NCBI RefSeq assembly: GCF_900113005.1
Contig: NZ_FONW01000001.1
Coordinates: 1,010,996-1,074,995 of the forward strand
Length of the DNA stretch: 64,000 nt
Reading direction: 5' to 3'
From: Sunxiuqinia elliptica
GTDB taxonomy: Bacteria > Bacteroidota > Bacteroidia > Bacteroidales > Prolixibacteraceae
The notes under the pieces were generated by a model that ran no database searches, was not told where the DNA came from, and saw only the letters and a list, made by a program, of their open reading frames with translations. This document shows positions 1 through 64,000 of this stretch, piece after piece (within the stretch, counting starts at the first letter, position 1; every line of letters begins with the position of its first letter). The position numbers and the translations under genes are program-made.

Positions 1-42
1 GAAACGTGAAATACTTCTCGGTAAGCTTATCCGTCCTTAAAA

Positions 43-867
43 TCAAGGGAATTTGGGGTATTTGCCAAAGTCTGGTTTGCGTTTTTCAAGGAAGGCATGT
101 TTGCCCTCTTGCGCTTCTTCGGTTAAATAATAAAGCAGGGTCGCATTTCCTGCAAATTCCTGAATTCCAATTTGTCCATCCAGTTCAGCATTAAGCCCTA
201 ACTTAAGCATCCGCAGAGCTAGCGGGCTGTGCTCTTGCATTTTTTGTGCCCAGGCAACAACTTCGTCTTCCAATTGGTCAAATGGAACAACCTTGTTGAC
301 CAAGCCCATTTCTAAGGCTTCCTGTGCAGAGTACTGACGACACATGAACCAAATCTCGCGAGCTTTTTTCTGCCCGACAATGCTAGCCAGGTAAGATGAT
401 CCCAGACCGGCATCGAAACTACCTACTTTGGGGCCGGTTTGACCGAAGATGGCATTTTCGCTGGCGATGCTAATATCGCATACCACATGCAAAACATGAC
501 CTCCACCAATTGCAAAGCCATTGACCATTGCAATAACAGGTTTAGGCATGCTGCGGATTTGTTTTTGAACTTCCAAAATGTTGAGGCGTGGAATTCCATT
601 TTCATCGATATACCCGCCAGTGCCTTTTACATTTTGATCGCCACCGGAGCAAAATGCTTTATCGCCTGCACCTGTCAGTACAATCACATTGATGCGGTTG
701 TCTTCCCGGCAAATGTTCAGTGCATCGCTAATGTTGTTCACCGTAGTTGGGCGAAAGGCATTACGCACCTGTTCGCGGTTGATGGTGATCTTCCCGATTC
801 CATCGTAGTAATCGAAGAAAATGTCTTCATATTCTTTAATGGTTTCCCATTGTCTTGTTGTGCTCAT
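43..867 (-). CDS. menB: 1,4-dihydroxy-2-naphthoyl-CoA synthase
   Basis: 274-residue crotonase-fold enzyme that closes the second ring of the menaquinone head group by converting o-succinylbenzoyl-CoA to DHNA-CoA in the cytoplasm. Visible hallmarks are the N-terminal [11 protein letters not shown] segment, the oxyanion-hole stretches FCSGGDQ and [19 protein letters not shown] (typical of MenB rather than general enoyl-CoA hydratases) and the C-terminal [13 protein letters not shown] tail. Full family length. Last visible gene of the men operon, 92 bases after menD on the same strand; its stop is close to the window edge, so any further operon members are outside. Family call very secure. Confidence 0.97.
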
Positions 868-959
868 CGTATTTCGTTTTAGTTATTTCTTTTTATAATG
901 AAAATGAACCGCTTTTGTTTATCTCCAATCAGAGACTGTCGTTTCATCCTTTATGGTGG

Positions 960-2642
960 CTATTGCTTTACCGCCTGAAACAATGCTCTGAACGTTTGGC
1001 TGTTTTTTTCTGAATCAGTAAAAATCTCCAGTAAAACAGCTTGTTGTTGATTGGGAGCATAGAGTTCTGTTAAAGCTTGAGTCACTTCTATTTCGTTTTC
1101 TGCGCGCAGGTAGTTTAAGCCGAAAGCCTGTGCAATTCCTTTGGCTTCAAAGGAATGTTCAGTCAGAAAATGTTCTTTGAAAGCAGGTGAATGATCAGGG
1201 CCTTTGATCAAACCAAAAATATTTCCCCCTCGATTGTTGATAACAATTATTCGTAAGTTGTTCGAAATGTATTTGTTCCAGAGTGCATTGGAATCGTAGA
1301 AGAACGACAGATCGCCCAGAATGACCGTATTCAATTGATTGGTGGTTGAGGCAAATCCAACAGCTGTTGATAAGGAGCCATCGATACCGCTGGTACCACG
1401 ATTTCCAAAAAAGAATGCATCGGTAGGCGCTTGACAAATGAGGGCATAGCGCACGGGTGAGCTATTCCCCAAGTGGACATACGAATTGGGCGGGATAAAC
1501 TGCCGAATTTGATCAAATACTCTCAGATCGGTATAATCAGTTTGGTTGATAAATTGATCCCGAATTTGATTGACCTGTTTCTCTTTTTCTTGCCAACGAA
1601 GCTGATAGCTGTTTGACTTTTCCGATACTGTCGGAGTCAATTGCTCTAAAAAATCAGAGGCATCAAGCGGTAACACCTGTGTAAGCGATTGGTACGTATC
1701 GAAATGATCTGTGTTTAGACTTAAATGCCAATGCTCCTGAGGTTTATTGTTTCGTAAGAACTGTTTTAAGGATTTGGAAACAAATTGTCCGCCAAAGCTG
1801 ATGAGCAAGTCTGGTTGAAAATCAGCAGTATTCTCATTTAGCAAACCAGTCATGAGTAAATCGATGCTGCTGCAAAAAGCTGGATCATTCAAATTGGCAA
1901 GGTGCTCTTTCAGAACGACGGCTCCTGTCTTTTTTGCCAATTCGCTAAGCTGGTTTTCAAGCCCGGGATTGGGAGTCTGTTGCCCTGCAAGTATCAGAAT
2001 CTTTTTGGCTTGATTGAATGAATTGGCGAGCTTTTCGATCGCTTGGTCCGCAAGCCTTAGATTCATTAAAGGAAGCTCAATTGGCTTGACCGATGGCAGA
2101 GGTTCGTCTTCCAGATCATGCAAAGGTTCTTCCAAAGGCACATTAATATGCACTGGAGCAGGCGTTCCCTGAATGGCCACATTCAGGTATTCATTGATCT
2201 CGCGAGCGGCATACCACAATTCGTTATCCGATTCGCCCAGCGGCAAGCTGATGGATTTCCGGGTAAAATTCTGGTAAATATTTTCCTGGCGAATACACTG
2301 ACTTTCGGCTTGATCAATCCAATAATCGGGACGATCGGCTGTTAGCACAACGAGTGGAACCTGTAGGTAAAAGGCTTCAGCAATGGCTGGAGCATAGTTC
2401 AAAGTTGCGGTTCCCGAGCTGCAAACAAGGGCTACTGGTTTTTGCAAGGCCTGAGACAGGCCTAGTGCAAAGTAAGCCGCACTGCGTTCGTCAACGATGT
2501 TGCGGCAATTGAATAAGCCGCAGCCAACCAAGGTGTGGGTGATTGGTCCATTGCGCGATCCGGGAGAGATGACAATGTCATTAACTCCTTTCTCATTAAG
2601 CAGGCTGACCAATTGTTGAATATGCTTTTTGGTAGAGATCAT
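960..2642 (-). CDS. menD: 2-succinyl-5-enolpyruvyl-6-hydroxy-3-cyclohexene-1-carboxylate synthase
   Basis: 560-residue thiamine-diphosphate enzyme joining isochorismate and 2-oxoglutarate, the committed step of menaquinone synthesis. The N-terminal pyrimidine-binding domain has SPGSRNGPI and DERSAAYFALGLSQ (the TPP-activating Glu region). The C-terminal pyrophosphate-binding domain has GNRGTSGIDGSLSTAVG and LGDLSFFYDSNAL followed by NNRGGNIFG, the usual MenD version of the GDG-NN TPP motif. The start overlaps the stop of menF by four bases (ATGA), implying translational coupling. Length is normal for the family. Confidence 0.97.
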   Translation of the reverse strand: MISTKKHIQQLVSLLNEKGVNDIVISPGSRNGPITHTLVGCGLFNCRNIVDERSAAYFALGLSQALQKPVALVCSSGTATLNYAPAIAEAFYLQVPLVVLTADRPDYWIDQAESQCIRQENIYQNFTRKSISLPLGESDNELWYAAREINEYLNVAIQGTPAPVHINVPLEEPLHDLEDEPLPSVKPIELPLMNLRLADQAIEKLANSFNQAKKILILAGQQTPNPGLENQLSELAKKTGAVVLKEHLANLNDPAFCSSIDLLMTGLLNENTADFQPDLLISFGGQFVSKSLKQFLRNNKPQEHWHLSLNTDHFDTYQSLTQVLPLDASDFLEQLTPTVSEKSNSYQLRWQEKEKQVNQIRDQFINQTDYTDLRVFDQIRQFIPPNSYVHLGNSSPVRYALICQAPTDAFFFGNRGTSGIDGSLSTAVGFASTTNQLNTVILGDLSFFYDSNALWNKYISNNLRIIVINNRGGNIFGLIKGPDHSPAFKEHFLTEHSFEAKGIAQAFGLNYLRAENEIEVTQALTELYAPNQQQAVLLEIFTDSEKNSQTFRALFQAVKQ

Positions 2643-3754
2643 TTTTTTTGAACAGCTTCAATGGCCGATAGTAAAGTACCAGCTTTGTTGATGGTTTCTT
2701 CCCATTCATCTTCCGGAACTGAGCGGGAAGTAATTCCTCCCCCTGAGTAGAGAACATAGTTCTCGGGAGTGATTTCCATGCAGCGCAAATTTACAAATAA
2801 TCTGACGGATTCGTTCAATCGCCAAGGGCCTAAATAACCGGTATAGTAGCGGCGGTCGTGCTGCTCAATCTTCGAAATAAATTTGTCGGCTCTACTTTTT
2901 GGATAACCGCAAACAGCCGGTGTTGGGTGCAGGTCAGCAACAAAATCACCGAGCTTATGGGCCAACTTTTTGGCTGCAAAACGAAAGCTGGTCATTAAGT
3001 GAGCAACCTTCCCACTTTCTAAGGTTTCGGGACCTTGAGTGGTGTAAGGGTGAATGTTGAAACGATAGAAAACATCCAGCAAGTAGCGCGAAACAAAAGC
3101 TTGTTCTTCAATTTCTTTGGTGTGCCAGCTGTAGTCTGAATCTGATCTTCGAGATTGGGTTCCTGCCAGCGAAACCGTTTCAATTGTTTTACCCTCCGAT
3201 TTTAGCAGAACTTCAGGAGTTGCTCCCATCCAAAGACCGGCCTGTGGCAGGTTTACCAAATAGACCATGGCATTAGGCGTTTGCTGGAGCAGCTGCATGT
3301 AAAGGCTTCCGAGCGATTCATCACCCCGGGCGTGAGGGATGAGCCGAGAAACAATAACTTTGGAGAGCTTGCTGGTGCTAATGGTTTCAATGGTCGTTTC
3401 AATCGACTTCAGGTAATCATCCTTTTGAATGATTATGTGTTTGGGCTGTGTTTGTTGAGCTGTTTTTTGCATTGTTAGCTGATCCACATCGATGCTTAGA
3501 ATGGACTCTACGCCTTTCTGATAAATTCCCGGTTTCAACAAAACCAAGGGCTTATCTTCTTCAATGTGGTAAGGGGCAAAAACAAAACCCTCCTGCCCGT
3601 TTAATTTGTTTAACTGACTTGGATAAATCATGTCTTCCTGGTCAGTCAGTAATATTTCAGGAGTGTTACTTCCGGGTAGTGCCCATACGGCAAACGAGCA
3701 ATTTTTAGCAAGGAGTTTGTCCAGAAGATGGGCAAGTTTTTCAGTATCAGTCAT
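2639..3754 (-). CDS. menF: isochorismate synthase
   Basis: 371-residue chorismate-utilising enzyme (chorismate_bind fold) converting chorismate to isochorismate for menaquinone. The C-terminal catalytic half shows LSKVIVSR, SLAGTQSRR, an HTKEIEEQ segment with the metal/substrate Glu, LHPTPAVCGYPK and YTGYLGPW, and ends with YSGGGITSRSVPEDEWEE. It starts inside the end of the thioesterase gene (8-base overlap) and its stop overlaps menD. Placement directly upstream of menD and menB argues for menaquinone rather than a siderophore (EntC) role. The N-terminal third is poorly conserved, as usual in this family. Confidence 0.95.
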   Translation of the reverse strand: MTDTEKLAHLLDKLLAKNCSFAVWALPGSNTPEILLTDQEDMIYPSQLNKLNGQEGFVFAPYHIEEDKPLVLLKPGIYQKGVESILSIDVDQLTMQKTAQQTQPKHIIIQKDDYLKSIETTIETISTSKLSKVIVSRLIPHARGDESLGSLYMQLLQQTPNAMVYLVNLPQAGLWMGATPEVLLKSEGKTIETVSLAGTQSRRSDSDYSWHTKEIEEQAFVSRYLLDVFYRFNIHPYTTQGPETLESGKVAHLMTSFRFAAKKLAHKLGDFVADLHPTPAVCGYPKSRADKFISKIEQHDRRYYTGYLGPWRLNESVRLFVNLRCMEITPENYVLYSGGGITSRSVPEDEWEETINKAGTLLSAIEAVQKK

Positions 3755-4181
3755 TCCGCTTTACAATCATATTCGTCACTCTGGCTGTCGAAATCAGCCT
3801 TCCTTCTTCATTGGTTATATCAACATTCCAAACATGCGTCTGGTTGCCTTCATGAATGATTTTTGCAACGCCTAAAGCTTTTCCTTTTTTCAAACTTCCG
3901 GTATGGCTGCCCGTAACTTGAATTCCCCGAACATCATAGCTTTTAAAATCAACAAGCAACATACTTCCCAATCCGGCTAGTGTTTCGGCCAGTGCCAGGT
4001 TCGCTCCTCCATGAAGCAGCCCATCGGGACGGCAATTTTTTTCGCTTAGTTCCATGGTGCCTTCAATGGTTCGAGGCTCAATCTTGGTGAATTCAATGCC
4101 CAAGCTTCCCAGTAAGCTATTCTGTGTGGTTTGGTTGATTAGTTCAAGTGGTGTTTCCGCAGTAAGTAAGCTAAAATCCAT
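3747..4181 (-). CDS. hotdog-fold acyl-CoA thioesterase, probable DHNA-CoA thioesterase
   Basis: 144-residue PaaI-type hotdog thioesterase. The conserved core is seen as LLHGGANLALAETLAGLGS, with the HGG turn and the catalytic Glu on the central helix. It is the first gene of the men cluster and overlaps menF by eight bases. From this context it is inferred to hydrolyse DHNA-CoA to DHNA, the step between MenB and MenA; the fold assignment is secure, the substrate is inference. No signal peptide, so cytoplasmic. No strong promoter motif was recognised in the 132 bases between it and the GH36-like gene. Confidence 0.85.
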   Translation of the reverse strand: MDFSLLTAETPLELINQTTQNSLLGSLGIEFTKIEPRTIEGTMELSEKNCRPDGLLHGGANLALAETLAGLGSMLLVDFKSYDVRGIQVTGSHTGSLKKGKALGVAKIIHEGNQTHVWNVDITNEEGRLISTARVTNMIVKRND

Positions 4182-4313
4182 AACGTATGTATCCTAAAAA
4201 GTAAAACCTTAAAAATAGGATTTACTTTTGAATAAACAGCTCAATTTTGCTTTCCATTTCAAAGGGCCCTGGTTTGAGCTTTCCAGCTACAACTTATCCC
4301 TTCAAGCTGATGG

Positions 4314-6419
4314 CTATGTGTTTTGTCGGCGATACGCTTTTTTCATTCGTAGGCCGCTAATGGATAAATCTTCAGGTGGTGCATCGTTTCCCGGACTCAA
4401 GTAAAATAAGCGGGATTCGTGTTTTTGAAGTGTAATTGTCATTTGACTTAAATTCCCGAGTCCGCGACTTTCACCCAAATCCCATTCAAATACCCAAATG
4501 TTGTTTTCCTCGTTGATCTCAGAAAAAGAGAAGGTTTCAGTAACAGTTTCGTCTGTATCATTAAAAATAAGTAGTCCCCAAGCCTTGGGAGAACGGTAGC
4601 GACGGAGGGCTACCTTGCATGTTTTATCTTTGCCCCAATAAGGGAAAGTTGCACTTTGCGGGCGTTCCTGTGGAAGTAACAGACGCCAGGTTTCCAGCTG
4701 TTTTTCAGAGAGTGTCGAAAAACGGTCGGATGTGCTAACGACACCTCCTAAAATACCAATCCATTGGGCAAGGCTTTGTTGTTCAGTGCTGGTAAGTTCG
4801 CAATTTACATCGCGCAATGAAATAACGTCGGGATCGTTTTGCCAAAAGACATTGTTGAAATATTGCGAGTTATAGCTTTCCTGAAGTAGATTGCCCACGC
4901 CTGAATCGGTCCATTCGCAGTTGATACTGCTGGCAATTCGCATACCATCAACATAGCCAATCATTGGCGCATAAGGAGCTGTTCCTGTCAGCCAGAAACT
5001 GCCGGCACCAATTTCTTCGCGGATAATGTTCAGCACCTCAGTAAATATTTGTACGGAGGTTTTGGTCTTGTCATAACGATCAATTCCAACCGTTGGCTTC
5101 AGTCCCCAGTCCATAAACTCTGTTTTGTAGAAAGTGAAGCCCATCTTACGGAACGAGCGAAAGACTTTTTGAATGTATCGTTGTACATCGGGGTGACTGC
5201 CGTCAAGTGCATAATGCTTGCCTTCGGGGAAGGTCCATTCCGGAATTGGATTGCCTTCCATATCGCGGATCAGCCAGTTTTTATGTCGTTTAAAAAGTTT
5301 ACTTTCTTCACTCACCATAAAGGGGGCGACCAAAATCCCGGCGCGGTAGCGACGTTGAAAAATTTCTCGGGCTGCCGCTTCCATCCCTTTGGGCCATTTG
5401 TCGTTGGCATCCAGCCAATCGCCATGAATACAATAACCATCATTGATCAGGATGGTGTCCAATAATATGGTTGGTTCAATGGTATCCAACGAGGTTAGCA
5501 GCTCGGTGAGCTTTTCGTGGCTGAAGTCGTGTTGGTATTCGTTGTATGAATCCCAATGATAACTGGTCTTTGAATCTTTTCGGGCTTCCAAACTTTCCGA
5601 AATATTCCAGGCAAGGTGCTGCAAGGTTTCGTATGACTTGTTGCCGTAAAAAACATAGATGTCCGGAAGTTTGATGAAATCGTCCTTTAGCGGGATGTTT
5701 TCAGTGACAAAACCGGTTTCAAATAAGACGGGTTCAACATCGGCATAGCGATCCATCAATCCCCGGCGGTGAGGACGGTTGTAAACCGTACTTTTTTGAA
5801 TGAAGTCGCGGTGTTCATAGGCGCCAAAAGCGAGGGTGTCATTGGTGTCCGAAATCAGAGCGGTGGTCAGGTAGGAATCGTAGGACCAAGCCTGTTCTCC
5901 TAAATTATTCCCATACTCTTCGAATCGAGGTTTTTGAAATTCATACAAGCCTGATGGGCCACCAAAACCTTGTCCTTGACGGAAGAAATGCTTCACCCCG
6001 TTGATCACGGCTTCACCTAGCGGACAGAAAGAATAGGGCGCTTGTTGCATCCCTGAAAGTTCAGATCCAATTGAGATTGAGCCTGAGTTAACCTTCAAGT
6101 CCAGCATAACGAATCCTCGGTCTAATTCATAAATGATTCGTTTTCCTTTTGGCGAATCACCCATGAAGGTATTTCGCACAAAAATGCTTTGTCCGTCAAT
6201 TGTTGGTCGACAATTTTTTAGGTGAATACTTCCGGCGATCAAATCAAACGTACCATCGTTGTGGAGAATCCATTGTGGTTTCCCAATCTTAAAGCGATTT
6301 CGATCAGCAGAGCTGGGGAACTCCTGTGCTGTTGATAAATAGGGAATTGTTAATAATGAGCCAATGCCTGTACCCACCAATTTTAGAAAATCCCTTCTTT
6401 CAATGGTTCTCTTGCTCAT
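4314..6419 (-). CDS. Tat-exported GH36/clan GH-D-like protein with atypical catalytic residues
   Basis: 701 residues. The N-terminus carries a twin-arginine motif (RRDFLK, residues 8-13) before a hydrophobic stretch, so export folded to the periplasm is likely. A beta-sandwich N-terminal region is followed from about residue 318 by a barrel resembling alpha-galactosidase family GH36: INDGYCIHGDW, WPKGMEAA, GILVAPFMV, LDGSHPDVQRYI and YKTEFMDW. In GH36 the nucleophile is an Asp in a KxD motif; here the matching residue is Glu434. The acid/base Asp normally in an RxSxD motif appears to be Ser498 (RIASSINCEW). The protein may therefore act on a different substrate, use different carboxylates, or be inactive. 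Stands alone between the men operon and a peptidase gene. Residue alignment was done by eye. Confidence 0.75.
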   Translation of the reverse strand: MSKRTIERRDFLKLVGTGIGSLLTIPYLSTAQEFPSSADRNRFKIGKPQWILHNDGTFDLIAGSIHLKNCRPTIDGQSIFVRNTFMGDSPKGKRIIYELDRGFVMLDLKVNSGSISIGSELSGMQQAPYSFCPLGEAVINGVKHFFRQGQGFGGPSGLYEFQKPRFEEYGNNLGEQAWSYDSYLTTALISDTNDTLAFGAYEHRDFIQKSTVYNRPHRRGLMDRYADVEPVLFETGFVTENIPLKDDFIKLPDIYVFYGNKSYETLQHLAWNISESLEARKDSKTSYHWDSYNEYQHDFSHEKLTELLTSLDTIEPTILLDTILINDGYCIHGDWLDANDKWPKGMEAAAREIFQRRYRAGILVAPFMVSEESKLFKRHKNWLIRDMEGNPIPEWTFPEGKHYALDGSHPDVQRYIQKVFRSFRKMGFTFYKTEFMDWGLKPTVGIDRYDKTKTSVQIFTEVLNIIREEIGAGSFWLTGTAPYAPMIGYVDGMRIASSINCEWTDSGVGNLLQESYNSQYFNNVFWQNDPDVISLRDVNCELTSTEQQSLAQWIGILGGVVSTSDRFSTLSEKQLETWRLLLPQERPQSATFPYWGKDKTCKVALRRYRSPKAWGLLIFNDTDETVTETFSFSEINEENNIWVFEWDLGESRGLGNLSQMTITLQKHESRLFYLSPGNDAPPEDLSISGLRMKKAYRRQNT

Positions 6420-6599
6420 AGATGTAGTTATTGATTAGATAGATTGGGTGTAAATTTAACAAGTTTTAACAATTTTCAGGCGAAATACTTAAAAACTTCA
6501 TTTTCGCTAATAAATTGTCTGGTAGCCTATTGAAATGTGATGTGTTGTACAATAGGCTTCTGATTAATATTTCGACTGCCAATTATAGCTTAAAAGCAA

Positions 6600-7934
6600 T
6601 TAGTCCATGATTTGGTTTAGCTGTTTGATCACTTTTAGCTGTTTTTTTTCGGGCAGTAGCCGAATCCGGGTTTTGTGATCACCATTTTCCAGAATGATTT
6701 TGTGGTTGTTACCTCTTTTTCGGATCGCTGCACCACTTGCAGTCCAAGGATCATGCTCTCCATAGATGAGCCAGATATTTTGGGCTTTATGTTTCAGGAA
6801 ATCTGCTAATTCATTAGAGCTTTTGGCTGAATAGACTGGCTTGCTTCCAGGGGGAATCATGTACTGATTGACGTAATTGGCTGTGGACTGAATCACTAAC
6901 CAATCTTTTAATGCAGAGGTGTCGTAACCGTAGTAGCCCAATTCGGCTGCTGCTTGATAAAAGAATGCCCGAAAAGAAGCAGCTCCTTCATGAGAGAAAT
7001 AGCTAGGGGGGCTAATGTTGGTTAGGTAATTAAAGAGGTCTTCAGCAGAAGCATCGGCCGGTGGAATGTCAGAGCAGGAGCTGCCCCATTGCCAAAATGA
7101 AAAGGCATACTCAAGTACCAAATAGTCCAGTACTTCATTCAAATTCATGGGGAAGGTAAACTGATGGGCTTTGGCATAATTATTTAAGAGTGGAATGATC
7201 TGTTTCCTCTTTTGCAAAACCTGTCGTTGGAATGCATGAATTCGCTGGCGGCATGAATCTGGCCCCACTTCTTGTAAAAAGGGTTCGTGGCGACCATCTT
7301 CTACTCCGAAGTTGAGCGGAGCAACATAGGCTACGGTAGCATCAACATCATTTGGAAAGAAGGCCCGATGAAAAAGAGCTGTTTGCCCTCCTTTACTAAT
7401 CCCGGTATTTAGCCATTTGCCTGCATAAAACTTCTTAAAGAGCTGAACGATGTGATGATGATCATTTGCTGCATTTTCAACCGTCAAAAATTGCCAGTTG
7501 ATCGGAGCAGGAACGGATTGACCAAAATAACGATGCTCAACACAGATTTGATTGGCGCTAAGAAATGAGCTTAACTCATTGACATGGTTGGGCAAGGCAG
7601 CATAGTCAGCCGCATAGCCTTCGGTTATAAAAACCACAGGACGATCGACAGCTTTGTGGTTTACAAAAATGCGCTGCAAGAAAAATCCGTTCGCCGTATC
7701 TTTATAATTTAAGGGTTGGCGAATACTGATTTGGTACGTTTCAGAAAAGAAGGTTGGTCCTTGAAGTGTATCGATGGATTTAACTTCAGGTTGATTTTTT
7801 AAAAAATCAATCAGGCTTTGTCCTGCGGAAGAAAAGGACAAGAACAGAGATAAGATCCCGACCAGAAAGGCGCGGAATAAAATGATGCGACTTAACATGG
7901 CGTATTTTTTTTGCTTAAAAATAACTCTTTTCAT
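6600..7934 (-). CDS. secreted serine peptidase, S28/S37-like (prolyl aminopeptidase type)
   Basis: 444 residues in the longest frame. An alpha/beta-hydrolase peptidase resembling the S37 (PS-10) and S28 proline-specific exopeptidases: FITEGY near residue 103, EHRYFGQS near 133, nucleophile elbow GISKGG with Ser180, Asp in GEHDPWT and His in NGDHKTR form the likely triad. The segment from Met13 (start at 7898) reads as a signal peptide ending near SSAGQS, so that start is as plausible as the longer one at 7934; neither has a strong ribosome site. Likely periplasmic or surface. Divergent from the DUF4395 gene. Confidence 0.8.
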   Translation of the reverse strand: MKRVIFKQKKYAMLSRIILFRAFLVGILSLFLSFSSAGQSLIDFLKNQPEVKSIDTLQGPTFFSETYQISIRQPLNYKDTANGFFLQRIFVNHKAVDRPVVFITEGYAADYAALPNHVNELSSFLSANQICVEHRYFGQSVPAPINWQFLTVENAANDHHHIVQLFKKFYAGKWLNTGISKGGQTALFHRAFFPNDVDATVAYVAPLNFGVEDGRHEPFLQEVGPDSCRQRIHAFQRQVLQKRKQIIPLLNNYAKAHQFTFPMNLNEVLDYLVLEYAFSFWQWGSSCSDIPPADASAEDLFNYLTNISPPSYFSHEGAASFRAFFYQAAAELGYYGYDTSALKDWLVIQSTANYVNQYMIPPGSKPVYSAKSSNELADFLKHKAQNIWLIYGEHDPWTASGAAIRKRGNNHKIILENGDHKTRIRLLPEKKQLKVIKQLNQIMD

Positions 7935-8152
7935 GGAGAAAGCCGCTTTCCCTGAATTAATGGGCGTTTTCGGTTGTTTTGAATTGTGATGAGCTCCTAA
8001 CTGATATTGAATCAGCTCCTAATGTAAAGAAACTATTAAGAGTGAAGGCCTAGTTTCTCAAAAAAGCATGCCGTAAAATATATTGAGATATTTTTGTCTG
8101 AAAATAATTACATCGATTTATCGATTGATTATTGCGGGAAAGGAGTGAAGTT

Positions 8153-8593
8153 ATGAAGCAATTATTTTGTCCAATTTCTACAGAACGAGTTAACGAGCAT
8201 GTACCAAGGGTAACAGCATTGTATGTTGTTTTGACAGTAGCCTTGGGGATGGTGTTCAGTTCTCTGGCGGTAATTGCTTTTGTAGCTGCTGACTTTTTCA
8301 TTCGGGCATTTACAAAATTGAGATTCAGCCCGCTGAGCTGTGCTGCTTATTGGACCGTGGAATTGTTAAAAATTCAGGCAAAGCCAATTGATAAAGCTCC
8401 AAAAGTATTTGCGGCTCGCATGGGATTTGTGATGTCTTTGATGATTGCTGTTTTGATGGGGCTGAACTTTCCTGTAGCAGCGTTGTTTGTAGCAGGCATT
8501 TTACTCTTTTTTGCAAGTTTGGAATTTGCCTTTGCTTTTTGTGCGGGATGTACCATTTACACCTACTTGGTTTTACCGCTGTATAAAAATTGA
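8153..8593 (+). CDS. DUF4395 family membrane protein
   Basis: 146 residues from the ATG at 8153, which follows AAAGGAG with a seven-base spacer; a longer frame from a TTG at 8132 lacks such a site. The sequence begins with FCPISTERVNEH, matching the short Cys-Pro/Asn N-terminal motif of DUF4395, then has about four hydrophobic segments (roughly residues 22-48, 86-105 and 107-140) and a Cys pair in the last helix (FCAGC). Members of this family are often found near thioredoxin or rhodanese genes, but no such gene is adjacent here. Function unknown. Followed by a clear intrinsic terminator. Confidence 0.8.
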   Translation: MKQLFCPISTERVNEHVPRVTALYVVLTVALGMVFSSLAVIAFVAADFFIRAFTKLRFSPLSCAAYWTVELLKIQAKPIDKAPKVFAARMGFVMSLMIAVLMGLNFPVAALFVAGILLFFASLEFAFAFCAGCTIYTYLVLPLYKN

Positions 8594-8630
8594 TTTCTCG
8601 ACAATTAATAATTAATAGTTTTTTCTCGGA

Positions 8631-8653
8631 GCCGGCTTTATGCCGGTTTTTTT
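8631..8653 (+). terminator. intrinsic terminator after the DUF4395 gene
   Basis: CCGGC (8632-8636), loop TTTAT, GCCGG (8642-8646), then seven T. It lies between convergent genes, and an A-rich stretch on the left side means it could also stop transcription arriving from the LytTR gene on the other strand. Confidence 0.85.
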
Positions 8654-8657
8654 ATGC

Positions 8658-9410
8658 CTAAAATCGTCGCATCAATTCTTGGGTAACGGTTTCTTTTCTT
8701 CGTCTGGAGATTTGGATGATATCGCCATTCGACATGAGTAAGCGTCCACCATCGTTTTTGAGGTAGCTCTGCACATGGTTAAGGTTGACCAAGTGTGTTT
8801 TATGCGCGCGAATGAAATGGTATTCTTTTAAAAGCTCTTCAAATTCGACGAGTGTTTTTGCCACCAGCAGGGGCTTTCGGTTTTCAAAAAATAAGTGGGT
8901 GTAGTTGCTCTCCCCCTGACAGCGAATAATGGACTTGACTTCTATAAATTCGATGCGGTCAGCGGTTGGCAAGCCAATTCGCGGATTCTGTGGGTGTTGA
9001 GAATTGTAACGAAGCTGGTTGATTTGTTCGGCGGAGCGCTTTTGGTGGATGCGTTCGCTCACTTTATGTACGGCCTGCGTTAGCTCGTTGAGATTGATGG
9101 GTTTGAGGATGTAGTCGGCAGCCGAAAAACGAATGGCTTTGATGGCATAATTGTCGTAGGCTGTTACAAAAATAACTTCGAAGGTGAAGTTCTGAAAATG
9201 TTCCAGCAGTTGGAAGCCATTGGCACCCGGCATCTCAATATCCAGAAAAATAAGCTGTGGGTTGGTGCGTTCAATCAGTGGAATAGCTGATGCAACTGAA
9301 GTTGCTTCTCCGGCCAAATCAATTTGCGGACAATGGGTGTGAAGCAAGCCGGATAGGTTTTCACGACCACTTTTTTCATCATCAATCAGTATGGCTGTAA
9401 TGGGACTCAT
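8658..9410 (-). CDS. LytTR-family response regulator
   Basis: 250 residues: receiver domain (about 1-120, phosphoacceptor Asp in IFLDIEMPG, Lys in DYILKPI) followed by a LytTR DNA-binding domain (about 145-250, with IRCQGESNYTHLFF, FIRAHKTHLVNLNHV and LLMSNGDIIQISRRRK). The start overlaps the stop of the kinase gene by four bases, so the two form one transcript. Works as the cytoplasmic output of that kinase. Its target is not evident in the window. Confidence 0.95.
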   Translation of the reverse strand: MSPITAILIDDEKSGRENLSGLLHTHCPQIDLAGEATSVASAIPLIERTNPQLIFLDIEMPGANGFQLLEHFQNFTFEVIFVTAYDNYAIKAIRFSAADYILKPINLNELTQAVHKVSERIHQKRSAEQINQLRYNSQHPQNPRIGLPTADRIEFIEVKSIIRCQGESNYTHLFFENRKPLLVAKTLVEFEELLKEYHFIRAHKTHLVNLNHVQSYLKNDGGRLLMSNGDIIQISRRRKETVTQELMRRF

Positions 9411-12400
9411 AGTTCTTCGGGAATGGTAATTTCAACACGCGTTCCTTGTCGGTTTTCCTGACTGAGATCAACAAGCCGGAACGTGTACTGTCCGCCGTAT
9501 TTCTCCGCCATTAGTTTTAAGCGTTCTTCGTTCAAATTTAGCCCAATTCCATTCGAGTTGGACTTTATTTGGCTCGATTTTTTTAATCCAATGCCATTGT
9601 CTTCCATGTTTATCTGAATCATTGTTCCCAGATTTTTAACTTCAACTTTCAGTTTCCGAACTCCTTGCAGGTGTTGTAGTCCATGCAGAATGGCATTTTC
9701 GGCAAGCGGCTGCAAAATTAGCGAAGGCACCATAAAATGATTTTGATCGATGCTTTCATCAACGACTTGCTCAAATTCAAAGTTGAACCGCAGCTGTTCC
9801 AGCTTGATGTATTGGTTGAGGGTTTCCAATTCTTCCGCTAAGCTCAATTCTTCCTGCTGCGAGTTTTTGAGTACTTTGCGTATTAACCCGGCAAAGTCGG
9901 ATAAATATAAATGGGCCTCGCGGCCCTGGTTTTTTTGAATGAGATTTTGAACAGAATTCAAACTATTGAAAAGGAAGTGCGGGTTCATTTGTGCCCTGAT
10001 GGCTGAGAGCTGTAGCTCTTGAAGTCGTTTTTCCTGTTTTTGTTTTCGGAGTTTGGTCCGCATTCGCGCTTTGAATATGAGAAAAGCCACCAAAGCCAGC
10101 AACATGGTTCCGCCCATGAACCAGATGATACCGAAAAGTGTGGATTTGCTGGGTTCTTTTTGTTTCAGAGGCTGCTCAAGAGCCTTTTCGATGTAATGGT
10201 CGATTTGATATGGGTCGGCTGCATATTCAACTAAATCCCCGTTTCGGTCAAAAACCATGAGAAAGTAATTGGAGGGATAAACACTGAATAATTGACTTAA
10301 CTTGGTTTTTTGATCGAAATAGAACAAGTGGGTCGCTGTTGAATTTCGGGTTTTTGTTTGTTCTTTCCATACATCCCAGCCGAGCTTTCCATCGTTAATG
10401 ATAATTGCCTTTAAGTCAGAATATTTGTCGGTAATCTGATCCAGTCTATATTGGGGGTAGGAGTAATTTTCACTGGATGTGAAGCAAATAACACAGGCTT
10501 TTTTCCCAAGAAATTTCTGCATCGAAACCGTGTCGCCTGATGCTGTTAAGAATATTTGTTTCTTGAATATTTCACCACTTAGCAATTGTTTGGTGGATTT
10601 GAAGTTTTCAGTTGTTTTGCGATTCAATAAGGTGTCGTTACTGACGGAAATAATTTCGTCCAACACCTTTTTATACTTTGAAATTAGATGTGGTGTGTTT
10701 TTCTGGTTGAAATGTGGGGAGGAACGGATGAGTAAAGCTTTCTCCCGAATTAAGGCAGATCCGGCCAAAGGCAGATTTAAAAATGAACTTTGTTGAAGGA
10801 TGTCGGCTGAGGTGGAAATACCTTTCGGATAGCCTGAGGGAAGTTGCTTCTGTTCTGATATATGGTAAGTGAATCTAAAATTATCGTAGAATTTGTTTCC
10901 CGCAAAAGCTGATACTCCATTTCTTGAAAAATAGCCGTACTCTTCATAATGTTCAGAAGGATTGACCTGAGCAATTCGTTCATTTAGTTGTTGAATCAGT
11001 TCTTTGTCGTCAGGCGTATGGATGTTTGTATTATTGATATAGCGGTAAAAATTAAGAATACCACAGGCAAGTGAAATCTTTAACATTTCAGTTTCATGCG
11101 TGAGGTAGTTCCTGAAATGCGCCGAGACCCCTTCAGGAAAATCGTCATCGACTAATTCTTCCGAAAAAATAAAACGGGTTAGGGCATGTGGGATCGTTGT
11201 CTTTTTATTTTGTTGAAATTCCAGAATAAAGGGCATGATTATTCCTTGGTGGCTTGCATTGACATTGAGAATCGAATCGAAATTCTGGGTTAAAAACGTA
11301 TTTTCCAATGCCCGGTTGTGGCGAAATTGGTAGCTGGAGTTTTCAGCTTCACCCAATAAATCAAATTTGATCGAATCGCCAGGTTCAGCATAAATAACTT
11401 TAAAGGTGGTATTCATGATTCGGGCGGTGTCTTCAATATAGGATAAGAAAATGAAACTATTTCTGGTTAGTGGAATGTCAATCGCAAAATGATTGTTTTC
11501 ATCTAATGTGGCTTTATGGATATCGTATTTAACTCCGAACGGGGCATTGAGAACTTTAAAAAATAATGCTTTTCGTTGAGGATGCTCAATGAATCCGCTG
11601 ATGTTTGCCTGGGGGGAATAGTCACTTGAATTTTTAATTAGGCGAAAAGATTTCTCTTCAATTTTTGTTCCTAGAATATGTTGGGAATTTGGAAACAAAA
11701 CAGGTACGTATGATCGAAAAACAGACTCAGTGATCAGTCCATTTTTCCTGTTGATTTTAAGACTTGCCTCGTATTCGTGAATCTGATGATCCTTTTTGTA
11801 CGGACGATGTTTTGAAATTTTGATATAGTCGTTCGTTAAATCAATAAGGTAGTCTTTTTGATTGATCAAAGCTGAGTCTTTCGAAGAAATGGCTGCATTG
11901 TTAAATCGAAGCAGGTAATCTTCGACAATGCTTTTTAGTGGATTGATCCATAAGGAATCAATGGATTCTTTTTGAGTGGCTATTTCTTCATCCTGAAATA
12001 TTTTTTGCTTAAGTAGTTCAAGAATTGTTTTATCCATGAAGCTGTTGTCAATGAACTTCAGCGTGTTATTGGTCAAGTCTAGTTTCATTTTTATTGTTAG
12101 ATCTTGCAAAACATCACAGATAATTTTAGGAAAATATGTTTGATCTAGCTCGTCCGACGGCGGAAACATGGAATCGAAATGTATTGCAGGTTTTTTGTTT
12201 GTATAGTAATTGGCAATGAATCGCTTGAGCTGCATGTTGATGGCAAGCTGGTTTTCATTGATTTGTTTGCCGACGGCAAGTTCAATTTCATATTGTTTTT
12301 CCAATTCAAATAGGAGGTGATTTTGATTTGTTTTTGATTTGTTTATTTCATCCTCGAATTCACGAATTGTGCAGTTAAAGAGGAGTGTTTGCCCTTCCTT

Positions 12401-12490
12401 CAGTTTTAATTGGAGTTTTTCTTGGGCTTGACTTGCGATGAAAAGCAGAAAAAAGAACAGGCTTAGGGAAATTTTACGAGCTGTTTTCAT
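9407..12490 (-). CDS. LytS-type sensor histidine kinase with TlpA-like extracytoplasmic region
   Basis: 1027 residues, far longer than usual LytS proteins. A signal peptide (1-22) is followed by a large periplasmic part. Around 295-390 it resembles the DUF4369-type domain of Bacteroidota TlpA proteins (IYAEPGDSIKFDL). Around 640-760 it has a thioredoxin-like domain whose expected WCxPC site is replaced: GKKACVICFTSSENYSYPQ. A membrane helix lies near 780-800, then a His_kinase (PF06580) domain with QMNPHFLFNSLNS near 834, LQPLAENAILHG and NGIGLNLNEERL. The architecture looks like a TlpA disulfide protein turned into a sensor that has lost its redox pair. Overlaps its response regulator gene by four bases. 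Confidence 0.88.
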   Translation of the reverse strand: MKTARKISLSLFFFLLFIASQAQEKLQLKLKEGQTLLFNCTIREFEDEINKSKTNQNHLLFELEKQYEIELAVGKQINENQLAINMQLKRFIANYYTNKKPAIHFDSMFPPSDELDQTYFPKIICDVLQDLTIKMKLDLTNNTLKFIDNSFMDKTILELLKQKIFQDEEIATQKESIDSLWINPLKSIVEDYLLRFNNAAISSKDSALINQKDYLIDLTNDYIKISKHRPYKKDHQIHEYEASLKINRKNGLITESVFRSYVPVLFPNSQHILGTKIEEKSFRLIKNSSDYSPQANISGFIEHPQRKALFFKVLNAPFGVKYDIHKATLDENNHFAIDIPLTRNSFIFLSYIEDTARIMNTTFKVIYAEPGDSIKFDLLGEAENSSYQFRHNRALENTFLTQNFDSILNVNASHQGIIMPFILEFQQNKKTTIPHALTRFIFSEELVDDDFPEGVSAHFRNYLTHETEMLKISLACGILNFYRYINNTNIHTPDDKELIQQLNERIAQVNPSEHYEEYGYFSRNGVSAFAGNKFYDNFRFTYHISEQKQLPSGYPKGISTSADILQQSSFLNLPLAGSALIREKALLIRSSPHFNQKNTPHLISKYKKVLDEIISVSNDTLLNRKTTENFKSTKQLLSGEIFKKQIFLTASGDTVSMQKFLGKKACVICFTSSENYSYPQYRLDQITDKYSDLKAIIINDGKLGWDVWKEQTKTRNSTATHLFYFDQKTKLSQLFSVYPSNYFLMVFDRNGDLVEYAADPYQIDHYIEKALEQPLKQKEPSKSTLFGIIWFMGGTMLLALVAFLIFKARMRTKLRKQKQEKRLQELQLSAIRAQMNPHFLFNSLNSVQNLIQKNQGREAHLYLSDFAGLIRKVLKNSQQEELSLAEELETLNQYIKLEQLRFNFEFEQVVDESIDQNHFMVPSLILQPLAENAILHGLQHLQGVRKLKVEVKNLGTMIQINMEDNGIGLKKSSQIKSNSNGIGLNLNEERLKLMAEKYGGQYTFRLVDLSQENRQGTRVEITIPEEL

Positions 12491-12818
12491 TGTACTGATT
12501 TATTGTTTTCATCAAATGTTGAGAAAACAATGAAAGATACAAATACCATTTTAGTTAACGGTATGTATGATTGATTAAACGGCAAGTAAAATTGTCAATT
12601 GCTAAATAGTTTCAGTAAGAAAACTTCTTGTTCCTTGAAGTATGCCAATTTGGTCCATTAATTTTTCAACTCTCTTTCTTTGATAGCTAAAAATCGAACA
12701 ATCTATTAGTCCTTGGTTTTGAGGGAGAAAGAACAAGAAAATCCTTGACTTCCTTTAAAAGTTGAGGAAAAATCAAGGATTTTCGTTTGGACTAAAGTTT
12801 AGTCGTTAGTTTATCTAG
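12491..12818 (-). other. 328-base intergenic region between mpl and the kinase gene
   Basis: Contains the mpl terminator (12737-12784) and presumably the promoter of the downstream kinase/regulator pair, read leftwards. I see no ORF of substance and no RNA gene in it. No exact TAnnTTTG element was found on the minus strand; CAAATGTT near 12514 (plus-strand reading) is a one-mismatch candidate. Confidence 0.5.
12737..12784 (-). terminator. hairpin terminator of mpl
   Basis: Perfect 12-base inverted repeat GAAAATCCTTGA (12737-12748) and TCAAGGATTTTC (12773-12784), with an inner TTCCT/AGGAA helix. On the minus strand it is followed by a pyrimidine-rich, T-rich run. It starts 34 bases after the mpl stop. 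Confidence 0.75.
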
Positions 12819-14237
12819 CTAGCTCATCATCCCATCAGGATGTTGTAGCCAGTTGTCTTTTCGCTTAAATTGAACCGGGTTGCCAGTAATTTCTTTGGCA
12901 AAGGTTTTTAAATCCTGCCCCGAGAAGTTCCCGGAGGTCATAATCAATAAGTTTGTTTGGTCCCATTGCTTTGCTCGTAGTTCGGCAAACAACAGCTCCG
13001 GATCAGTATAAACGTGCAAGCCTTCCTGGGCAAATGCGTCAAAAACTTCCTGCTCACTGATTGGAGTCAGGCGCTTGTGTTCTATTGTTTTGGGGTTGAA
13101 AAATACCAATGCTTCATCTGCTTCTTGCATGCAGCCCTTGTAGTGAGGGAGAAACTCTTTTTTTAGCGAACTGTAGGTGTGAAGTTCCATCACGGCAACG
13201 AGTTTTCGATCGTTAAATTGTTGTTTGACAGCCGAGGTGGTTGCCTTTAGCTTTGATGGCGAATGGGCAAAATCGTAGTACACCGTACAGTGTTTATTTT
13301 CAGAAAGGATTTCGAGTCGTCGGGCAGCCCCTTTAAATGAAACCATGGCCCGGTAAAACTGCTCATCGCTGATGCCAATTTTAGAGCAGATGAGCTGGGC
13401 TCCGGCAATGTTTTGCACGTTGTGCTTGCCAAACACCTGAAGTCTGATTTGACGCTCACCATACGAGAGGTAGCTTACGCCATCATCAATGATTGATGGG
13501 TGCTCCTTGTAAGGGTAAAGCGTGATATCGGGTCTTGCTTGGGCTGCAATGGCTTGCAGGTTTTCGTCCCCTTCAAAATAAATGAGTGACCCATTGGGCT
13601 CGATTTGTTTGGCAAACTCCCGAAATTGCTCCACGTAATTGTCGAAAGTCGGAAAAACATTGATGTGATCCCAGGCAATCCCGCTGAGTAAAGCAACATG
13701 CGGATGATACAGATGAAATTTGGGACGACGGTCAATGGGCGATGATAGGTATTCGTCCCCTTCAAAAACGGCAATTTTGGTATCTTCTTTCAAGGAAACC
13801 ATTGTGTCGAAACCATCAAGATTGGCACCTACCATGTAGTCAAAGTCAATTTGGCTGGTTTTTAAAACATGCATAACCATTGAGGTGATACTTGTTTTTC
13901 CATGTGAACCGCCAATAACTACGCGGGTTTTATCTTTGGTTTGCTCGTACAGGTATTCCGGGTACGAATAAATCTTGATTCCCAATTCTTTTGCTCGTTG
14001 CAATTCGGGGTTGTCCGGATGGGCGTGCATGCCTAAAATGATAGCATCAATATCGGGACTGAGCTGATCCGGATTCCAGCCATCTTTTTCTGGCAACAAA
14101 CCATACTGGTTGAGCCGACTTTTTGAGGGCTCAAATATTTCATCATCACTTCCGGTGATTTGGTATCCTTTTTTATGTAGGGCAATAGCCAGGTTGTGCA
14201 TGGCACTTCCTCCGATAGCTATAAAATGAATGCGCAT
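12819..14237 (-). CDS. mpl: UDP-N-acetylmuramate:L-alanyl-gamma-D-glutamyl-meso-diaminopimelate ligase
   Basis: 472-residue Mur-ligase family enzyme that reattaches recycled murein tripeptide to UDP-MurNAc in the cytoplasm. It starts with MRIHFIAIGGSAMHNLA, the dinucleotide-like motif typical of MurC/Mpl with the Mpl-type AMHN. The ATP site is IGGSHGKTSITSM; further signatures are VFEGDEYLSSPID, LSGIAWDHINVFPT, FGKHNVQNIAGA and VYYDFAHSPSK (Mpl-like, where MurC has YGHHP). Length fits Mpl. The nearby dipeptide epimerase supports a murein recycling theme. Confidence 0.93.
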   Translation of the reverse strand: MRIHFIAIGGSAMHNLAIALHKKGYQITGSDDEIFEPSKSRLNQYGLLPEKDGWNPDQLSPDIDAIILGMHAHPDNPELQRAKELGIKIYSYPEYLYEQTKDKTRVVIGGSHGKTSITSMVMHVLKTSQIDFDYMVGANLDGFDTMVSLKEDTKIAVFEGDEYLSSPIDRRPKFHLYHPHVALLSGIAWDHINVFPTFDNYVEQFREFAKQIEPNGSLIYFEGDENLQAIAAQARPDITLYPYKEHPSIIDDGVSYLSYGERQIRLQVFGKHNVQNIAGAQLICSKIGISDEQFYRAMVSFKGAARRLEILSENKHCTVYYDFAHSPSKLKATTSAVKQQFNDRKLVAVMELHTYSSLKKEFLPHYKGCMQEADEALVFFNPKTIEHKRLTPISEQEVFDAFAQEGLHVYTDPELLFAELRAKQWDQTNLLIMTSGNFSGQDLKTFAKEITGNPVQFKRKDNWLQHPDGMMS

Positions 14238-14318
14238 AAGGTTTTGATTTTTGAAAACGAAGGTTAAAAATAAATAAAGTCGTTCAACTAATTGGGCTTT
14301 CCCTTGAATTTGTTGAAT

Positions 14319-14348
14319 TTTGGCTTTCTTTCAATTTCTGTATTTTTG
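14319..14348 (+). promoter_or_regulatory. Bacteroidota-type promoter of the DUF3810 gene
   Basis: -7 element TATTTTTG (14341-14348, consensus TAnnTTTG) with TTTG (14319-14322) 18 bases upstream as -33 element. A ribosome-binding site AGGAG (14356-14360) lies eight bases before the ATG at 14369. Confidence 0.6.
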
Positions 14349-14368
14349 ACTTTCTAGGAGCTAATTCA

Positions 14369-15475
14369 ATGAATCAGAAGCGAAATAAAAAACAGGTATT
14401 GAGTCTTTTATGGCGCCGAGTAAGGACGTGCTTAGCGCTAGCTGTGTCAACGTTTTTATTAACTCGTTTGGCTTCTGCATTTCCGAATGCAACGGAGCAG
14501 TTTTATGCCCGCGGACTTTATCCGGTTATTGCAAGTGTGTTGTCGTGGATAAGCCAGTGGGTGCCATTTTCGTTGGACGACCTGTTGTATGTCTTGCTGA
14601 TTGTCGTGGGCTTGGTAAGCTTGATGGGAATGTTGTTTCGCCGAGTCAAATGGTATTCGGTCGTTGCCCTGTGGGTGAATACCTTGGCTGCAATGTATAT
14701 GTTGTTTTACTGGCTGTGGGGATTCAACTATTTCCGACCAGAGATGAACGAACGCTTGCAGGTGCAGGAAAGTGTACCGGATCGAACCGCTTTTTTGAAG
14801 GTGATGGATCAGTTGGTTGAGGGTACGAATTCATCGCATATTGCTTTTAATACGCTGAGTGTTCAGCAGGTCGATTCTTTGGTGGAGAGCTCTTATGCGC
14901 TTTTGTCACCGCTCTTGCGGTTGAACTATCCGGCAGGAGTACGGGCTCCAAAGCCCATTACCTTCAGTCACTTTTTTGCTCAGGCAACCATTTCCGGTTA
15001 CTATGGGCCGTTCTTTAGTGAAGTGCATTTAAACGATTATTTATTACCTGTGGAATATCCTATGGTGTTGGCGCATGAAAAGGCGCATCAGTTGGGGATT
15101 ACCAGCGAGGCTGAGGCCAATTTTTACGCATGGATGGTTTGCGCGCAGAGCGGTGACCGTTATTTGCAATACAGTGCAAACTTGTACGTGTTGCGCTATT
15201 TTGTTTACGAAGGTTATCAGCTGGAAGGGGCCGATACAATTCTGAAAAGGATTAATCCGGAGGTTCGGGCAGATTTTAAACGAATTCGGGAGCATTGGCT
15301 AGGCTTGCGGGATGAGAAGATTGATCATTACGCATTGAAAGTGAACGATGCGTATCTGAAAACCAATCAGGTTGAAAAGGGAATTGAAGATTATACGGGC
15401 GTTGTTAAGCTGGTGATGGATTTTTCGATGGATGAAGAAGCGAACAAGCGTTTGGAAAATCTGTTAACCAATTAA
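14369..15475 (+). CDS. DUF3810 family membrane protein with zincin-like HExxH motif
   Basis: 368 residues. Two or three N-terminal membrane helices (about 17-35, 65-90, 100-118) precede an extracytoplasmic part. This contains LAHEKAHQLGITSEAEANFYA, split here as HEKAH (HExxH) and a downstream ExxANFYA Glu that could be the third zinc ligand, the arrangement of gluzincin metallopeptidases. DUF3810 proteins are widespread in Bacteroidota and Firmicutes but uncharacterised. A good AGGAG site and a consensus promoter fix the start. Followed 33 bases later by a hydrolase gene on the same strand, so possibly a two-gene operon. Confidence 0.82.
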   Translation: MNQKRNKKQVLSLLWRRVRTCLALAVSTFLLTRLASAFPNATEQFYARGLYPVIASVLSWISQWVPFSLDDLLYVLLIVVGLVSLMGMLFRRVKWYSVVALWVNTLAAMYMLFYWLWGFNYFRPEMNERLQVQESVPDRTAFLKVMDQLVEGTNSSHIAFNTLSVQQVDSLVESSYALLSPLLRLNYPAGVRAPKPITFSHFFAQATISGYYGPFFSEVHLNDYLLPVEYPMVLAHEKAHQLGITSEAEANFYAWMVCAQSGDRYLQYSANLYVLRYFVYEGYQLEGADTILKRINPEVRADFKRIREHWLGLRDEKIDHYALKVNDAYLKTNQVEKGIEDYTGVVKLVMDFSMDEEANKRLENLLTN

Positions 15476-15508
15476 GTTTCCAATCAAAGAAATTTTATGG
15501 ACGATTAA

Positions 15509-16351
15509 ATGAAGAAACCAATGAATACGAAGATAATACCAATACATGCCGGACATTTTTCATGCGATGGAGGTGCGCTGTTCAGTGTAATTCCAAAACC
15601 ACTTTGGTCGAAAGTTTACCCGGCGGATGAAAATAATGTGACGCGTTTAACCATGCGCTGTTTGCTGGTTGATCAAGGTGAGCGGCGGATTTTGATTGAA
15701 GCAGGCGTGGGGGAGCATTATCCAGAGAAAGTGCAACGAAACAATGGGCATGAAGAGACAGATGCTCTGCCTCAGTCGCTGGCTCAGCATGGCTATACTC
15801 CGGCAGATATCACCGATGTGGTGTTTACGCACTTGCATTGGGATCATTGCAATGGGGCTGTGGTGAGAGAGCATGGAACACTAAAGCTGCTCTTTCCGAA
15901 TGCGACCCATTGGTGTAGTAAGACGCAGTGGGAGCACAGCCAAATTTCGAATGCACGGGAGTGTACGGCTTATTATCCTGAGATTTTGAACTTCCTCAAA
16001 GAAGAGGGAAACATGCAGTTGGTGGAGAATGAGGGCAAGTTGTTTCCAGGCTTTGAGGTCCGGCTGTTTGACGGCCATACCCCCGGACAGTTAATTCCTT
16101 TGGTTGATTGTGCTGGTAAAACCTATGTTTATACAGCAGACTTGATTCCCACAACTGCTCATATTCCGGTTATTTGGTTGGCTTCATACGATTTATTTCC
16201 AGTAAGTTCGATGGAGGAGAAAGAGCGCTTATTAAAAGAAGTTGCTGAAAAAGACTATGTCTTGTTTTTTGAGCATGACTTTTATACCCAATGTGCCACT
16301 GTGGCTTGGACTGACCGTGGCCCGAAATTAAAAGAAACTTTCGATTTGTAG
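15509..16351 (+). CDS. metallo-beta-lactamase-fold hydrolase
   Basis: 280 residues. The metal-binding signature THLHWDHCNG (HxHxDH) is near residue 111, with further ligands in FDGHTPGQL and an Asp in YTADLIPT; a final His lies in FFEHDFY. No signal peptide is evident, so probably cytoplasmic. The arrangement resembles quorum-quenching lactonase and AttM-like hydrolases, but the substrate cannot be assigned. Start at 15509 or the next ATG at 15521. Cotranscription with the DUF3810 gene is plausible. Confidence 0.85.
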   Translation: MKKPMNTKIIPIHAGHFSCDGGALFSVIPKPLWSKVYPADENNVTRLTMRCLLVDQGERRILIEAGVGEHYPEKVQRNNGHEETDALPQSLAQHGYTPADITDVVFTHLHWDHCNGAVVREHGTLKLLFPNATHWCSKTQWEHSQISNARECTAYYPEILNFLKEEGNMQLVENEGKLFPGFEVRLFDGHTPGQLIPLVDCAGKTYVYTADLIPTTAHIPVIWLASYDLFPVSSMEEKERLLKEVAEKDYVLFFEHDFYTQCATVAWTDRGPKLKETFDL

Positions 16352-16617
16352 TCGGCTTCGGGGTTCCCTTCGGGCCTCTACGCTTTGTTTGAAAGGTTTA
16401 ACGTTTGATTAGATTTGAAGTTTGGGATGCAAAATCAACAAACCACAAAGACTCCGAGGTTGAGCCTTTAGTCTAGGCTTTTGCAACCGTTAATTGTAGT
16501 TTGTTGATCATCAATTCTGCTAGTCTGAACATCTAAAAATCCTTTCTAAGCCTTTGCCTTCCAGTCTCACATCCCCGTTCTCCCCTTGGCTCTTTGCGCT
16601 CTGCACCTTGCACTCCG
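16352..16617. other. intergenic region with pyrimidine-rich tract
   Basis: Between convergent genes. The right half (about 16535-16620, plus strand) is a C/T-rich low-complexity run with repeated CTTTG/CCTTGC units that abuts the stop codon of the epimerase gene. I see no gene and no classical terminator with a long U-run. The tract may be a dispersed low-complexity repeat. Confidence 0.4.
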
Positions 16618-17688
16618 CTATTTCTTCCGAACCCCAATTCCAGCATCATTTGTCAGTTGGTAGTTTGGTGCGTTAAATGCAGGACCGTCCTTGAATGGCT
16701 CTTTTTCTGGATCCAAGTGAGGATCGAGATCAATAAATTGGAAGCCTCCTAATCCTGCCGCAAAATGAACAGAGGTGGAAAGCCCCAACTTGCTTTCGAG
16801 CATGCAGCCAATCATCAGGCCAATATTGGCACTTCGGGCAATGGCTGCAATATCGAGCGCTTCAATCAAGCCTGACTTCATGAGTTTGATGTTGATTAAG
16901 TCAGCACATCCTGTACGGGCAACAGCCAGAGCATCAGCACTGGTAAATACGGTTTCATCAGCAGCTACCGGCACAGATGTATTTTCTTTAACCAGCTTCA
17001 TGCCTTGTAAATCGTGTTTCACCACTGGTTGTTCAAATAGCTCAGGACGAATGTCATTTTTCTCCAGTACTTCTAAAAAATGAATGGCTTCGCTGGGCGT
17101 ATAACCTTGGTTAGCATCCAGCATGATGCGGCAATCCGGGGCGCCTTCTTTTATTGCGAGCAGTCGGTTGACATCGTCTTTTAGGCTTTTCCCGACTTTA
17201 GTTTTTAGGGTTTTGTAGCCTTGTTGCGCCAGTTTCTGCGCATTCTCACGGGCTGTGATTGGCGCAACAATGTCGATGGTGTAATCGGTTTCAATTTGAT
17301 GTTCAGCTCCTCCCCAAAACTGAAAGAGTGGAATTTCAAGCGTTTTGGTGTAAGCGTCGAGCAAGGCCATTTCAATGGCACACCGGGCCGTGGCTTGAGC
17401 CCAAAAGACGTTCTTCAACTGTTTGGATAGCTGTCGGTAGTCCGAAGCTTTTTGCCCAATCAAAAATGGCTTGCAACTGGTTAATGTGGCTAGGGCCGTT
17501 GCCTGATTTTCGCCATTGATGGGTTCCAGCGGAGCTGCTTCTCCATAGCCTTGAACCCCATTTTCAAGCTGAATGGTGACAAGCACATTTTCAATGTTGT
17601 GTTTTGCCCCAATGGCAATGGTAAAAGGAGCTTCAAGTGGAATGTTGAGTGGCTCAATGGATACGTGGGTTATTTTAGTTGCGTCCAT
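16618..17688 (-). CDS. L-Ala-D/L-Glu type dipeptide epimerase (enolase superfamily)
   Basis: 356 residues. Mandelate-racemase-like barrel with the catalytic pair in KTKVGK, metal ligands in LDANQGY, FEQP and AADET, the second catalytic Lys in INIKLMKSG, and a C-terminal FIDLDPHLD segment. The DxD there is the signature of dipeptide epimerases rather than o-succinylbenzoate synthase, which matters because a men operon is nearby. Expected to epimerise L-Ala-D-Glu from murein so that it can be degraded. The start overlaps the stop of the AONS-like gene by 14 bases, implying joint expression. Substrate specificity is inferred from motif. Confidence 0.85.
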   Translation of the reverse strand: MDATKITHVSIEPLNIPLEAPFTIAIGAKHNIENVLVTIQLENGVQGYGEAAPLEPINGENQATALATLTSCKPFLIGQKASDYRQLSKQLKNVFWAQATARCAIEMALLDAYTKTLEIPLFQFWGGAEHQIETDYTIDIVAPITARENAQKLAQQGYKTLKTKVGKSLKDDVNRLLAIKEGAPDCRIMLDANQGYTPSEAIHFLEVLEKNDIRPELFEQPVVKHDLQGMKLVKENTSVPVAADETVFTSADALAVARTGCADLINIKLMKSGLIEALDIAAIARSANIGLMIGCMLESKLGLSTSVHFAAGLGGFQFIDLDPHLDPEKEPFKDGPAFNAPNYQLTNDAGIGVRKK

Positions 17689-18781
17689 GGTGTTCTTTCC
17701 ATTTTTTAAGTGTTGATAGTAAGTAATCCAATTGTTCTTCTGAATGATCGATCGACAGGGCTAAGCGCAAGATTGCTTGATCGGCTTTTACCGGGTAGTT
17801 GACAACCGGCGCGATGATCTGGTTTGCTTTTAGAAAGTCGGAAAGCTGTTGGGCTTCTGTAGCGTGTTCAAAAAACAAGGGAACAATGGGGGTTGTGATT
17901 TCATTGGTTGTGTAGCCTAAGGCTGCAATAGCTGCTTTGAGTTGGCTGGCTTTTGCTAACAACTTGGAATGAAGGTCAGGGTGTTTCTCTAAAAATTGCA
18001 GCGAAGCAATACCGGCAGCAGCTAGCGCTGGAGGTAAAGCGGTTGATGCTCCATAGAAAGCTGACTTTTCACGAATGGGACTAATTAGCTGATGAGAGCC
18101 AGCAACGAATCCTCCGTAAGAACCAAAAGCTTTGCTCATGGTCTCAGACTGAAATAGCCCCGGGGCGTTGTGCAGTCCAAAATGTTCGGGGGTGCCACGA
18201 CCATGTTTCCCCAGGATACCTGTTGCGTGGGCATCATCAACCAAAACAAGCGCTTGGTGCTTTTGTGCCAGTGCATAGATTTCATCCAAGGGGGCAATAT
18301 CGCCGGTAAGCGCAAAAATACCATCGGTGGCAATTAAAATGTTCTGTTGTTTAAAGTCGTTTAGCAGGCTTTCCAGTTGCTTCATATTACCATGTTTGTA
18401 GTTGGCAATTTCCTGGATGGTTGGTGGAATTCCTTCCAGAATACTGGAGTGAGTCATTGAGTCGGTGATGACTACAGTAATCTCGTTTTTTAGCTGATCC
18501 ATCAATAGCTTGTTGCCTAGATAGCCTGAAGCAAAAACGATTGCGTCATCCTGTCCTTTAAACTGGGCGAGTTGTTTTTCTAATTGAAGATGAATATCAG
18601 TTGTACCGGTGGTTCGGCGCGATGCAGCAACGTTGGTCCCATATTTTTTTAGTGCTTCGCAGGCAGCAGCGATCACTTCAGGACGATTAGCCATTCCCAG
18701 GTAGTTGTTGCCTGCAAAATAGTGGTATGAGGTACGCTCGATGGTAATATACGAGCCGACGCTTCCTTCGAGTATGATCAT
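17675..18781 (-). CDS. AONS/KBL-family PLP-dependent enzyme
   Basis: 368 residues, fold type I PLP enzyme of the alpha-oxoamine synthase family (BioF, Kbl, SPT). Seen are YHYFAGNNYLG, RRTTGTTDIHLQLE, DSMTHSSILEG, VDDAHATGILGKHGRG and the Schiff-base Lys in SETMSKAFGSYGG. It lacks roughly the first 25 residues of typical BioF. No biotin gene is adjacent. It is translationally linked to the dipeptide epimerase gene, so a role in amino-acid release from murein peptides is possible but speculative. Could also be a genuine 8-amino-7-oxononanoate synthase or a sulfonolipid/sphingolipid-type synthase. Confidence 0.82.
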   Translation of the reverse strand: MIILEGSVGSYITIERTSYHYFAGNNYLGMANRPEVIAAACEALKKYGTNVAASRRTTGTTDIHLQLEKQLAQFKGQDDAIVFASGYLGNKLLMDQLKNEITVVITDSMTHSSILEGIPPTIQEIANYKHGNMKQLESLLNDFKQQNILIATDGIFALTGDIAPLDEIYALAQKHQALVLVDDAHATGILGKHGRGTPEHFGLHNAPGLFQSETMSKAFGSYGGFVAGSHQLISPIREKSAFYGASTALPPALAAAGIASLQFLEKHPDLHSKLLAKASQLKAAIAALGYTTNEITTPIVPLFFEHATEAQQLSDFLKANQIIAPVVNYPVKADQAILRLALSIDHSEEQLDYLLSTLKKWKEHHGRN

Positions 18782-18924
18782 TAAGTTTAATTAAAGGTTT
18801 TAGTTTGGGCTTGTCAGAGCTGTCTTAAGACCAGTTTACTAACAAATGGTTAGATCAAAAATAGGAAACGAGGACGGAAATTGAAACTTTCAAACAAGAG
18901 AATATTTAAAATAATTTTCAAGCA

Positions 18925-19341
18925 CTATCTCAGTTGAACTTGTTGAAAAAGGATGCTTCCCCAGCCATCAATATATAGGTTCAGTTTGTTGTTGTCGAGA
19001 TGGTAACTTGTTACTTGAGGGAGCATTTCTACGAGCTTTTGGGAGAACTTACTATCGCAGCAGATCTTTGTACATCCGGCCGATTGGAAAACGATCTTGG
19101 AATGCGAAAGCTGGGCGATTTGACCATTGCACTGGTTGTGATCTAATTTTAATTGATAGCTGTTGGGTGATTCAATATTTAATAGAATTTTGTTCCCATC
19201 GATTTTGGGATAGTAAAAAGATTCGATTGAAATAAACTCTTTTGCTTCCCAAGCATGGAAGATGTCCTGTGTTTGTGCTGGTTCATCTTTGCAAGAATGA
19301 TTAAACAAGGGGATGAGAAGTAGCCATAAATAACGCATCAT
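18925..19341 (-). CDS. small lipoprotein with META/HslJ-like domain
   Basis: 138 residues. A short signal ends at Cys17 (LLLIPLFNHSC), a loose lipobox as is common in Bacteroidota. The body has the Cys- and Gly-bearing pattern of META domains: DHNQCNGQ, IVFQSAGCTKICCD and a final strand pair NKLNLYIDGWGSILF. Four Cys in the middle (CN, C, CC) could form disulfides. Likely anchored to the inner face of the outer membrane or periplasm. Role unknown; META proteins are often stress-related. Lies 53 bases before the SDR pair's last gene stop on the same strand. Confidence 0.65.
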   Translation of the reverse strand: MMRYLWLLLIPLFNHSCKDEPAQTQDIFHAWEAKEFISIESFYYPKIDGNKILLNIESPNSYQLKLDHNQCNGQIAQLSHSKIVFQSAGCTKICCDSKFSQKLVEMLPQVTSYHLDNNKLNLYIDGWGSILFQQVQLR

Positions 19342-19394
19342 CTTTATTGGTTTTTAATAAGATGAAGATAAGGGATTTGGGTTGCGCGGGCGTG

Positions 19395-20378
19395 TCACAA
19401 ATAGCCAAATTCGTTGAACCAGGCAACGGCATCGCTTATGGCTTTGTCAATCGGTGTTTGCGGAAGTTGTAGTTCGTTGACAGCCTTGGCGGCGGTGTAG
19501 TAATTGTCGGTTGTTAGCAAGCGAGCATTGGTGGCGTTTAGTTTGGCGGGTTTCCCGGTTAGTTGTTCCCAGAAAGAACCGATGTTTCCAGCTCCTGTAA
19601 CGACAGTTTGAGTAAGCTTTATCAACTGTTTGGGATAGTCCGTGACTTGCTTCATGCTTGCAAAAAATTCTTCGTAGCTTAAGTTCTCATTCCCCATTAA
19701 ATAACAGTGCCCGGCTTGTCCACGAACGATGGCATGAAGAATCCCGGTAGCCACATCTTCTACATGAACAAAGTTTTTTCCTCCCGGAGGCGCAAAGAAA
19801 ACGGATTTGGGATAGGCCATTAAGAGAAGTTGCCCGGAACTGGGTTTAGCATCGAACTTTCCGAGCATAAAGGTTGGGTTAACCACAGTTGCAGGAAAGT
19901 GATGCTTTCGTTGAAAGTTGAGGACCAATTGCTGTGCTTCGTATTTGCTTCGCATATAGCCCGATTGGTATTGGACCTTTTGGAATGCCGAGTTTTCATC
20001 TCCAGGGCTTTGCTTGCTTCCGGGGCCGAAGGCATTGGCTGATCCCACAAAAATAAACTGTTCAATGCCGGCTGTTTTACTTTCTTCCAGCATGATTTGG
20101 GTCCCCGCTACATTGGTTTGGTAATAGTGCTCGTAGGCTGAAGGCCATTGGGCTGTATTGGCTGCAACATGGACAACTACAGAGCAGGATGTTAACGCTT
20201 GGCGCAGGTCACCGCGATTCGTAAAATGACCTCGAATGATTTCGGCATCCGTGCCCTCCAGTGAAAGTGTATTGCTGTTTGGTCGAACAAATGCTTTTAC
20301 ACTATAGTTAGCTTGCAATAGTTTTCTGGTCAGGTTGCTGCCAAGAAGACTGTTGGCTCCGGTTATCAGTACCTTCAT
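19395..20378 (-). CDS. NAD-dependent epimerase/dehydratase family protein (extended SDR)
   Basis: 327 residues. Rossmann fold with VLITGANSLLGSNL (the middle Gly of the usual GxxGxxG is Ser), VHVAANTAQWP, an SSxx-like FVGSANAFGPGS and the catalytic YMRSK pair. Resembles dihydroflavonol-4-reductase or sterol-dehydrogenase-like members; the substrate cannot be assigned. Its start lies 71 bases inside the preceding SDR gene, so translation of the two is probably coupled. Confidence 0.85.
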   Translation of the reverse strand: MKVLITGANSLLGSNLTRKLLQANYSVKAFVRPNSNTLSLEGTDAEIIRGHFTNRGDLRQALTSCSVVVHVAANTAQWPSAYEHYYQTNVAGTQIMLEESKTAGIEQFIFVGSANAFGPGSKQSPGDENSAFQKVQYQSGYMRSKYEAQQLVLNFQRKHHFPATVVNPTFMLGKFDAKPSSGQLLLMAYPKSVFFAPPGGKNFVHVEDVATGILHAIVRGQAGHCYLMGNENLSYEEFFASMKQVTDYPKQLIKLTQTVVTGAGNIGSFWEQLTGKPAKLNATNARLLTTDNYYTAAKAVNELQLPQTPIDKAISDAVAWFNEFGYL

Positions 20379-21189
20379 GTTGCTGGGGCTTTTTCTTTTT
20401 GAAATCTCTTTTAAAAATCTGGGTTCCTACAAAAATTCTAAAATCCACAGGAACTAAGCGAATAAAAAAGGCGTTGAACCGGTTCATAAAACCAGGGATG
20501 ATAACTGTTTTCCTTTTCAGCATTTTTCGAATGGCAATTCGGGCTGTCTCTTCGGGCGTCATAATCGATAGCTTGACATACGAACTTTGTCCGCTGATTC
20601 GCTTGGTGACATCAGAATTGGTCATGATTGGCCCTGGATAAAGAACGCTTACGCTTACCTGTGTTCCTTTTAACTCGGCGCCGAGACCTCTTGAAAAATG
20701 ATGGATAAAAGCTTTGGTTGCCGGGTAAATTGTTTTGTAAGGAACTGGGGAGAAAGCTGCCAGGCTTGAAACATTTAAAATATGTGCTGGCGCATGTTTT
20801 TTCAAACTGGGGAGTAAAAGTCGTGTCAACAGCGTCGTTGCACGAATATTGAGCTGGATCATATTATCAAGGTAATCCAGCGTGCTATCGGTGAATAGTT
20901 TGGTTCCTCCTGTGCCTGCATTATTAATTAGGATGTTAACCGAGAAATTGTCTATGACCCATTTGGCAAAGTTAACAGCAGCCTGTCGATCAGTTAAGTC
21001 TGTTTCCTTGCAGAACACATTGACTTGGTAGGTGTTTTTAAGTACTTCGCATAAAGATGCTAAGTTTTCATTGGGGAGTGCTACCAAAATCAGATTCATT
21101 TTACGGTGGGCACATTCTTCAGCGAAAGCTTTGCCTAAGCCTGTGCTGGCTCCGGTGATTAAAGTATATAAGTTGTTGTGTTTGCTCAT
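20308..21189 (-). CDS. short-chain dehydrogenase/reductase
   Basis: 293 residues from the ATG at 21189, where the SDR domain begins (MSKHNNLYTLITGAS). The frame is open a further 68 codons upstream to 21393 but that stretch has no SDR homology and is rejected. Visible are TGASTGLGKAF, NILINNAGTGG, NVSSLAAFSP and YPATKAF (Tyr/Lys catalytic pair). Probably NADP-dependent by the classical fold. The basic C-terminal tail (FKKKKPQQ onward) overlaps the next gene by 71 bases, an unusually long overlap; the tail may be dispensable. Substrate unknown. Confidence 0.85.
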   Translation of the reverse strand: MSKHNNLYTLITGASTGLGKAFAEECAHRKMNLILVALPNENLASLCEVLKNTYQVNVFCKETDLTDRQAAVNFAKWVIDNFSVNILINNAGTGGTKLFTDSTLDYLDNMIQLNIRATTLLTRLLLPSLKKHAPAHILNVSSLAAFSPVPYKTIYPATKAFIHHFSRGLGAELKGTQVSVSVLYPGPIMTNSDVTKRISGQSSYVKLSIMTPEETARIAIRKMLKRKTVIIPGFMNRFNAFFIRLVPVDFRIFVGTQIFKRDFKKKKPQQHEGTDNRSQQSSWQQPDQKTIAS

Positions 21190-21660
21190 CTTGATTCTTT
21201 TTTTTGAATGGTATAGAACCATCGTTCTTAAGATTGCTTCAAGCTTGTCGATTGTATCAAAGCCATTTTTATTTAGCTGGCTCTCTTGTTTACGATACAA
21301 AAAGCAGGCAAGTTTAGTTTGGGTGTAGGTTGGCAGGTCGGTAGGTCGTTTTAACCGATTGATAGTGGAGTCGTTGCCGTTTTGTAGCGGCAAGTGTTTT
21401 GCGCTATGGCTAAACGGGTCAAGTATTCCACATTGTAGACAAGGCTACACGTTTAGAAGTATAAAGGTAGGAGAATTCTATCGGAATCTATGGCTTTATT
21501 GAAGAAATGCATTTTTTGTTGCAACGCGAGGAGGTATGATTTACAATTTAAACTAGTTTCTTGGCAACTCAACTGATTGTTCTTACAATATAGATCAGAT
21601 CGTTTGCTTGTATTTATTATTAATTGTTGTTTTGTTTCTGTAATCAGTTTTAAAAATCCG
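21190..21660. other. 471-base intergenic region between divergent genes
   Basis: Holds the promoters of the SDR operon (leftwards) and the LytS kinase (rightwards). A small inverted repeat TTGCCG/CGGCAA (21374-21393, 8-base loop) is seen. Frames that cross the region (68 codons in front of the SDR start, 77 codons on the minus strand at 21453-21686) have no recognisable protein features. No exact TAnnTTTG element was identified. Confidence 0.4.
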
Positions 21661-22767
21661 ATGTCTGTCAAACATAGCATGTTCAATACAACAAAACGAG
21701 ATTATTTCATCACTGAGTTGGTGTTGGGATTTTTAATGATCAATGGGCTGCATTTTCTGATCAAGAATTACGACAGTTCGTTTGATGGTATTTGGGATTA
21801 TAGTCGCCGGGGAATTTATTTCCACGTGTTTTTTGTGGTTGTCGGAGCGTTTTTTTGGCGCTTGGGCTTATGGCTGGCTAACAAAATAAAGCCATCGGCT
21901 TTTGCGAAACTGAATCGATGGATGCGGACCATTTTGGGGGCTATCCTATTTGCAGCTTATGGTGTGGTGGTGGCCATCAGTTTTGGGCGGATTTATTACG
22001 AGCTGTTCTATCGGCTGACCAAGCAGGAATTGATGTGGAAAGACTACAAAATCTTTGATCCGGATTTTTCACTGATTGTTCTGATTTTCTATTTTTTTAT
22101 CGCTGCGGTGATTAATTTAGTTTACTATTTCCGAAATTGGAAAGAAGCTGAGCTGACGGCAGAGCGGTTGAAAAAGGAGAATATTCAATCGAAGTTTGAA
22201 GTATTGAAAAATCAGATTGATCCTCATTTCTTTTTCAATAGCTTGAGTGTACTGACTTCCTTAGTTTACAAGGATCCAAACCTTTCAGCTGAATACATTA
22301 CGCAACTTTCAAAAATGTATCGCTATATTTTAGAAGGGAAGAACCAAAGTCTGGCTTCGGTGGGCGACGAGTTGAAATTTTTGAAATCGTACATTTTCCT
22401 AATTAATGTGAGGTACAACGAGAATATTCGTTTTGAACTTGACTTAAAGAATGACTTAAAAAGCTCGGTTTATCTGCCTAAGAATTCACTGCAGATGTTG
22501 GTTGAGAATGCCATTAAACACAATCGGTTTGATGATGAAAATCCGTTGGTGGTGAGCGTATTTGCAGAAGAAAATTGCATTACGGTGAGAAATAATAAAA
22601 GCAAACGGGATTTAATCGAGAGTTCTTCGAAAATAGGATTGGAGAATATAAAGAAGCGGTATGAATTGATTGGCAATTACGAATTGCAGGTTGAAGAAAC
22701 CGATGAAACATTTACTGTAAAACTTCCAAAGTTATCGCAAAGTGAAGCTGGATATTTTGATATTTGA
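21661..22767 (+). CDS. LytS-type sensor histidine kinase
   Basis: 368 residues from the ATG at 21661 (alternatives: ATG at 21679 or the longer frame from 21577). Four hydrophobic segments occupy about residues 15-160, followed by a His_kinase domain with the phosphoacceptor in QIDPHFFFNSLSVLTSL, the N-box LVENAIKHN and the G-rich KIGLENIKKRYEL. No separate sensor domain is seen, so the membrane part probably senses. Its end overlaps the response regulator start by 26 bases. Confidence 0.9.
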   Translation: MSVKHSMFNTTKRDYFITELVLGFLMINGLHFLIKNYDSSFDGIWDYSRRGIYFHVFFVVVGAFFWRLGLWLANKIKPSAFAKLNRWMRTILGAILFAAYGVVVAISFGRIYYELFYRLTKQELMWKDYKIFDPDFSLIVLIFYFFIAAVINLVYYFRNWKEAELTAERLKKENIQSKFEVLKNQIDPHFFFNSLSVLTSLVYKDPNLSAEYITQLSKMYRYILEGKNQSLASVGDELKFLKSYIFLINVRYNENIRFELDLKNDLKSSVYLPKNSLQMLVENAIKHNRFDDENPLVVSVFAEENCITVRNNKSKRDLIESSSKIGLENIKKRYELIGNYELQVEETDETFTVKLPKLSQSEAGYFDI

Positions 22768-23506
22768 AGATGAGCAATTAAGCGCAGAGCGCTTGGAGCA
22801 GTTACTTGCTCGCCTGGATCAAAACCTTGAGGTGGTTGAGGTGTTGAGCTCGGTTAAGCAAGGAGTGGCTTGGTTTAAGTCGAATCCAAATCCTGACCTG
22901 ATTTTGATGGACATTCACCTGACTGACGGATCGTGCTTCGAGCTTTTCAATGAAGTGGTGATTGATGTTCCGGTGATTTTTACCACAGCTTATGACGAGT
23001 ATGCCATAAAAGCATTTAAGGTAAATAGCGTGGATTACATTTTGAAACCAATTGATTTTGAAGAGTTAGTTGCGGCTTTTGAGAAGTTTAATAAATACCG
23101 GAGCCAACAACCGCAGGTACAAAGTCAGCTCATTCAAACTTTGTATGAGCAAATCAGTCGGGAAGGGAAGTACAAGCAGCGTTTTTTGGTTAAGCTAGGG
23201 GAGCAGCTCAAGCGAATCGAAAGTAAGGATATTGCTTATTTCTTTTTTGAAGATGGTTTGGTTTGGGCCAATAGCAAATCGAACCTTAAGTTGCCGATGG
23301 ATTATTCGCTGGAGCAGTTGGAGCAAATGCTTGATCCACGGGACTTTTTTCGGATCAACAGAAAAATGTTAATCAAACTTGAATCTGTAGAGAAAATTCA
23401 TACTTATTACAATAGCCGGTTAAAATTGGTTCTTCAGCCCGATATGGGGAAAGACATCATTGTCAGTCGCGAACGGGTGAATGATTTTAAAGAGTGGATT
23501 GGATGA
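22742..23506 (+). CDS. LytTR-family response regulator
   Basis: 254 residues: receiver domain with Asp in LILMDIHLTDG and Lys in DYILKPID, then a LytTR domain with RFLVKLGEQLKRI, FFRINRKMLIKLES and IIVSRERVNDFKEW. Partner of the overlapping LytS kinase. The TonB-dependent receptor gene 170 bases downstream on the same strand is a candidate target, from position only. Confidence 0.94.
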   Translation: MKLDILIFEDEQLSAERLEQLLARLDQNLEVVEVLSSVKQGVAWFKSNPNPDLILMDIHLTDGSCFELFNEVVIDVPVIFTTAYDEYAIKAFKVNSVDYILKPIDFEELVAAFEKFNKYRSQQPQVQSQLIQTLYEQISREGKYKQRFLVKLGEQLKRIESKDIAYFFFEDGLVWANSKSNLKLPMDYSLEQLEQMLDPRDFFRINRKMLIKLESVEKIHTYYNSRLKLVLQPDMGKDIIVSRERVNDFKEWIG

Positions 23507-23676
23507 TTCGACTTCGTATCAGGAATGATTAGAAGCTGAAGAGTGGAATCGGTAGCACGTTACCAAATTTAAATACAGAGATTTATTCTTGCAAAGGCAA
23601 AAAATGGCCTGATGTGAGCAGGGATTGATTTGCTTAAAAATGACATTCAGAAAACAATTATTCAAACAATTAAACA

Positions 23677-26016
23677 ATGGTCAGAAAACTAGTTATTCTT
23701 TTAATTCTTTTAGGTGCCCAGGCAAGTTCCTGGGCACAGGAAGGGCAGGTTGTTCGTGGTGAGGTGGTTGATGCTGTTACCCAGGCCCCACTGCCCGGAG
23801 CATCGGTTGTCGTACTGAACAGTGATCCTCAATTGGGGACCATTACGGATGAACATGGTAAATTTCGCTTGTGGGATATTCAGCCTGGGCGTTACGATTT
23901 GTTAGTGAGCTTTATTGGGTATGAAAACTATTTGTTTCGGGAGGTGCTTGTAGGCTCCGGTAAAGAGGTTGTCTTGAAAGCTGCTTTGCAGGAGTTAACG
24001 GAGCAGTTGGAGGAGGTGAAAATTGTTGCCCGAACGTCAAAAGAGCAGCCGTTGAATACGATGGCTACTATTAGTGCACGCCAGTTAAGTGTTGAAGAAG
24101 CAAACAGGTACGCGGGAGGCTATGACGATCCTGCCCGTTTGGCTGGTTCGTTTGCCGGTGTGGCCTCCGAAATTGGCAACAATGGGATTGTAGTTCGAGG
24201 GAACTCTCCTCGTAACCTACTGTGGCGTATGGAGGGCGTTGAAATTGCCAATCCAACGCACTTTGCCAATGTGATTGCTTTTGGAGCTGGAGGGATAACT
24301 GCGCTGTCCAGTCACATGTTAGCCAATTCGGACTTTTATACCGGAGCTTTCCCCGCGGAGTATGGTAATGCCTTGTCCGGAGTTTTTGATATCCGGCTTC
24401 GAAATGGAAACAATGAAACTTATGAACACGCTTTTAAGGCAGGTGTTACCGGACTCGACTTTTCTTCGGAAGGACCACTGAAAAAAGGCGGGGCATCTTA
24501 CTTGTTTAACTACCGCTATTCAACCTATGCTTTGCTGGGATCGCTGATTCCGGAAGAAGCGGGCGATATTGGTTACCAGGATTTTTCATTTAAACTGAAT
24601 TTTCCGACGAAACGAATGGGGAACTTTACCCTTTGGGGAATTGGTGCTTTGGACGACCAGGAACGAGAGCCTCTGAAGGATCAGTCGGAGTGGGAAACAG
24701 TGCAGGACAAGGAAGGTTATGCTTTGGATTTGGCAACAGGAGCTATTGGCTTAACGCACAAAATGTTGTTTAATCAAACCACTTATTTGCATACTACTTT
24801 GGCTGCTTCGGGCAATCGTATCGAAACGGTATATGATGAGTTGGACGAAGGAATGGACCTTCAGCCTAAAGAACGAGTGAATAACAACACCTCGAAATAT
24901 ACTTTTACCAGTACGCTAAATCATAAATTTGGTGTTCATCATGCCAACCGGACGGGGGTGGTGGTTAATCGGCACCATTACAATGTCGATAATCGGGAGG
25001 CAGCTGTTCTGGGGCAACCATTGGTGGCCTTTGCCAACGAAGAGGGCGATGCTTCTTCTGTGCAAGCCTATTCGCAGTCCATGGTTAACCTGTCAACCCA
25101 AGTAAAGCTGAATCTGGGGGTACATCTGCATTATTTTAGTTTGAATGATGAGGTGAGCGTAGAGCCTCGAGTTGGCTTGAAGTGGCAGTTTAATCCCAAT
25201 CAGTCATTAGGTTTTGCCTATGGTTTAAATAGTCGCATCGAGATGATTGGCTTTTACATGGCGCGTCAACAAACGGACAATGGCATTATTCAGCCCAATA
25301 AAGATTTGAAAATGACGAAAGCTCACCACGGGGGATTAGCCTACGACATCAACCTGAATCGAAACACTCGTCTAAAAATTGAACCATATTTTCAGTATTT
25401 GTATGATGTGCCGGTTGTTCCGGATAGTTATTTCTCATTGCAAAACCTGGAAATGGATTGGTTTTTCAACGAAACCTTGGTGAATGATGGAACAGGAACT
25501 AACCTTGGCGTTGATTTTACTTTGGAGCACTTCCTGACCAACGGCTTTTACTACCTGGCAACAGCGTCGCTATTCGATTCAAAGTATAAAGGAGGCGATG
25601 GCATTGAGCGTAACAGCTTGTACAATAAGAATTATTTGCTGAACCTTTTGGCAGGTAAGGAATGGCAGTTGGGGAAGAACGATGCCAACACCTTAAGTTT
25701 AAATGGACGAATGACCTGGATGGGAGGCGATCGCTACACGCCTTTGCTTGTGGACGAGTCGATGGAAAGTGGGGAGTTAACCTACGACTACTCGCGTGCA
25801 TATACCAAACAGGAAGATCCGGCTTTGGTGGTTTCATTCAGCCTGTCATATCGGAAGAATAAACCAAAGCATGCAAGTATCTGGTCTTTCCATCTGCTAA
25901 ATGCTTTGGGCAACGAGGAATACCGTGATTATGAGTTTAATCTGCAGAATGGGCGTCCAGAAAAGCAGTTCGATCGCATTGTCGTACCTAATTTGAGTTA
26001 TAAGATTGAGTTTTAG
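23677..26016 (+). CDS. TonB-dependent outer-membrane receptor with carboxypeptidase-like N-terminal domain
   Basis: 779 residues. Signal peptide 1-20 (cleavage near SSWA-QEG); a CarboxypepD-regulatory-like beta domain at about 24-112 (VVDAVTQAPLPGASV, GYENY); plug domain at about 120-250 (GNNGIVVRGNSPRN, SDFYTGAFPAEYGNALSGVFDI); then a beta barrel ending with the terminal Phe of LSYKIEF. It lacks a SusC-style long barrel and no SusD gene follows, so a siderophore, metal or peptide receptor is as likely as glycan uptake. Ends before a strong terminator. Confidence 0.93.
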   Translation: MVRKLVILLILLGAQASSWAQEGQVVRGEVVDAVTQAPLPGASVVVLNSDPQLGTITDEHGKFRLWDIQPGRYDLLVSFIGYENYLFREVLVGSGKEVVLKAALQELTEQLEEVKIVARTSKEQPLNTMATISARQLSVEEANRYAGGYDDPARLAGSFAGVASEIGNNGIVVRGNSPRNLLWRMEGVEIANPTHFANVIAFGAGGITALSSHMLANSDFYTGAFPAEYGNALSGVFDIRLRNGNNETYEHAFKAGVTGLDFSSEGPLKKGGASYLFNYRYSTYALLGSLIPEEAGDIGYQDFSFKLNFPTKRMGNFTLWGIGALDDQEREPLKDQSEWETVQDKEGYALDLATGAIGLTHKMLFNQTTYLHTTLAASGNRIETVYDELDEGMDLQPKERVNNNTSKYTFTSTLNHKFGVHHANRTGVVVNRHHYNVDNREAAVLGQPLVAFANEEGDASSVQAYSQSMVNLSTQVKLNLGVHLHYFSLNDEVSVEPRVGLKWQFNPNQSLGFAYGLNSRIEMIGFYMARQQTDNGIIQPNKDLKMTKAHHGGLAYDINLNRNTRLKIEPYFQYLYDVPVVPDSYFSLQNLEMDWFFNETLVNDGTGTNLGVDFTLEHFLTNGFYYLATASLFDSKYKGGDGIERNSLYNKNYLLNLLAGKEWQLGKNDANTLSLNGRMTWMGGDRYTPLLVDESMESGELTYDYSRAYTKQEDPALVVSFSLSYRKNKPKHASIWSFHLLNALGNEEYRDYEFNLQNGRPEKQFDRIVVPNLSYKIEF

Positions 26017-26040
26017 TGAATTATTAATGGTTGCTGAAAG

Positions 26041-26072
26041 AAATAAGGCATGATTTTTATCATGCCTTATTT
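26041..26072 (+). terminator. strong hairpin terminator after the TonB receptor gene
   Basis: Fourteen-base stem AAATAAGGCATGAT / ATCATGCCTTATTT (26041-26054 and 26059-26072) with a four-base loop. The flanking A and T runs make it usable in both directions. Confidence 0.85.
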
Positions 26073-26183
26073 ATACTGGGTAAAAATAGCACTCAAATTC
26101 GATGTATCTAAATTCATTCATATGTAAATGCCTGAAAATCAAAACCTGATATTTGTTACTTAAAGGTTAAAAACTTGCGATTT

Positions 26184-26217
26184 TTTGAGTAGTCCTTATG
26201 TAAAAAGGTTAATTTTG
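26184..26217 (+). promoter_or_regulatory. Bacteroidota-type promoter of mutA
   Basis: -7 element TAATTTTG (26210-26217) with TTTG (26184-26187) 22 bases upstream. The ATG at 26245 follows about 20 bases after the expected transcription start. Confidence 0.5.
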
Positions 26218-26244
26218 CAGCCTGATTTTCTTAACAGTTACATT

Positions 26245-28125
26245 ATGGCAGAAAAATATATCAAATTATTTAACGAGTTTCCTCCTGTCAGTACTGAGGC
26301 ATGGAAAGAAAAAGTAGTTGCCGATTTAAAAGGCGCTGACTTTGACCGTAAATTGGTTTGGAGGACTAATGAAGGCTTTTCCGTTCAGCCTTACTACAGG
26401 CAGGAAGACCTGGAGCAATTAAATTACCTGGATACACTTCCGGGTGAGTTTCCTTATGTACGTGGAACAAAAACGAATAATAACGACTGGTATGTTCGTC
26501 AAAATATCCTCGTCGAAGATTTAGAAGAGGCCAACAAAAAGGCTTTGGATGTTTTGATGAAAGGCGTAACCTCTTTGGGTTTCGTTTTTAAGGGATGTAA
26601 CCAAGTTACCAAGGAAGATCTAGCCGTGTTGTTGAACAACGTTTGCCTGGAATCCATTGAAGTTAACCTGATTGCCAGCTGCTGTACATGCGAATTGGCA
26701 GAAGCTTTTGCTGCTTATGTGTTGGCAGGCAAGTGGGATCCGAAAAACGTTGTGGCATCAGTTGCTTACGATCCATTCGGTAATTACCTGCTTTATGGCC
26801 GCTTCAAAAAAGGTCTTGATCATGTAAAAGGTCAAGCCAAGAACCTGATTGAAAAATCAGCTGAATTGCCACAATATCGCGCATTGGCGGTTAACGGTAA
26901 AAACTATGGAAATGCTGGTGCCTCAGTGGTGCAAGAGTTGGCATTTTCGTTGGCACAGGGAGCTGAATACCTTTCCGTTTTAACCGACGAAGGTGTGGCT
27001 ATTGATGCTGTTGCTAAAAACATGAAATTCAACTTGAGCGTTAGTGCCAACTACTTCATGGAAATTGCGAAATTCCGTGCAGGGCGCATGTTGTGGGCTC
27101 AAATTGTAAAAGCTTACGAACCCAAGAATGAAGAAGCTTGCCAAATGCAGGTACATGCAGAAACTGGAAGCTGGAACAAAACATTCTATGATCCTTACGT
27201 AAACATGCTGCGTACGCAAACCGAAGCGATGAGTGCTGCTTTGGGTGGAGCCGATTCAATTACGGTGTTGCCCTTCAACGCGATTTACGAAGAATCAACG
27301 ACATTCTCTGACCGCATTGCTCGCAACCAACAATTATTGTTGAAAGAAGAATCTCACTTCGACAAGATTGTTGACCCGGGTGCCGGTTCATACTACATTG
27401 AAGAACTGACAGCTTCGATTGCTGATGAAGCATGGAAGTTGTTCCTTGAAATTCAAGAAAAAGGTGGTTTCCTTGCTGCGGCTAAAGAAGGTTTCGTTCA
27501 AGGAAAAGTGAAGGAAATGGCTACCAAGCGTGACCTGAATATTGCGACTCGTCGCGAGAACTTGTTAGGAATTAATCAATTCCCGAACTTCACCGAGCGC
27601 TTAGAAAAAGCCGACTCAGTAGAAGAAGCATTGAGCCCAATGGATCTGACTGCTGAAGATGCTGAAATTGAAACCATCAAACCTTATCGTGGAGCCCAGG
27701 CTTTTGAAGCTGTTCGTGTGGCAACCGATAAATACTCAAAAGATAACAAACGTCCGTTGGCTTTCATGTTGACAATTGGTAACCTGAACTTCCGCAAAGC
27801 ACGTGCTCAGTTTGCATGTAACTTCTTTGCCGTGGCTGGTTACGAAGTAAAAGACAACAACGGATTTGCTACGGTTGAAGAAGGTATTGCTGCTGCCAAA
27901 GAAGCTGGTGCCAATATCGTAGTGATCTGTAGTTCTGATGATGAATATGCTGAATTAGCTCCTGCAGCTTTTGATCTGATTGAGGATGATGCCATTTTCG
28001 TTGTTGCTGGCGCACCTGCTTGCACTGACGAGTTAAAAGCCAAAGGCATTGAAAACTTCATCCATGTGAGAAGTAATGTGCTGGAAGACCTGAAAGGATA
28101 TCAAGCTAAATTGGGAATCAAATAG
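26245..28125 (+). CDS. mutA: methylmalonyl-CoA mutase, small subunit
   Basis: 626 residues from the ATG at 26245; a 20-codon extension to 26185 overlaps the promoter and is unlikely. The non-catalytic subunit of the heterodimeric B12-dependent mutase interconverting succinyl-CoA and methylmalonyl-CoA. The N-terminal barrel carries FNEFPPVSTEAWKEKV and the mid-part AHxGSWNKT-like HAETGSWNKTFYDP. The C-terminal cobalamin-like domain lacks the DxHxxG His motif (TIGNLNFRKARAQ in its place), as expected of the small subunit. Partner of mutB, with one inserted gene between them. Likely serves propionate formation or propionate use. Confidence 0.95.
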   Translation: MAEKYIKLFNEFPPVSTEAWKEKVVADLKGADFDRKLVWRTNEGFSVQPYYRQEDLEQLNYLDTLPGEFPYVRGTKTNNNDWYVRQNILVEDLEEANKKALDVLMKGVTSLGFVFKGCNQVTKEDLAVLLNNVCLESIEVNLIASCCTCELAEAFAAYVLAGKWDPKNVVASVAYDPFGNYLLYGRFKKGLDHVKGQAKNLIEKSAELPQYRALAVNGKNYGNAGASVVQELAFSLAQGAEYLSVLTDEGVAIDAVAKNMKFNLSVSANYFMEIAKFRAGRMLWAQIVKAYEPKNEEACQMQVHAETGSWNKTFYDPYVNMLRTQTEAMSAALGGADSITVLPFNAIYEESTTFSDRIARNQQLLLKEESHFDKIVDPGAGSYYIEELTASIADEAWKLFLEIQEKGGFLAAAKEGFVQGKVKEMATKRDLNIATRRENLLGINQFPNFTERLEKADSVEEALSPMDLTAEDAEIETIKPYRGAQAFEAVRVATDKYSKDNKRPLAFMLTIGNLNFRKARAQFACNFFAVAGYEVKDNNGFATVEEGIAAAKEAGANIVVICSSDDEYAELAPAAFDLIEDDAIFVVAGAPACTDELKAKGIENFIHVRSNVLEDLKGYQAKLGIK

Positions 28126-28171
28126 GTCAATAGATATTAAGACATCAGACTTTAGACAATAGACATTCAGG
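28126..28171. repeat. left flanking repeat of the four-helix-bundle insertion
   Basis: Low-complexity AGAC/TTTAGAC units. AGACTTTAGA (28147-28156) is the exact reverse complement of TCTAAAGTCT (28531-28540) on the other side of the gene, giving imperfect inverted repeats around it. Confidence 0.6.
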
Positions 28172-28528
28172 ATGCATAACTATAAGGAAATAAAGATTTG
28201 GCAAAGGGCAAGGATTCTTGTAAAAGAGGTGTACCTAGTAACCAAAAAATTTCCGTCTGAAGAACTTTATGGATTAACTTCTCAAACACGGCGAGCTGTA
28301 GTTTCGGTAATGTTGAATATTGCAGAAGGAGCTGGACGAGGAACCGATAAAGACTTCAGTCATTTTCTGGATATGGCTAAAGGCTCTTTGTTTGAAGTTG
28401 AATCGTTGATTATTCTTGCTTCTGATCTTGAGTATATTACTGAGAATACCAAAGAAGAAATCTTAGCTAAAACTTCAGAGATTATCAAGATGCTAATCGC
28501 TTTTCAGAGAAATCTGTTTAATGTCTAA
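28172..28528 (+). CDS. four-helix-bundle protein (S23 / 23S-intervening-sequence type)
   Basis: 118 residues, all helical, with the family pattern HNYKEIKIWQRARIL, FPSEELYGLTSQTRRAVVSV and LNIAEGAGRGTDKDFSHFL. Such proteins are encoded in intervening sequences of 23S rRNA genes and as free-standing genes in many Bacteroidota; they resemble the Avd accessory protein of diversity-generating retroelements, but no reverse transcriptase is near. Function unknown. It sits between mutA and mutB in the same direction, bracketed by TCTAAA-type repeats, suggesting a small inserted unit. The right repeat begins within its stop codon. Confidence 0.9.
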   Translation: MHNYKEIKIWQRARILVKEVYLVTKKFPSEELYGLTSQTRRAVVSVMLNIAEGAGRGTDKDFSHFLDMAKGSLFEVESLIILASDLEYITENTKEEILAKTSEIIKMLIAFQRNLFNV

Positions 28529-28572
28529 AATCTAAAGTCTAAGATCTAGTGTCTAAAATCTAAAATCTTAAA
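28524..28572. repeat. right flanking repeat of the four-helix-bundle insertion
   Basis: About six tandem, slightly varied TCTAAAR units, in opposite orientation to the left flank. They fill nearly the whole gap up to the mutB ATG at 28576. Confidence 0.65.
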
Positions 28573-28575
28573 AAC

Positions 28576-30729
28576 ATGAAGCCAAATTTTAAAAATATAA
28601 ACATTAAAGAAGCACAGGCAAAAGCAGATGCTAAGGCGTGGGCTGCTCAAAATAAAATTTCGAAAGACTGGATGACCCCGGAGCAAATCCCGGTAAAACC
28701 AGTTTACACTAAAGACGATTTGGAAGGCATGGAGCATTTGAATTATGCTGCCGGTTTGCCTCCATTCCTTCGCGGGCCTTACTCTGCGATGTACGCGATG
28801 CGCCCATGGACCATCCGTCAGTATGCCGGGTTTTCTACCGCTGAAGAGTCTAACGCATTTTACCGTCGTAACCTGGCCGCTGGTCAGAAAGGGCTTTCAG
28901 TAGCTTTTGACTTGGCCACACACCGTGGATACGACTCGGATCACCCACGGGTAGTTGGTGATGTTGGTAAAGCAGGGGTAGCGATCGATTCGATCCTGGA
29001 TATGAAAATCCTGTTCGATCAAATCCCATTGGATAAGATGTCTGTTTCAATGACCATGAATGGAGCGGTACTTCCAGTAATGGCTTTCTACATTGTTACT
29101 GCATTGGAACAAGGTGCCAGCATGGATCAATTGGCTGGAACCATTCAGAATGATATTCTGAAGGAATTTATGGTTCGTAATACCTACATCTACCCACCAG
29201 AATTCTCAATGAAAGCAATTGCTGACATCTTTGAGTTCACATCTCAAAAGATGCCTAAATTCAACTCAATCTCTATTTCGGGTTACCACATGCAAGAAGC
29301 TGGTGCGACTGCCGATATTGAAATGGCCTACACCCTTGCTGATGGATTGGACTACATTCGTACAGGAATGAAAGCGGGCTTGGATGTGGATGCATTTGCG
29401 CCTCGTTTGTCTTTCTTCTGGGCAATTGGAATGAATCACTTCATGGAGATTGCTAAAATGCGCGCTGCTCGTATGATTTGGGCTAAATTGGTGAAACAAT
29501 TCAATCCTAAAAATCCAAAGTCGATGGCACTGCGTACGCACTCGCAAACTTCTGGTTGGTCGTTGACTGAGCAAGATCCATTCAACAACGTAGGTCGTAC
29601 TGCTATCGAAGCAATGGGTGCTGCATTAGGACATACCCAGTCGTTGCACACCAACGCCTTGGATGAAGCTATTGCGTTGCCAACTGACTTCTCTGCGCGT
29701 ATTGCACGTAACACTCAGTTGTACATTCAACAAGAAACAGAGATTTGTCGGGGAGCTGACCCATGGGCTGGTTCTTATTATGTAGAAGCTTTGACTAATG
29801 ACTTGGCTCAAAGCGCCTGGAAATTGATTGAGGAAGTTGAAAAACTGGGCGGTATGGCGAAAGCAATCGAAACCGGTGTTCCAAAAATGCGTATTGAGGA
29901 AGCTGCTGCACGTGCTCAGGGACGTATCGATAGCAACGCTCAAACAATTGTTGGGGTGAATAAGTACCGTTTGGAAAAAGAAGATCCAATCGATATCTTG
30001 GAAATCGACAACACTGCCGTTCGTCAATCGCAAATTGAGCGTTTGCAGAAACTGCGCGCCGAGCGTAACGACGAAGAGGTACAACAAGCATTGCATGCCA
30101 TTACCAAATGTGCCGAAACAGGTGAAGGCAACTTGCTTGATCTCTCGATTAAAGCAGCACAAAAACGTGCTTCATTGGGTGAAATTTCAGATGCCTGCGA
30201 ATCAGTCGTAGGACGTTATAAAGCTGTAATTAGAACTATTTCAGGCGTGTACTCATCAGAAAGTAAGCAAGATAAAACCTTCCTGGACGCACAAGATTTG
30301 GCGAAGAAATTTGCCGAGCTGGAAGGCCGTCAGCCACGGATCATGATTGCCAAAATGGGGCAGGATGGTCACGACCGTGGAGCAAAAGTAGTAGCAACCG
30401 GTTATGCCGATCTTGGCTTTGACGTAGATATGGGACCTCTGTTCCAAACTCCGGAAGAAGCTGCTAAGCAAGCGGTTGAAAACGACGTACACGTGATGGG
30501 AGTTTCTTCTTTGGCTGCAGGCCACAAAACTTTGGTTCCTGCTGTAATCGAAGAGCTTAAAAAACTGGGGCGCGAAGACATCATGGTTATTGCTGGTGGT
30601 GTGATTCCTGCTCAGGATTACCAATGTTTGTATGATGCAGGTGTCGTTGCCATTTTTGGTCCTGGTACCAGCGTGTCTGCTGCAGGTAAGAAAATCCTGG
30701 AGATTTTGATCTCAGCTCACGAAGAATAG
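28576..30729 (+). CDS. mutB: methylmalonyl-CoA mutase, large catalytic subunit
   Basis: 717 residues. Catalytic subunit of the adenosylcobalamin-dependent mutase. The barrel shows [19 protein letters not shown] (with the active-site Tyr), [12 protein letters not shown] (His that binds substrate) and [17 protein letters not shown]. The C-terminal B12 domain has [17 protein letters not shown] (DxHxxG, the lower cobalt ligand His), [14 protein letters not shown] and [12 protein letters not shown]. Full length. Codon use is strong and regular, as for a highly expressed central enzyme. Downstream genes for epimerase or MeaB are not in this window. Confidence 0.98.
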
Positions 30730-30748
30730 AAAGCTGACTGTTATTGGG

Positions 30749-30769
30749 CAGGTGACTCCGAGTCACCTG
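30749..30769 (+). repeat. perfect 21-base palindrome after mutB
   Basis: CAGGTGACTC, centre C, GAGTCACCTG. It stands 20 bases after the mutB stop and just upstream of the terminator; possibly part of the transcript 3' end. Confidence 0.6.
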
Positions 30770-30784
30770 TTCAATTCACCATAT

Positions 30785-30818
30785 AAAAAGCCATTTCCGC
30801 AAGGGAGTGGCTTTTTTT
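30785..30818 (+). terminator. intrinsic terminator of the mut operon
   Basis: Stem AAAAAGCCATTTCC (30785-30798) with GGGAGTGGCTTTTT (30803-30816), including two G-U pairs, closed by a GCAA tetraloop, then further T. Confidence 0.9.
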
Positions 30819-30915
30819 ATTTTACTGGGTGGTAGTCTCAAATTGGAGCGTAGTGTTTACCTGATTCTATTACGCTATTCTTTAAAAAGGACCTTTCTTT
30901 AGATGTTTTGTTAGC

Positions 30916-32394
30916 TTATTCTGGGTTAAATTCAAAGACCCCAATTGCTTTTAAATTTTCAATGACTATGAGAAGAAATCGATAGTAATTTTGATGGGTT
31001 ATCCATGAATATTCAGAAGAAACTATATTGGCAACAATGCATTCATTTTCGTCCTTAGCTATTTTGAATGATAAAGAAGGACGATTTGGCTCAAAATGCC
31101 ATGATTGTTGAGAGTCTTCGTCTATCGTTTTTAGTGATAGCAAAGGGAGGAGGTGTTTAATATGTCTGTTAATTAATTGGTTTGTTGTGTTCTTTTTTAG
31201 GCATGAAGCTTTTTCTATTGCTTCATATAGTGCTTCATAATTTTTGCCAAAAATATCATATAAGAAATCAAGAACTTGAATAAAAACAAATTCATAGTTC
31301 CTTGAGAAAAGTGGATTCCAAAAACTAACAGTATATGGATCCTTGAAATTAGTTCTGTTTTTATCTATGTTTTCGATGACTCTGTGATTTATGGCATTTG
31401 CATTGATGAGATCTATAAAGATTGGTTTGATGAAGGTTAATATTTGATCCTGGCTACCTCCTTTTTGAGGGGAACTATTCTCGTATGATTTAAATATTTG
31501 ATCAACATAGTCTAATACGATTTTATTTTTATTAAAATGATAAACTTGAGAAGAGTAGAACTTATCAATATATCCACTGAAATCAACACCTTTTCCATAT
31601 TTGTGGGCAAATATTTTTCGAATATTTTCGATATCACATACAAAGATTATCTTGTCAAATCCAAACTTGTTGTCAGGAATATTTTCTTCATTGCTCGAAT
31701 AGTATTTTGCTTGATCAAAGTGAGCACTAAAAACGTTGAATAAACGAAATATGTGCTCTGGGTCAAGGCGGTCAAGGTCGTCAATAATCAATACTTTTTT
31801 CAAGTTTTCTTGATTTGTATCTTTTTTTGAAATTTCCTCTAGTTTCCAAGAAATGTATTGGGACGCATTGTCATATTCGAGAAGGAAATTTGCTTGTGTC
31901 TCATTTTGAAAGTCAAATAGCTTTGTTAGTTCATCTGTTTGCTTGATATTTTCTAATCCTTCTTTGTATGCTGTTATCAATTCTCCAATTTTTTCAAAGC
32001 TGTCAACAGTTGTTTGAATTTTCGGAATTAATTTGAGGAGATTACTTAAAGTTGAGAATCCATAGTCACGAAAAAAAAACTTAGTGTATTCTCCTTTTGT
32101 TAATTTGAATTCTTTTTCAATCTCAAATTCCGGAAACAGAATCAATTGATAAAGAATGTCATATTTTATCAATTTAAATACATCTTCATTGGAGAGCAAA
32201 GAATAATTGACAGGTCTTAGAAATATTGGTAGATATCCTTTATTCTCCTTTCTGAAGAACTTATCAAGGAAATAAGTTTTTCCAATTCCGAATGGTCCTG
32301 AAAATATAATTCGTTTGTTAGATTCCGGAGTCAGGAATTCGTTGAAATCTGCTTTTATTGCATCGATAGGAATAGTTAGTTTTTGCTCTGTCAT
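30916..32394 (-). CDS. KAP-family P-loop NTPase
   Basis: 492 residues from the ATG at 32394 (preceded by AAAGAAAAA); a 12-codon extension to 32430 is less likely. Walker A is GPFGIGKT (residues 33-40). Walker B is VLIIDDLDRLDPEH, the KAP-type DDLDR signature, followed by FVCDIENIRKIF and YIDKFYSSQ, also typical of KAP ATPases. No membrane helix is apparent, unlike many KAP proteins. It is visibly more AT-rich than its neighbours and stands alone beside REP-like repeats, suggesting acquisition. Some KAP proteins act in phage exclusion or defence, so that is a possible role; no partner gene is present. Confidence 0.8.
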   Translation of the reverse strand: MTEQKLTIPIDAIKADFNEFLTPESNKRIIFSGPFGIGKTYFLDKFFRKENKGYLPIFLRPVNYSLLSNEDVFKLIKYDILYQLILFPEFEIEKEFKLTKGEYTKFFFRDYGFSTLSNLLKLIPKIQTTVDSFEKIGELITAYKEGLENIKQTDELTKLFDFQNETQANFLLEYDNASQYISWKLEEISKKDTNQENLKKVLIIDDLDRLDPEHIFRLFNVFSAHFDQAKYYSSNEENIPDNKFGFDKIIFVCDIENIRKIFAHKYGKGVDFSGYIDKFYSSQVYHFNKNKIVLDYVDQIFKSYENSSPQKGGSQDQILTFIKPIFIDLINANAINHRVIENIDKNRTNFKDPYTVSFWNPLFSRNYEFVFIQVLDFLYDIFGKNYEALYEAIEKASCLKKNTTNQLINRHIKHLLPLLSLKTIDEDSQQSWHFEPNRPSLSFKIAKDENECIVANIVSSEYSWITHQNYYRFLLIVIENLKAIGVFEFNPE

Positions 32395-32462
32395 TTTTTC
32401 TTTAAAATTACAAAACATTATAATAACCATTAAAAAAGCAGAATCAGCGAAATACTTGCGTC

Positions 32463-32483
32463 ATCCCGAATTTATTTCGGGAT
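32463..32483. repeat. REP-like palindrome, type ATCCCGAA
   Basis: ATCCCGAA, TTTAT loop, TTCGGGAT. Eight-base perfect stem. Sixty-nine bases upstream of the KAP gene start. Confidence 0.8.
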
Positions 32484-32522
32484 CTGCTTGCTTATACCTG
32501 ATGTCTTTTTAATGGTACTTAG

Positions 32523-32564
32523 AGATGCCGAAACAAGTCCGGCAAGACGCTTAAATTGCAGGGG
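32523..32564. repeat. direct repeat with REP-like palindrome, left copy
   Basis: About 41 bases nearly identical to 33023-33063 and exactly 500 bases from it. Contains GCCGAAACAAGTCCGGC; this copy has one stem mismatch compared with the right copy (TGCCGAA-ACAAG-TTCGGCA). Confidence 0.85.
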
Positions 32565-32569
32565 TATTT

Positions 32570-32590
32570 ATCCTGAACTTGTTTCAGGAT
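32570..32590. repeat. REP-like palindrome, type ATCCTGAA, left copy
   Basis: ATCCTGAA, loop CTTGT, TTCAGGAT. Its reverse complement shares the core GAAACAAGTTC with the preceding palindrome, so the two form an inverted pair in the manner of REPINs. Confidence 0.85.
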
Positions 32591-32636
32591 CTACTTGCGA
32601 ATCTCTACCGTGTTTTCTATGATACGAATTGCGTCT

Positions 32637-32960
32637 TTATCTGTCCGAAAGAAGCAGCTTCCCATCTTGTTCTATAAACCAACTGGCGGACAAATCTTTC
32701 ATTTCAGGGTTGTCTTCTCGAATCAAATTGATTTTCCAGTCACGATGCCAATTTTTAAGTTGCTTTTCCCGATTGATGCATTCGTTCATGCCTTCTATTT
32801 TCTCATAATACATCAAATCAGTCAGGTTGTACTTTTTGGTAAAGGCCGATCCTATTCCCGTTTTGTGTTCGAGTATCCGTCGTTTAATATCGGAAGTAAC
32901 TCCAATGTAGAAGGTTGTTCGATTTTTGTTCGACAGGATATAAACGAAGCCTTTATGCAT
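32637..32960 (-). CDS. GIY-YIG nuclease-superfamily protein
   Basis: 107 residues, one GIY-YIG domain. The family motifs are seen as FVYILSNKN (GIY strand), FYIGVTSDIKRRILEHK (YIG, catalytic Arg and His region) and INREKQLK with the metal-binding Glu. This is the short free-standing YhbQ-like type, without UvrC domains or a DNA-binding extension. It is framed on both sides by the same pair of REP-like palindromes in the same order. That layout suggests the gene and the repeats belong to one dispersing unit. Activity is inferred from motif only. Confidence 0.9.
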   Translation of the reverse strand: MHKGFVYILSNKNRTTFYIGVTSDIKRRILEHKTGIGSAFTKKYNLTDLMYYEKIEGMNECINREKQLKNWHRDWKINLIREDNPEMKDLSASWFIEQDGKLLLSDR

Positions 32961-33022
32961 GCTGTCAATTTTGTTAGCTAAAGGTAAGAATTTCGGAAGA
33001 GAACGTTTTGTATTTAGTTAAC

Positions 33023-33063
33023 AGATGCCGAAACAAGTTCGGCAAGACGCTTAATGGCAGGGG
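33023..33063. repeat. direct repeat with REP-like palindrome, right copy
   Basis: TGCCGAA (33026-33032), loop ACAAG, TTCGGCA (33038-33044), then AGACGCTTAA and a GGCAGGGG-like end shared with the left copy. Confidence 0.85.
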
Positions 33064-33085
33064 AATCGGTCTTGGCAAAAGCGTT

Positions 33086-33106
33086 ATCCTGAATTCGTTT
33101 TAGGAT
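33086..33106. repeat. REP-like palindrome, type ATCCTGAA, right copy
   Basis: ATCCTGAA, loop TTCGT, TTTAGGAT with one G-U pair. Second member of the right-hand palindrome pair. Confidence 0.7.
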
Positions 33107-33273
33107 ATGGAGGTGTAAAAAGAACTTTTGAAGATTGAGAAGGTACTGCAATAAGTTTGGCAAGATCGTTTTAGAACTGGAATGGTTAAAGGGGGGGAGC
33201 GTCGTAAAGTTTAGAGCAAAAAAAATGCGGTTTCTTTTGGATAACCGCATTGGAAAAAAAGTTTATGACTTTC

Positions 33274-33864
33274 TTAGTTTACTGCTAAATTATAATCGTA
33301 AACTTCATCTCCTGAGGCCAGTACCACCTGGTAGTCTCCTGTTGTCAATTTAGAAAGATCAAGTCCTTCGTTTACAGAGAAAGAATTTTCCAATGCTTTG
33401 CTGTAAACAAGTTCCCCTTTGGTGTAAATGTACAAGCTTGTTTTCTCTCCTTGGTGGTTCAAGTATGCAACACGCAAGATGTCGTCTTTGAATGAGAAAA
33501 ATGGAGCAGCCAACGTTTTTTCTTTACCGACATTGATAACACCATGATCAATAGAGAATTCACGCTCGCCAGAGATGTTGTCAAGGCTTACAACTAGTTT
33601 GTAGCTACCATTTTCCAAGTTTGAAAAATCGTACACTTTGCGGTAGTCAGCCATCCCTCCATCAGTTTCTTTGAAATAAACAACAGCGCCTTGTTCGTCT
33701 TCAATACTGATCTGGAACTTGCTCTCGGCATTGTTTGAAATAGCAACGACTGCGCGATCTGCTTTTAAAGGCAAGATGTTTACACGCAGATTTCCGCTTG
33801 CCATAGCGATGTTTGCAATAACTGTTAAAGCAACCATCATGGTAATTGTTCTGAATGTTTTCAT
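33274..33864 (-). CDS. secreted beta-rich protein, paralogue of 44122-44709
   Basis: 196 residues. Signal peptide ending near NIAMASG. The mature part has two or three repeated beta modules, each ending in a phrase of the form DxSxLxxGxYxVxL (YDFSNLENGSYKLVVSL, LDLSKLTTGDYQVVLAS). The last resembles a type IX secretion C-terminal module, but no canonical sorting-domain end is certain. Shares the PLxADR opening, spacing and closing motif with the protein at 44122-44709. Function unknown. An operator-like palindrome sits in its promoter. Confidence 0.75.
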   Translation of the reverse strand: MKTFRTITMMVALTVIANIAMASGNLRVNILPLKADRAVVAISNNAESKFQISIEDEQGAVVYFKETDGGMADYRKVYDFSNLENGSYKLVVSLDNISGEREFSIDHGVINVGKEKTLAAPFFSFKDDILRVAYLNHQGEKTSLYIYTKGELVYSKALENSFSVNEGLDLSKLTTGDYQVVLASGDEVYDYNLAVN

Positions 33865-34359
33865 AGTTTTGAATTTTTAAATGTTCGTAATGAATTACAG
33901 TTACAAATGTAGTATGTTTTAAAACATATGCTGTAAAACATACGTTAAGGGTAGGTTAATTTTGTATTGTGTCGTTGATTGATAAATCTAATGGGGATTA
34001 GACCTTCTTTATTGCTTATAAATAAAGAGTTTGATAAGAATTGGATGTGCTTGTCAAATATCTTGCCAAAAAATAATTATGAATATTATTTTTACTTGAA
34101 ATGCGACTGGTCTTGGAAGAGCAAGCTTCAAGACTTATCTTGTTGAGTCTTTTAAATACGCTCTTAATTATTTAAAGAAAAATAAACTCGAATTAGAAAC
34201 AGAATACCGTAAGTTGAAGGCGCTCTTCTGATTAAAATAGTGGGTGCGAGTTTACTGTTTTGAGCTAGCTTGGTGGGGCAAGCGAGTTAGGATGCTCTGA
34301 ATAGGCGTGCTTGTTTAGAAGCGTTTTTTTTGAACCGGTATTAAAATGAGCTGTTAGAA
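33865..34359. other. 495-base intergenic region
   Basis: Left end holds the promoter and palindrome of the secreted-protein gene. In the middle, 34100-34231 (plus strand) is an open frame without a start codon whose translation looks protein-like, ending with ETEYRKLKALF; it may be the tail of a decayed gene. No other gene or RNA is recognised. Confidence 0.4.
33904..33944 (-). promoter_or_regulatory. promoter with overlapping palindrome of the secreted-protein gene
   Basis: Minus-strand -7 element TACATTTG (33904-33911). Directly upstream lies the perfect palindrome TATGTTTTAAAACATA (33913-33928), and TAAAACATA occurs again 14 bases on. The repeats cover the space where the -33 element should be, as an operator would. 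Confidence 0.45.
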
Positions 34360-35049
34360 ATGGAAATTAAAATATTGCAGTTACTGGACGGAGCCCGGAA
34401 AGCAGAGGGGCTGACTGTTATTATTGATGTGTTTAGGGCTTTTTCAGTTGCCTGTTATGCTTTTGATCAAGGGGTAAGTAAGATTTATCCGGTTGGGCAA
34501 ATTGATTTAGCTTATGGTTTAAAAGAGAAACATCCAGATTATATTCTGGTGGGGGAACGTCACGAGCAGAAGCCGGAAGGTTTTGACTACGGTAATTCGC
34601 CTTCGCAAATTCGGAGGGACCGTTTGGATGGGAAAGTAATGGTGCATACGACCAGTAGCGGAACGCAGGGCATTGTAAATGCCACCAAGGCTGATGAACT
34701 AATTACTGGGAGTTTTGTCAATGCAGGAGCCATTATTCGCTACATCCGTCAGCAACAGCCTCAGAAGTTGTCGTTGGTTTGCATGGGTTATGCATGCCAG
34801 CACCCCACAGATGAGGATACTTTTTTGGCGGAATACATCAAAGCCTGTTTGGAAGGTGAGTCGGTAGATTTTCCTCAGATGGTTGAAAGGCTTCGGGCAG
34901 GAGCGGGAGCTCGTTTTTTTGCTCCGGAGAAACAGGCCTGGGCGCCACAGGCCGATTTCGATCTTTGCCTGGATTTGGATCGTTTTGATTTTGTTTTGCA
35001 GGTGAAACAAGAGGGCGATTTGTTTTATCTGCAAAAAGCTGTGGTTTAG
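34360..35049 (+). CDS. 2-phosphosulfolactate phosphatase family protein (ComB-like)
   Basis: 229 residues. ComB fold with VIIDVFRAFSVA, GFDYGNSPSQI and TTSSGTQGI, all family signatures. The archaeal enzyme dephosphorylates 2-phosphosulfolactate in coenzyme M synthesis; bacteria with this gene generally do not make coenzyme M, so the natural substrate here is unknown, with sulfolactate formation possible. No other CoM genes are present. Followed 156 bases later by the MalY-like gene on the same strand. Family call secure, function not. Confidence 0.87.
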   Translation: MEIKILQLLDGARKAEGLTVIIDVFRAFSVACYAFDQGVSKIYPVGQIDLAYGLKEKHPDYILVGERHEQKPEGFDYGNSPSQIRRDRLDGKVMVHTTSSGTQGIVNATKADELITGSFVNAGAIIRYIRQQQPQKLSLVCMGYACQHPTDEDTFLAEYIKACLEGESVDFPQMVERLRAGAGARFFAPEKQAWAPQADFDLCLDLDRFDFVLQVKQEGDLFYLQKAVV

Positions 35050-35205
35050 AATAAGAGCAGAAGCTGTTGTGATTGGAAGGAGCAATAAATACAACAAGAG
35101 TGAGATAGCAAGTTCCTTCTGAAAGATTTAATTATACGCGTTCCCTGTTTGATGGAGTAGTTCAGGCAGGCATGAGTTGCCATTGAAAATAGAAAATATA
35201 GACAG

Positions 35206-36372
35206 ATGAAAAAGTACAATTTTGATGAATTGGTTGATCGTACAAATACCAATTGTATAAAATATGATGGGCGTCAGATGTTTTTTGGAACCGAGGATGT
35301 GCTGCCTCTTTGGGTGGCCGATATGGATTTCAAAACGCCCGATTTTATTATTAATGCGCTAAAGGAGCGCTTGGAGCATGAAGTTTTAGGCTACACCTTC
35401 CGAGATGATTCTTATGCGGAGTCAATTACCAATTGGCTGGAGAAGCGCCATGCTTGGAAAGTGGAAAAGGAATGGTTGTCATTCAGTCCTGGAGTTGTTG
35501 CCGGATTGACTTTGGCGATTGAGGCTTTTTCAAAGCCAGGAGACGAAGTGATTGTGCAGCCTCCGGTTTATTTCCCGTTTTTTGATTCGGTGAAAGGAAC
35601 AGGCCGGAAGATGGTTGAGAATCCGCTAAAACTTGAAAATGGGCGCTATACTTTTGATTTGGAAGATTTGAAACAAAAGATTACGTCCGAGACAAAATTG
35701 CTCTTACTGTGTAATCCTCAAAATCCTGGAGGAATGGTTTGGACTCGGGAAGAGTTGGAAGCTTTGACTGCGATCTGTCTTGAAAACAAGGTTCTGATCA
35801 TCTCGGATGAAATTCACTCAGACTTGGTTTTTGAAGGGCATAAGCATATTCCTTTGCCAACGATTTCAGAAGAGGTTGCTCAGTCTTGTGTTGTTTGCAT
35901 GGCTGGAAGTAAGACTTTTAATATTGCCGGCTTGACCACTTCTTTTGTCGTGATTCCGAACAAGCGATTGCTTGCGCGCTACGAGCGAGAGTTGAAGGTT
36001 CCGCATTTGCATATGGGGAACATTTTTGGCTCAGTAGCTTTGGAGACGGCTTATCGTGAAGGTGAAGCTTGGTTGGAACAGATGTTGGTTTACCTGCAAG
36101 AAAATATGCAGCTGGTAAGAACTTACTTAAAAGGAAATCTTCCTCAAGTTGTTCCGATGGAGCCAGAAGCAACCTACTTGGTGTGGTTAGATTTCAATGC
36201 TTTAGGATTGTCTGATGAGGAGTTGAATGAGCGTTTGTTGAAGGCAGGTGTTGGGTTAAACCGAGGTGTTCAATTTGGAAAGCAGGGAAGCGGTTATATG
36301 CGAATCAATATTGGTTGTCAGCGGTCTACTTTGTTGCAAGCCTTAGAGCGCATAAAAGCTGCATTTGCTTAA
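35206..36372 (+). CDS. MalY/PatB-family PLP enzyme (probable cystathionine beta-lyase)
   Basis: 388 residues, fold type I aminotransferase family. It opens with the MalY/PatB pattern FDELVDRTNTNCIKYD and LPLWVADMDF, then SPGVVAGL, LLLCNPQNPGG, SDEIHSDL and the Schiff-base Lys in GSKTFNIAG, ending with the carboxylate-binding Arg in YMRINIG. These match C-S lyases cleaving cystathionine to homocysteine rather than true aminotransferases. Cytoplasmic. Converges with the GT9 gene, only seven bases between the stops. Confidence 0.9.
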   Translation: MKKYNFDELVDRTNTNCIKYDGRQMFFGTEDVLPLWVADMDFKTPDFIINALKERLEHEVLGYTFRDDSYAESITNWLEKRHAWKVEKEWLSFSPGVVAGLTLAIEAFSKPGDEVIVQPPVYFPFFDSVKGTGRKMVENPLKLENGRYTFDLEDLKQKITSETKLLLLCNPQNPGGMVWTREELEALTAICLENKVLIISDEIHSDLVFEGHKHIPLPTISEEVAQSCVVCMAGSKTFNIAGLTTSFVVIPNKRLLARYERELKVPHLHMGNIFGSVALETAYREGEAWLEQMLVYLQENMQLVRTYLKGNLPQVVPMEPEATYLVWLDFNALGLSDEELNERLLKAGVGLNRGVQFGKQGSGYMRINIGCQRSTLLQALERIKAAFA

Positions 36373-36379
36373 GACTATT

Positions 36380-37363
36380 CTAGTAATTTGATAAAATCCA
36401 TTGAGCCATTTCTGTTGTGTTTTGCTCTTGCATGCAGCGGAAATGGCTTTTTGGACATTGATGACGTCCAATTTTTGAACAAGGCTGGCATTTTAAGCCG
36501 GGAACACGTTGTTGTTGTGAAGCCGGGTGAGCCAAATAGGGAGTCATTCCCAACTCGGGGGTTGTGCTGCCCCAGATCGATAGAATTTTCTTTTTGAAGG
36601 CAGCGGCAATGTGCATCAAGCCGGTGTCGTTGGCGATAACCAGACGTGCTTGCTTGACGATCGAGGCCGATTGGTTGATGCTTAGTTTTCCACATAGGTT
36701 GAGGACCTTGCCTTTCGTTTGTTGTTCAATAAGCTCAGCCATTGGTCGTTCATTCTTTCCTCCCAATATAATGTAGGGGACTTCAGCCTGGCTGATTGTT
36801 TCCAAATGCTTATCAGCGGGTAAACGTTTGGTAAAATAAGTCCCTGCAATGGCTATTGCAACATAACCTTTATGGAAATCTTTCGGTAATTGTTTTAAAT
36901 CAAATTCATCTTCTTCTGGAATAAAATGATCAAGTCCCTTTTTGTCGTTTTTAATGCCAAGAGGGGCAATTGCATCAAACATTCGATCTACAATGTGGAT
37001 GTTTGGTAATATGTTGATTTTTAGCTTGATTAATAGCCATTTTTTAATGTTGAGTTTTCTCAGGGTGTAAGCCGGTTTGCGCAGGTGTTGCTTGACATAT
37101 TGACTCCTGATGTTGTGATGTAGATCAATGATGTAGTCAAACTTTTCCTGCTGCAGCTGCTGAACGATTTCATTCAGGTTGGAATTGTACAGGTGGAGTT
37201 TGTCGATGTAAGGATTTGCACGAACGAGATCTTTGTGCTTTTCCTTCGTTAAAAAGTGTACTTCAGCGTTTTCGGTTTGTTGTTTTAAACACCGAATAAT
37301 CGGGCTTGTTAAGACAATGTCCCCGATTGAGCTGAGCCGTATGATAAGTAGTTTAGGAGTCAA
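36380..37363 (-). CDS. glycosyltransferase family 9 (heptosyltransferase-like)
   Basis: 327 residues. GT9 fold as in lipopolysaccharide heptosyltransferases: LLIIRLSSIGDIVLTSPIIRCLK at the N-terminus (cited in part), DYIIDLHHNIRS, and in the C-terminal donor domain NLCGKLSINQSA and VIANDTGLMHIAAAF followed by WGSTTPELG. Likely adds a sugar to the LPS core on the cytoplasmic face. It lies just after the atpDC terminator, so it probably has its own promoter. Acceptor and donor cannot be told from sequence. Confidence 0.9.
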   Translation of the reverse strand: MTPKLLIIRLSSIGDIVLTSPIIRCLKQQTENAEVHFLTKEKHKDLVRANPYIDKLHLYNSNLNEIVQQLQQEKFDYIIDLHHNIRSQYVKQHLRKPAYTLRKLNIKKWLLIKLKINILPNIHIVDRMFDAIAPLGIKNDKKGLDHFIPEEDEFDLKQLPKDFHKGYVAIAIAGTYFTKRLPADKHLETISQAEVPYIILGGKNERPMAELIEQQTKGKVLNLCGKLSINQSASIVKQARLVIANDTGLMHIAAAFKKKILSIWGSTTPELGMTPYLAHPASQQQRVPGLKCQPCSKIGRHQCPKSHFRCMQEQNTTEMAQWILSNY

Positions 37364-37374
37364 GTGTAAAAGTA

Positions 37375-37405
37375 AATACCCTGAATGATTTCTATTCAGG
37401 GTATT
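37375..37405 (-). terminator. terminator of the atpDC operon
   Basis: AATACCCTGAAT (37375-37386), loop of seven, ATTCAGGGTATT (37394-37405), a perfect 12-base stem. On the minus strand it is followed by TACTTTTACA. Only 20 bases after the atpC stop. Confidence 0.8.
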
Positions 37406-37424
37406 GTTATATTATAGGTTCATT

Positions 37425-37673
37425 TTAAGCTGATTCAGCCAATACAATAATCTTGTTGCTTTTGGTTTCAACAACACCGCCATCCACATCAAAGAAATGA
37501 ATTTGTTTGTCTTTGTCCACCACTTTTATTGTGCCTTTCTCAAGGGTTGAAATGATGGGGGCGTGATTTTCAAGAATCTCAAATGATCCTTTGGCTCCCG
37601 GTAGTTTTACCAAGGAAATCTCACCGGTGTATATTTTCTTTGAAGGAGTTATGATCTCAATAAACATGGTCAC
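37425..37673 (-). CDS. atpC: F1 ATP synthase epsilon subunit, short form
   Basis: 82 residues: the N-terminal beta-sandwich only (IITPSKKIYTGEISLVKLPG, GSFEILENHAPIISTLEKG, FDVDGGVVETKSNKIIVLAE). The C-terminal helical hairpin of E. coli-type epsilon (about 135 residues) is absent, as is usual in Bacteroidota, so the inhibitory C-terminal arm is missing. Twelve bases after atpD on the same strand. Part of the F1 rotor stalk that couples F1 to Fo. Confidence 0.95.
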   Translation of the reverse strand: MTMFIEIITPSKKIYTGEISLVKLPGAKGSFEILENHAPIISTLEKGTIKVVDKDKQIHFFDVDGGVVETKSNKIIVLAESA

Positions 37674-37684
37674 ATTGATTTATA

Positions 37685-39244
<1,560 letters not shown>

Positions 39245-39316
39245 TTAATTGAACAAATTTTAGAACTTTAATATTCAAGGTTGTAATAACCAAGAATAGC
39301 AAACGTTTCAGGCTTG

Positions 39317-40309
39317 TTAATGTTCACGTTTTAGGATCGTTTTTGCCAATAAAATCAGAGGCTCTTTTCTTTCACTTGCTACTTCAATTGCCTGTATTTC
39401 ATTCAGTGCTTTTTGGTAGTACGTTTCTGCCAATTGCTCACTGATTTCTTTCAGATTCAGATCTGTGTAGATGGTACGTACGGCATCGATTTTTTCTTTC
39501 GGATCAAAATCGTCTTTTTCAATCCAGTATTGAAGCGCTTGCTTTTGTTTAGGAGAAGCTATCTCGAGTGCTTTTAGTAATAAGAATGTTTTTTTGTTGG
39601 CGACAATATCTCCACCGATTTTCTTGCCAAACTTTTCTTGGTCAGCAAAAACATCGAGCAGGTCATCTTGCAGTTGGAAGGCTAAGCCCATGTTGATGCC
39701 AAAACGGTAGAGTCGATCAGCATTGTCTGAGTCTGTCCCTCCAAGTAAAGCCCCCATTTTTAAGCTGCCGGCAATAAGCACGGCCGTTTTCAGGCGGATC
39801 ATTTTGAGGTACTCGTCAATGCTCACATCTTGACGGTGTTCAAAATCCATATCGTATTGCTGGCCTTCGCATACTTCCATGGCTGTTTTTGAGAAAAGCT
39901 GAGTGACCTCTTGGATTGCCGGGTGGTTGATTTTTAATAGGTACTGATAGGCCATGATTGACATGGCATCGCCAGAAAGAATGGCAACATTCTCATTGTA
40001 TTTTTTATGAACGGCGGGTTGGTTTCGGCGAATGTCCGCATGGTCCATAATGTCGTCATGCAGCAAGGTGAAGTTGTGAAAAACTTCAACCGCAACGGCT
40101 GCGTTCAGCATGTTTTTAATATCGCCGCTAAATAGATCACAAGCCATCAAGAGCATGGCCGGTCGTAGTCGTTTCCCACCCATGTTTAAGGTGTAGGTAA
40201 TCGGTTCGTACAAATTCACCGGCTCGGTAATCGCAATCGCGCTGGCTTCTTCGGCCAGCTTGTCGATCACCAATTGTTGCAGTTCTTGGATGGAGTGCAT
40301 TGGCTTCAT
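39317..40309 (-). CDS. trans-polyprenyl diphosphate synthase (octaprenyl/solanesyl type)
   Basis: 330 residues. All-helical prenyltransferase with GGKRLRPAMLLMA, the first Asp-rich motif LLHDDIMDHADIRR, GQQYDMDFE and the second Asp-rich motif FQLQDDLLDVFAD. Probably makes the menaquinone side chain; the residues just before the first motif (FHNFTL) suggest a long-chain rather than farnesyl product. Its start overlaps the end of the MMPL gene by four bases. Confidence 0.92.
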   Translation of the reverse strand: MKPMHSIQELQQLVIDKLAEEASAIAITEPVNLYEPITYTLNMGGKRLRPAMLLMACDLFSGDIKNMLNAAVAVEVFHNFTLLHDDIMDHADIRRNQPAVHKKYNENVAILSGDAMSIMAYQYLLKINHPAIQEVTQLFSKTAMEVCEGQQYDMDFEHRQDVSIDEYLKMIRLKTAVLIAGSLKMGALLGGTDSDNADRLYRFGINMGLAFQLQDDLLDVFADQEKFGKKIGGDIVANKKTFLLLKALEIASPKQKQALQYWIEKDDFDPKEKIDAVRTIYTDLNLKEISEQLAETYYQKALNEIQAIEVASERKEPLILLAKTILKREH

Positions 40310-42729
40310 GCTTTTTCGTCTTTAGAATTGGTTGATTTTTCGATCTCAAGTTCATCCAACTCAATATCTTCTTCTTCGTCATAGATTTGAAGAAGCGGTT
40401 CGTGGAAAGACTTGGTTGTCGTATATTTTTCAAGCCCAACAAGTAGGGATGGTAATAAAATCAAGTTAGATGTAATTGCTGTTAATAGGGTAAGTGAAAC
40501 CAAAACTCCTAAAGCAGCGGTTCCGCCAAATTGAGAAACACTGTACACACCAAAGCCAAAGAACAGCACTACGAAGGTGTAAATCATACTGACTCCGGTT
40601 TCTCGGAGGGCTAATTTCACCGACTCCCGGATGTTCCATCCAGTCGCTGATAGTTCTTGACGGTATTTGGCTAAAAAGTGAATGGTGTTGTCAACCGATA
40701 TTCCAAAGGCAATACTGAAAACCAGAATGGTGGACGCCTTGATCGGAATTCCGGAGAATCCCATGATTGCTGCAGTGAAAATCAACGGAATGATGTTGGG
40801 AACCAGAGACATGATGACCATGCGCCACGAATAGAACATGACAGCCATGAAGGCTGAAATGAGAAGAATGGCTAAAGTCAGGCTGCTGAACAGGTTTTTC
40901 ACCAGGTATTGAGTTCCTTTAAAGAAGGTGACACTTGATCCGGTAACGGTTACATTAAATTTGTCTGCAGGGAATATTGAGTCAACCTCCATTTTAAAAT
41001 CATTGTAAAGCTCTTCCATACGTTTGGTGCCAACATCGTGCATCCGAACACTGATGCGGGTAACCTGCTTGGAACTATCCAAGAATGAATGGAGGGCACT
41101 TACGCCAGCTGCTTCATCTTCCTCACTCTTGGTGGCATAGGACAAAATGAAGTTCTTCTCTTGATTGTTCGGCAAACTGTAATAGCGTTCTTTACCATTA
41201 TAGAATGCTTGTTTTGAGAACTTCAGGATGTTAAGCAGGGACATGGATGATGAGAGCTCATCGTAGTGGGAGAGTCTTTCTTCCAGTTTTTCCATGCGTC
41301 TGAATACACTCAGGTTCATTACGCCGTTGGGGCGTTCTGTATCAATAATGATCTCCAGCGGCATGAGCCCATCAACCTGTTTCTCAAAGTATTTTAAATC
41401 TTTATAGATGATGTCGCTTTCCGGAATGTCGTCTACCATGTAGCCGGAGCTTTTCATTAAGGTAATTCCATAGATTCCGGCCAATAAAACAGCAGTAGCT
41501 GCGATGTAAACAATGCGCCGATAATTTTGAGATATATTTTCGAGAGAAAGGATGATCTTGTTGAATAGTTGATTCTCCAAGTGCTTGATATGCCGCTTTT
41601 CTGGTGGCTTGGCAAAGCTAAATAAAATTGGAATCAACAGTAGAGACAAGACAAAAAGAGTCAGAATGTTGAGTGCAGCAACAACACCAAACTGTCTTAA
41701 AATTTCGCTGTTCGTAATGACAAAGGTTGCAAAACCAGAGGCTGTTGTCAGGTTGGTTAAGAAAGTGGCATTTCCAATTTTAATGATAACCCGTTGTAGC
41801 GCCTTGATGTTATTTCCGTGGTTGCGAAACTCATGATGGTACTTGTTGAGCATGTAAATGCTGTTCGGAATTCCGATGACAATCAGCAGTGACGGAATCA
41901 TTCCGGTGAGCAGGGTAATTTTAAAGCCAAACAAGGCCATGGTTCCTAGTGCCCAAATAACACCGGTAGAAACAATTAGAACCGGATAGAATACCGCCTT
42001 GAATGAACGGAAAAATAAGAACAAGGTGACAATGCACAGCAAAAGGGCCAAAGCACTAAAAAGGTAGATCTCCTTTTTAATTTTAATGGAGTTGATAACC
42101 CGAATGTAGGGAAGTCCCGAGTAGTGGAGTTCAAGCCCGGTTTCTTCAGAGAAGTTTTCGCAGGTTTCTTTAATGGCAAGAACCATTTTTTCCCGTTGCT
42201 TCGACTTCATTTTGTCTTTGTTTACCGTAATGGCAAGCAAATACATGTCTGTTTCCGAGTTATAGAGTAGTCCTTTGTAAAAGGGCAAGCTGTGAAAAAC
42301 ATTCGCTAGACTATCCAGCTGTTGTTGGCTTTGAACTTCCTCCGGGAAAATATTCTGAATTTCGAATTTTCTTTTGTCTGTGTTTTTCCTGAGGTTGTAT
42401 GAGTTTGAAACCGAAAGCAGGTTTTCTACGCCGTCAACTTTATCCAGGTTGTTTACAAGTTTGTGCCAAGCCTCGAAATGGCCAATCTTGAAAAAATCAG
42501 GATCTTCTACGCCAACCACGATGAGGTTTCCCTCTTCTCCGAACAGCTGCCTGAACTTTTGATAATCGACATAAGCACTATCTTTTTTCGGTAGCAATTG
42601 TGCTGCCTCGTATGACATTTCTACTCGTGAACCATGGTACGCCATGAAAATGGTAACCAAGCCCAGAATGGAAAGCAGTAATCGTCTGTTCCTAAGTATA
42701 ATCCCGGAGAGCCAAACCCACATAATCAA
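40306..42729 (-). CDS. RND-superfamily MMPL-type exporter
   Basis: 807 residues. Two repeats of one membrane helix, a large extracytoplasmic loop and a five-helix bundle: helices near residue 15-30, 225-380, 420-440 and 620-780. Conserved patterns include GEEGNLIVVGVEDP, LLTGMIPSLLIVIGIPNSIYM and FSIAFGISVDNTIHFLAKYRQE. This is the HAE3/hopanoid-exporter type of RND protein seen in Bacteroidota, expected to move lipids or other hydrophobic compounds. The C-terminal tail is acidic and cytoplasmic. Coupled by a four-base overlap to the polyprenyl synthase gene, hinting at an isoprenoid link. Confidence 0.88.
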   Translation of the reverse strand: MIMWVWLSGIILRNRRLLLSILGLVTIFMAYHGSRVEMSYEAAQLLPKKDSAYVDYQKFRQLFGEEGNLIVVGVEDPDFFKIGHFEAWHKLVNNLDKVDGVENLLSVSNSYNLRKNTDKRKFEIQNIFPEEVQSQQQLDSLANVFHSLPFYKGLLYNSETDMYLLAITVNKDKMKSKQREKMVLAIKETCENFSEETGLELHYSGLPYIRVINSIKIKKEIYLFSALALLLCIVTLFLFFRSFKAVFYPVLIVSTGVIWALGTMALFGFKITLLTGMIPSLLIVIGIPNSIYMLNKYHHEFRNHGNNIKALQRVIIKIGNATFLTNLTTASGFATFVITNSEILRQFGVVAALNILTLFVLSLLLIPILFSFAKPPEKRHIKHLENQLFNKIILSLENISQNYRRIVYIAATAVLLAGIYGITLMKSSGYMVDDIPESDIIYKDLKYFEKQVDGLMPLEIIIDTERPNGVMNLSVFRRMEKLEERLSHYDELSSSMSLLNILKFSKQAFYNGKERYYSLPNNQEKNFILSYATKSEEDEAAGVSALHSFLDSSKQVTRISVRMHDVGTKRMEELYNDFKMEVDSIFPADKFNVTVTGSSVTFFKGTQYLVKNLFSSLTLAILLISAFMAVMFYSWRMVIMSLVPNIIPLIFTAAIMGFSGIPIKASTILVFSIAFGISVDNTIHFLAKYRQELSATGWNIRESVKLALRETGVSMIYTFVVLFFGFGVYSVSQFGGTAALGVLVSLTLLTAITSNLILLPSLLVGLEKYTTTKSFHEPLLQIYDEEEDIELDELEIEKSTNSKDEKA

Positions 42730-42746
42730 AATTCGTATAAAAAATT

Positions 42747-42887
42747 ATGGCGAAAATAGTTAATAAAATGGGATTACGAAAGAAAGCATTGGTGCAGCTT
42801 CCCTTCATTAATGATAAAGAAAGATTGGAGCAGCAAGTGTATGAAACCCTTGTTTTTAGCGGTTCTGCAAAAAGGAACTACTGTTAA
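42747..42887 (+). CDS. possible 46-residue small protein
   Basis: Open frame ATG 42747 to TAA 42885-42887. The product starts MAKIVNKMGLRKKAL and is basic at the N-terminus with a helical-looking middle (KERLEQQVYETL). It is divergent from the MMPL gene with only 17 bases between the starts. No ribosome site is clear. May be a chance frame. Confidence 0.22.
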   Translation: MAKIVNKMGLRKKALVQLPFINDKERLEQQVYETLVFSGSAKRNYC

Positions 42888-42987
42888 TCGCATGGGGCTG
42901 TAAGTGGAGGTTGTGGGGAGCGATGGAAGTGATTGTTTGAATTGAAATTAGGAGTTTCGAAAACCAAAAATCAAAATATAAGAAGCC

Positions 42988-43752
42988 ATGAAAAAGTACT
43001 TTTACCTTGTTGCAACTCCTGAATCGATTATTGTATCTCACCTTGAACCACGGGAGTTTGGAAATTATATGTCAGTCGGGACACAGAAGCGTATTCACGG
43101 GCAGGTAGTTTTCTTTGAATTTAATCCGGAGAGAACCAAACTTCATCAGGATTACATTGAGATGAAAATGAAACCCTATGATAATGGAGAACCCAAACGT
43201 TCCGTGTATCTATCCATCTACCGATGTTTCGAGCATATTCCATTAAATGCTCTGCGCAGCCTTTATTTAGTGACTGATGATGGGAAGGTTCTGGAGATTG
43301 AAGCTCATGATTATGTCCCTCAAACGACTTCCGATATCCATTTGTATCAGCAATTGATTCCGGTGACTACCCGAGTTGCCAGCAAGCTTTCGCCAATCGA
43401 TTTTATTCGGCATTTGACTGATTTGGGGAACCCGGTTTCGGCTCCGCGAATGTTTATGGTCGATTTAAAACTGAATGAACTGGTGAATAATCCGGATGCG
43501 CCATTGAGCGATTTACCTTATCCGCATCCTGATCATTTGCGGGATTGTATCAAAAAATTGAAAAGCTCGCCGGGGCGGCAAACAAAGACGGTGTTGCGTT
43601 TTTTACGGGATGATATTTCATATCGGACCATTAAAACGGGCTTTTATGTAGGGGATCAGAAAAACTACCTGTTTTATCCATTTCCATCAGAAAAAGAATT
43701 GGAAGGAAAGTATTATCCCTGGTGGCGTTCGGCCCTTGTTCGACATTTTTAA
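42988..43752 (+). CDS. conserved-looking hypothetical protein
   Basis: 254 residues with even codon use and no signal peptide or membrane helix. It begins MKKYFYLVATPESIIVSHLEP. The composition and length suggest a soluble cytoplasmic protein; the C-terminal half has several Pro- and Arg-rich stretches and ends LVRHF. I do not recognise a family. It stands alone between the MMPL exporter and tRNA-Asn. The ATG at 42988 follows an A-rich stretch ending AAGAAGCC, which could serve as its ribosome site. Confidence 0.7.
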   Translation: MKKYFYLVATPESIIVSHLEPREFGNYMSVGTQKRIHGQVVFFEFNPERTKLHQDYIEMKMKPYDNGEPKRSVYLSIYRCFEHIPLNALRSLYLVTDDGKVLEIEAHDYVPQTTSDIHLYQQLIPVTTRVASKLSPIDFIRHLTDLGNPVSAPRMFMVDLKLNELVNNPDAPLSDLPYPHPDHLRDCIKKLKSSPGRQTKTVLRFLRDDISYRTIKTGFYVGDQKNYLFYPFPSEKELEGKYYPWWRSALVRHF

Positions 43753-43890
43753 ATGATTTGGTTGGAAATCAGCGTAGTTGGATGAAAAGGTAGTGCTGGC
43801 GCAGCTTTGGGTATTTCGCGACAAACAATTTTTCTTGTCAAAAAAGTGCACTTTTTTTCGATTTTTGTTTTTTCTTTTCAGAAAAGCTGT

Positions 43891-43898
43891 TATTTTTG
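43891..43898 (+). promoter_or_regulatory. -7 element of the tRNA-Asn promoter
   Basis: TATTTTTG matches TAnnTTTG, 45 bases before the mature tRNA. TTTG at 43864-43867 is a -33 candidate at 23 bases. Confidence 0.5.
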
Positions 43899-43942
43899 CA
43901 TCGCTTTTGAAACACAAAGCACTTGTTCTAACAAGAAAAAAT

Positions 43943-44019
43943 TCCCTAGTAGCTCAGTTGGTTAGAGCGGCGGACTGTTAATCCGTAGGTCGTAGGTTCA
44001 AGTCCTACCTGGGGAGCCA
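43943..44019 (+). tRNA. tRNA-Asn (anticodon GTT)
   Basis: Acceptor stem TCCCTAG pairs with CTGGGGA (44009-44015), discriminator G, and an encoded CCA (44017-44019). The anticodon loop CTGTTAA has GTT at 43977-43979. D-arm AGCTCAGTTGGTTAGAGC and T-arm GTAGGTTCAAGTCCTAC are standard. Confidence 0.97.
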
Positions 44020-44048
44020 AGCCGATTCAGAAATGGATCGGCTTTTTT
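44020..44048 (+). terminator. terminator of tRNA-Asn
   Basis: AGCCGATTC (44020-44028), six-base loop, GGATCGGCT (44035-44043), then T run. The stem starts at the base after the CCA. Confidence 0.88.
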
Positions 44049-44121
44049 ATTTTACTCCCTTTGGTAGTTCTTCTGTTTTCTGATTCGCGTGAATTAAACT
44101 CTTATCGAAAGAGGATTTTTC

Positions 44122-44709
44122 TTATTCCTTTTCAAAAGCGAATTCAAAGTTTTCATTGGCCGAATTCAGGTAAACCGTATAATTCCCTTCTTCCAGCTTG
44201 GAGATGTCGTAATGTGCATAGATCTGGCCTGCGGGTCTGAAGCTTGTTTGATGCACAAGACCATTTTTTCCATAGATTTCCAAATCGCATTTTTTGTTTT
44301 CCAGGTTTTCGTAGGTTAAGGTCAACTGCTGATTGTCTGATTGGAAACAGGCAGGAACAAACTCTTTGGTGTTGCTTACCGATAACTTGTTGTGAGAAAC
44401 AGTGAGTTCTTGTTCGGAGGTTAAACCATCGACTTCCAGCTTCATTGCATATTTTCCATTTGCCAGATTTTTCATGTCAAAGATCTTCTTGAATGTTTGT
44501 TCCGGGCTGTCCCAGTAGCCATAATACACAATGTCGCCCGATTTGTCGTCAATGGTAACCTCCATTTCAGAAGCTTTGGGTGTTACGATGGTCATGAGTA
44601 GTCGATCTGCATCGAGTGGTCGTACGCTAATTTTGGGTTTTTCGCCCGCCATTGTAAGCGTAACAGCTAAAGCGGCGAGAATTGTAAAAAGTCCTTTTTT
44701 TGTTTTCAT
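44122..44709 (-). CDS. secreted beta-rich protein, paralogue of 33274-33864
   Basis: 195 residues with a signal peptide ending near LTMAGEK. Same layout as the protein at 33274-33864: opening RPLDADRLLMTI, a middle IFDMKNLANGKYAMKLEV and a closing YDISKLEEGNYTVYLNS, then a charged end. Probably periplasmic or exported. No enzymatic motif. The two genes are over 10 kb apart, so they are dispersed rather than tandem duplicates. A perfect hairpin lies in its leader at 44762-44787. Confidence 0.75.
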   Translation of the reverse strand: MKTKKGLFTILAALAVTLTMAGEKPKISVRPLDADRLLMTIVTPKASEMEVTIDDKSGDIVYYGYWDSPEQTFKKIFDMKNLANGKYAMKLEVDGLTSEQELTVSHNKLSVSNTKEFVPACFQSDNQQLTLTYENLENKKCDLEIYGKNGLVHQTSFRPAGQIYAHYDISKLEEGNYTVYLNSANENFEFAFEKE

Positions 44710-45084
44710 GATTATTGTATTAATTGTTAATAGAAAGCTTTTTCGTAGACGATTTTTTCAAAGCCATCTCCTCAACAGGAGATGGCTAGTTGTAAAACTT
44801 GAAAAAAAATGAAAGTTTTAAAGGGACTTCCGGCCCTGGTGTCGTAATCTTTCGGCGGATAGTTTTATAGGCAGTTAAGTTCAGGAGTAAACTTATTGCA
44901 GGTGAAATTTAGATCCAAGTTTCTGCGATAAAGACGATTCTGAGCAAGACGTTTGGTGTAAAAATGGTGGGTGAATGGCAAAATAGATATCAACTAGCTA
45001 TTCGTCTCTCTATAGTCACTATTCATCACTCTAATTTGCATGTTTAGAGCGCTTCTCCTAAGTTTGAGAAAAATAAATAAGATT
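44710..45084. other. 375-base intergenic region between divergent genes
   Basis: Contains the leader hairpin at 44762-44787. TAATTTG near 45031-45037 is a near-match to a -7 element for the kinase gene, one base short; if used, it favours the ATG at 45085 over 45040. Nothing else recognised. Confidence 0.4.
44762..44787 (-). promoter_or_regulatory. perfect hairpin in the leader of the secreted-protein gene
   Basis: AGCCATCTCCT, four-base loop, AGGAGATGGCT. It starts 52 bases upstream of the ATG at 44709. On the minus strand it is followed by TTTGAAAAAATCG, not a full U-run, so it may be a leader structure or attenuator rather than a terminator. Confidence 0.55.
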
Positions 45085-46137
45085 ATGCCGGAAAATCGAC
45101 TTCCCATTTTTTTTAGGTATCGTTTGTTATGGCACATCCTTTTTTGGCTTGTGGTGTTTGTCAGTTATTGGTTGATATATGCCGGTTACCAAGAGCGGTA
45201 TTGTGAAGAGTTTTATATGAATCTCATTGTCTTGCCGGCAAGGATGATTGGTACGTACTCTTTGATTTACCTGATTCTTCCTTTTGCCATTGAGAAGCGA
45301 AAATTTGTAGTTTTTAGTATTCTTGTGGCGATTCATATCTTCCTCTATGGCTTTTTGATTTATGCCTCAATGTATTATGCGAATCCGTATCCTGATTTTT
45401 ATGATTTTTCGAAACAGCCGCTTTTCAATCCTACCAAAATTCTGATCAAGTCAGCATCGGATTACGTTTTACCCATTGTGGCAGCAACAATTGTCTTGTT
45501 TAAGAAATGGTATTTGGATGAAATCGAGAATAAAAAGCTGGCTGAAGAAAAAGTAAAGGCAGAGCTCAGTTTCCTGAAATCGCAAATCCATCCACATTTT
45601 CTGTTTAATACGCTTAATAACTTATATGCCTTGACCCTGATTAAGTCAGATAAAACACCTGATATTGTATTGAAGTTGGCTGACTTAATGGATTACATGA
45701 TTTATAAAAGTAACGACGAGTTTGTTCCGTTGGTAAAAGAGCTTGAGGTGCTTGAAGGATATGTTGAGCTCGAGAAAATGAGGTATAACGAGCGTTTGGA
45801 CTTTCGTTACCAAGTGAATGGAGAGGTAGATACTCATCAGATTGCACCGCTAATTTTATTGCCTTTTATTGAGAACTGTTTTAAGCACGGTGCAAGTAAA
45901 AACAGGACGAAGGTTTGGATCGATGTTTCGTTGCTGGTTGAGGCTGATTTTCTGCACTTGAAAGTGGTTAATTCCTTGCCAGCCATGGGGGAAGAGTCTG
46001 GCGAGGGAAGTGAAGGGATTGGGCTAAAGAACGTAAGGCGGCGACTTGAGCTGATCTATCCGGATCGACACGAATTACTGATTAAAAAGGAAGAGGCGGC
46101 ATTTCGGGTTGAACTGAAAATCTTCTGGGCGAAATAA
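45085..46137 (+). CDS. LytS-type sensor histidine kinase
   Basis: 350 residues from the ATG at 45085 (365 from 45040). Four membrane helices in the first 150 residues, then a His_kinase domain with SQIHPHFLFNTLNNLYAL, LLPFIENCFKHGAS and GIGLKNVRRRLEL. No extracytoplasmic sensor domain. The response regulator gene starts six bases after its stop. Opens rightwards, convergent with the archaemetzincin gene. Confidence 0.9.
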   Translation: MPENRLPIFFRYRLLWHILFWLVVFVSYWLIYAGYQERYCEEFYMNLIVLPARMIGTYSLIYLILPFAIEKRKFVVFSILVAIHIFLYGFLIYASMYYANPYPDFYDFSKQPLFNPTKILIKSASDYVLPIVAATIVLFKKWYLDEIENKKLAEEKVKAELSFLKSQIHPHFLFNTLNNLYALTLIKSDKTPDIVLKLADLMDYMIYKSNDEFVPLVKELEVLEGYVELEKMRYNERLDFRYQVNGEVDTHQIAPLILLPFIENCFKHGASKNRTKVWIDVSLLVEADFLHLKVVNSLPAMGEESGEGSEGIGLKNVRRRLELIYPDRHELLIKKEEAAFRVELKIFWAK

Positions 46138-46143
46138 TTGGTT

Positions 46144-46884
46144 ATGGAGAAAAAAGTAAGATGTTTAATTGTTGACGATGAGCCTTTGGCGATTGAGGTG
46201 CTGAAAGCGCATATTAGCAAGTTAGATTCAATTGAAATTGCAGGTACAGCTAGTGATGCAGTTGAGGCATTCGACTTTTTGAATAAAAATCGGGTTGATC
46301 TGATGTTTTTGGATATTAACATGCCTGAGATGAAGGGGACGGAGTTGGTGAAATCATTAAAGCACCCACCGCAGGTGATTTTTACAACAGCTTATCGCGA
46401 GTATGCAATTGAAGGCTATGAGTTGAATGTGGTGGATTATCTGTTAAAGCCGATTTCCTTCCTAAGGTTTATGCAGGCGGTGGAGAAGTTCTTTTTCGTT
46501 TACAACAATAGCAATGGTGATGATGATGCCGTATCCATTCATCGCAGGAATAATAGCGAAGAGTTTCTTTACATGCGGGAGAAAAATATGATTCATAAAA
46601 TTCCGGTGAGCGATGTGATTTATGTTGAAAGTATGGGGGACAACCTGACCATTTATACCGATGATCGGACAGTTACCTGTCGATGCACAATCTCATCAGT
46701 TCAAAAATTATTGTCTGAAGCCGACTTTGTCCGTATACACCGATCGTTTATTGTTGCCATAAAGGAGATCACCAGCTTTAGCCCTGTCAGTATTTTTATT
46801 GGTAAAAAGGAGTTTTCTATCGGAAGTAGCTACCGGTCCAATGTTTTAGAAGTACTCGACTATAAGGGCTTTTTGAATAAATAG
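46144..46884 (+). CDS. LytTR-family response regulator
   Basis: 246 residues from the ATG at 46144 (a TTG two codons earlier is less likely). Receiver domain with Asp in LMFLDINMPE and Lys in DYLLKPISF; LytTR domain with IYVESMGDNLTIYTDD, FVRIHRSFIVAIKEI and EFSIGSSYR. Third LytTR regulator of the window; target genes not evident. Confidence 0.94.
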   Translation: MEKKVRCLIVDDEPLAIEVLKAHISKLDSIEIAGTASDAVEAFDFLNKNRVDLMFLDINMPEMKGTELVKSLKHPPQVIFTTAYREYAIEGYELNVVDYLLKPISFLRFMQAVEKFFFVYNNSNGDDDAVSIHRRNNSEEFLYMREKNMIHKIPVSDVIYVESMGDNLTIYTDDRTVTCRCTISSVQKLLSEADFVRIHRSFIVAIKEITSFSPVSIFIGKKEFSIGSSYRSNVLEVLDYKGFLNK

Positions 46885-46913
46885 TTGTTTGGTAATATAT
46901 GAACCCAAGTACG

Positions 46914-47444
46914 TTATCCATTTAGTTGTTTTTTACATTTTGGGCAGAACGACCAATTCTTCTGATCAATATCTTCAACATAGGTGCTTGAGCGCATAAC
47001 GCAGGTAGGATTTGGGCAGTGGATGAGTCCAAATGCATGTCCCAGCTCATGAATAACTTCTTTTCGCAGACGGTCAATAAAAATCGACTCGTTGGGCGCA
47101 ATCCCATAACGTTCATTGCGTAGGCGGTAGGCAGAGGCAATGCCGCAGCGGCCGTTTAAAAAAGCTTGACCAAAAATGAAGGTTAGAATAGGAATGTAGA
47201 GGTCAACATTGAAAACAGCGAGTGTTTTGGCTTGATCTGAAGCAAATTGAAGGTTGATATCTTGAAGCAGGCTATTCCCATTGTATTGTCGCCTTGAAGG
47301 ATCAAAATAAAGACTTAAATCAAGGTAGCCTTCTCGGAGAATAACGGGAATTTGAAACTCCCGCTCGACGTCATACTTAATTTCATCAAGAAATCGTTTC
47401 TCGAAATAACCAAAGGAAATTAATGTAATGGTTTCCGGCTTCAT
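46914..47444 (-). CDS. archaemetzincin-type zinc metallopeptidase
   Basis: 176 residues. It has the complete archaemetzincin signature: HELGHAFGLIHC, then four residues and CVM, and a CPKC pair 18-20 residues later, giving the catalytic HExxHxxGxxH site plus a structural four-Cys zinc site. The Met of the turn is in CVMRS. Length is typical. No signal peptide, so cytoplasmic. Substrate unknown; in the family, human AMZ and archaeal members show weak peptidase activity. Convergent with the LytTR regulator gene, 29 bases apart. Confidence 0.9.
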   Translation of the reverse strand: MKPETITLISFGYFEKRFLDEIKYDVEREFQIPVILREGYLDLSLYFDPSRRQYNGNSLLQDINLQFASDQAKTLAVFNVDLYIPILTFIFGQAFLNGRCGIASAYRLRNERYGIAPNESIFIDRLRKEVIHELGHAFGLIHCPNPTCVMRSSTYVEDIDQKNWSFCPKCKKQLNG

Positions 47445-47522
47445 GTAGCGGTCGATTTAAATATCAATCAGTTGTTTTGGTCCGAAATCAAAAATGATGA
47501 CCTTATTTGAGCCAATTGGCAA

Positions 47523-48863
47523 TTACTTACTTTGCTTGAGTTGATATTTTTTAATCTTGTTATACAGAGTTACTCGATCCACTTTCAACGCTTTGGCAGA
47601 GGCGGAGATGTTCCAATTGTATTTGTTAAGGATCTGAAGAATATGATGTTTTTCGAGGTCGTTTAAACTTTCAAATGAAGGGTTTGCTTCGGGGCGGTCG
47701 ATAGGAAGGTCTTTTAAGGTAATTTTCTTGCCGTTGCCAATAACAATGGCTCGTTCAATCATATTTTCCAATTCGCGGATGTTGCCGGGGAAAGGGAATT
47801 CTTCCAATCGTTTTAGTGCAGCTGGCTCAATAGCCATTAGTGCACGGTTCATGGTGCTACAGTATTTTTTAATGAAATAGTTGACGAGTAGTGGAATATC
47901 GTCAATGCGCTCACGTAGAGGAGGAACTTTGATGTTTACTACATTGAGCCGATAGTAGAGATCCTCACGGAAGACGCCGTTATCGACCATGGTTTTTAGG
48001 TCCCGGTTGGTGGCACAAATCACCCGAAAGTCAGATTTTATTTCCTTATTTCCTCCAACGCGCACAAAGCTTTTACTCTCGAGCACTCGTAGCAACTCGA
48101 TTTGCATTTTCGGTGAAATGGTTGCAATCTCATCCAAAAAGATGGTGCCGTTATTGGCCATTTCAAAACGTCCTTTCCGATTGTAGACCGCGCCAGTAAA
48201 AGCGCCTTTTTCGTGCCCAAATAGTTCACTTTCAAGTAAGCTCTCGGATAAGGCACCGCAATGAACACTCACCAATGGGAAGTATCTGCGAGGTGAGTTT
48301 GCATGAATGGCCCGAGCCACCAATTCTTTTCCTGTACCACTTTCGCCGGTGATAATTACTGACGCGTTGGATTGTGCTACACTCTCAATTTCACGGAACA
48401 CTTGATTCATCGCCTCACTTTCACCAATCAGATCTTCCACATTTTCCAGAGAAACCACCTTCTCTTTCAAAATTTCATTTTCCCCCATGAGGGCAATTTG
48501 TTTCGATGCATTTCGGATGAGGTGTGATAAGTCGTCAGGATCGAAAGGTTTGGTCACGTAGTCAAACGCACCGTCTTTAAGGGCTTGAACGGCTGTTTCA
48601 ACGGTTGCAAAAGCAGTCATCATAATGACGATGGCATCTTGCTGAATGGCTTTGATACGCTTTAACATCTCCAGTCCATCCATGCCTGGCATTTTGATGT
48701 CGGCCAGAATGATATCAAAACTTTCAGCCTCTAACCGATTTAAAGCAACTTTGGCATCTTCAGCACAGCCTACCCGATAGCCATCTTCAATAAACCAATT
48801 GTAGAGAGAGTCCCGTACGGAATTTTCATCGTCAACAACAAGTATGGAAATTTTTTGTGTCAT
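47523..48863 (-). CDS. NtrC-family sigma-54-dependent response regulator
   Basis: 446 residues: receiver domain (about 1-120, Asp in ILADIKMPGMDG), AAA+ sigma-54 activation domain (about 140-370) with Walker A GESGTGKE, the sigma-54-contacting GAFTGA in LFGHEKGAFTGAVY, and the Arg finger region PLRERIDDIP, then a Fis-type helix-turn-helix (WNISASAKALKVDRVTLYNKIKKY). It follows the kinase gene by 12 bases. Likely activates the adjacent redox operon, where a sigma-54-like element is found. Confidence 0.96.
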   Translation of the reverse strand: MTQKISILVVDDENSVRDSLYNWFIEDGYRVGCAEDAKVALNRLEAESFDIILADIKMPGMDGLEMLKRIKAIQQDAIVIMMTAFATVETAVQALKDGAFDYVTKPFDPDDLSHLIRNASKQIALMGENEILKEKVVSLENVEDLIGESEAMNQVFREIESVAQSNASVIITGESGTGKELVARAIHANSPRRYFPLVSVHCGALSESLLESELFGHEKGAFTGAVYNRKGRFEMANNGTIFLDEIATISPKMQIELLRVLESKSFVRVGGNKEIKSDFRVICATNRDLKTMVDNGVFREDLYYRLNVVNIKVPPLRERIDDIPLLVNYFIKKYCSTMNRALMAIEPAALKRLEEFPFPGNIRELENMIERAIVIGNGKKITLKDLPIDRPEANPSFESLNDLEKHHILQILNKYNWNISASAKALKVDRVTLYNKIKKYQLKQSK

Positions 48864-48875
48864 GATTTGGCTGAA

Positions 48876-50546
48876 TTAAGTCTTTAATAATGGTAGGGTG
48901 ATTGCAATGGTTGTTCCTTTTCCTGGTTGCGATTTGGCTTCCGTTTTTCCCTTATGACTTTGGATAATGCCATGAACAATAGATAAGCCAAGACCTGTGC
49001 CGCTCGCTTTTTCTTTTGTCGAAAAGAAAGGTTCAAACACATAAGGTAGATCTGCTTCAGCAATTCCAATGCCGTTGTCTATGATTTCAATTTGGATATG
49101 GTCGGAGTTTGGATTATGTGTACGAAGTGTGATTTCTCCATTTTCTCCGACGGCTTCTGAGGCATTGACTAAAATAGCCATGCAGGCTTGTTTTATTTGA
49201 TTGGGACTACAAAATATTTGATCATGCTTAGCAGACAAATCGGTTAAAAAGTGAATGTTGGCAATCTTCATGGGGTGACTCATCAGTGTTGCTGTATCGC
49301 TTAATATTTTATGGAGATGTTTGGCTTCAAATCCTTCCTGGTCTTTTTTGGAGAAGTCGAGTAAGCCTTTTACGATATCGCCACAACGCTTGGTTTCGCT
49401 TTCAATCAGTTTCAGGTGTTTTAGCATGTTGTTTACCTTGGTCTGATCGAGCGCGGGATTGCTTAGCTGTTTGTAGATGAGTTTGGTATAGATTAATATC
49501 CCGGATAATGGGTTGTTAATTTCGTGTGCAACTGATAAGGAGAGCTTGCCTAAGGAAGCAATACGTTCAATATTAATTAATTCGTTCTGCGCTTGTCCCA
49601 ACTCTTCCGATTTCTTTTGGACTTTGTATTCCAGTTGTTGCGACCAATTCTGGAGCTCGGTATTGGCAGTGTGCAGGTTGTCTAGCATCTCGTTGAACGC
49701 GTAGGAAACCATGCGCATATCCGAGAGCGAATTAGGCTTGATTCTAAGACGAGTGTTTTTGTCGCCTTTGGCTACCTTTTCTGCCGCACGAATAATCTCG
49801 TTTAGCGGGTTTTTAATTTTTTTGTTAGTGAAGAGAATGAGAAACAGGATGAACAGAATTGTCATCAAGGTGGCCATGAGGAAAAAGTCGGTGGTCGATT
49901 CTTGTAGGGCGCTATCTAGTTTTTCAAGTGGCATCTTGATGATAAGCGAGCCGAGGATCTTTTGATCGGCACTATGTGCGTGACACGCTGCTGTGTGGCA
50001 GGATGGAGCATTGAGGATGGGTGATTTAATCATTAAGTTCCGGACACTATCGTTGTCTGGATTCATGATACACTCACTCTTGGCTTCAATGATTCGGTAT
50101 GATTTTTCTTCTGCCGAAAACATTTGGGAGAAATCGACATGGCAGCTAATACAATCGGGATCGCTATGGTTGGCTGATTTGGCTGAAATGGAAGTGTAGG
50201 CCAAGTTGTTGTTGGCATCGTACATACTCACATTGTCGATCCCCGACATGTTGTTTATCAGGTCCAAGGTTCGTTGGAGTGATGCCTGGTCGTTTTTAAG
50301 CATGGCGTCATAGAGGGCTCCTTCTACCAAAAAACTGATGTTGTTTCCGTTTTCGCTGATCACGGACTTCATGTAGGTTTCATTTACCGACCGGAATATG
50401 ATGCCGAAAGAGACGAAGAGGAAAAAAGAGGAAATTGCAATGATAAAGATTACTCGTCCATAAATGGAAGATCTAAATTTGACATAACCATTAACTAGGG
50501 GGCTGCCAACGCGTTGCTTTTGTTCTATTTTTTTTAACCAGGGCAT
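48876..50546 (-). CDS. membrane histidine kinase with c-type heme motif in its sensor domain
   Basis: 556 residues. Membrane helices at about 30-52 and 220-240 enclose a periplasmic domain of some 165 residues. This holds a c-heme motif CISCH (Cys132, Cys135, His136) and a second, wider CHTAACH (Cys183, Cys188, His189), both likely heme or metal sites. A HAMP domain follows (about 243-295), a coiled coil, then HisKA with AHEINNPLSG and an HATPase domain with NASEAVGENG, DNGIGI and GTGLGLSIV. Expected to sense redox state or a gaseous ligand. Pair with the NtrC regulator. Confidence 0.9.
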   Translation of the reverse strand: MPWLKKIEQKQRVGSPLVNGYVKFRSSIYGRVIFIIAISSFFLFVSFGIIFRSVNETYMKSVISENGNNISFLVEGALYDAMLKNDQASLQRTLDLINNMSGIDNVSMYDANNNLAYTSISAKSANHSDPDCISCHVDFSQMFSAEEKSYRIIEAKSECIMNPDNDSVRNLMIKSPILNAPSCHTAACHAHSADQKILGSLIIKMPLEKLDSALQESTTDFFLMATLMTILFILFLILFTNKKIKNPLNEIIRAAEKVAKGDKNTRLRIKPNSLSDMRMVSYAFNEMLDNLHTANTELQNWSQQLEYKVQKKSEELGQAQNELINIERIASLGKLSLSVAHEINNPLSGILIYTKLIYKQLSNPALDQTKVNNMLKHLKLIESETKRCGDIVKGLLDFSKKDQEGFEAKHLHKILSDTATLMSHPMKIANIHFLTDLSAKHDQIFCSPNQIKQACMAILVNASEAVGENGEITLRTHNPNSDHIQIEIIDNGIGIAEADLPYVFEPFFSTKEKASGTGLGLSIVHGIIQSHKGKTEAKSQPGKGTTIAITLPLLKT

Positions 50547-50746
50547 AGAGCAGGTTAATGATTGTTAGTAGAACGAAGTTAGTTTAAAATTGAGATCAGA
50601 TTAAATTCTGGGTTTTGTTTTATAACATAAAATAGTGAAATCCAGACTTCTCTATTATCAGAAATGGCTGAGACAACATGCAGGCACATTGCCTCAGATC
50701 CATTTCTTTTATGAAGCACTAAGGCTTAAGCGTATCATGTTTATTG
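50547..50746. other. 200-base gap between the GcvH-like gene and the kinase gene
   Basis: Contains a large hairpin, AGAAATGGCTGAG paired with CTCAG-AT-CCATTTCT (50660-50707, two-base bulge), with no U-run on the minus strand. It may separate or process the transcript between the structural and regulatory genes. A plus-strand frame over this area is a shadow. Confidence 0.5.
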
Positions 50747-51457
50747 TCAAGTCAGAAATTGCTCCTGAAAGTCTTGCCAAACTTCGGGAGGTAATTCTGC
50801 CATCGGATGTTCTACCAGTTCTCCTCCGTCTTGTAAAACAACCTGGCTCGGATCAGGCAGGTGTTGATTTACTGAGATAGAAAGGAAATCTTTAAAACGA
50901 ATCAGTTCCTGGGCAGCCCATTTGCTTGCATCTTCGGCTAAAAAATGCGTGTTGGTATCGGCTTTCCATGCAGTGGGTTTGATTTGGTAGATCCAGCCTT
51001 GGCGATAGGGATCTTCGCGCATCAGTTCAGGCTCTTCGGTTAGCAACTCATTGGCTTGCTGGATTACGCCAGAGATTGGAGAGAAGATGTGCAGACTTTT
51101 TCCATGATGATTGATCTGGGTTAACAATTCACCTTTTTTGACCTTTTGGCCTGGTTGTTTTAGATGTGTGATATTTACTTCTCCAGTTAGGTGGAGCAGT
51201 AAATCGTCAAGCCCAACTTTAGCAAGTCCATTCCGTTCAAGAAAAGTCCAGCTGTGAAACTTGCTGAAAAAGATCCCGTGAGGAATGCGTAAAGCTTTGG
51301 AGGTAATCAACCTGCTGGATAGTTGCCCTTGTTCGGGCGATTTTGACTTTCTTGTCAATAGACTCCAGAAAGGAATCAGTAGAAGAAAGAAGCCAATAAT
51401 GGCAAGGTATTCGATTCCCTTCGTTGCAAAGATATTGGTGTATGTAAATCCGTCCAT
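50747..51457 (-). CDS. membrane-anchored GcvH-like protein
   Basis: 236 residues. One helix at about 15-34, followed by RKSK, so the rest should be cytoplasmic. Residues 65-165 follow glycine-cleavage H protein: HSWTFLERNGLAKVGLDDLLLHLTG in pattern, KVKKGELLTQ, a hairpin HHGKSLHIF, SPISGVI and DPYRQGWIYQIKP. The candidate lipoyl Lys120 is ten residues before the SG of SPISG, where the lipoylated Lys of GcvH lies eleven residues before it. A C-terminal extension ends with LQDGGE and LPPEVWQDFQ, also found at the end of the larger fusion protein. Last gene of the structural operon. Confidence 0.85.
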   Translation of the reverse strand: MDGFTYTNIFATKGIEYLAIIGFFLLLIPFWSLLTRKSKSPEQGQLSSRLITSKALRIPHGIFFSKFHSWTFLERNGLAKVGLDDLLLHLTGEVNITHLKQPGQKVKKGELLTQINHHGKSLHIFSPISGVIQQANELLTEEPELMREDPYRQGWIYQIKPTAWKADTNTHFLAEDASKWAAQELIRFKDFLSISVNQHLPDPSQVVLQDGGELVEHPMAELPPEVWQDFQEQFLT

Positions 51458-51497
51458 AATGATGTGTTTTGCTTGTTAATTTCGGCTTTTCAATAAT

Positions 51498-52730
51498 TTA
51501 GGGTTTCGTGTGCTGAGCCCAGCGGGGAGATTCACTAAGGACAGGCATACGACTGATAACCCAGCGAAAAATCCAAATCTGGATGAGAATGATACTTACA
51601 CTAACAACCACTTCCATCCACGAAGGAATGTAGTGTGTGGCAGCATCCCAGCGGAAAGCGATGATTGACACATTCAAGCGATTTAGAATAATACCAAGAA
51701 TGGTAATGATCGCAGCGATTCGGCTTAGCAAGATATTTGATGTTCGGGATGCGTAGAAAAAGAGAGCCATTGGGAGTAATACAAAGCCAAGCATTTCAAG
51801 AAGGAACCAGTAGCCCATTGGCGTATTGAGTAGGTTCCAATGCTGGCCGTGAATGAAAACCAGAAATTGCATGGCTAGGTAGGCAAACATGGAAAAGGCA
51901 CAGATTTTCGAGAGGCTTTGTACTAGGTTGTTGCGGGCTTCGTGGTTTTTAGGGCTGATTTTTTGGAAGAATACGCGCTGGCTAATTGATCCTTCAAAAA
52001 TGACCATGGACAATCCTGCAAAAACGCTGGATACTAAAAATAGAATTGGAATAAACTCATTGGACCACAAAGGATGAATCTTTTGGCTGGCCATGAGAAA
52101 TAGTGCTCCCAAGCCAGATTGATGCAAAGTTGAAAGTGTTATTCCGAAAATAACTGCTCCCAGTGTCAGGCCAGAGAGTAACTTGTGGGCACGGCGTGAG
52201 CCTAGCCATTCGGCAATCGCTGGCGAGAATTCAATTAATTGAGCAACAATGTAGAGCAGGAAATGCCAAGCGACCAGAAATAAGACCGAGCTGGCTCCAA
52301 AGCTGTTCCCAATAATCGGATTAAAAATGTTCCACGGTTTACCTAAGTCGAGTACCAGTGCTCCGGCATAAAATAGGTAGGCCAGAAATCCGTTTAGCAC
52401 GGTTACCCGGACAATGGAATGAAATTTATCGACCTTCAAAATATAAACAATGAAGGTGAGGACATAAGCCCCGCCAGCAAATGCGACACCGGTGACAACA
52501 TTGAAGCCTTTCCAGAGCCCCCAAGGGATTTCTTGGTTGACGTTGGACACGGATTCGAGCCCTTGTGTAAAACGAATGATAATGAGGACTACTCCCGCCA
52601 GAATGATGGGAATGGAAATCAAGTTGAATGGTGTTAACCATTTCCCGCGGGGTTTTAGTTCACTCATTAAAAATTGCCAGCTCGATTGATTCCTGGTTGC
52701 TTTCGAAATGGGAAGTATTGGGCTAGTCAT
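51498..52730 (-). CDS. NrfD/HybB-type quinone-interacting membrane subunit
   Basis: 410 residues with nine or ten membrane helices over nearly the full length. It resembles HybB-type NrfD/PsrC proteins, the integral subunit that exchanges electrons between a periplasmic ferredoxin-like subunit and the quinone pool. It begins just inside the end of the ferredoxin gene (8-base overlap), the usual hybA-hybB order. No hydrogenase subunit follows. Menaquinone is the likely partner, given the men genes in the window. Confidence 0.88.
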   Translation of the reverse strand: MTSPILPISKATRNQSSWQFLMSELKPRGKWLTPFNLISIPIILAGVVLIIIRFTQGLESVSNVNQEIPWGLWKGFNVVTGVAFAGGAYVLTFIVYILKVDKFHSIVRVTVLNGFLAYLFYAGALVLDLGKPWNIFNPIIGNSFGASSVLFLVAWHFLLYIVAQLIEFSPAIAEWLGSRRAHKLLSGLTLGAVIFGITLSTLHQSGLGALFLMASQKIHPLWSNEFIPILFLVSSVFAGLSMVIFEGSISQRVFFQKISPKNHEARNNLVQSLSKICAFSMFAYLAMQFLVFIHGQHWNLLNTPMGYWFLLEMLGFVLLPMALFFYASRTSNILLSRIAAIITILGIILNRLNVSIIAFRWDAATHYIPSWMEVVVSVSIILIQIWIFRWVISRMPVLSESPRWAQHTKP

Positions 52731-53589
52731 AATTTTCGTCTTTCGTTTTTTTAGATTTTGTAGCTTCGTGGATTCCTAGAAGCAGCGTAGGTACTAGTAT
52801 AAAGACAGAAGGTACACTGTATAGAAAGCTTTTGGTTAAAGCGGGGTACGATGAATCTTGGATGCGTTTGTCGAAACCTAATTCATCTGGTGTTACCGGA
52901 GCAAGATAGAGGTAGCCGGTGCCGCCGGCAACTTCTTTTCCATAAATCGAATCGAGATACAGTTCAGGGATTTCTGTAATTCGGCGACGGGCTTCAGTTA
53001 GTAGCTCCTGACGGGTTCCAAAGAAAAGCGCATCGCCGCAGGTTTCAACGCAAACTGGCTTTTTACCCTCGATGATCCGGTCATAGCACATGTCGCATTT
53101 CTGAATTTTTGGATTGGTGCTTCCATATTCAAATTTAGGAACATCAAAAGGGCAAGAGATCATGCAATAGCGACATCCCATACATTTATTTTCTCGCCAA
53201 ATAACAGGCCCTTCTTTGGTTTTATACATTGCTTGAGTGAGGCAAGCCGCAGCACAAGCAGGTTCGTCACAGTGCATGCATTGGTTGCGTACGTAGACTT
53301 CGCCTTGAGAGGTTTCATAACTGTTGATCACACAACGTTGGTTTTCGCTGGTTTTTCGCAGTATTCCTTTTTCGGGCTTGTCTGTTGGTTCGGGAAGCCC
53401 GTGTGCTTTGGCGCAGGCTTTTTCGCAGGCTTGGCATCCGATGCAGATACTTGAATCATACAGAATGCCGTAAAATTCGGAATCATGCTCGTCTGTCTCT
53501 GCTTTTGGGGCTCCCGAAGCTCTGACACCGATGATGCTCATGCTTGTTATTGCAATACTTTTGAAGAATTTTCGACGATCAATTGTCAT
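52723..53589 (-). CDS. Tat-exported four-cluster ferredoxin, HybA type
   Basis: 288 residues. Tat signal with RRKFFK (residues 5-10). Four cysteine groups for 4Fe-4S clusters: CIGCQACEKAC, CMHCDEPACAAAC, CMGCRYCMISC and CDMCYDR with CVETC. A C-terminal helix (about 252-272) should anchor it in the membrane on the periplasmic side, as in HybA. Passes electrons to or from the NrfD-type subunit. Starts 45 bases after the fusion gene. Confidence 0.93.
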   Translation of the reverse strand: MTIDRRKFFKSIAITSMSIIGVRASGAPKAETDEHDSEFYGILYDSSICIGCQACEKACAKAHGLPEPTDKPEKGILRKTSENQRCVINSYETSQGEVYVRNQCMHCDEPACAAACLTQAMYKTKEGPVIWRENKCMGCRYCMISCPFDVPKFEYGSTNPKIQKCDMCYDRIIEGKKPVCVETCGDALFFGTRQELLTEARRRITEIPELYLDSIYGKEVAGGTGYLYLAPVTPDELGFDKRIQDSSYPALTKSFLYSVPSVFILVPTLLLGIHEATKSKKTKDENYD

Positions 53590-53634
53590 AACTCAATTTT
53601 TAGGTTGGTGATTATGCGTGCTTCGAAATAACGT

Positions 53635-55299
53635 TTACCGAGCGGAGTCGATGAACTTGGTTTGAAAATCATCCCAAATTTCAGGAGCGAGATCACCCAG
53701 TATTTGGTCGGTAATTTCTCCGCCATCTTGGAGGATCAAGTGGTCGAAAACCATGCTATTGGCGTTTGCTGCATGAGCCAGAAAGTCTTTTAGCCGAGTG
53801 AATTCATCTTCAAGCCATTCTCTATAAGTGCTGGAGCGAAATAACAAGCGAACTTCTCGGTCCCAGTTAAGAGGTTCAATTTGGTACACCCAGCCATCGG
53901 CATAGGGACTTGTGTTCAATTGCGTTGGAGAGTCAAGCAATGATTGGTTTTGAGCTTTTATTATGCCGGAAACAGGTGTGTAAATTTCCAGTTGCTTGCC
54001 TTCGCGGATGATGGTTAGAATTTTCTCGCCTTTGTGGACTTTCGTCCCGGCCTTTTTAAGTTTTACTTGCGTTAATGGTCCGGTTAGGTGCTGCAAAAAA
54101 TCATCGATCCCAACTTTAACGAAGCCGTCGCGTTCCATAAACGCCCAAGTGTGACTTTTGTCGTAAAACAAGCCCGCAGGAGACTCAATTGAGCTCTCGT
54201 TCATTGCAGGAGTCATGCCGAGATCTTCGCTGTCAATGGTTGGCAGCTTTTTGCGTTTGGAACGAGAAAAACGATAAATAGCAAGAATAATAATCACAAA
54301 GGTTCCTGGAAGTAGCCATCCTAGGGGAAGACCACTTGTGGAGCCCGACAGATTAATAGGCTCGCTGAGAGGAGTTAAAATTTGAGTATTGCCTGTTTTA
54401 GCTCGGCTGGAGAGGGGGCTGTAGCCTGATGCTGCCAATAATTCTTGCCCGCTACCATTGAGCCAGTTTAAGAACTCTAAAGCGTTTTGCTGGCTTGGTT
54501 GGGAGCTAGCCACTGCATAAACTTTTCCACTAAGTTCGCGGGGGTATTTGCCTAGCCAGACGCCACGGCTCAGGGCTTCTGGATTTTGGTAAATATCCTC
54601 AAACTGATCCAGGCGTCCGTTTCTGTTTTTGTCAATTGGCAAAATGCTAATTTGCTCATTGAATGTTTTGCTGTCGGTGTTGATGAGGTCAACAAGTTTG
54701 CAGAAACCAATTGAGTAGATGTTTTCTTGTACTGTTTGAATGAGCTCCTTGGGGGATGAGAGTTTTGTCGCCAAAATGGCATCTTTATCCAAGTTGGTGT
54801 AGTTTGCAATTTTGGTTAAAAGTTCCTCATTGTCTGTGAGATACATTGTGAAGGGTGCGTTAGCTGTGCTGCCTAAAACTTGCTCCCAGTTAGGGAGCTC
54901 AGAAGCAGCTAAAAGGGCCAGACTTTTTGCATGAATTCCTTGTTGTTGGATTTCCTGAAGCAGGGGATTGTTCGAGCTGGTAATTGGCACAATAACATCA
55001 TGACCAATGACCATCTGCCAGTTCAATGCATCAGAGCTTAATTGAGCTTGAGTTGTTAGGTAGAGTTGTCCCTCAGCCAATGCCATTTCAGAAGTCATTT
55101 TGCTGATGGTGACTTTTTTGTTTGGATATTGACTTTCATAGCTGGCTGCCCAGTTGGTTGTCAGATCTATGAGTTCCGGAGAGCAGAATAGTTCTAAACC
55201 TGTCTTTTCTGCTGGCTGATCATTTTCAGCGATGCTGAAGCTAGTCAGGCTAAGCAGAAAGAAAGGTAGCGTTAAAAAAAATGTTAGAAAGGTTTTCAT
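53635..55299 (-). CDS. PstS-like periplasmic domain fused by a membrane helix to a GcvH-like domain
   Basis: 554 residues. Signal peptide 1-24. Residues about 34-300 resemble a PstS-type (PBP-like) substrate-binding domain and contain a calcium-loop-like DKNRNGRLDQFE (223-234). A membrane helix at 324-343 ends in RSKRKK, placing the rest in the cytoplasm. Residues 376-480 form a GcvH-like domain: HTWAFMERDGFVKVG, KVHKGEKIL, hairpin REGKQLEIY, TPVSGII and SPYADGW. Lys435 is again one residue off the GcvH lipoyl position. The tail carries LQDGGE and LAPEIWDDFQ, as in the smaller protein. First gene of the operon, with a sigma-54-like element upstream. Confidence 0.85.
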   Translation of the reverse strand: MKTFLTFFLTLPFFLLSLTSFSIAENDQPAEKTGLELFCSPELIDLTTNWAASYESQYPNKKVTISKMTSEMALAEGQLYLTTQAQLSSDALNWQMVIGHDVIVPITSSNNPLLQEIQQQGIHAKSLALLAASELPNWEQVLGSTANAPFTMYLTDNEELLTKIANYTNLDKDAILATKLSSPKELIQTVQENIYSIGFCKLVDLINTDSKTFNEQISILPIDKNRNGRLDQFEDIYQNPEALSRGVWLGKYPRELSGKVYAVASSQPSQQNALEFLNWLNGSGQELLAASGYSPLSSRAKTGNTQILTPLSEPINLSGSTSGLPLGWLLPGTFVIIILAIYRFSRSKRKKLPTIDSEDLGMTPAMNESSIESPAGLFYDKSHTWAFMERDGFVKVGIDDFLQHLTGPLTQVKLKKAGTKVHKGEKILTIIREGKQLEIYTPVSGIIKAQNQSLLDSPTQLNTSPYADGWVYQIEPLNWDREVRLLFRSSTYREWLEDEFTRLKDFLAHAANANSMVFDHLILQDGGEITDQILGDLAPEIWDDFQTKFIDSAR

Positions 55300-55386
55300 A
55301 CGATTTGATATTAAGTACGGTTTTTAAATCTGATTAATCTTAATGTGTTGATAATTAGAGCGTAATTTGAGTCTGTTAGGTGCTTG

Positions 55387-55401
55387 CCAAATAGGATGCC
55401 A
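55387..55401 (-). promoter_or_regulatory. candidate sigma-54 promoter of the redox operon
   Basis: On the minus strand: TGGCATC, CTAT, TTGG. Consensus is TGGCACG-N4-TTGC, so -24 is well matched and -12 has G for C, at the correct spacing. It lies 88 bases upstream of the ATG at 55299. The linked NtrC-type activator makes it credible. Confidence 0.4.
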
Positions 55402-55743
55402 AAGAACTATCGACCCTGTACTTGTTTGATTATTAGTGTTTTGTGGTTTTGTATTTTGGTGATTACAATTGTTGTGGGTGTTGAAAAAATAAACACTTAA
55501 AATTGAGTATGACTTTAATTGACGGTCTGTTAGTGTTTTATGTGGCGGTGTTGAAGAAGTAAGCACTGATGAAAAAAACAACACTTTTTAGTCAAAAGCT
55601 CAGAGAACTACTTCGGAATTAAATCAGCAAAAGCAAAAAAAAGTCTGGTTTTGGTGTTGATAGCTGTCTAATTTTTCTACGGAGAAACTGAAGATTGATT
55701 TTTATTCGATGTTTTTAGGAAGCTCTAAAAGAAGCTTTTTTAT

Positions 55744-55751
55744 TATTTTTG
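55744..55751 (+). promoter_or_regulatory. -7 element close to the start of the PfkB kinase gene
   Basis: TATTTTTG matches TAnnTTTG but ends only six bases before the ATG at 55758; use of it would give a leaderless or near-leaderless transcript. No -33 element was found. Confidence 0.35.
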
Positions 55752-55757
55752 CTGCCT

Positions 55758-56756
55758 ATGAAAAATTCTACCACACAAAAGACAGTTGTAGGGATTGGAA
55801 GTGCCCTGGTTGATGTTTTGGTTCAGTTGACTGATGACCAGTTGTTGGACAATTTTCAGCTTCCCAAAGGGAGTATGACTTTAGTTGATGCCGATTTGTC
55901 GCAAAAAATTCTGGATTCGACGAAGGGATTGGATCGCACGATTGAGACAGGAGGTTCTGCAGCCAATACAATTCGCGCAATTGCTCAAGTGGGTGGAAAA
56001 ACTGGCTTTATTGGAAAAATATCGAAAGATGAGATGGGCCAGTTCTTTAAAAATGAATTTGAAAATGCTCAGATTCAACCGCACCTGTTTTACAGCCAGA
56101 TTCCGACAGGCAAGGCGGCTACCTTAATTTCGCCTGATTCGGAACGTACTTTTGGAACTTATTTGGGAGCAGCCAGTGAATTGAGCGTGGCTGAGTTGTC
56201 GGAGGATGTTTTTGCTGCCTATGACTATTTACATATCGAAGGGTACCTGGTTTTCAATCACGAATTGATTGAAGGTGTGCTGAAACTAGCGAAAAAGCAG
56301 GGCTTAAAAATTGCTTTGGATATGGCTAGTTTTAATGTGGTTGAGGCTAATCTTGAATTTTTGGGGCACTTGTTGGACGAGTATGTCGATATTGTTTTTG
56401 CAAATGAAGAGGAAGCTAAGTCCTATACTGGATTAGAGCCGGAAGAGGCCTTGAGAAAATTGGGTGAACAGTGCGAAATTGCCGTTGTAAAAGTGGGAAA
56501 GGAAGGCTCCATGATCTTGGCAGGTGATGAATTTATCCGGGTGAAAACTCCGCAGGTTAAGAGTTTGGATACCACGGGAGCCGGTGATGTTTATGCTGCT
56601 GGCTTTTTGTATGGTTTGGCCAATGGGTTTGATCTCCAATCTTGCGGAACCTTAGCCTCGACGATGGCCAGTGAAGTGATTCAGGTGTTGGGAGCGAAAA
56701 TTCCAGAATCGGCATTGAAAGGTATTCAACAACAGATCGAAAAAATTCACGGTTAA
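55758..56756 (+). CDS. PfkB-family carbohydrate/nucleoside kinase
   Basis: 332 residues from the ATG at 55758; a TTG three codons earlier lies within the promoter-like sequence. Ribokinase fold with VGIGSALVDVLVQ, ETGGSAANTIRA (the GG switch) and the anion-hole/catalytic motif DTTGAGDVYAAGF. The adenosine-kinase-like N-terminus (GSALVD, KGSMTLVD) suggests adenosine or a similar nucleoside as substrate; fructokinase is possible. Converges with the deoxynucleoside kinase gene, with a four-base overlap of the stops. Confidence 0.88.
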   Translation: MKNSTTQKTVVGIGSALVDVLVQLTDDQLLDNFQLPKGSMTLVDADLSQKILDSTKGLDRTIETGGSAANTIRAIAQVGGKTGFIGKISKDEMGQFFKNEFENAQIQPHLFYSQIPTGKAATLISPDSERTFGTYLGAASELSVAELSEDVFAAYDYLHIEGYLVFNHELIEGVLKLAKKQGLKIALDMASFNVVEANLEFLGHLLDEYVDIVFANEEEAKSYTGLEPEEALRKLGEQCEIAVVKVGKEGSMILAGDEFIRVKTPQVKSLDTTGAGDVYAAGFLYGLANGFDLQSCGTLASTMASEVIQVLGAKIPESALKGIQQQIEKIHG

Positions 56757-57367
56757 AATAAACCGTGAATCTGAGCATCAATTTTATCAATTACAGTACT
56801 TAAGTCTTCCGGACTGTTTGTAATGTCAATTTTGTCAACGTTAATAATCAGCAATTTTCCCTCTTTGTAACGGTTGATCCAGGCTTCGTAACGCTCATTC
56901 AACTGCTTGAGATAGTCCAGACGAATGGAGTTTTCGTAGTCGCGGCCACGCTGCTGGATTTGGTTTACAAGCGTAGGAACACTTGCACGTAAATAGATCA
57001 GGAGGTCGGGAGCTTTTATCAACTTGCTCATCAACTGAAATAACGTGGTGTAGTTGTTAAAGTCACGAGTTGACATCAGGCCCATTGCGTGCAGGTTGGG
57101 AGCAAAAATTTCAGCGTCCTCAAAAATAGTGCGGTCTTGAATCACCGTTTCTCCTGATTTCTTAATATCGATTACTTGGTTGAACCGACTATTTAAGAAA
57201 TAGATTTGCAGGTTAAAAGACCAGCGCTGCATATCTTCATAAAAATCATTGAGGTAAGGATTTTCGTCCACATCTTCGTAGTGCGGTTTCCATCCGTAGT
57301 GTTTTGCCAATAACCTGGTAAGTGTCGTTTTTCCGGCGCCTATATTGCCGGCAAGTGCTATATGCAT
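56753..57367 (-). CDS. deoxynucleoside kinase (deoxyadenosine/deoxyguanosine type)
   Basis: 204 residues. P-loop GNIGAGKTTL at the N-terminus, EDVDENPYLNDFY (substrate-binding Glu region), QDRTIFEDAEIFA (DRx motif) and the lid RGRDYENSIRLDYL. Typical of the bacterial dNK family that salvages deoxypurines to monophosphates. The GH3 gene lies 66 bases upstream on the same strand. Confidence 0.92.
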   Translation of the reverse strand: MHIALAGNIGAGKTTLTRLLAKHYGWKPHYEDVDENPYLNDFYEDMQRWSFNLQIYFLNSRFNQVIDIKKSGETVIQDRTIFEDAEIFAPNLHAMGLMSTRDFNNYTTLFQLMSKLIKAPDLLIYLRASVPTLVNQIQQRGRDYENSIRLDYLKQLNERYEAWINRYKEGKLLIINVDKIDITNSPEDLSTVIDKIDAQIHGLF

Positions 57368-57433
57368 GATTATGTATTTTCTATTTTAATTGTTATTCTT
57401 TTGCTTGCCTGTTAGGTGCTACAATTTACAAAA

Positions 57434-58951
57434 TTAGATTGTCTTTTGAAGCTCAATCAGCTCATCAAGGTATTTTCGATTGTTGGCTAAACGAGGAATT
57501 TTGTTTTGGCCTCCAACTTTTCCGCGTTGTTTCATCCATTCATAAAAAAGATCAGGCTTTGCAACCAAAAGGTGTGGCTTTTCAAGCGTCAGGTTCTTGT
57601 GTCTTTTGGCTTCATAATCAGAGTTGAGCGTTTTTAGAGCGTCGTCAAGCACTTCCATGAAGTACTCTTTGTCCTCTGGTTCTCGTTCAAATTCAATGAT
57701 CCATTCATGAGCTCCTTTTTTATCAGTCCCCATGAAAATCGGTCCGGCAGTGTATTCTTTGATGTTGGCTCCCGTTCTTTCGGTGGCAATGTTTAAAGCT
57801 TGCTCGGCATTGTCAACAATGATTTCTTCACCAAACGCATTGATAAACTGCTTTGTTCTTCCGGTTATTTTGATTCGGAAGGGTCTTTTAGAGGTAAACT
57901 GAATGGTGTCGCCAATAACATAGCGCCATAACCCACCATTGGTACTGATCACCAAAGCATAGTTTTTCCCAAGTTCTACTTCATCCAAACTCAGTGCTTT
58001 GGGGTGGTCTTCGTGAAAATGCTCCATCGGAATGAACTCGTAGTAAACGCCATAGTCCAGCATGAGTAGCATGTCGTTTCGTTCTGGCTCGTCCTGAATG
58101 GCAAAGAACCCTTCTGAGGCATTGTAGGTTTCCATGTAGTTCATGGATGCTGAAGGAATGATACTTTGGTACTGTTCGCGATAGGGATCAAAGTTGATAC
58201 CTCCATGGATAAAAACCTCCAGGTTGGGCCATACCTCCAAAATATTGCTTTTGCCCGTGTGTTCCAGCACTCTTTTTAAAAGAACCAAGTACCAGGAAGG
58301 AACTCCGGCAAGCGAGGTTACATTTTCGTCAAGTGATTCCTGAATGATTTTTTCGACCTTCTCATCAAACTCTTCAATCAGCGCAATCTCGGTTGGAGGG
58401 ATGCGAATAAAGTCAGACCAGAAAGGGGTGTTTTCAATTAGGATAGCTGATAAGTCGCCATAATACGATTTATTACTGAAGTTATTCACCCGGTGACTTC
58501 CTCCCAAGGTTAGGGTTTTCCCGAAGAGCACTCCCGAGTCCGGGTTGTTTTTCAGGTAAAGGGCAAACACATCCTTGGCTCCCCGAAAGTGAACATCCTC
58601 CAACGATTGCTTGCTGACAGGAATGAACTTGCTTTTATCGTTGGTCGTTCCGGATGATTTGGCAAACCACTTGATATCGCCCGGCCAAAGCAGGTTTTTC
58701 TCGCCTTTGCGCAGTCGTTCTACATAAGGTGCAAAGTCTTCGTATTGACGAATTGGGACCCGTTCCTTAAATTCTTTTTCGGAGCGAATATTTCTGAAGT
58801 CGTACTCCTTTCCAAATTCAGTGTCACGAGCTTCATGCAACAGATCAAAGAAAACTTCGAGCTGAGCGTCGTGTGGGTGTTTTTTAAAAAGATCAATTTG
58901 GTATATCCGTTTAAAATTGATCCAGTTGATAATGGAGTTTATAAATGTCAT
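57434..58951 (-). CDS. GH3-family adenylating enzyme
   Basis: 505 residues. The bacterial GH3 (auxin-responsive-promoter) type of acyl-adenylate/thioester-forming enzyme. The ATP motif SSGTTNDKSKFIP, SLAGVPSWYLVLL, YNASEGFFAIQD and WRYVIGDTIQFT are characteristic. Plant GH3 proteins join amino acids to carboxylic hormones; bacterial members are mostly uncharacterised and common in Bacteroidota. No signal peptide. It may share a transcript with the deoxynucleoside kinase. A consensus promoter lies upstream. Confidence 0.9.
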   Translation of the reverse strand: MTFINSIINWINFKRIYQIDLFKKHPHDAQLEVFFDLLHEARDTEFGKEYDFRNIRSEKEFKERVPIRQYEDFAPYVERLRKGEKNLLWPGDIKWFAKSSGTTNDKSKFIPVSKQSLEDVHFRGAKDVFALYLKNNPDSGVLFGKTLTLGGSHRVNNFSNKSYYGDLSAILIENTPFWSDFIRIPPTEIALIEEFDEKVEKIIQESLDENVTSLAGVPSWYLVLLKRVLEHTGKSNILEVWPNLEVFIHGGINFDPYREQYQSIIPSASMNYMETYNASEGFFAIQDEPERNDMLLMLDYGVYYEFIPMEHFHEDHPKALSLDEVELGKNYALVISTNGGLWRYVIGDTIQFTSKRPFRIKITGRTKQFINAFGEEIIVDNAEQALNIATERTGANIKEYTAGPIFMGTDKKGAHEWIIEFEREPEDKEYFMEVLDDALKTLNSDYEAKRHKNLTLEKPHLLVAKPDLFYEWMKQRGKVGGQNKIPRLANNRKYLDELIELQKTI

Positions 58952-59049
58952 CTAAAAATTTTTAGTCGAATATAAAAATGTCCAGAAGACTGTCTCCTGA
59001 ACAAGTCAAATTTATCTTTTTTGTTTGAGACTACCTATTGCCAGCTTAG

Positions 59050-59079
59050 CAAAAATATTTTCCTATTTTTACTTGCCAA
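59050..59079 (-). promoter_or_regulatory. consensus Bacteroidota promoter of the GH3 gene
   Basis: Minus strand: TTG (59079-59077), 19 bases, TATTTTTG (59057-59050). Both elements and the spacing match the consensus; about 90 bases of leader precede the ATG at 58951. Confidence 0.65.
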
Positions 59080-59134
59080 TTGGCTATTTAACGCTTTTTA
59101 TTGCGCATTATTTGCATAACTAAAAATCAATTTG

Positions 59135-59680
59135 GTGAATTACATCGATTTAGTTCTTGGTATATTATTGATTATAGCTGCTTTTCGTGGCTTTTTTAAT
59201 GGATTTGTAGCCGAGGTGGCTTCACTGGCGGCATTAATTCTCGGAGTTTGGGGAGCCATTCATTTTTCGCATATGACTGCCAACTTTATAGTGGAAACAT
59301 TTAACTATCACTCTGGACATCTAGGTTTGGTGGCTTTTCTGATCACGTTTGTCATTATTGTCATCCTTGTTCATTTGGTTGGGAGAGCTGTTGAAAGCAT
59401 TGTAACGGTGGCTGCGCTTGGTTTTATTAACCGGCTGGCAGGTATTCTGTTTGGGCTGATTAAATCGGCATTGATTCTGAGTGTCGTTTTGCTAATTTTT
59501 GATGAGGTGGATGAAAATGTCGGGATTTTACCTGCCGATGTTAAGGAAGAGTCTCAAATGTATGAGCCCGTGAGAAATTTGGTTCCAACAGTATTGCCTT
59601 TCCTTAAATTCGACGCAGTTGATAACGATTTATTTGAACGCAAAAAGCAAAGAGATGGCAAAGCTAAAAAGATGGTTTAG
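59135..59680 (+). CDS. CvpA-family membrane protein
   Basis: 181 residues from the GTG at 59135 (a TTG at 59132 is adjacent; no ATG). The start NYIDLVLGILLIIAAFRGFFNG matches CvpA N-termini in pattern. Four membrane helices (about 3-20, 27-48, 63-85, 98-120) then a cytoplasmic tail. CvpA-like proteins affect colicin V production, envelope homeostasis and bile-salt tolerance in other bacteria. Overlaps the DUF3667 gene by 26 bases. Confidence 0.88.
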   Translation: MNYIDLVLGILLIIAAFRGFFNGFVAEVASLAALILGVWGAIHFSHMTANFIVETFNYHSGHLGLVAFLITFVIIVILVHLVGRAVESIVTVAALGFINRLAGILFGLIKSALILSVVLLIFDEVDENVGILPADVKEESQMYEPVRNLVPTVLPFLKFDAVDNDLFERKKQRDGKAKKMV

Positions 59681-60683
59681 GAAGGATAAAAGACGTTTGG
59701 AAGAACTGGAACAAACTACTTGTCTGAACTGTAGACAAGTGTATCAAGGGTTTTATTGCCCCAACTGTGGGCAGTCGACTTCGGAGTTTGATCGTCCTTT
59801 TGGATTTGTGTTTTATGACTTTCTGGGAAATTTTTTGGCTTTTGATTCTCGTTTTTTTCATACTTATAGAGATTTGATCTTCAAGCCAGGCTTTTTAACA
59901 AAGGAGTTTTTTAAAGGACGACGGGCCCGGTATGCACCTCCTTTCAGAGTGTATATTTTTATGAGTTTTGTTTTGTTCCTGCTGCTCCAAATCATGACAA
60001 CCCGAAGTCTGAATTCCGCTTTGGAATACTCCTTGGACAGTGATCCGGAGGTTGCTGCAGCTGCTGATTCTTTGGCTGCGATGGCAAGTGATTCTCTTGT
60101 GGTGGAACTTCCAACTGCGACGGAAGATTCTTCCTCGTTTGCTGGGGTGGAATTGGATGAACTATTGACTGCTGATAATGTACGCGGGTCCATGCGTTCT
60201 TTGGCCGATCAGCTTGAAGAAAATGCGAAAACGGAAGAAGATCCGGGCGACAGGCGAAGGATGGTACAGTTTGTTGATACGCTGCGTTCGCCAGAGCAGC
60301 TAATTGCACGAATGCTGAAATATTTGTCTTATGCCTTTTTTGTGCTTTTGCCGGTTTTTGCTTTGCTATTAAAGCTTTTTTATGTCCGGCGGAAAGTGTT
60401 TTATATCCGGCATTTGGTGTTTTCTGTTCATCTGCATTCCTTCATCTTCTTTTTATTGAGTTTAGTTGTTGGCGTTAATTTATTGTTTCCCGGAAAGATT
60501 GGTGTCTTTTCGTTATGGCTGTTGCTATTGGTGCCGGTTTATATATACATCGCCATGAAGAAATTTTACCAGCAAGGCTACTTCAAAACACTTGTGAAGT
60601 TTGTTGTTTTGGGTGGATTTTATAACCTGCTGCTTTTGTTTTTATTTGTGACCGTGTTTATCAATGCCCTAGGCGTGCTATAA
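59655..60683 (+). CDS. DUF3667 family zinc-ribbon membrane protein
   Basis: 342 residues from the ATG at 59655, which follows AAAGAG and lies inside the end of cvpA; the frame is open 12 codons further. An N-terminal zinc ribbon CLNCRQ and CPNCGQS is followed by the family segment LTKEFFKGRRARYAPPFRVYIFMS (cited in part), a first helix, an acidic and Ser/Ala-rich extracytoplasmic stretch of about 110 residues, then four helices. Family is common in Bacteroidota; function unknown. Confidence 0.85.
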   Translation: MAKLKRWFRKDKRRLEELEQTTCLNCRQVYQGFYCPNCGQSTSEFDRPFGFVFYDFLGNFLAFDSRFFHTYRDLIFKPGFLTKEFFKGRRARYAPPFRVYIFMSFVLFLLLQIMTTRSLNSALEYSLDSDPEVAAAADSLAAMASDSLVVELPTATEDSSSFAGVELDELLTADNVRGSMRSLADQLEENAKTEEDPGDRRRMVQFVDTLRSPEQLIARMLKYLSYAFFVLLPVFALLLKLFYVRRKVFYIRHLVFSVHLHSFIFFLLSLVVGVNLLFPGKIGVFSLWLLLLVPVYIYIAMKKFYQQGYFKTLVKFVVLGGFYNLLLLFLFVTVFINALGVL

Positions 60684-60732
60684 CTGGTGCCTAGTTATTT
60701 TAAATTCAAAATATTAACGAGAAGTTGAAGTT

Positions 60733-60761
60733 TGCAATGGTTCATTTTTTGTATCTTTGCC
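60733..60761 (+). promoter_or_regulatory. promoter of tyrS
   Basis: -7 element TATCTTTG (60754-60761), a full consensus match, with TTTG (60733-60736) 17 bases upstream. Leaves a leader of about 80 bases, with no tRNA-like T-box structure noticed. Confidence 0.6.
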
Positions 60762-60847
60762 GCAATTTTACTTGCTGTCCGACACTTTTAAAATTCGTCG
60801 GAAATCTGGCAGGTTTTAGAAAGACAAAACATATTAAATAGATACTG

Positions 60848-62140
60848 ATGAACTTTGTTGAAGAACTACGCTGGAGGGGAATGATTCATGATATCATGCC
60901 CGGCACTGAAGAGCAACTGCAAAAGGAATTAACAACAGCTTACGTAGGGATTGACCCAACGGCTGATTCACTGCATATTGGTCACCTGGTAGGGGTGATG
61001 ATGCTAAAACACCTTCAGTTGGCAGGTCATAAACCAATTGCATTGATTGGTGGAGCAACAGGAATGATTGGTGACCCTTCAGGGAAATCGCAGGAGCGTA
61101 ACCTGCTGGACGAAGATACCCTTCGTCATAACCAAAACTGCATTAAAGCTCAGTTAAACAAATTCTTGGATTTTGATTCAGGAGAAGCTAATGCTGCTGA
61201 GTTGGTAAACAACTACGATTGGATGAAAGAATTCAGCTTCTTAGAATTCATTCGCGATATTGGTAAGCACTTAACCGTGAATTACATGATGTCGAAAGAC
61301 AGTGTGAAAAAACGCTTGGGTGAAGATGCCAAAGTTGGAATGTCTTTCACTGAGTTTTCTTACCAATTGGTTCAAGGAACAGATTTCTTGCACTTATACC
61401 AGTCTAAAAACTGTAAACTTCAGATGGGGGGATCGGATCAGTGGGGAAACATTACTACCGGAACTGAGCTGATTCGTCGTAAAGTGAGTGGAGAAGCTTT
61501 TGCCTTAACTTGTCCGTTGATTACCAAAGCTGACGGAACCAAGTTTGGAAAAACAGAAAGTGGAAACGTGTGGTTGGATTCTAAGTTGACTTCGCCATAT
61601 AAATTTTACCAATTCTGGCTGAATACTTCGGATGAGGACGCCGAGCGTTACATTAAGATTTTTACGCTTTTGACCCGTGAAGAAGTGGCTGATTTGGTTG
61701 CTCGCCATAAAGAAGCACCTCATGAAAGAGGATTACAAAAGAAACTGGCTGAGGAAATTACGGTAATGGTTCACTCACGTGAAGATTACGAGATGGCTGT
61801 TGAAGCATCGCAAATCCTTTTTGGCCGCGGAACTGCTGAAAACCTGAAAAAACTGGATGAGCAAACATTCTTGTCTGTGTTCGAAGGTGTTCCTCAGTTT
61901 TCAGTTCCAAAAGCGGAGTTGGAAGCAGGCATTAATGTTGTGGAATTGCTTTCAGAAAAAACACAGGTTTTCCCATCAAAAGGAGAGTTGCGCCGTACGA
62001 TTAAAGGAAACGGGCTGAGCATCAATAAAGATAAGATTACAGATCCAGAGTTGATGGTTAACAAGGACTTCCTCATTGGCGACAAGTACATCTTAGTTCA
62101 AAAAGGAAAGAAAAATTATTTCTTGTTGTTGGCCGAGTAA
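60848..62140 (+). CDS. tyrS: tyrosyl-tRNA synthetase
   Basis: 430 residues, class I synthetase. [16 protein letters not shown] with the HIGH motif, [28 protein letters not shown] for tyrosine binding, KFGKT as KMSKS equivalent, and a C-terminal S4-like RNA-binding domain ([13 protein letters not shown]). Full length. Single gene with its own promoter and a hairpin after its stop. Confidence 0.98.
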
Positions 62141-62205
62141 TCTTTTGATTGATATACTATTTTTGATAGAATATCGTTGAAAGTTATGACTAAACACGAA
62201 TAACT

Positions 62206-62247
62206 TTATGAAACGAGTCGCACATTATTGAGGCTCGTTTCATAAAT
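62206..62247 (+). terminator. hairpin after tyrS
   Basis: TTTATGAAACGAG (62206-62218) and CTCGTTTCATAAA (62235-62247), a 13-base perfect stem that can extend by a G-U and a C-G pair. No U-run follows, so it is a terminator of uncertain strength or a leader structure of the following polysaccharide operon, whose first ATG is 30 bases on. Confidence 0.55.
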
Positions 62248-62275
62248 TACCTAAAAGAACAAACAATTTAAACGA

Positions 62276-63229
62276 ATGAAAAGCTTCTTTGATAATCAAA
62301 GTCTGTTTGTGATTGTCTGGAAATGGAAGGTGCATCTGATTGTTGTTGGAGCAATTGCAATTATTGCTGCAGCTGTTTTCTCATCACCTTTTTTTATTAC
62401 TCCGCTTTACCAGTCACAAGCCAGGGTCTATCCGGCCAACACCAGTTCCTATTCCGAAGAGAGTGAAAGTGAGCAAATGCTTGAAGTATTTAACTCTACT
62501 GATATTAAACGTCAGGTGATTGATGCTTTCGACTTGGCTTCAAGGTATGATTTGGAGAAGGATGATCCTCACTTCCGGACGAAGATTCTTCGTAAATACA
62601 ACGACCGGGTGATGTGTAAAAAGACCGAATATGAATCCATTGAGTTGAAGGCTTTAGATGCTGATCCTCAGGTGGCCTGCAATATTGTTGATTCGTTGGT
62701 TGCATATTACAATCGGAAGGTTTTACACTTGAATCAACAAAAAGCATTAGAAGAAGCACAGTCGTATTTGAAAGATTTAACCCGGAAGCGAACTGCAATT
62801 GACAATGTCACTGTTCAGATGGAAGCTTTGCGAAAAGAATATGGCTTGTTGGATTATGAGATTCAAACCGAACAAGTAACTCAAGGGTACATGACTGCTC
62901 TGGCTGAAGGAGCTACTGCACGTGCTGTGAACGATATTAAGCAATTAATGGGCAACCTGGAGGAAAAGGGAGGACAGTTCTTTTTGCTTCAGCGTGAACT
63001 GGAGGCTTTGGAAGTACAACGGGATACCATTAGCCGGAGATACGATAAGGCAATTGGTCGGGCAGAAAGATATGAAACCTATTCAATGGTTGTTGAAGAA
63101 CCGTTTCCTGCCGATAAAAAGGCTTTTCCAACGCGTTGGCTAATTGTGCTGGTTAGCTTGATTGCTGTTGAGTTTCTGGCACTGATCACCATTTTTAGCC
63201 TAGAGGGGATAAAATCGTCAAAATCATAA
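62276..63229 (+). CDS. Wzz-type polysaccharide chain-length/export protein
   Basis: 317 residues. Membrane helices at about 20-42 and 287-310 enclose a periplasmic part with long helical, coiled-coil-prone stretches (KALEEAQSYLKDLTRKR and the 230-270 region), the layout of polysaccharide co-polymerases. The Pro-rich segment before the second helix (EEPFPADKKAFPTR) is typical. No C-terminal tyrosine kinase domain. With the following gene it begins a capsule, O-antigen or exopolysaccharide locus. Confidence 0.85.
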   Translation: MKSFFDNQSLFVIVWKWKVHLIVVGAIAIIAAAVFSSPFFITPLYQSQARVYPANTSSYSEESESEQMLEVFNSTDIKRQVIDAFDLASRYDLEKDDPHFRTKILRKYNDRVMCKKTEYESIELKALDADPQVACNIVDSLVAYYNRKVLHLNQQKALEEAQSYLKDLTRKRTAIDNVTVQMEALRKEYGLLDYEIQTEQVTQGYMTALAEGATARAVNDIKQLMGNLEEKGGQFFLLQRELEALEVQRDTISRRYDKAIGRAERYETYSMVVEEPFPADKKAFPTRWLIVLVSLIAVEFLALITIFSLEGIKSSKS

Positions 63230-63232
63230 GAT

Positions 63233-64000
63233 TTGCTTGGGAAGCACTATAAAATCGTTTTGTTTTACAGCATCTCGGTGTTGTTTTTAGCACTCAATCT
63301 TTTCTTTGTCGTTCAAAAAGAGAGCTTGATGGTGAGTGTTTTACCAGTTGTACTGGCTTTGGTTTTAGTGGCTGTTTTTAGCTTGGATACCTTGTTGCTT
63401 TTGGTTACTTTTTTCACCCCATTATCCTTGCCTTTACATGATTTAATTCCGGGTTTATCATTTGATATGTTTTTGCCCACCGAGCCTTTAATGGTTGGTA
63501 TTCTGGTTTTATTTCTGTTTAAATTGGCAGAGCAGAAGCAGTTTGATCGCGATATCTTAAAGCATCCGGTTTCGTTGGCTTTGTATTTTTACTTGGGCTG
63601 GATGTTGCTGACATCAATTACAAGCACGATGCCAGTGGTGTCGATTAAGTTTTGGGTTTCAAAGCTTTGGTTTATTGTTGCATTTTACTTCTTGGGCATT
63701 CTTTTATTTCGAGATAAGAAAAATATTTATCGATTCATCGGACTTTATTGTGCAGCTTTTATCGTGGTTATCTTTTATGCTTGGTCGCGTCACTTGGGCT
63801 ATGGTTTCCACAACGATAACGCTGCTCACTTTGTAATGAATCCTTTTTATAAAGATCATACTTCTTACGGAGCCATGTTGGCTTTTTTTATCCCTTTCTT
63901 GATTGGAATTACCTTTTCGAAGGACTACCGTCAGCGTTATCGGTATTTGGCAGGAGTGGGCTTGACCTTGTTCTCGATGGCTTTGGTTCTGTCCTATACA
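63233..64000 (+). CDS. O-antigen ligase/polymerase-like membrane protein, 3' end cut by window
   Basis: 256 codons without a stop up to the last base. The best start is a TTG at 63233, four bases after the Wzz stop; the first in-frame ATG is 33 codons later and would remove the first helix. The frame codes for seven or so membrane helices, with a periplasmic-loop motif FYKDHTSYGAMLAFF, characteristic of Wzy_C/O-antigen ligase proteins. Likely polymerises or ligates the glycan handled by the Wzz-like neighbour. The remainder lies outside the window. Confidence 0.8.
   Translation, partial: MLGKHYKIVLFYSISVLFLALNLFFVVQKESLMVSVLPVVLALVLVAVFSLDTLLLLVTFFTPLSLPLHDLIPGLSFDMFLPTEPLMVGILVLFLFKLAEQKQFDRDILKHPVSLALYFYLGWMLLTSITSTMPVVSIKFWVSKLWFIVAFYFLGILLFRDKKNIYRFIGLYCAAFIVVIFYAWSRHLGYGFHNDNAAHFVMNPFYKDHTSYGAMLAFFIPFLIGITFSKDYRQRYRYLAGVGLTLFSMALVLSYT

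Follow-up and report, generated by a model that had tools for sequence, protein, structure and literature searches.

A predicted PstS-type periplasmic domain fused to a GcvH-like domain without the lipoyl lysine heads a histidine kinase operon in Sunxiuqinia elliptica

Genes and features of the locus

The window, by which we mean the whole stretch of 64,000 nucleotides of Sunxiuqinia elliptica DNA analyzed here, contains at positions 53635 to 55299 a long open reading frame on the minus strand, in a region where the plus strand is dense with stop codons. Its product is laid out as a signal peptide, an apparently degenerate PstS fold, a transmembrane helix, a predicted GcvH fold without the lipoyl lysine and a C-terminal extension with a QDGG motif. 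The gene for this fusion protein heads an operon in which it is followed, in this order, by the genes for an HmcB-like Fe-S protein, an HmcC-like NrfD protein, a second GcvH-like protein (GcvH2), a histidine kinase, a sigma54 regulator and an archaemetzincin. The features are the following.

53635 to 55299, minus strand: PstS-like/transmembrane/GcvH fusion, 554 amino acids
54376 to 55203, minus strand: predicted periplasmic PstS-type domain, residues 33 to 308 approximately (AlphaFold2 block with pLDDT 67-93, PDB matches)
54598 to 54633, minus strand: EF-hand-like loop DKNRNGRLDQFE, residues 223 to 234 (columns conserved in fusions and solo proteins)
54268 to 54339, minus strand: transmembrane helix, residues 321 to 344, followed by RFSRSKRKK (hydropathy; helix at 329-346 in the model)
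53803 to 54183, minus strand: GcvH domain, residues 373 to 499 approximately, with Gly434 at the lipoyl-lysine column and Lys435 adjoining
53638 to 53802, minus strand: C-terminal extension, residues 500 to 554, with Q524-D525-G526-G527 (conserved in 81 fusions)
52723 to 53589, minus strand: HmcB/HybA-like Fe-S protein with a twin-arginine start and 16 conserved cysteines (NF045715)
51498 to 52730, minus strand: HmcC/HybB-like NrfD membrane protein (PF03916, NF045714)
50747 to 51457, minus strand: GcvH2, second membrane-anchored GcvH-like protein, with Gly at the lipoyl-lysine column
48876 to 50546, minus strand: sensor histidine kinase with a periplasmic single-Cache-like domain carrying CXXCH and CX4CH, then HAMP, HisKA and HATPase_c
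47523 to 48863, minus strand: sigma54-dependent response regulator (AtoC/NtrC type)
46914 to 47444, minus strand: archaemetzincin-family metalloprotease (NF033823, PF07998)

The best NCBIfam matches of the two genes downstream of the fusion are HmcB-HmcC/HybA-HybB, and both proteins score below the equivalog cut-offs, with 275.7 bits against 420 for the HmcB-like protein (NF045715) and 379.7 bits against 550 for the NrfD protein (NF045714); the latter exceeds the cut-off of PF03916 (45.3 bits, cut-off 25.8). The 16 cysteine columns are present in 64 of 64 HmcB-like proteins and the twin-arginine start in 59 of these, which suggests that HmcB is exported and hence would lie on the opposite side of the membrane from the GcvH half of the fusion. 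The archaemetzincin scores above the cut-offs of both NF033823 (160 bits, cut-off 145) and PF07998 (84 bits, cut-off 24.4). No open reading frame with more than one CXXCH motif was found in the 19 kb around the operon of the window.

Architecture and predicted folds of the fusion

Throughout, we compare 81 fusions, the window protein plus those of the 80 loci described below, and all column counts come from one alignment of all 81. By hydropathy, the window protein has two hydrophobic segments, residues 3 to 24 (the signal peptide) and 321 to 344. Hydropathy estimates, made with no topology program, give two such segments in 67 of the 81 fusions and one in the other 14, and in 64 of 81 the 15 residues that follow the transmembrane helix carry more positive charge than the 15 that precede it. 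The Pfam model GCV_H matches residues 378 to 498 (87.2 bits, cut-off 22.2; E=1e-24), and PBP_like_2 matches residues 45 to 244 with 18.1 bits (E=0.0024), under its gathering cut-off of 27. With the Pfam score below threshold, it is the AlphaFold2 model (13-row alignment, mean pLDDT 73, pTM 0.52) that settles the predicted PBP identity of the periplasmic half. Modeled residues 30 to 311 superimpose on the PstS-type structures 4jwo (Z 21.3, rmsd 5.3, 262 aligned) and 1twy (Z 20.0, rmsd 3.3, 231 aligned), and modeled residues 371 to 501 on the H-proteins 3klr (Z 17.1, rmsd 1.9, 125 aligned) and 3a8k (Z 17.0, rmsd 1.7, 126 aligned); the best Foldseek E-values are 1.1e-15 for a PstS-type entry and 9.2e-12 for an H-protein. 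The C-terminal QDGG motif is virtually constant, with Q524, G526 and G527 each present in 81 of 81 fusions and D525 in 80.

A first-pass annotation of this DNA had proposed a PstS-like periplasmic half (residues 34-300) connected by a single helix with a positive cytoplasmic flank (324-343) to a GcvH-like half (376-480), in an architecture outside known families, and had named a fold prediction as a check. The results agree with this outline: in the model the two halves resolve as a PBP fold of PstS type and an H-protein fold, the proposed boundaries are approximately right, the helix is followed by the basic stretch given above, and no Pfam or NCBIfam model searched covers the whole protein. 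The EF-hand-like loop, to which that annotation had also pointed, is indeed a conserved motif of the fusions.

Conservation and co-inheritance

A scan of one genome per species yielded 226 related stretches, the best 80 of which were retained. As an open reading frame with both halves is present in 80 of these 80 loci, the fusion is not a product of chance. The best 80 of the 226 lie in Bacteroidota, including Sunxiuqinia, Mariniphaga, Tangfeifania and Carboxylicivirga, and many of them come from metagenome bins, two labeled Chitinophaga pinensis.

Partner genes were sought among the next eight open reading frames, delimited by a greedy ORF caller, at those 61 of the 80 loci with at least 6,500 bp of downstream sequence. 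All six partners fall within these eight frames at 42 of the 61 loci, and another seven possess the kinase, the regulator and the archaemetzincin without HmcB, NrfD and GcvH2; because of these two groups we regard the kinase as the steadier partner. Four loci lack the archaemetzincin alone (at one of them, L134, it is the ninth frame), three lack HmcB alone (L114, L117 and L120, possibly ORF-calling misses), three have HmcB, NrfD and GcvH2 with no kinase nearby, one lacks the regulator and the archaemetzincin, and one has the fusion with none of the six. The gene immediately downstream of the fusion encodes HmcB in 65 of the 80 loci and the kinase in eight.

Genome-wide co-occurrence of the fusion, the kinase sensor, the archaemetzincin and NrfD was assessed in 41 related genomes, that of the window included. 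The fusion, the kinase sensor (E up to 1e-10) and the archaemetzincin (E up to 1e-5) occur in the same 13 of the 41 genomes and in none of the 28 others, a co-inheritance among related genomes in which the 13 are not independent events. NrfD is found in 11 of these 13 genomes and in none of the 28; the remaining two (G309 and G324) have the fusion, the kinase and the archaemetzincin and yield no NrfD match genome-wide. A neighborhood set of 14 loci that we also used overlaps with the set of 80, several contigs being the same, and the two sets are consequently not independent of each other.

Among 119 sampled genomes of the order, ten carry the full fusion and two only its transmembrane-GcvH part (E <1e-60). 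The module of these two genomes has an unchanged gene order and no PBP half at the locus, and one of the two is also devoid of HmcB, NrfD and GcvH2. No PBP remnant was detected within 12 kb around the two unfused loci (best tblastn E 0.11). Since both keep the module without it, the PBP half is optional, and the transmembrane GcvH-like protein, the kinase, the regulator and the archaemetzincin form the core common to the two unfused genomes and most fusion loci.

The periplasmic half

For comparison with the periplasmic half, we used 13 stand-alone (solo) PstS-type proteins from 12 loci, at which two proteins of about 300 amino acids and an ATPase-like protein follow, as in pst operons (read by eye). 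The motifs SGAFALYP, GGAGKG, SR and RSDA-GA are common to the solo proteins, with 12 or 13 of the 13 agreeing at every column; judged by alignment to 4gd5, a phosphate-binding protein, these motifs would line the phosphate pocket. When aligned with the 13 solo proteins, the 81 fusions do not conserve these motifs, and the column of the solo residue Gly162 is a gap in 81 of 81. The fusion thus resembles the PstS-type proteins of Bacteroidota pst-like operons in predicted fold, EF-hand-like loop and overall alignment, and it differs from them in the unconserved pocket motifs, in the attached transmembrane helix and GcvH domain, and in its genetic setting outside a pst-like operon with PstC, PstA and PstB. 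Judged from this alignment, the PstS half is degenerate and has lost the ancestral pocket motifs, and because of this loss we rejected a role as phosphate sensor or in phosphate uptake.

The EF-hand-like loop has been preserved. Its pattern, D223-x-N225-x-N227-G-x-x-D231-x-x-E234, is near-invariant in the fusions, with D223, N225, N227 and E234 each in 81 of 81, G228 in 76 and D231 in 79, where the other two have Glu. The same columns are kept in 12 or 13 of the 13 solo proteins each; because these stand-alone relatives possess the loop too, it is an inherited trait, and a calcium loop specific to the fusion is thereby ruled out. Position 200 (window positions 54700-54702) is a Cys in 79 of 81 fusions and an Asn in 13 of 13 solo pst-linked proteins, which makes C200, by the alignment, a putative newly gained conserved periplasmic cysteine.

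These properties would fit a true ligand sensor with changed specificity, which might bind Ca2+ at the EF-hand-like loop together with some other small molecule, possibly one that contains sulfur or reacts with thiols and is bound at the conserved Cys200, with the GcvH half relaying the signal to the kinase. The predicted intactness of the PBP fold, the retention of the domain in 80 of 80 loci, the exchange at position 200 and the retained calcium-type loop all speak for it. However, the fusions do not keep the pocket motifs seen in the pst-linked proteins, the PBP half is the more variable of the two halves, with a median identity to the window protein of 34 percent versus 57 percent for the GcvH half, and in the two unfused genomes the module persists with no PBP half at the locus. 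We therefore consider ligand sensing by the periplasmic half unlikely, and we treat it as the most serious rival to the accessory-subunit reading developed in the Discussion.

The GcvH half

The column of the lipoyl lysine is occupied by Gly434 in 81 of 81 fusions, and in GcvH2 by Gly in 60 of 61 rows and a gap in the other. By contrast, 17 of 17 canonical GcvH rows from the window genome and others of the phylum have the Lys within [VI]EAVK (two further loci gave no canonical GcvH ORF); the canonical GcvH of the window genome is encoded separately, on another contig. The fusion accordingly shares with GcvH (PF01597) the domain and, in the model, the fold (87.2 bits; Z of about 17 to solved H-proteins) and differs from it by the Gly in place of the lipoyl lysine, by the membrane anchor, by its position in a kinase operon and by its score against the NCBIfam GcvH equivalog (74.1 bits, cut-off 115.85). 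It also falls below the cut-off of NF045810, the model of a related non-canonical GcvH-related protein of sulfate reducers (38.9 bits, cut-off 150). The first-pass annotation had taken the protein for a working solute-binding domain wired to an H-protein-like carrier; neither role is supported, given the unconserved pocket motifs on one side of the membrane and the Gly at the lipoyl column on the other. We file the fusion outside both GcvH and PstS because, in our tests, it lacks defining features of both.

Although the Gly in both the fusions and GcvH2 sets back the lipoate carrier as leading idea, we keep it as a rival because 81 of 81 fusions have Lys435 directly after the lipoyl column, and modification at this residue would consequently be feasible. 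In that case, the GcvH half would be lipoylated at Lys435 and serve as an electron-transfer or acyl carrier that shuttles between the NrfD complex and cytoplasmic enzymes. A Lys at the corresponding place in 55 of 61 GcvH2 rows and the usual presence of NrfD and Fe-S partners are in keeping with this. It has to contend, however, with the Gly at the actual lipoyl column against the [VI]EAVK of canonical GcvHs, with the variability of this column in other module rows described below, with the position of HmcB across the membrane that its putative twin-arginine export implies, and with the two fusion genomes that are missing NrfD; we deem it highly improbable.

GcvH-like proteins in other families of the phylum

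From other families of the phylum, 20 loci were picked among the best matches. Ten of them (L064-L067, L071, L072, L074-L076 and L080) have a transmembrane GcvH-like protein together with HmcB, NrfD, a kinase and a regulator, and two of these (L074 and L076) also an archaemetzincin. Two loci (L069 and L070) combine two GcvH-like proteins with HmcB and NrfD, with no kinase within the stretch viewed. Three (L077, L078 and L081) encode fusions of a receiver domain to a GcvH-like domain, with two paralogues per locus, beside a haem-motif kinase, in operons that also encode an HmcB-NrfD pair and multihaem cytochromes with 13 to 19 CXXCH motifs. The Pfam scan covered the two proteins of L078 and found both domains in each, and those of L077 and L081 are alike by phmmer. 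The lipoyl column varies among other module rows, with Lys in 3 of 35 (L065, L077 and L078), and the loss of lipoylation can hence not be extended to each wider family.

In a tree of 77 GcvH domains, 17 canonical rows split from 60 module rows with support 100/99, and the 14 PBP fusions group together in a single clade (100/98). A second tree that contains the two unfused proteins does not separate a single gain from a loss of the PBP half; its 54 fusion rows are drawn from every second of the 80 loci and from 16 further ones, with duplicates, and a topology constrained to unite all 54 is not rejected (p-AU 0.286). One outgroup branch in this tree has a length of 10.

Another family of proteins encoded in these operons is marked by a Cys-rich N-terminal motif, approximately C-[IVL]-W-x2-AG-x5-LC-x5-C-x2-C, which precedes the GcvH-like domain at ten loci (L062-L065, L067, L068, L072-L075) and is possibly a metal site; ORFs with this motif also occur at L071:11584 and L080:6476, there with no GcvH match at threshold.

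The partner kinase

All 65 kinases examined contain a CXXCH motif, 63 of them with CX4CH as well and two with CXXCH alone; both motifs are retained in eight of the eight kinases that directly follow the fusion. The model of the sensor domain (mean pLDDT 67.8) is similar to single-Cache domains such as those of WalK, 4ywz (Z 12.5, rmsd 2.9, 134 aligned), and LuxQ, 3c30 (Z 8.9, rmsd 4.1, 144 aligned). Foldseek also lists 3b42 and 3b47, c-haem sensors of Geobacter, with poor overlays (rmsd 14-15 Å). The sCache_4 model, which 10 of 33 kinase members match, gives 18.3 bits with the window kinase, under its cut-off of 22.1, and the DUF3365/Tll0287 model is absent among the 16 Pfam families matched by kinase members. 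Sequence searches of the PDB with the kinase sensor returned no credible relative (best E 0.067, an unrelated transcription factor). With modest confidence, based on the model, we predict that the periplasmic domain is a single Cache domain.

As described in a 2026 preprint (PMC12889525), the sCache_heme sensors (DUF3365/Tll0287, GSU0582) likewise have a periplasmic Cache-like domain with CXXCH ahead of HAMP and kinase; the window kinase differs from them by its two haem motifs, CXXCH and CX4CH. In the same preprint, c-haem Cache domains fused to signaling modules are assigned NO-sensor properties and stand-alone ones look redox-related (PMC12889525).

At four loci (L128, L139, L146 and L159), two adjacent kinase genes precede one response regulator, and one genome (G300:C1:582234-583188) has its kinase divided between two reading frames that overlap, through sequencing error or decay.

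A search for promoters that the sigma54 regulator might control found no enrichment of the sigma54 consensus in the window (35 matches with at most two mismatches, 37.4 expected). Genome-wide, 150 matches with at most one mismatch compare with 77 for the reversed pattern; the only two exact matches are on another contig, one of them about 50 bases before an ORF of 157 amino acids that gave no lead. Upstream of the fusion genes, a relaxed pattern is present at 2 of 77 loci, and no promoter stands out.

Discussion

The operon context of the fusion shifts its reading toward signal transduction. We propose that the protein spans the membrane as an accessory subunit of a two-component system of the c-haem type, built from a repurposed PstS fold and a non-lipoylated GcvH-like adaptor, a proposal that we judge about equally likely to hold or to fail. 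We favor it over a role in transport or as a metabolic carrier because the kinase and the archaemetzincin track the fusion in 13 of 13 genomes and NrfD in 11 of 13, because the active-site motifs of both halves are gone, and because GcvH-like domains recur beside kinases or fused to receiver domains.

On the outside, the PstS fold without its oxyanion pocket would dock on the Cache-like domain of the kinase, or sense on its behalf, in a physical complex comparable to that of LuxP on LuxQ. In both systems, a protein with a PBP fold accompanies a kinase whose periplasmic domain is Cache-like, and docking is proposed here by this analogy. LuxP belongs to another class of PBPs, with a type I PBP fold; the periplasmic protein of the window differs from it in that it has a predicted PstS fold, is tethered, is devoid of the ancestral pocket motifs and has a cytoplasmic GcvH domain attached. 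On the inside, the non-lipoylated GcvH fold together with the QDGG tail would provide the kinase or the regulator with a protein adaptor. Where present, HmcB-HmcC and the second transmembrane GcvH-like protein would pass the redox state of the quinone pool to periplasmic haems, which the kinase presumably attaches through its CXXCH and CX4CH motifs. The signal would then run inward, and the phosphorylated sigma54 regulator would alter transcription.

Several of our data count against this accessory subunit. Three of the 61 loci are without a kinase nearby and one has none of the six partners; the commonest first neighbor is HmcB (65 of 80); Lys435 is invariant, and Lys stands at the lipoyl column in 3 of 35 other module rows. 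In addition, the genomes compared are related, the sensor model is modest, the overlays with 3b42 and 3b47 are poor, and no regulated promoter was found.

The prominence of HmcB could alternatively mean that the fusion helps to assemble or scaffold the HmcB-HmcC complex and that the kinase merely regulates the operon, as the three loci with HmcB, NrfD and GcvH2 and no kinase nearby might indicate as well, but two genomes (G309 and G324) have the fusion, the kinase and the archaemetzincin with no NrfD match, the Hmc genes are absent nearby in 7 of 61 loci, and receiver-GcvH fusions exist, so that we give this explanation very little credence.

A wider proposal can be made, which we advance tentatively and regard as somewhat more likely wrong than right. 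A branch of the H-protein fold that has no lipoate, ends in a DGG-type tail and is for the most part anchored in the membrane might have left metabolism to serve as a general adaptor of haem-type two-component systems in Bacteroidota, in forms that comprise the plain transmembrane GcvH, the Cys4-GcvH and the receiver-GcvH proteins. One lineage would then have recruited a dead PstS as a periplasmic arm, and could thereby read quinone redox and periplasmic state together across the membrane.

Searches of open-licence PubMed Central texts for the architecture and for its parts brought up no paper that describes it. While the individual domains are known, their combination and apparent use have not been described in the open-licence literature that we searched. 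Environmental Bacteroidota possess a co-inherited module, of seven genes at its fullest, in which folds from transport and metabolism, apparently stripped of their chemistry, are kept beside a haem-motif kinase. The strong GcvH match may cause such genes to be annotated as glycine cleavage proteins, a label that would be misleading if the accessory-subunit reading is true. This reading is testable in a genus with cultured members, as Sunxiuqinia strains are among the fusion records, and if it is true, a type of two-component accessory protein would have been overlooked.
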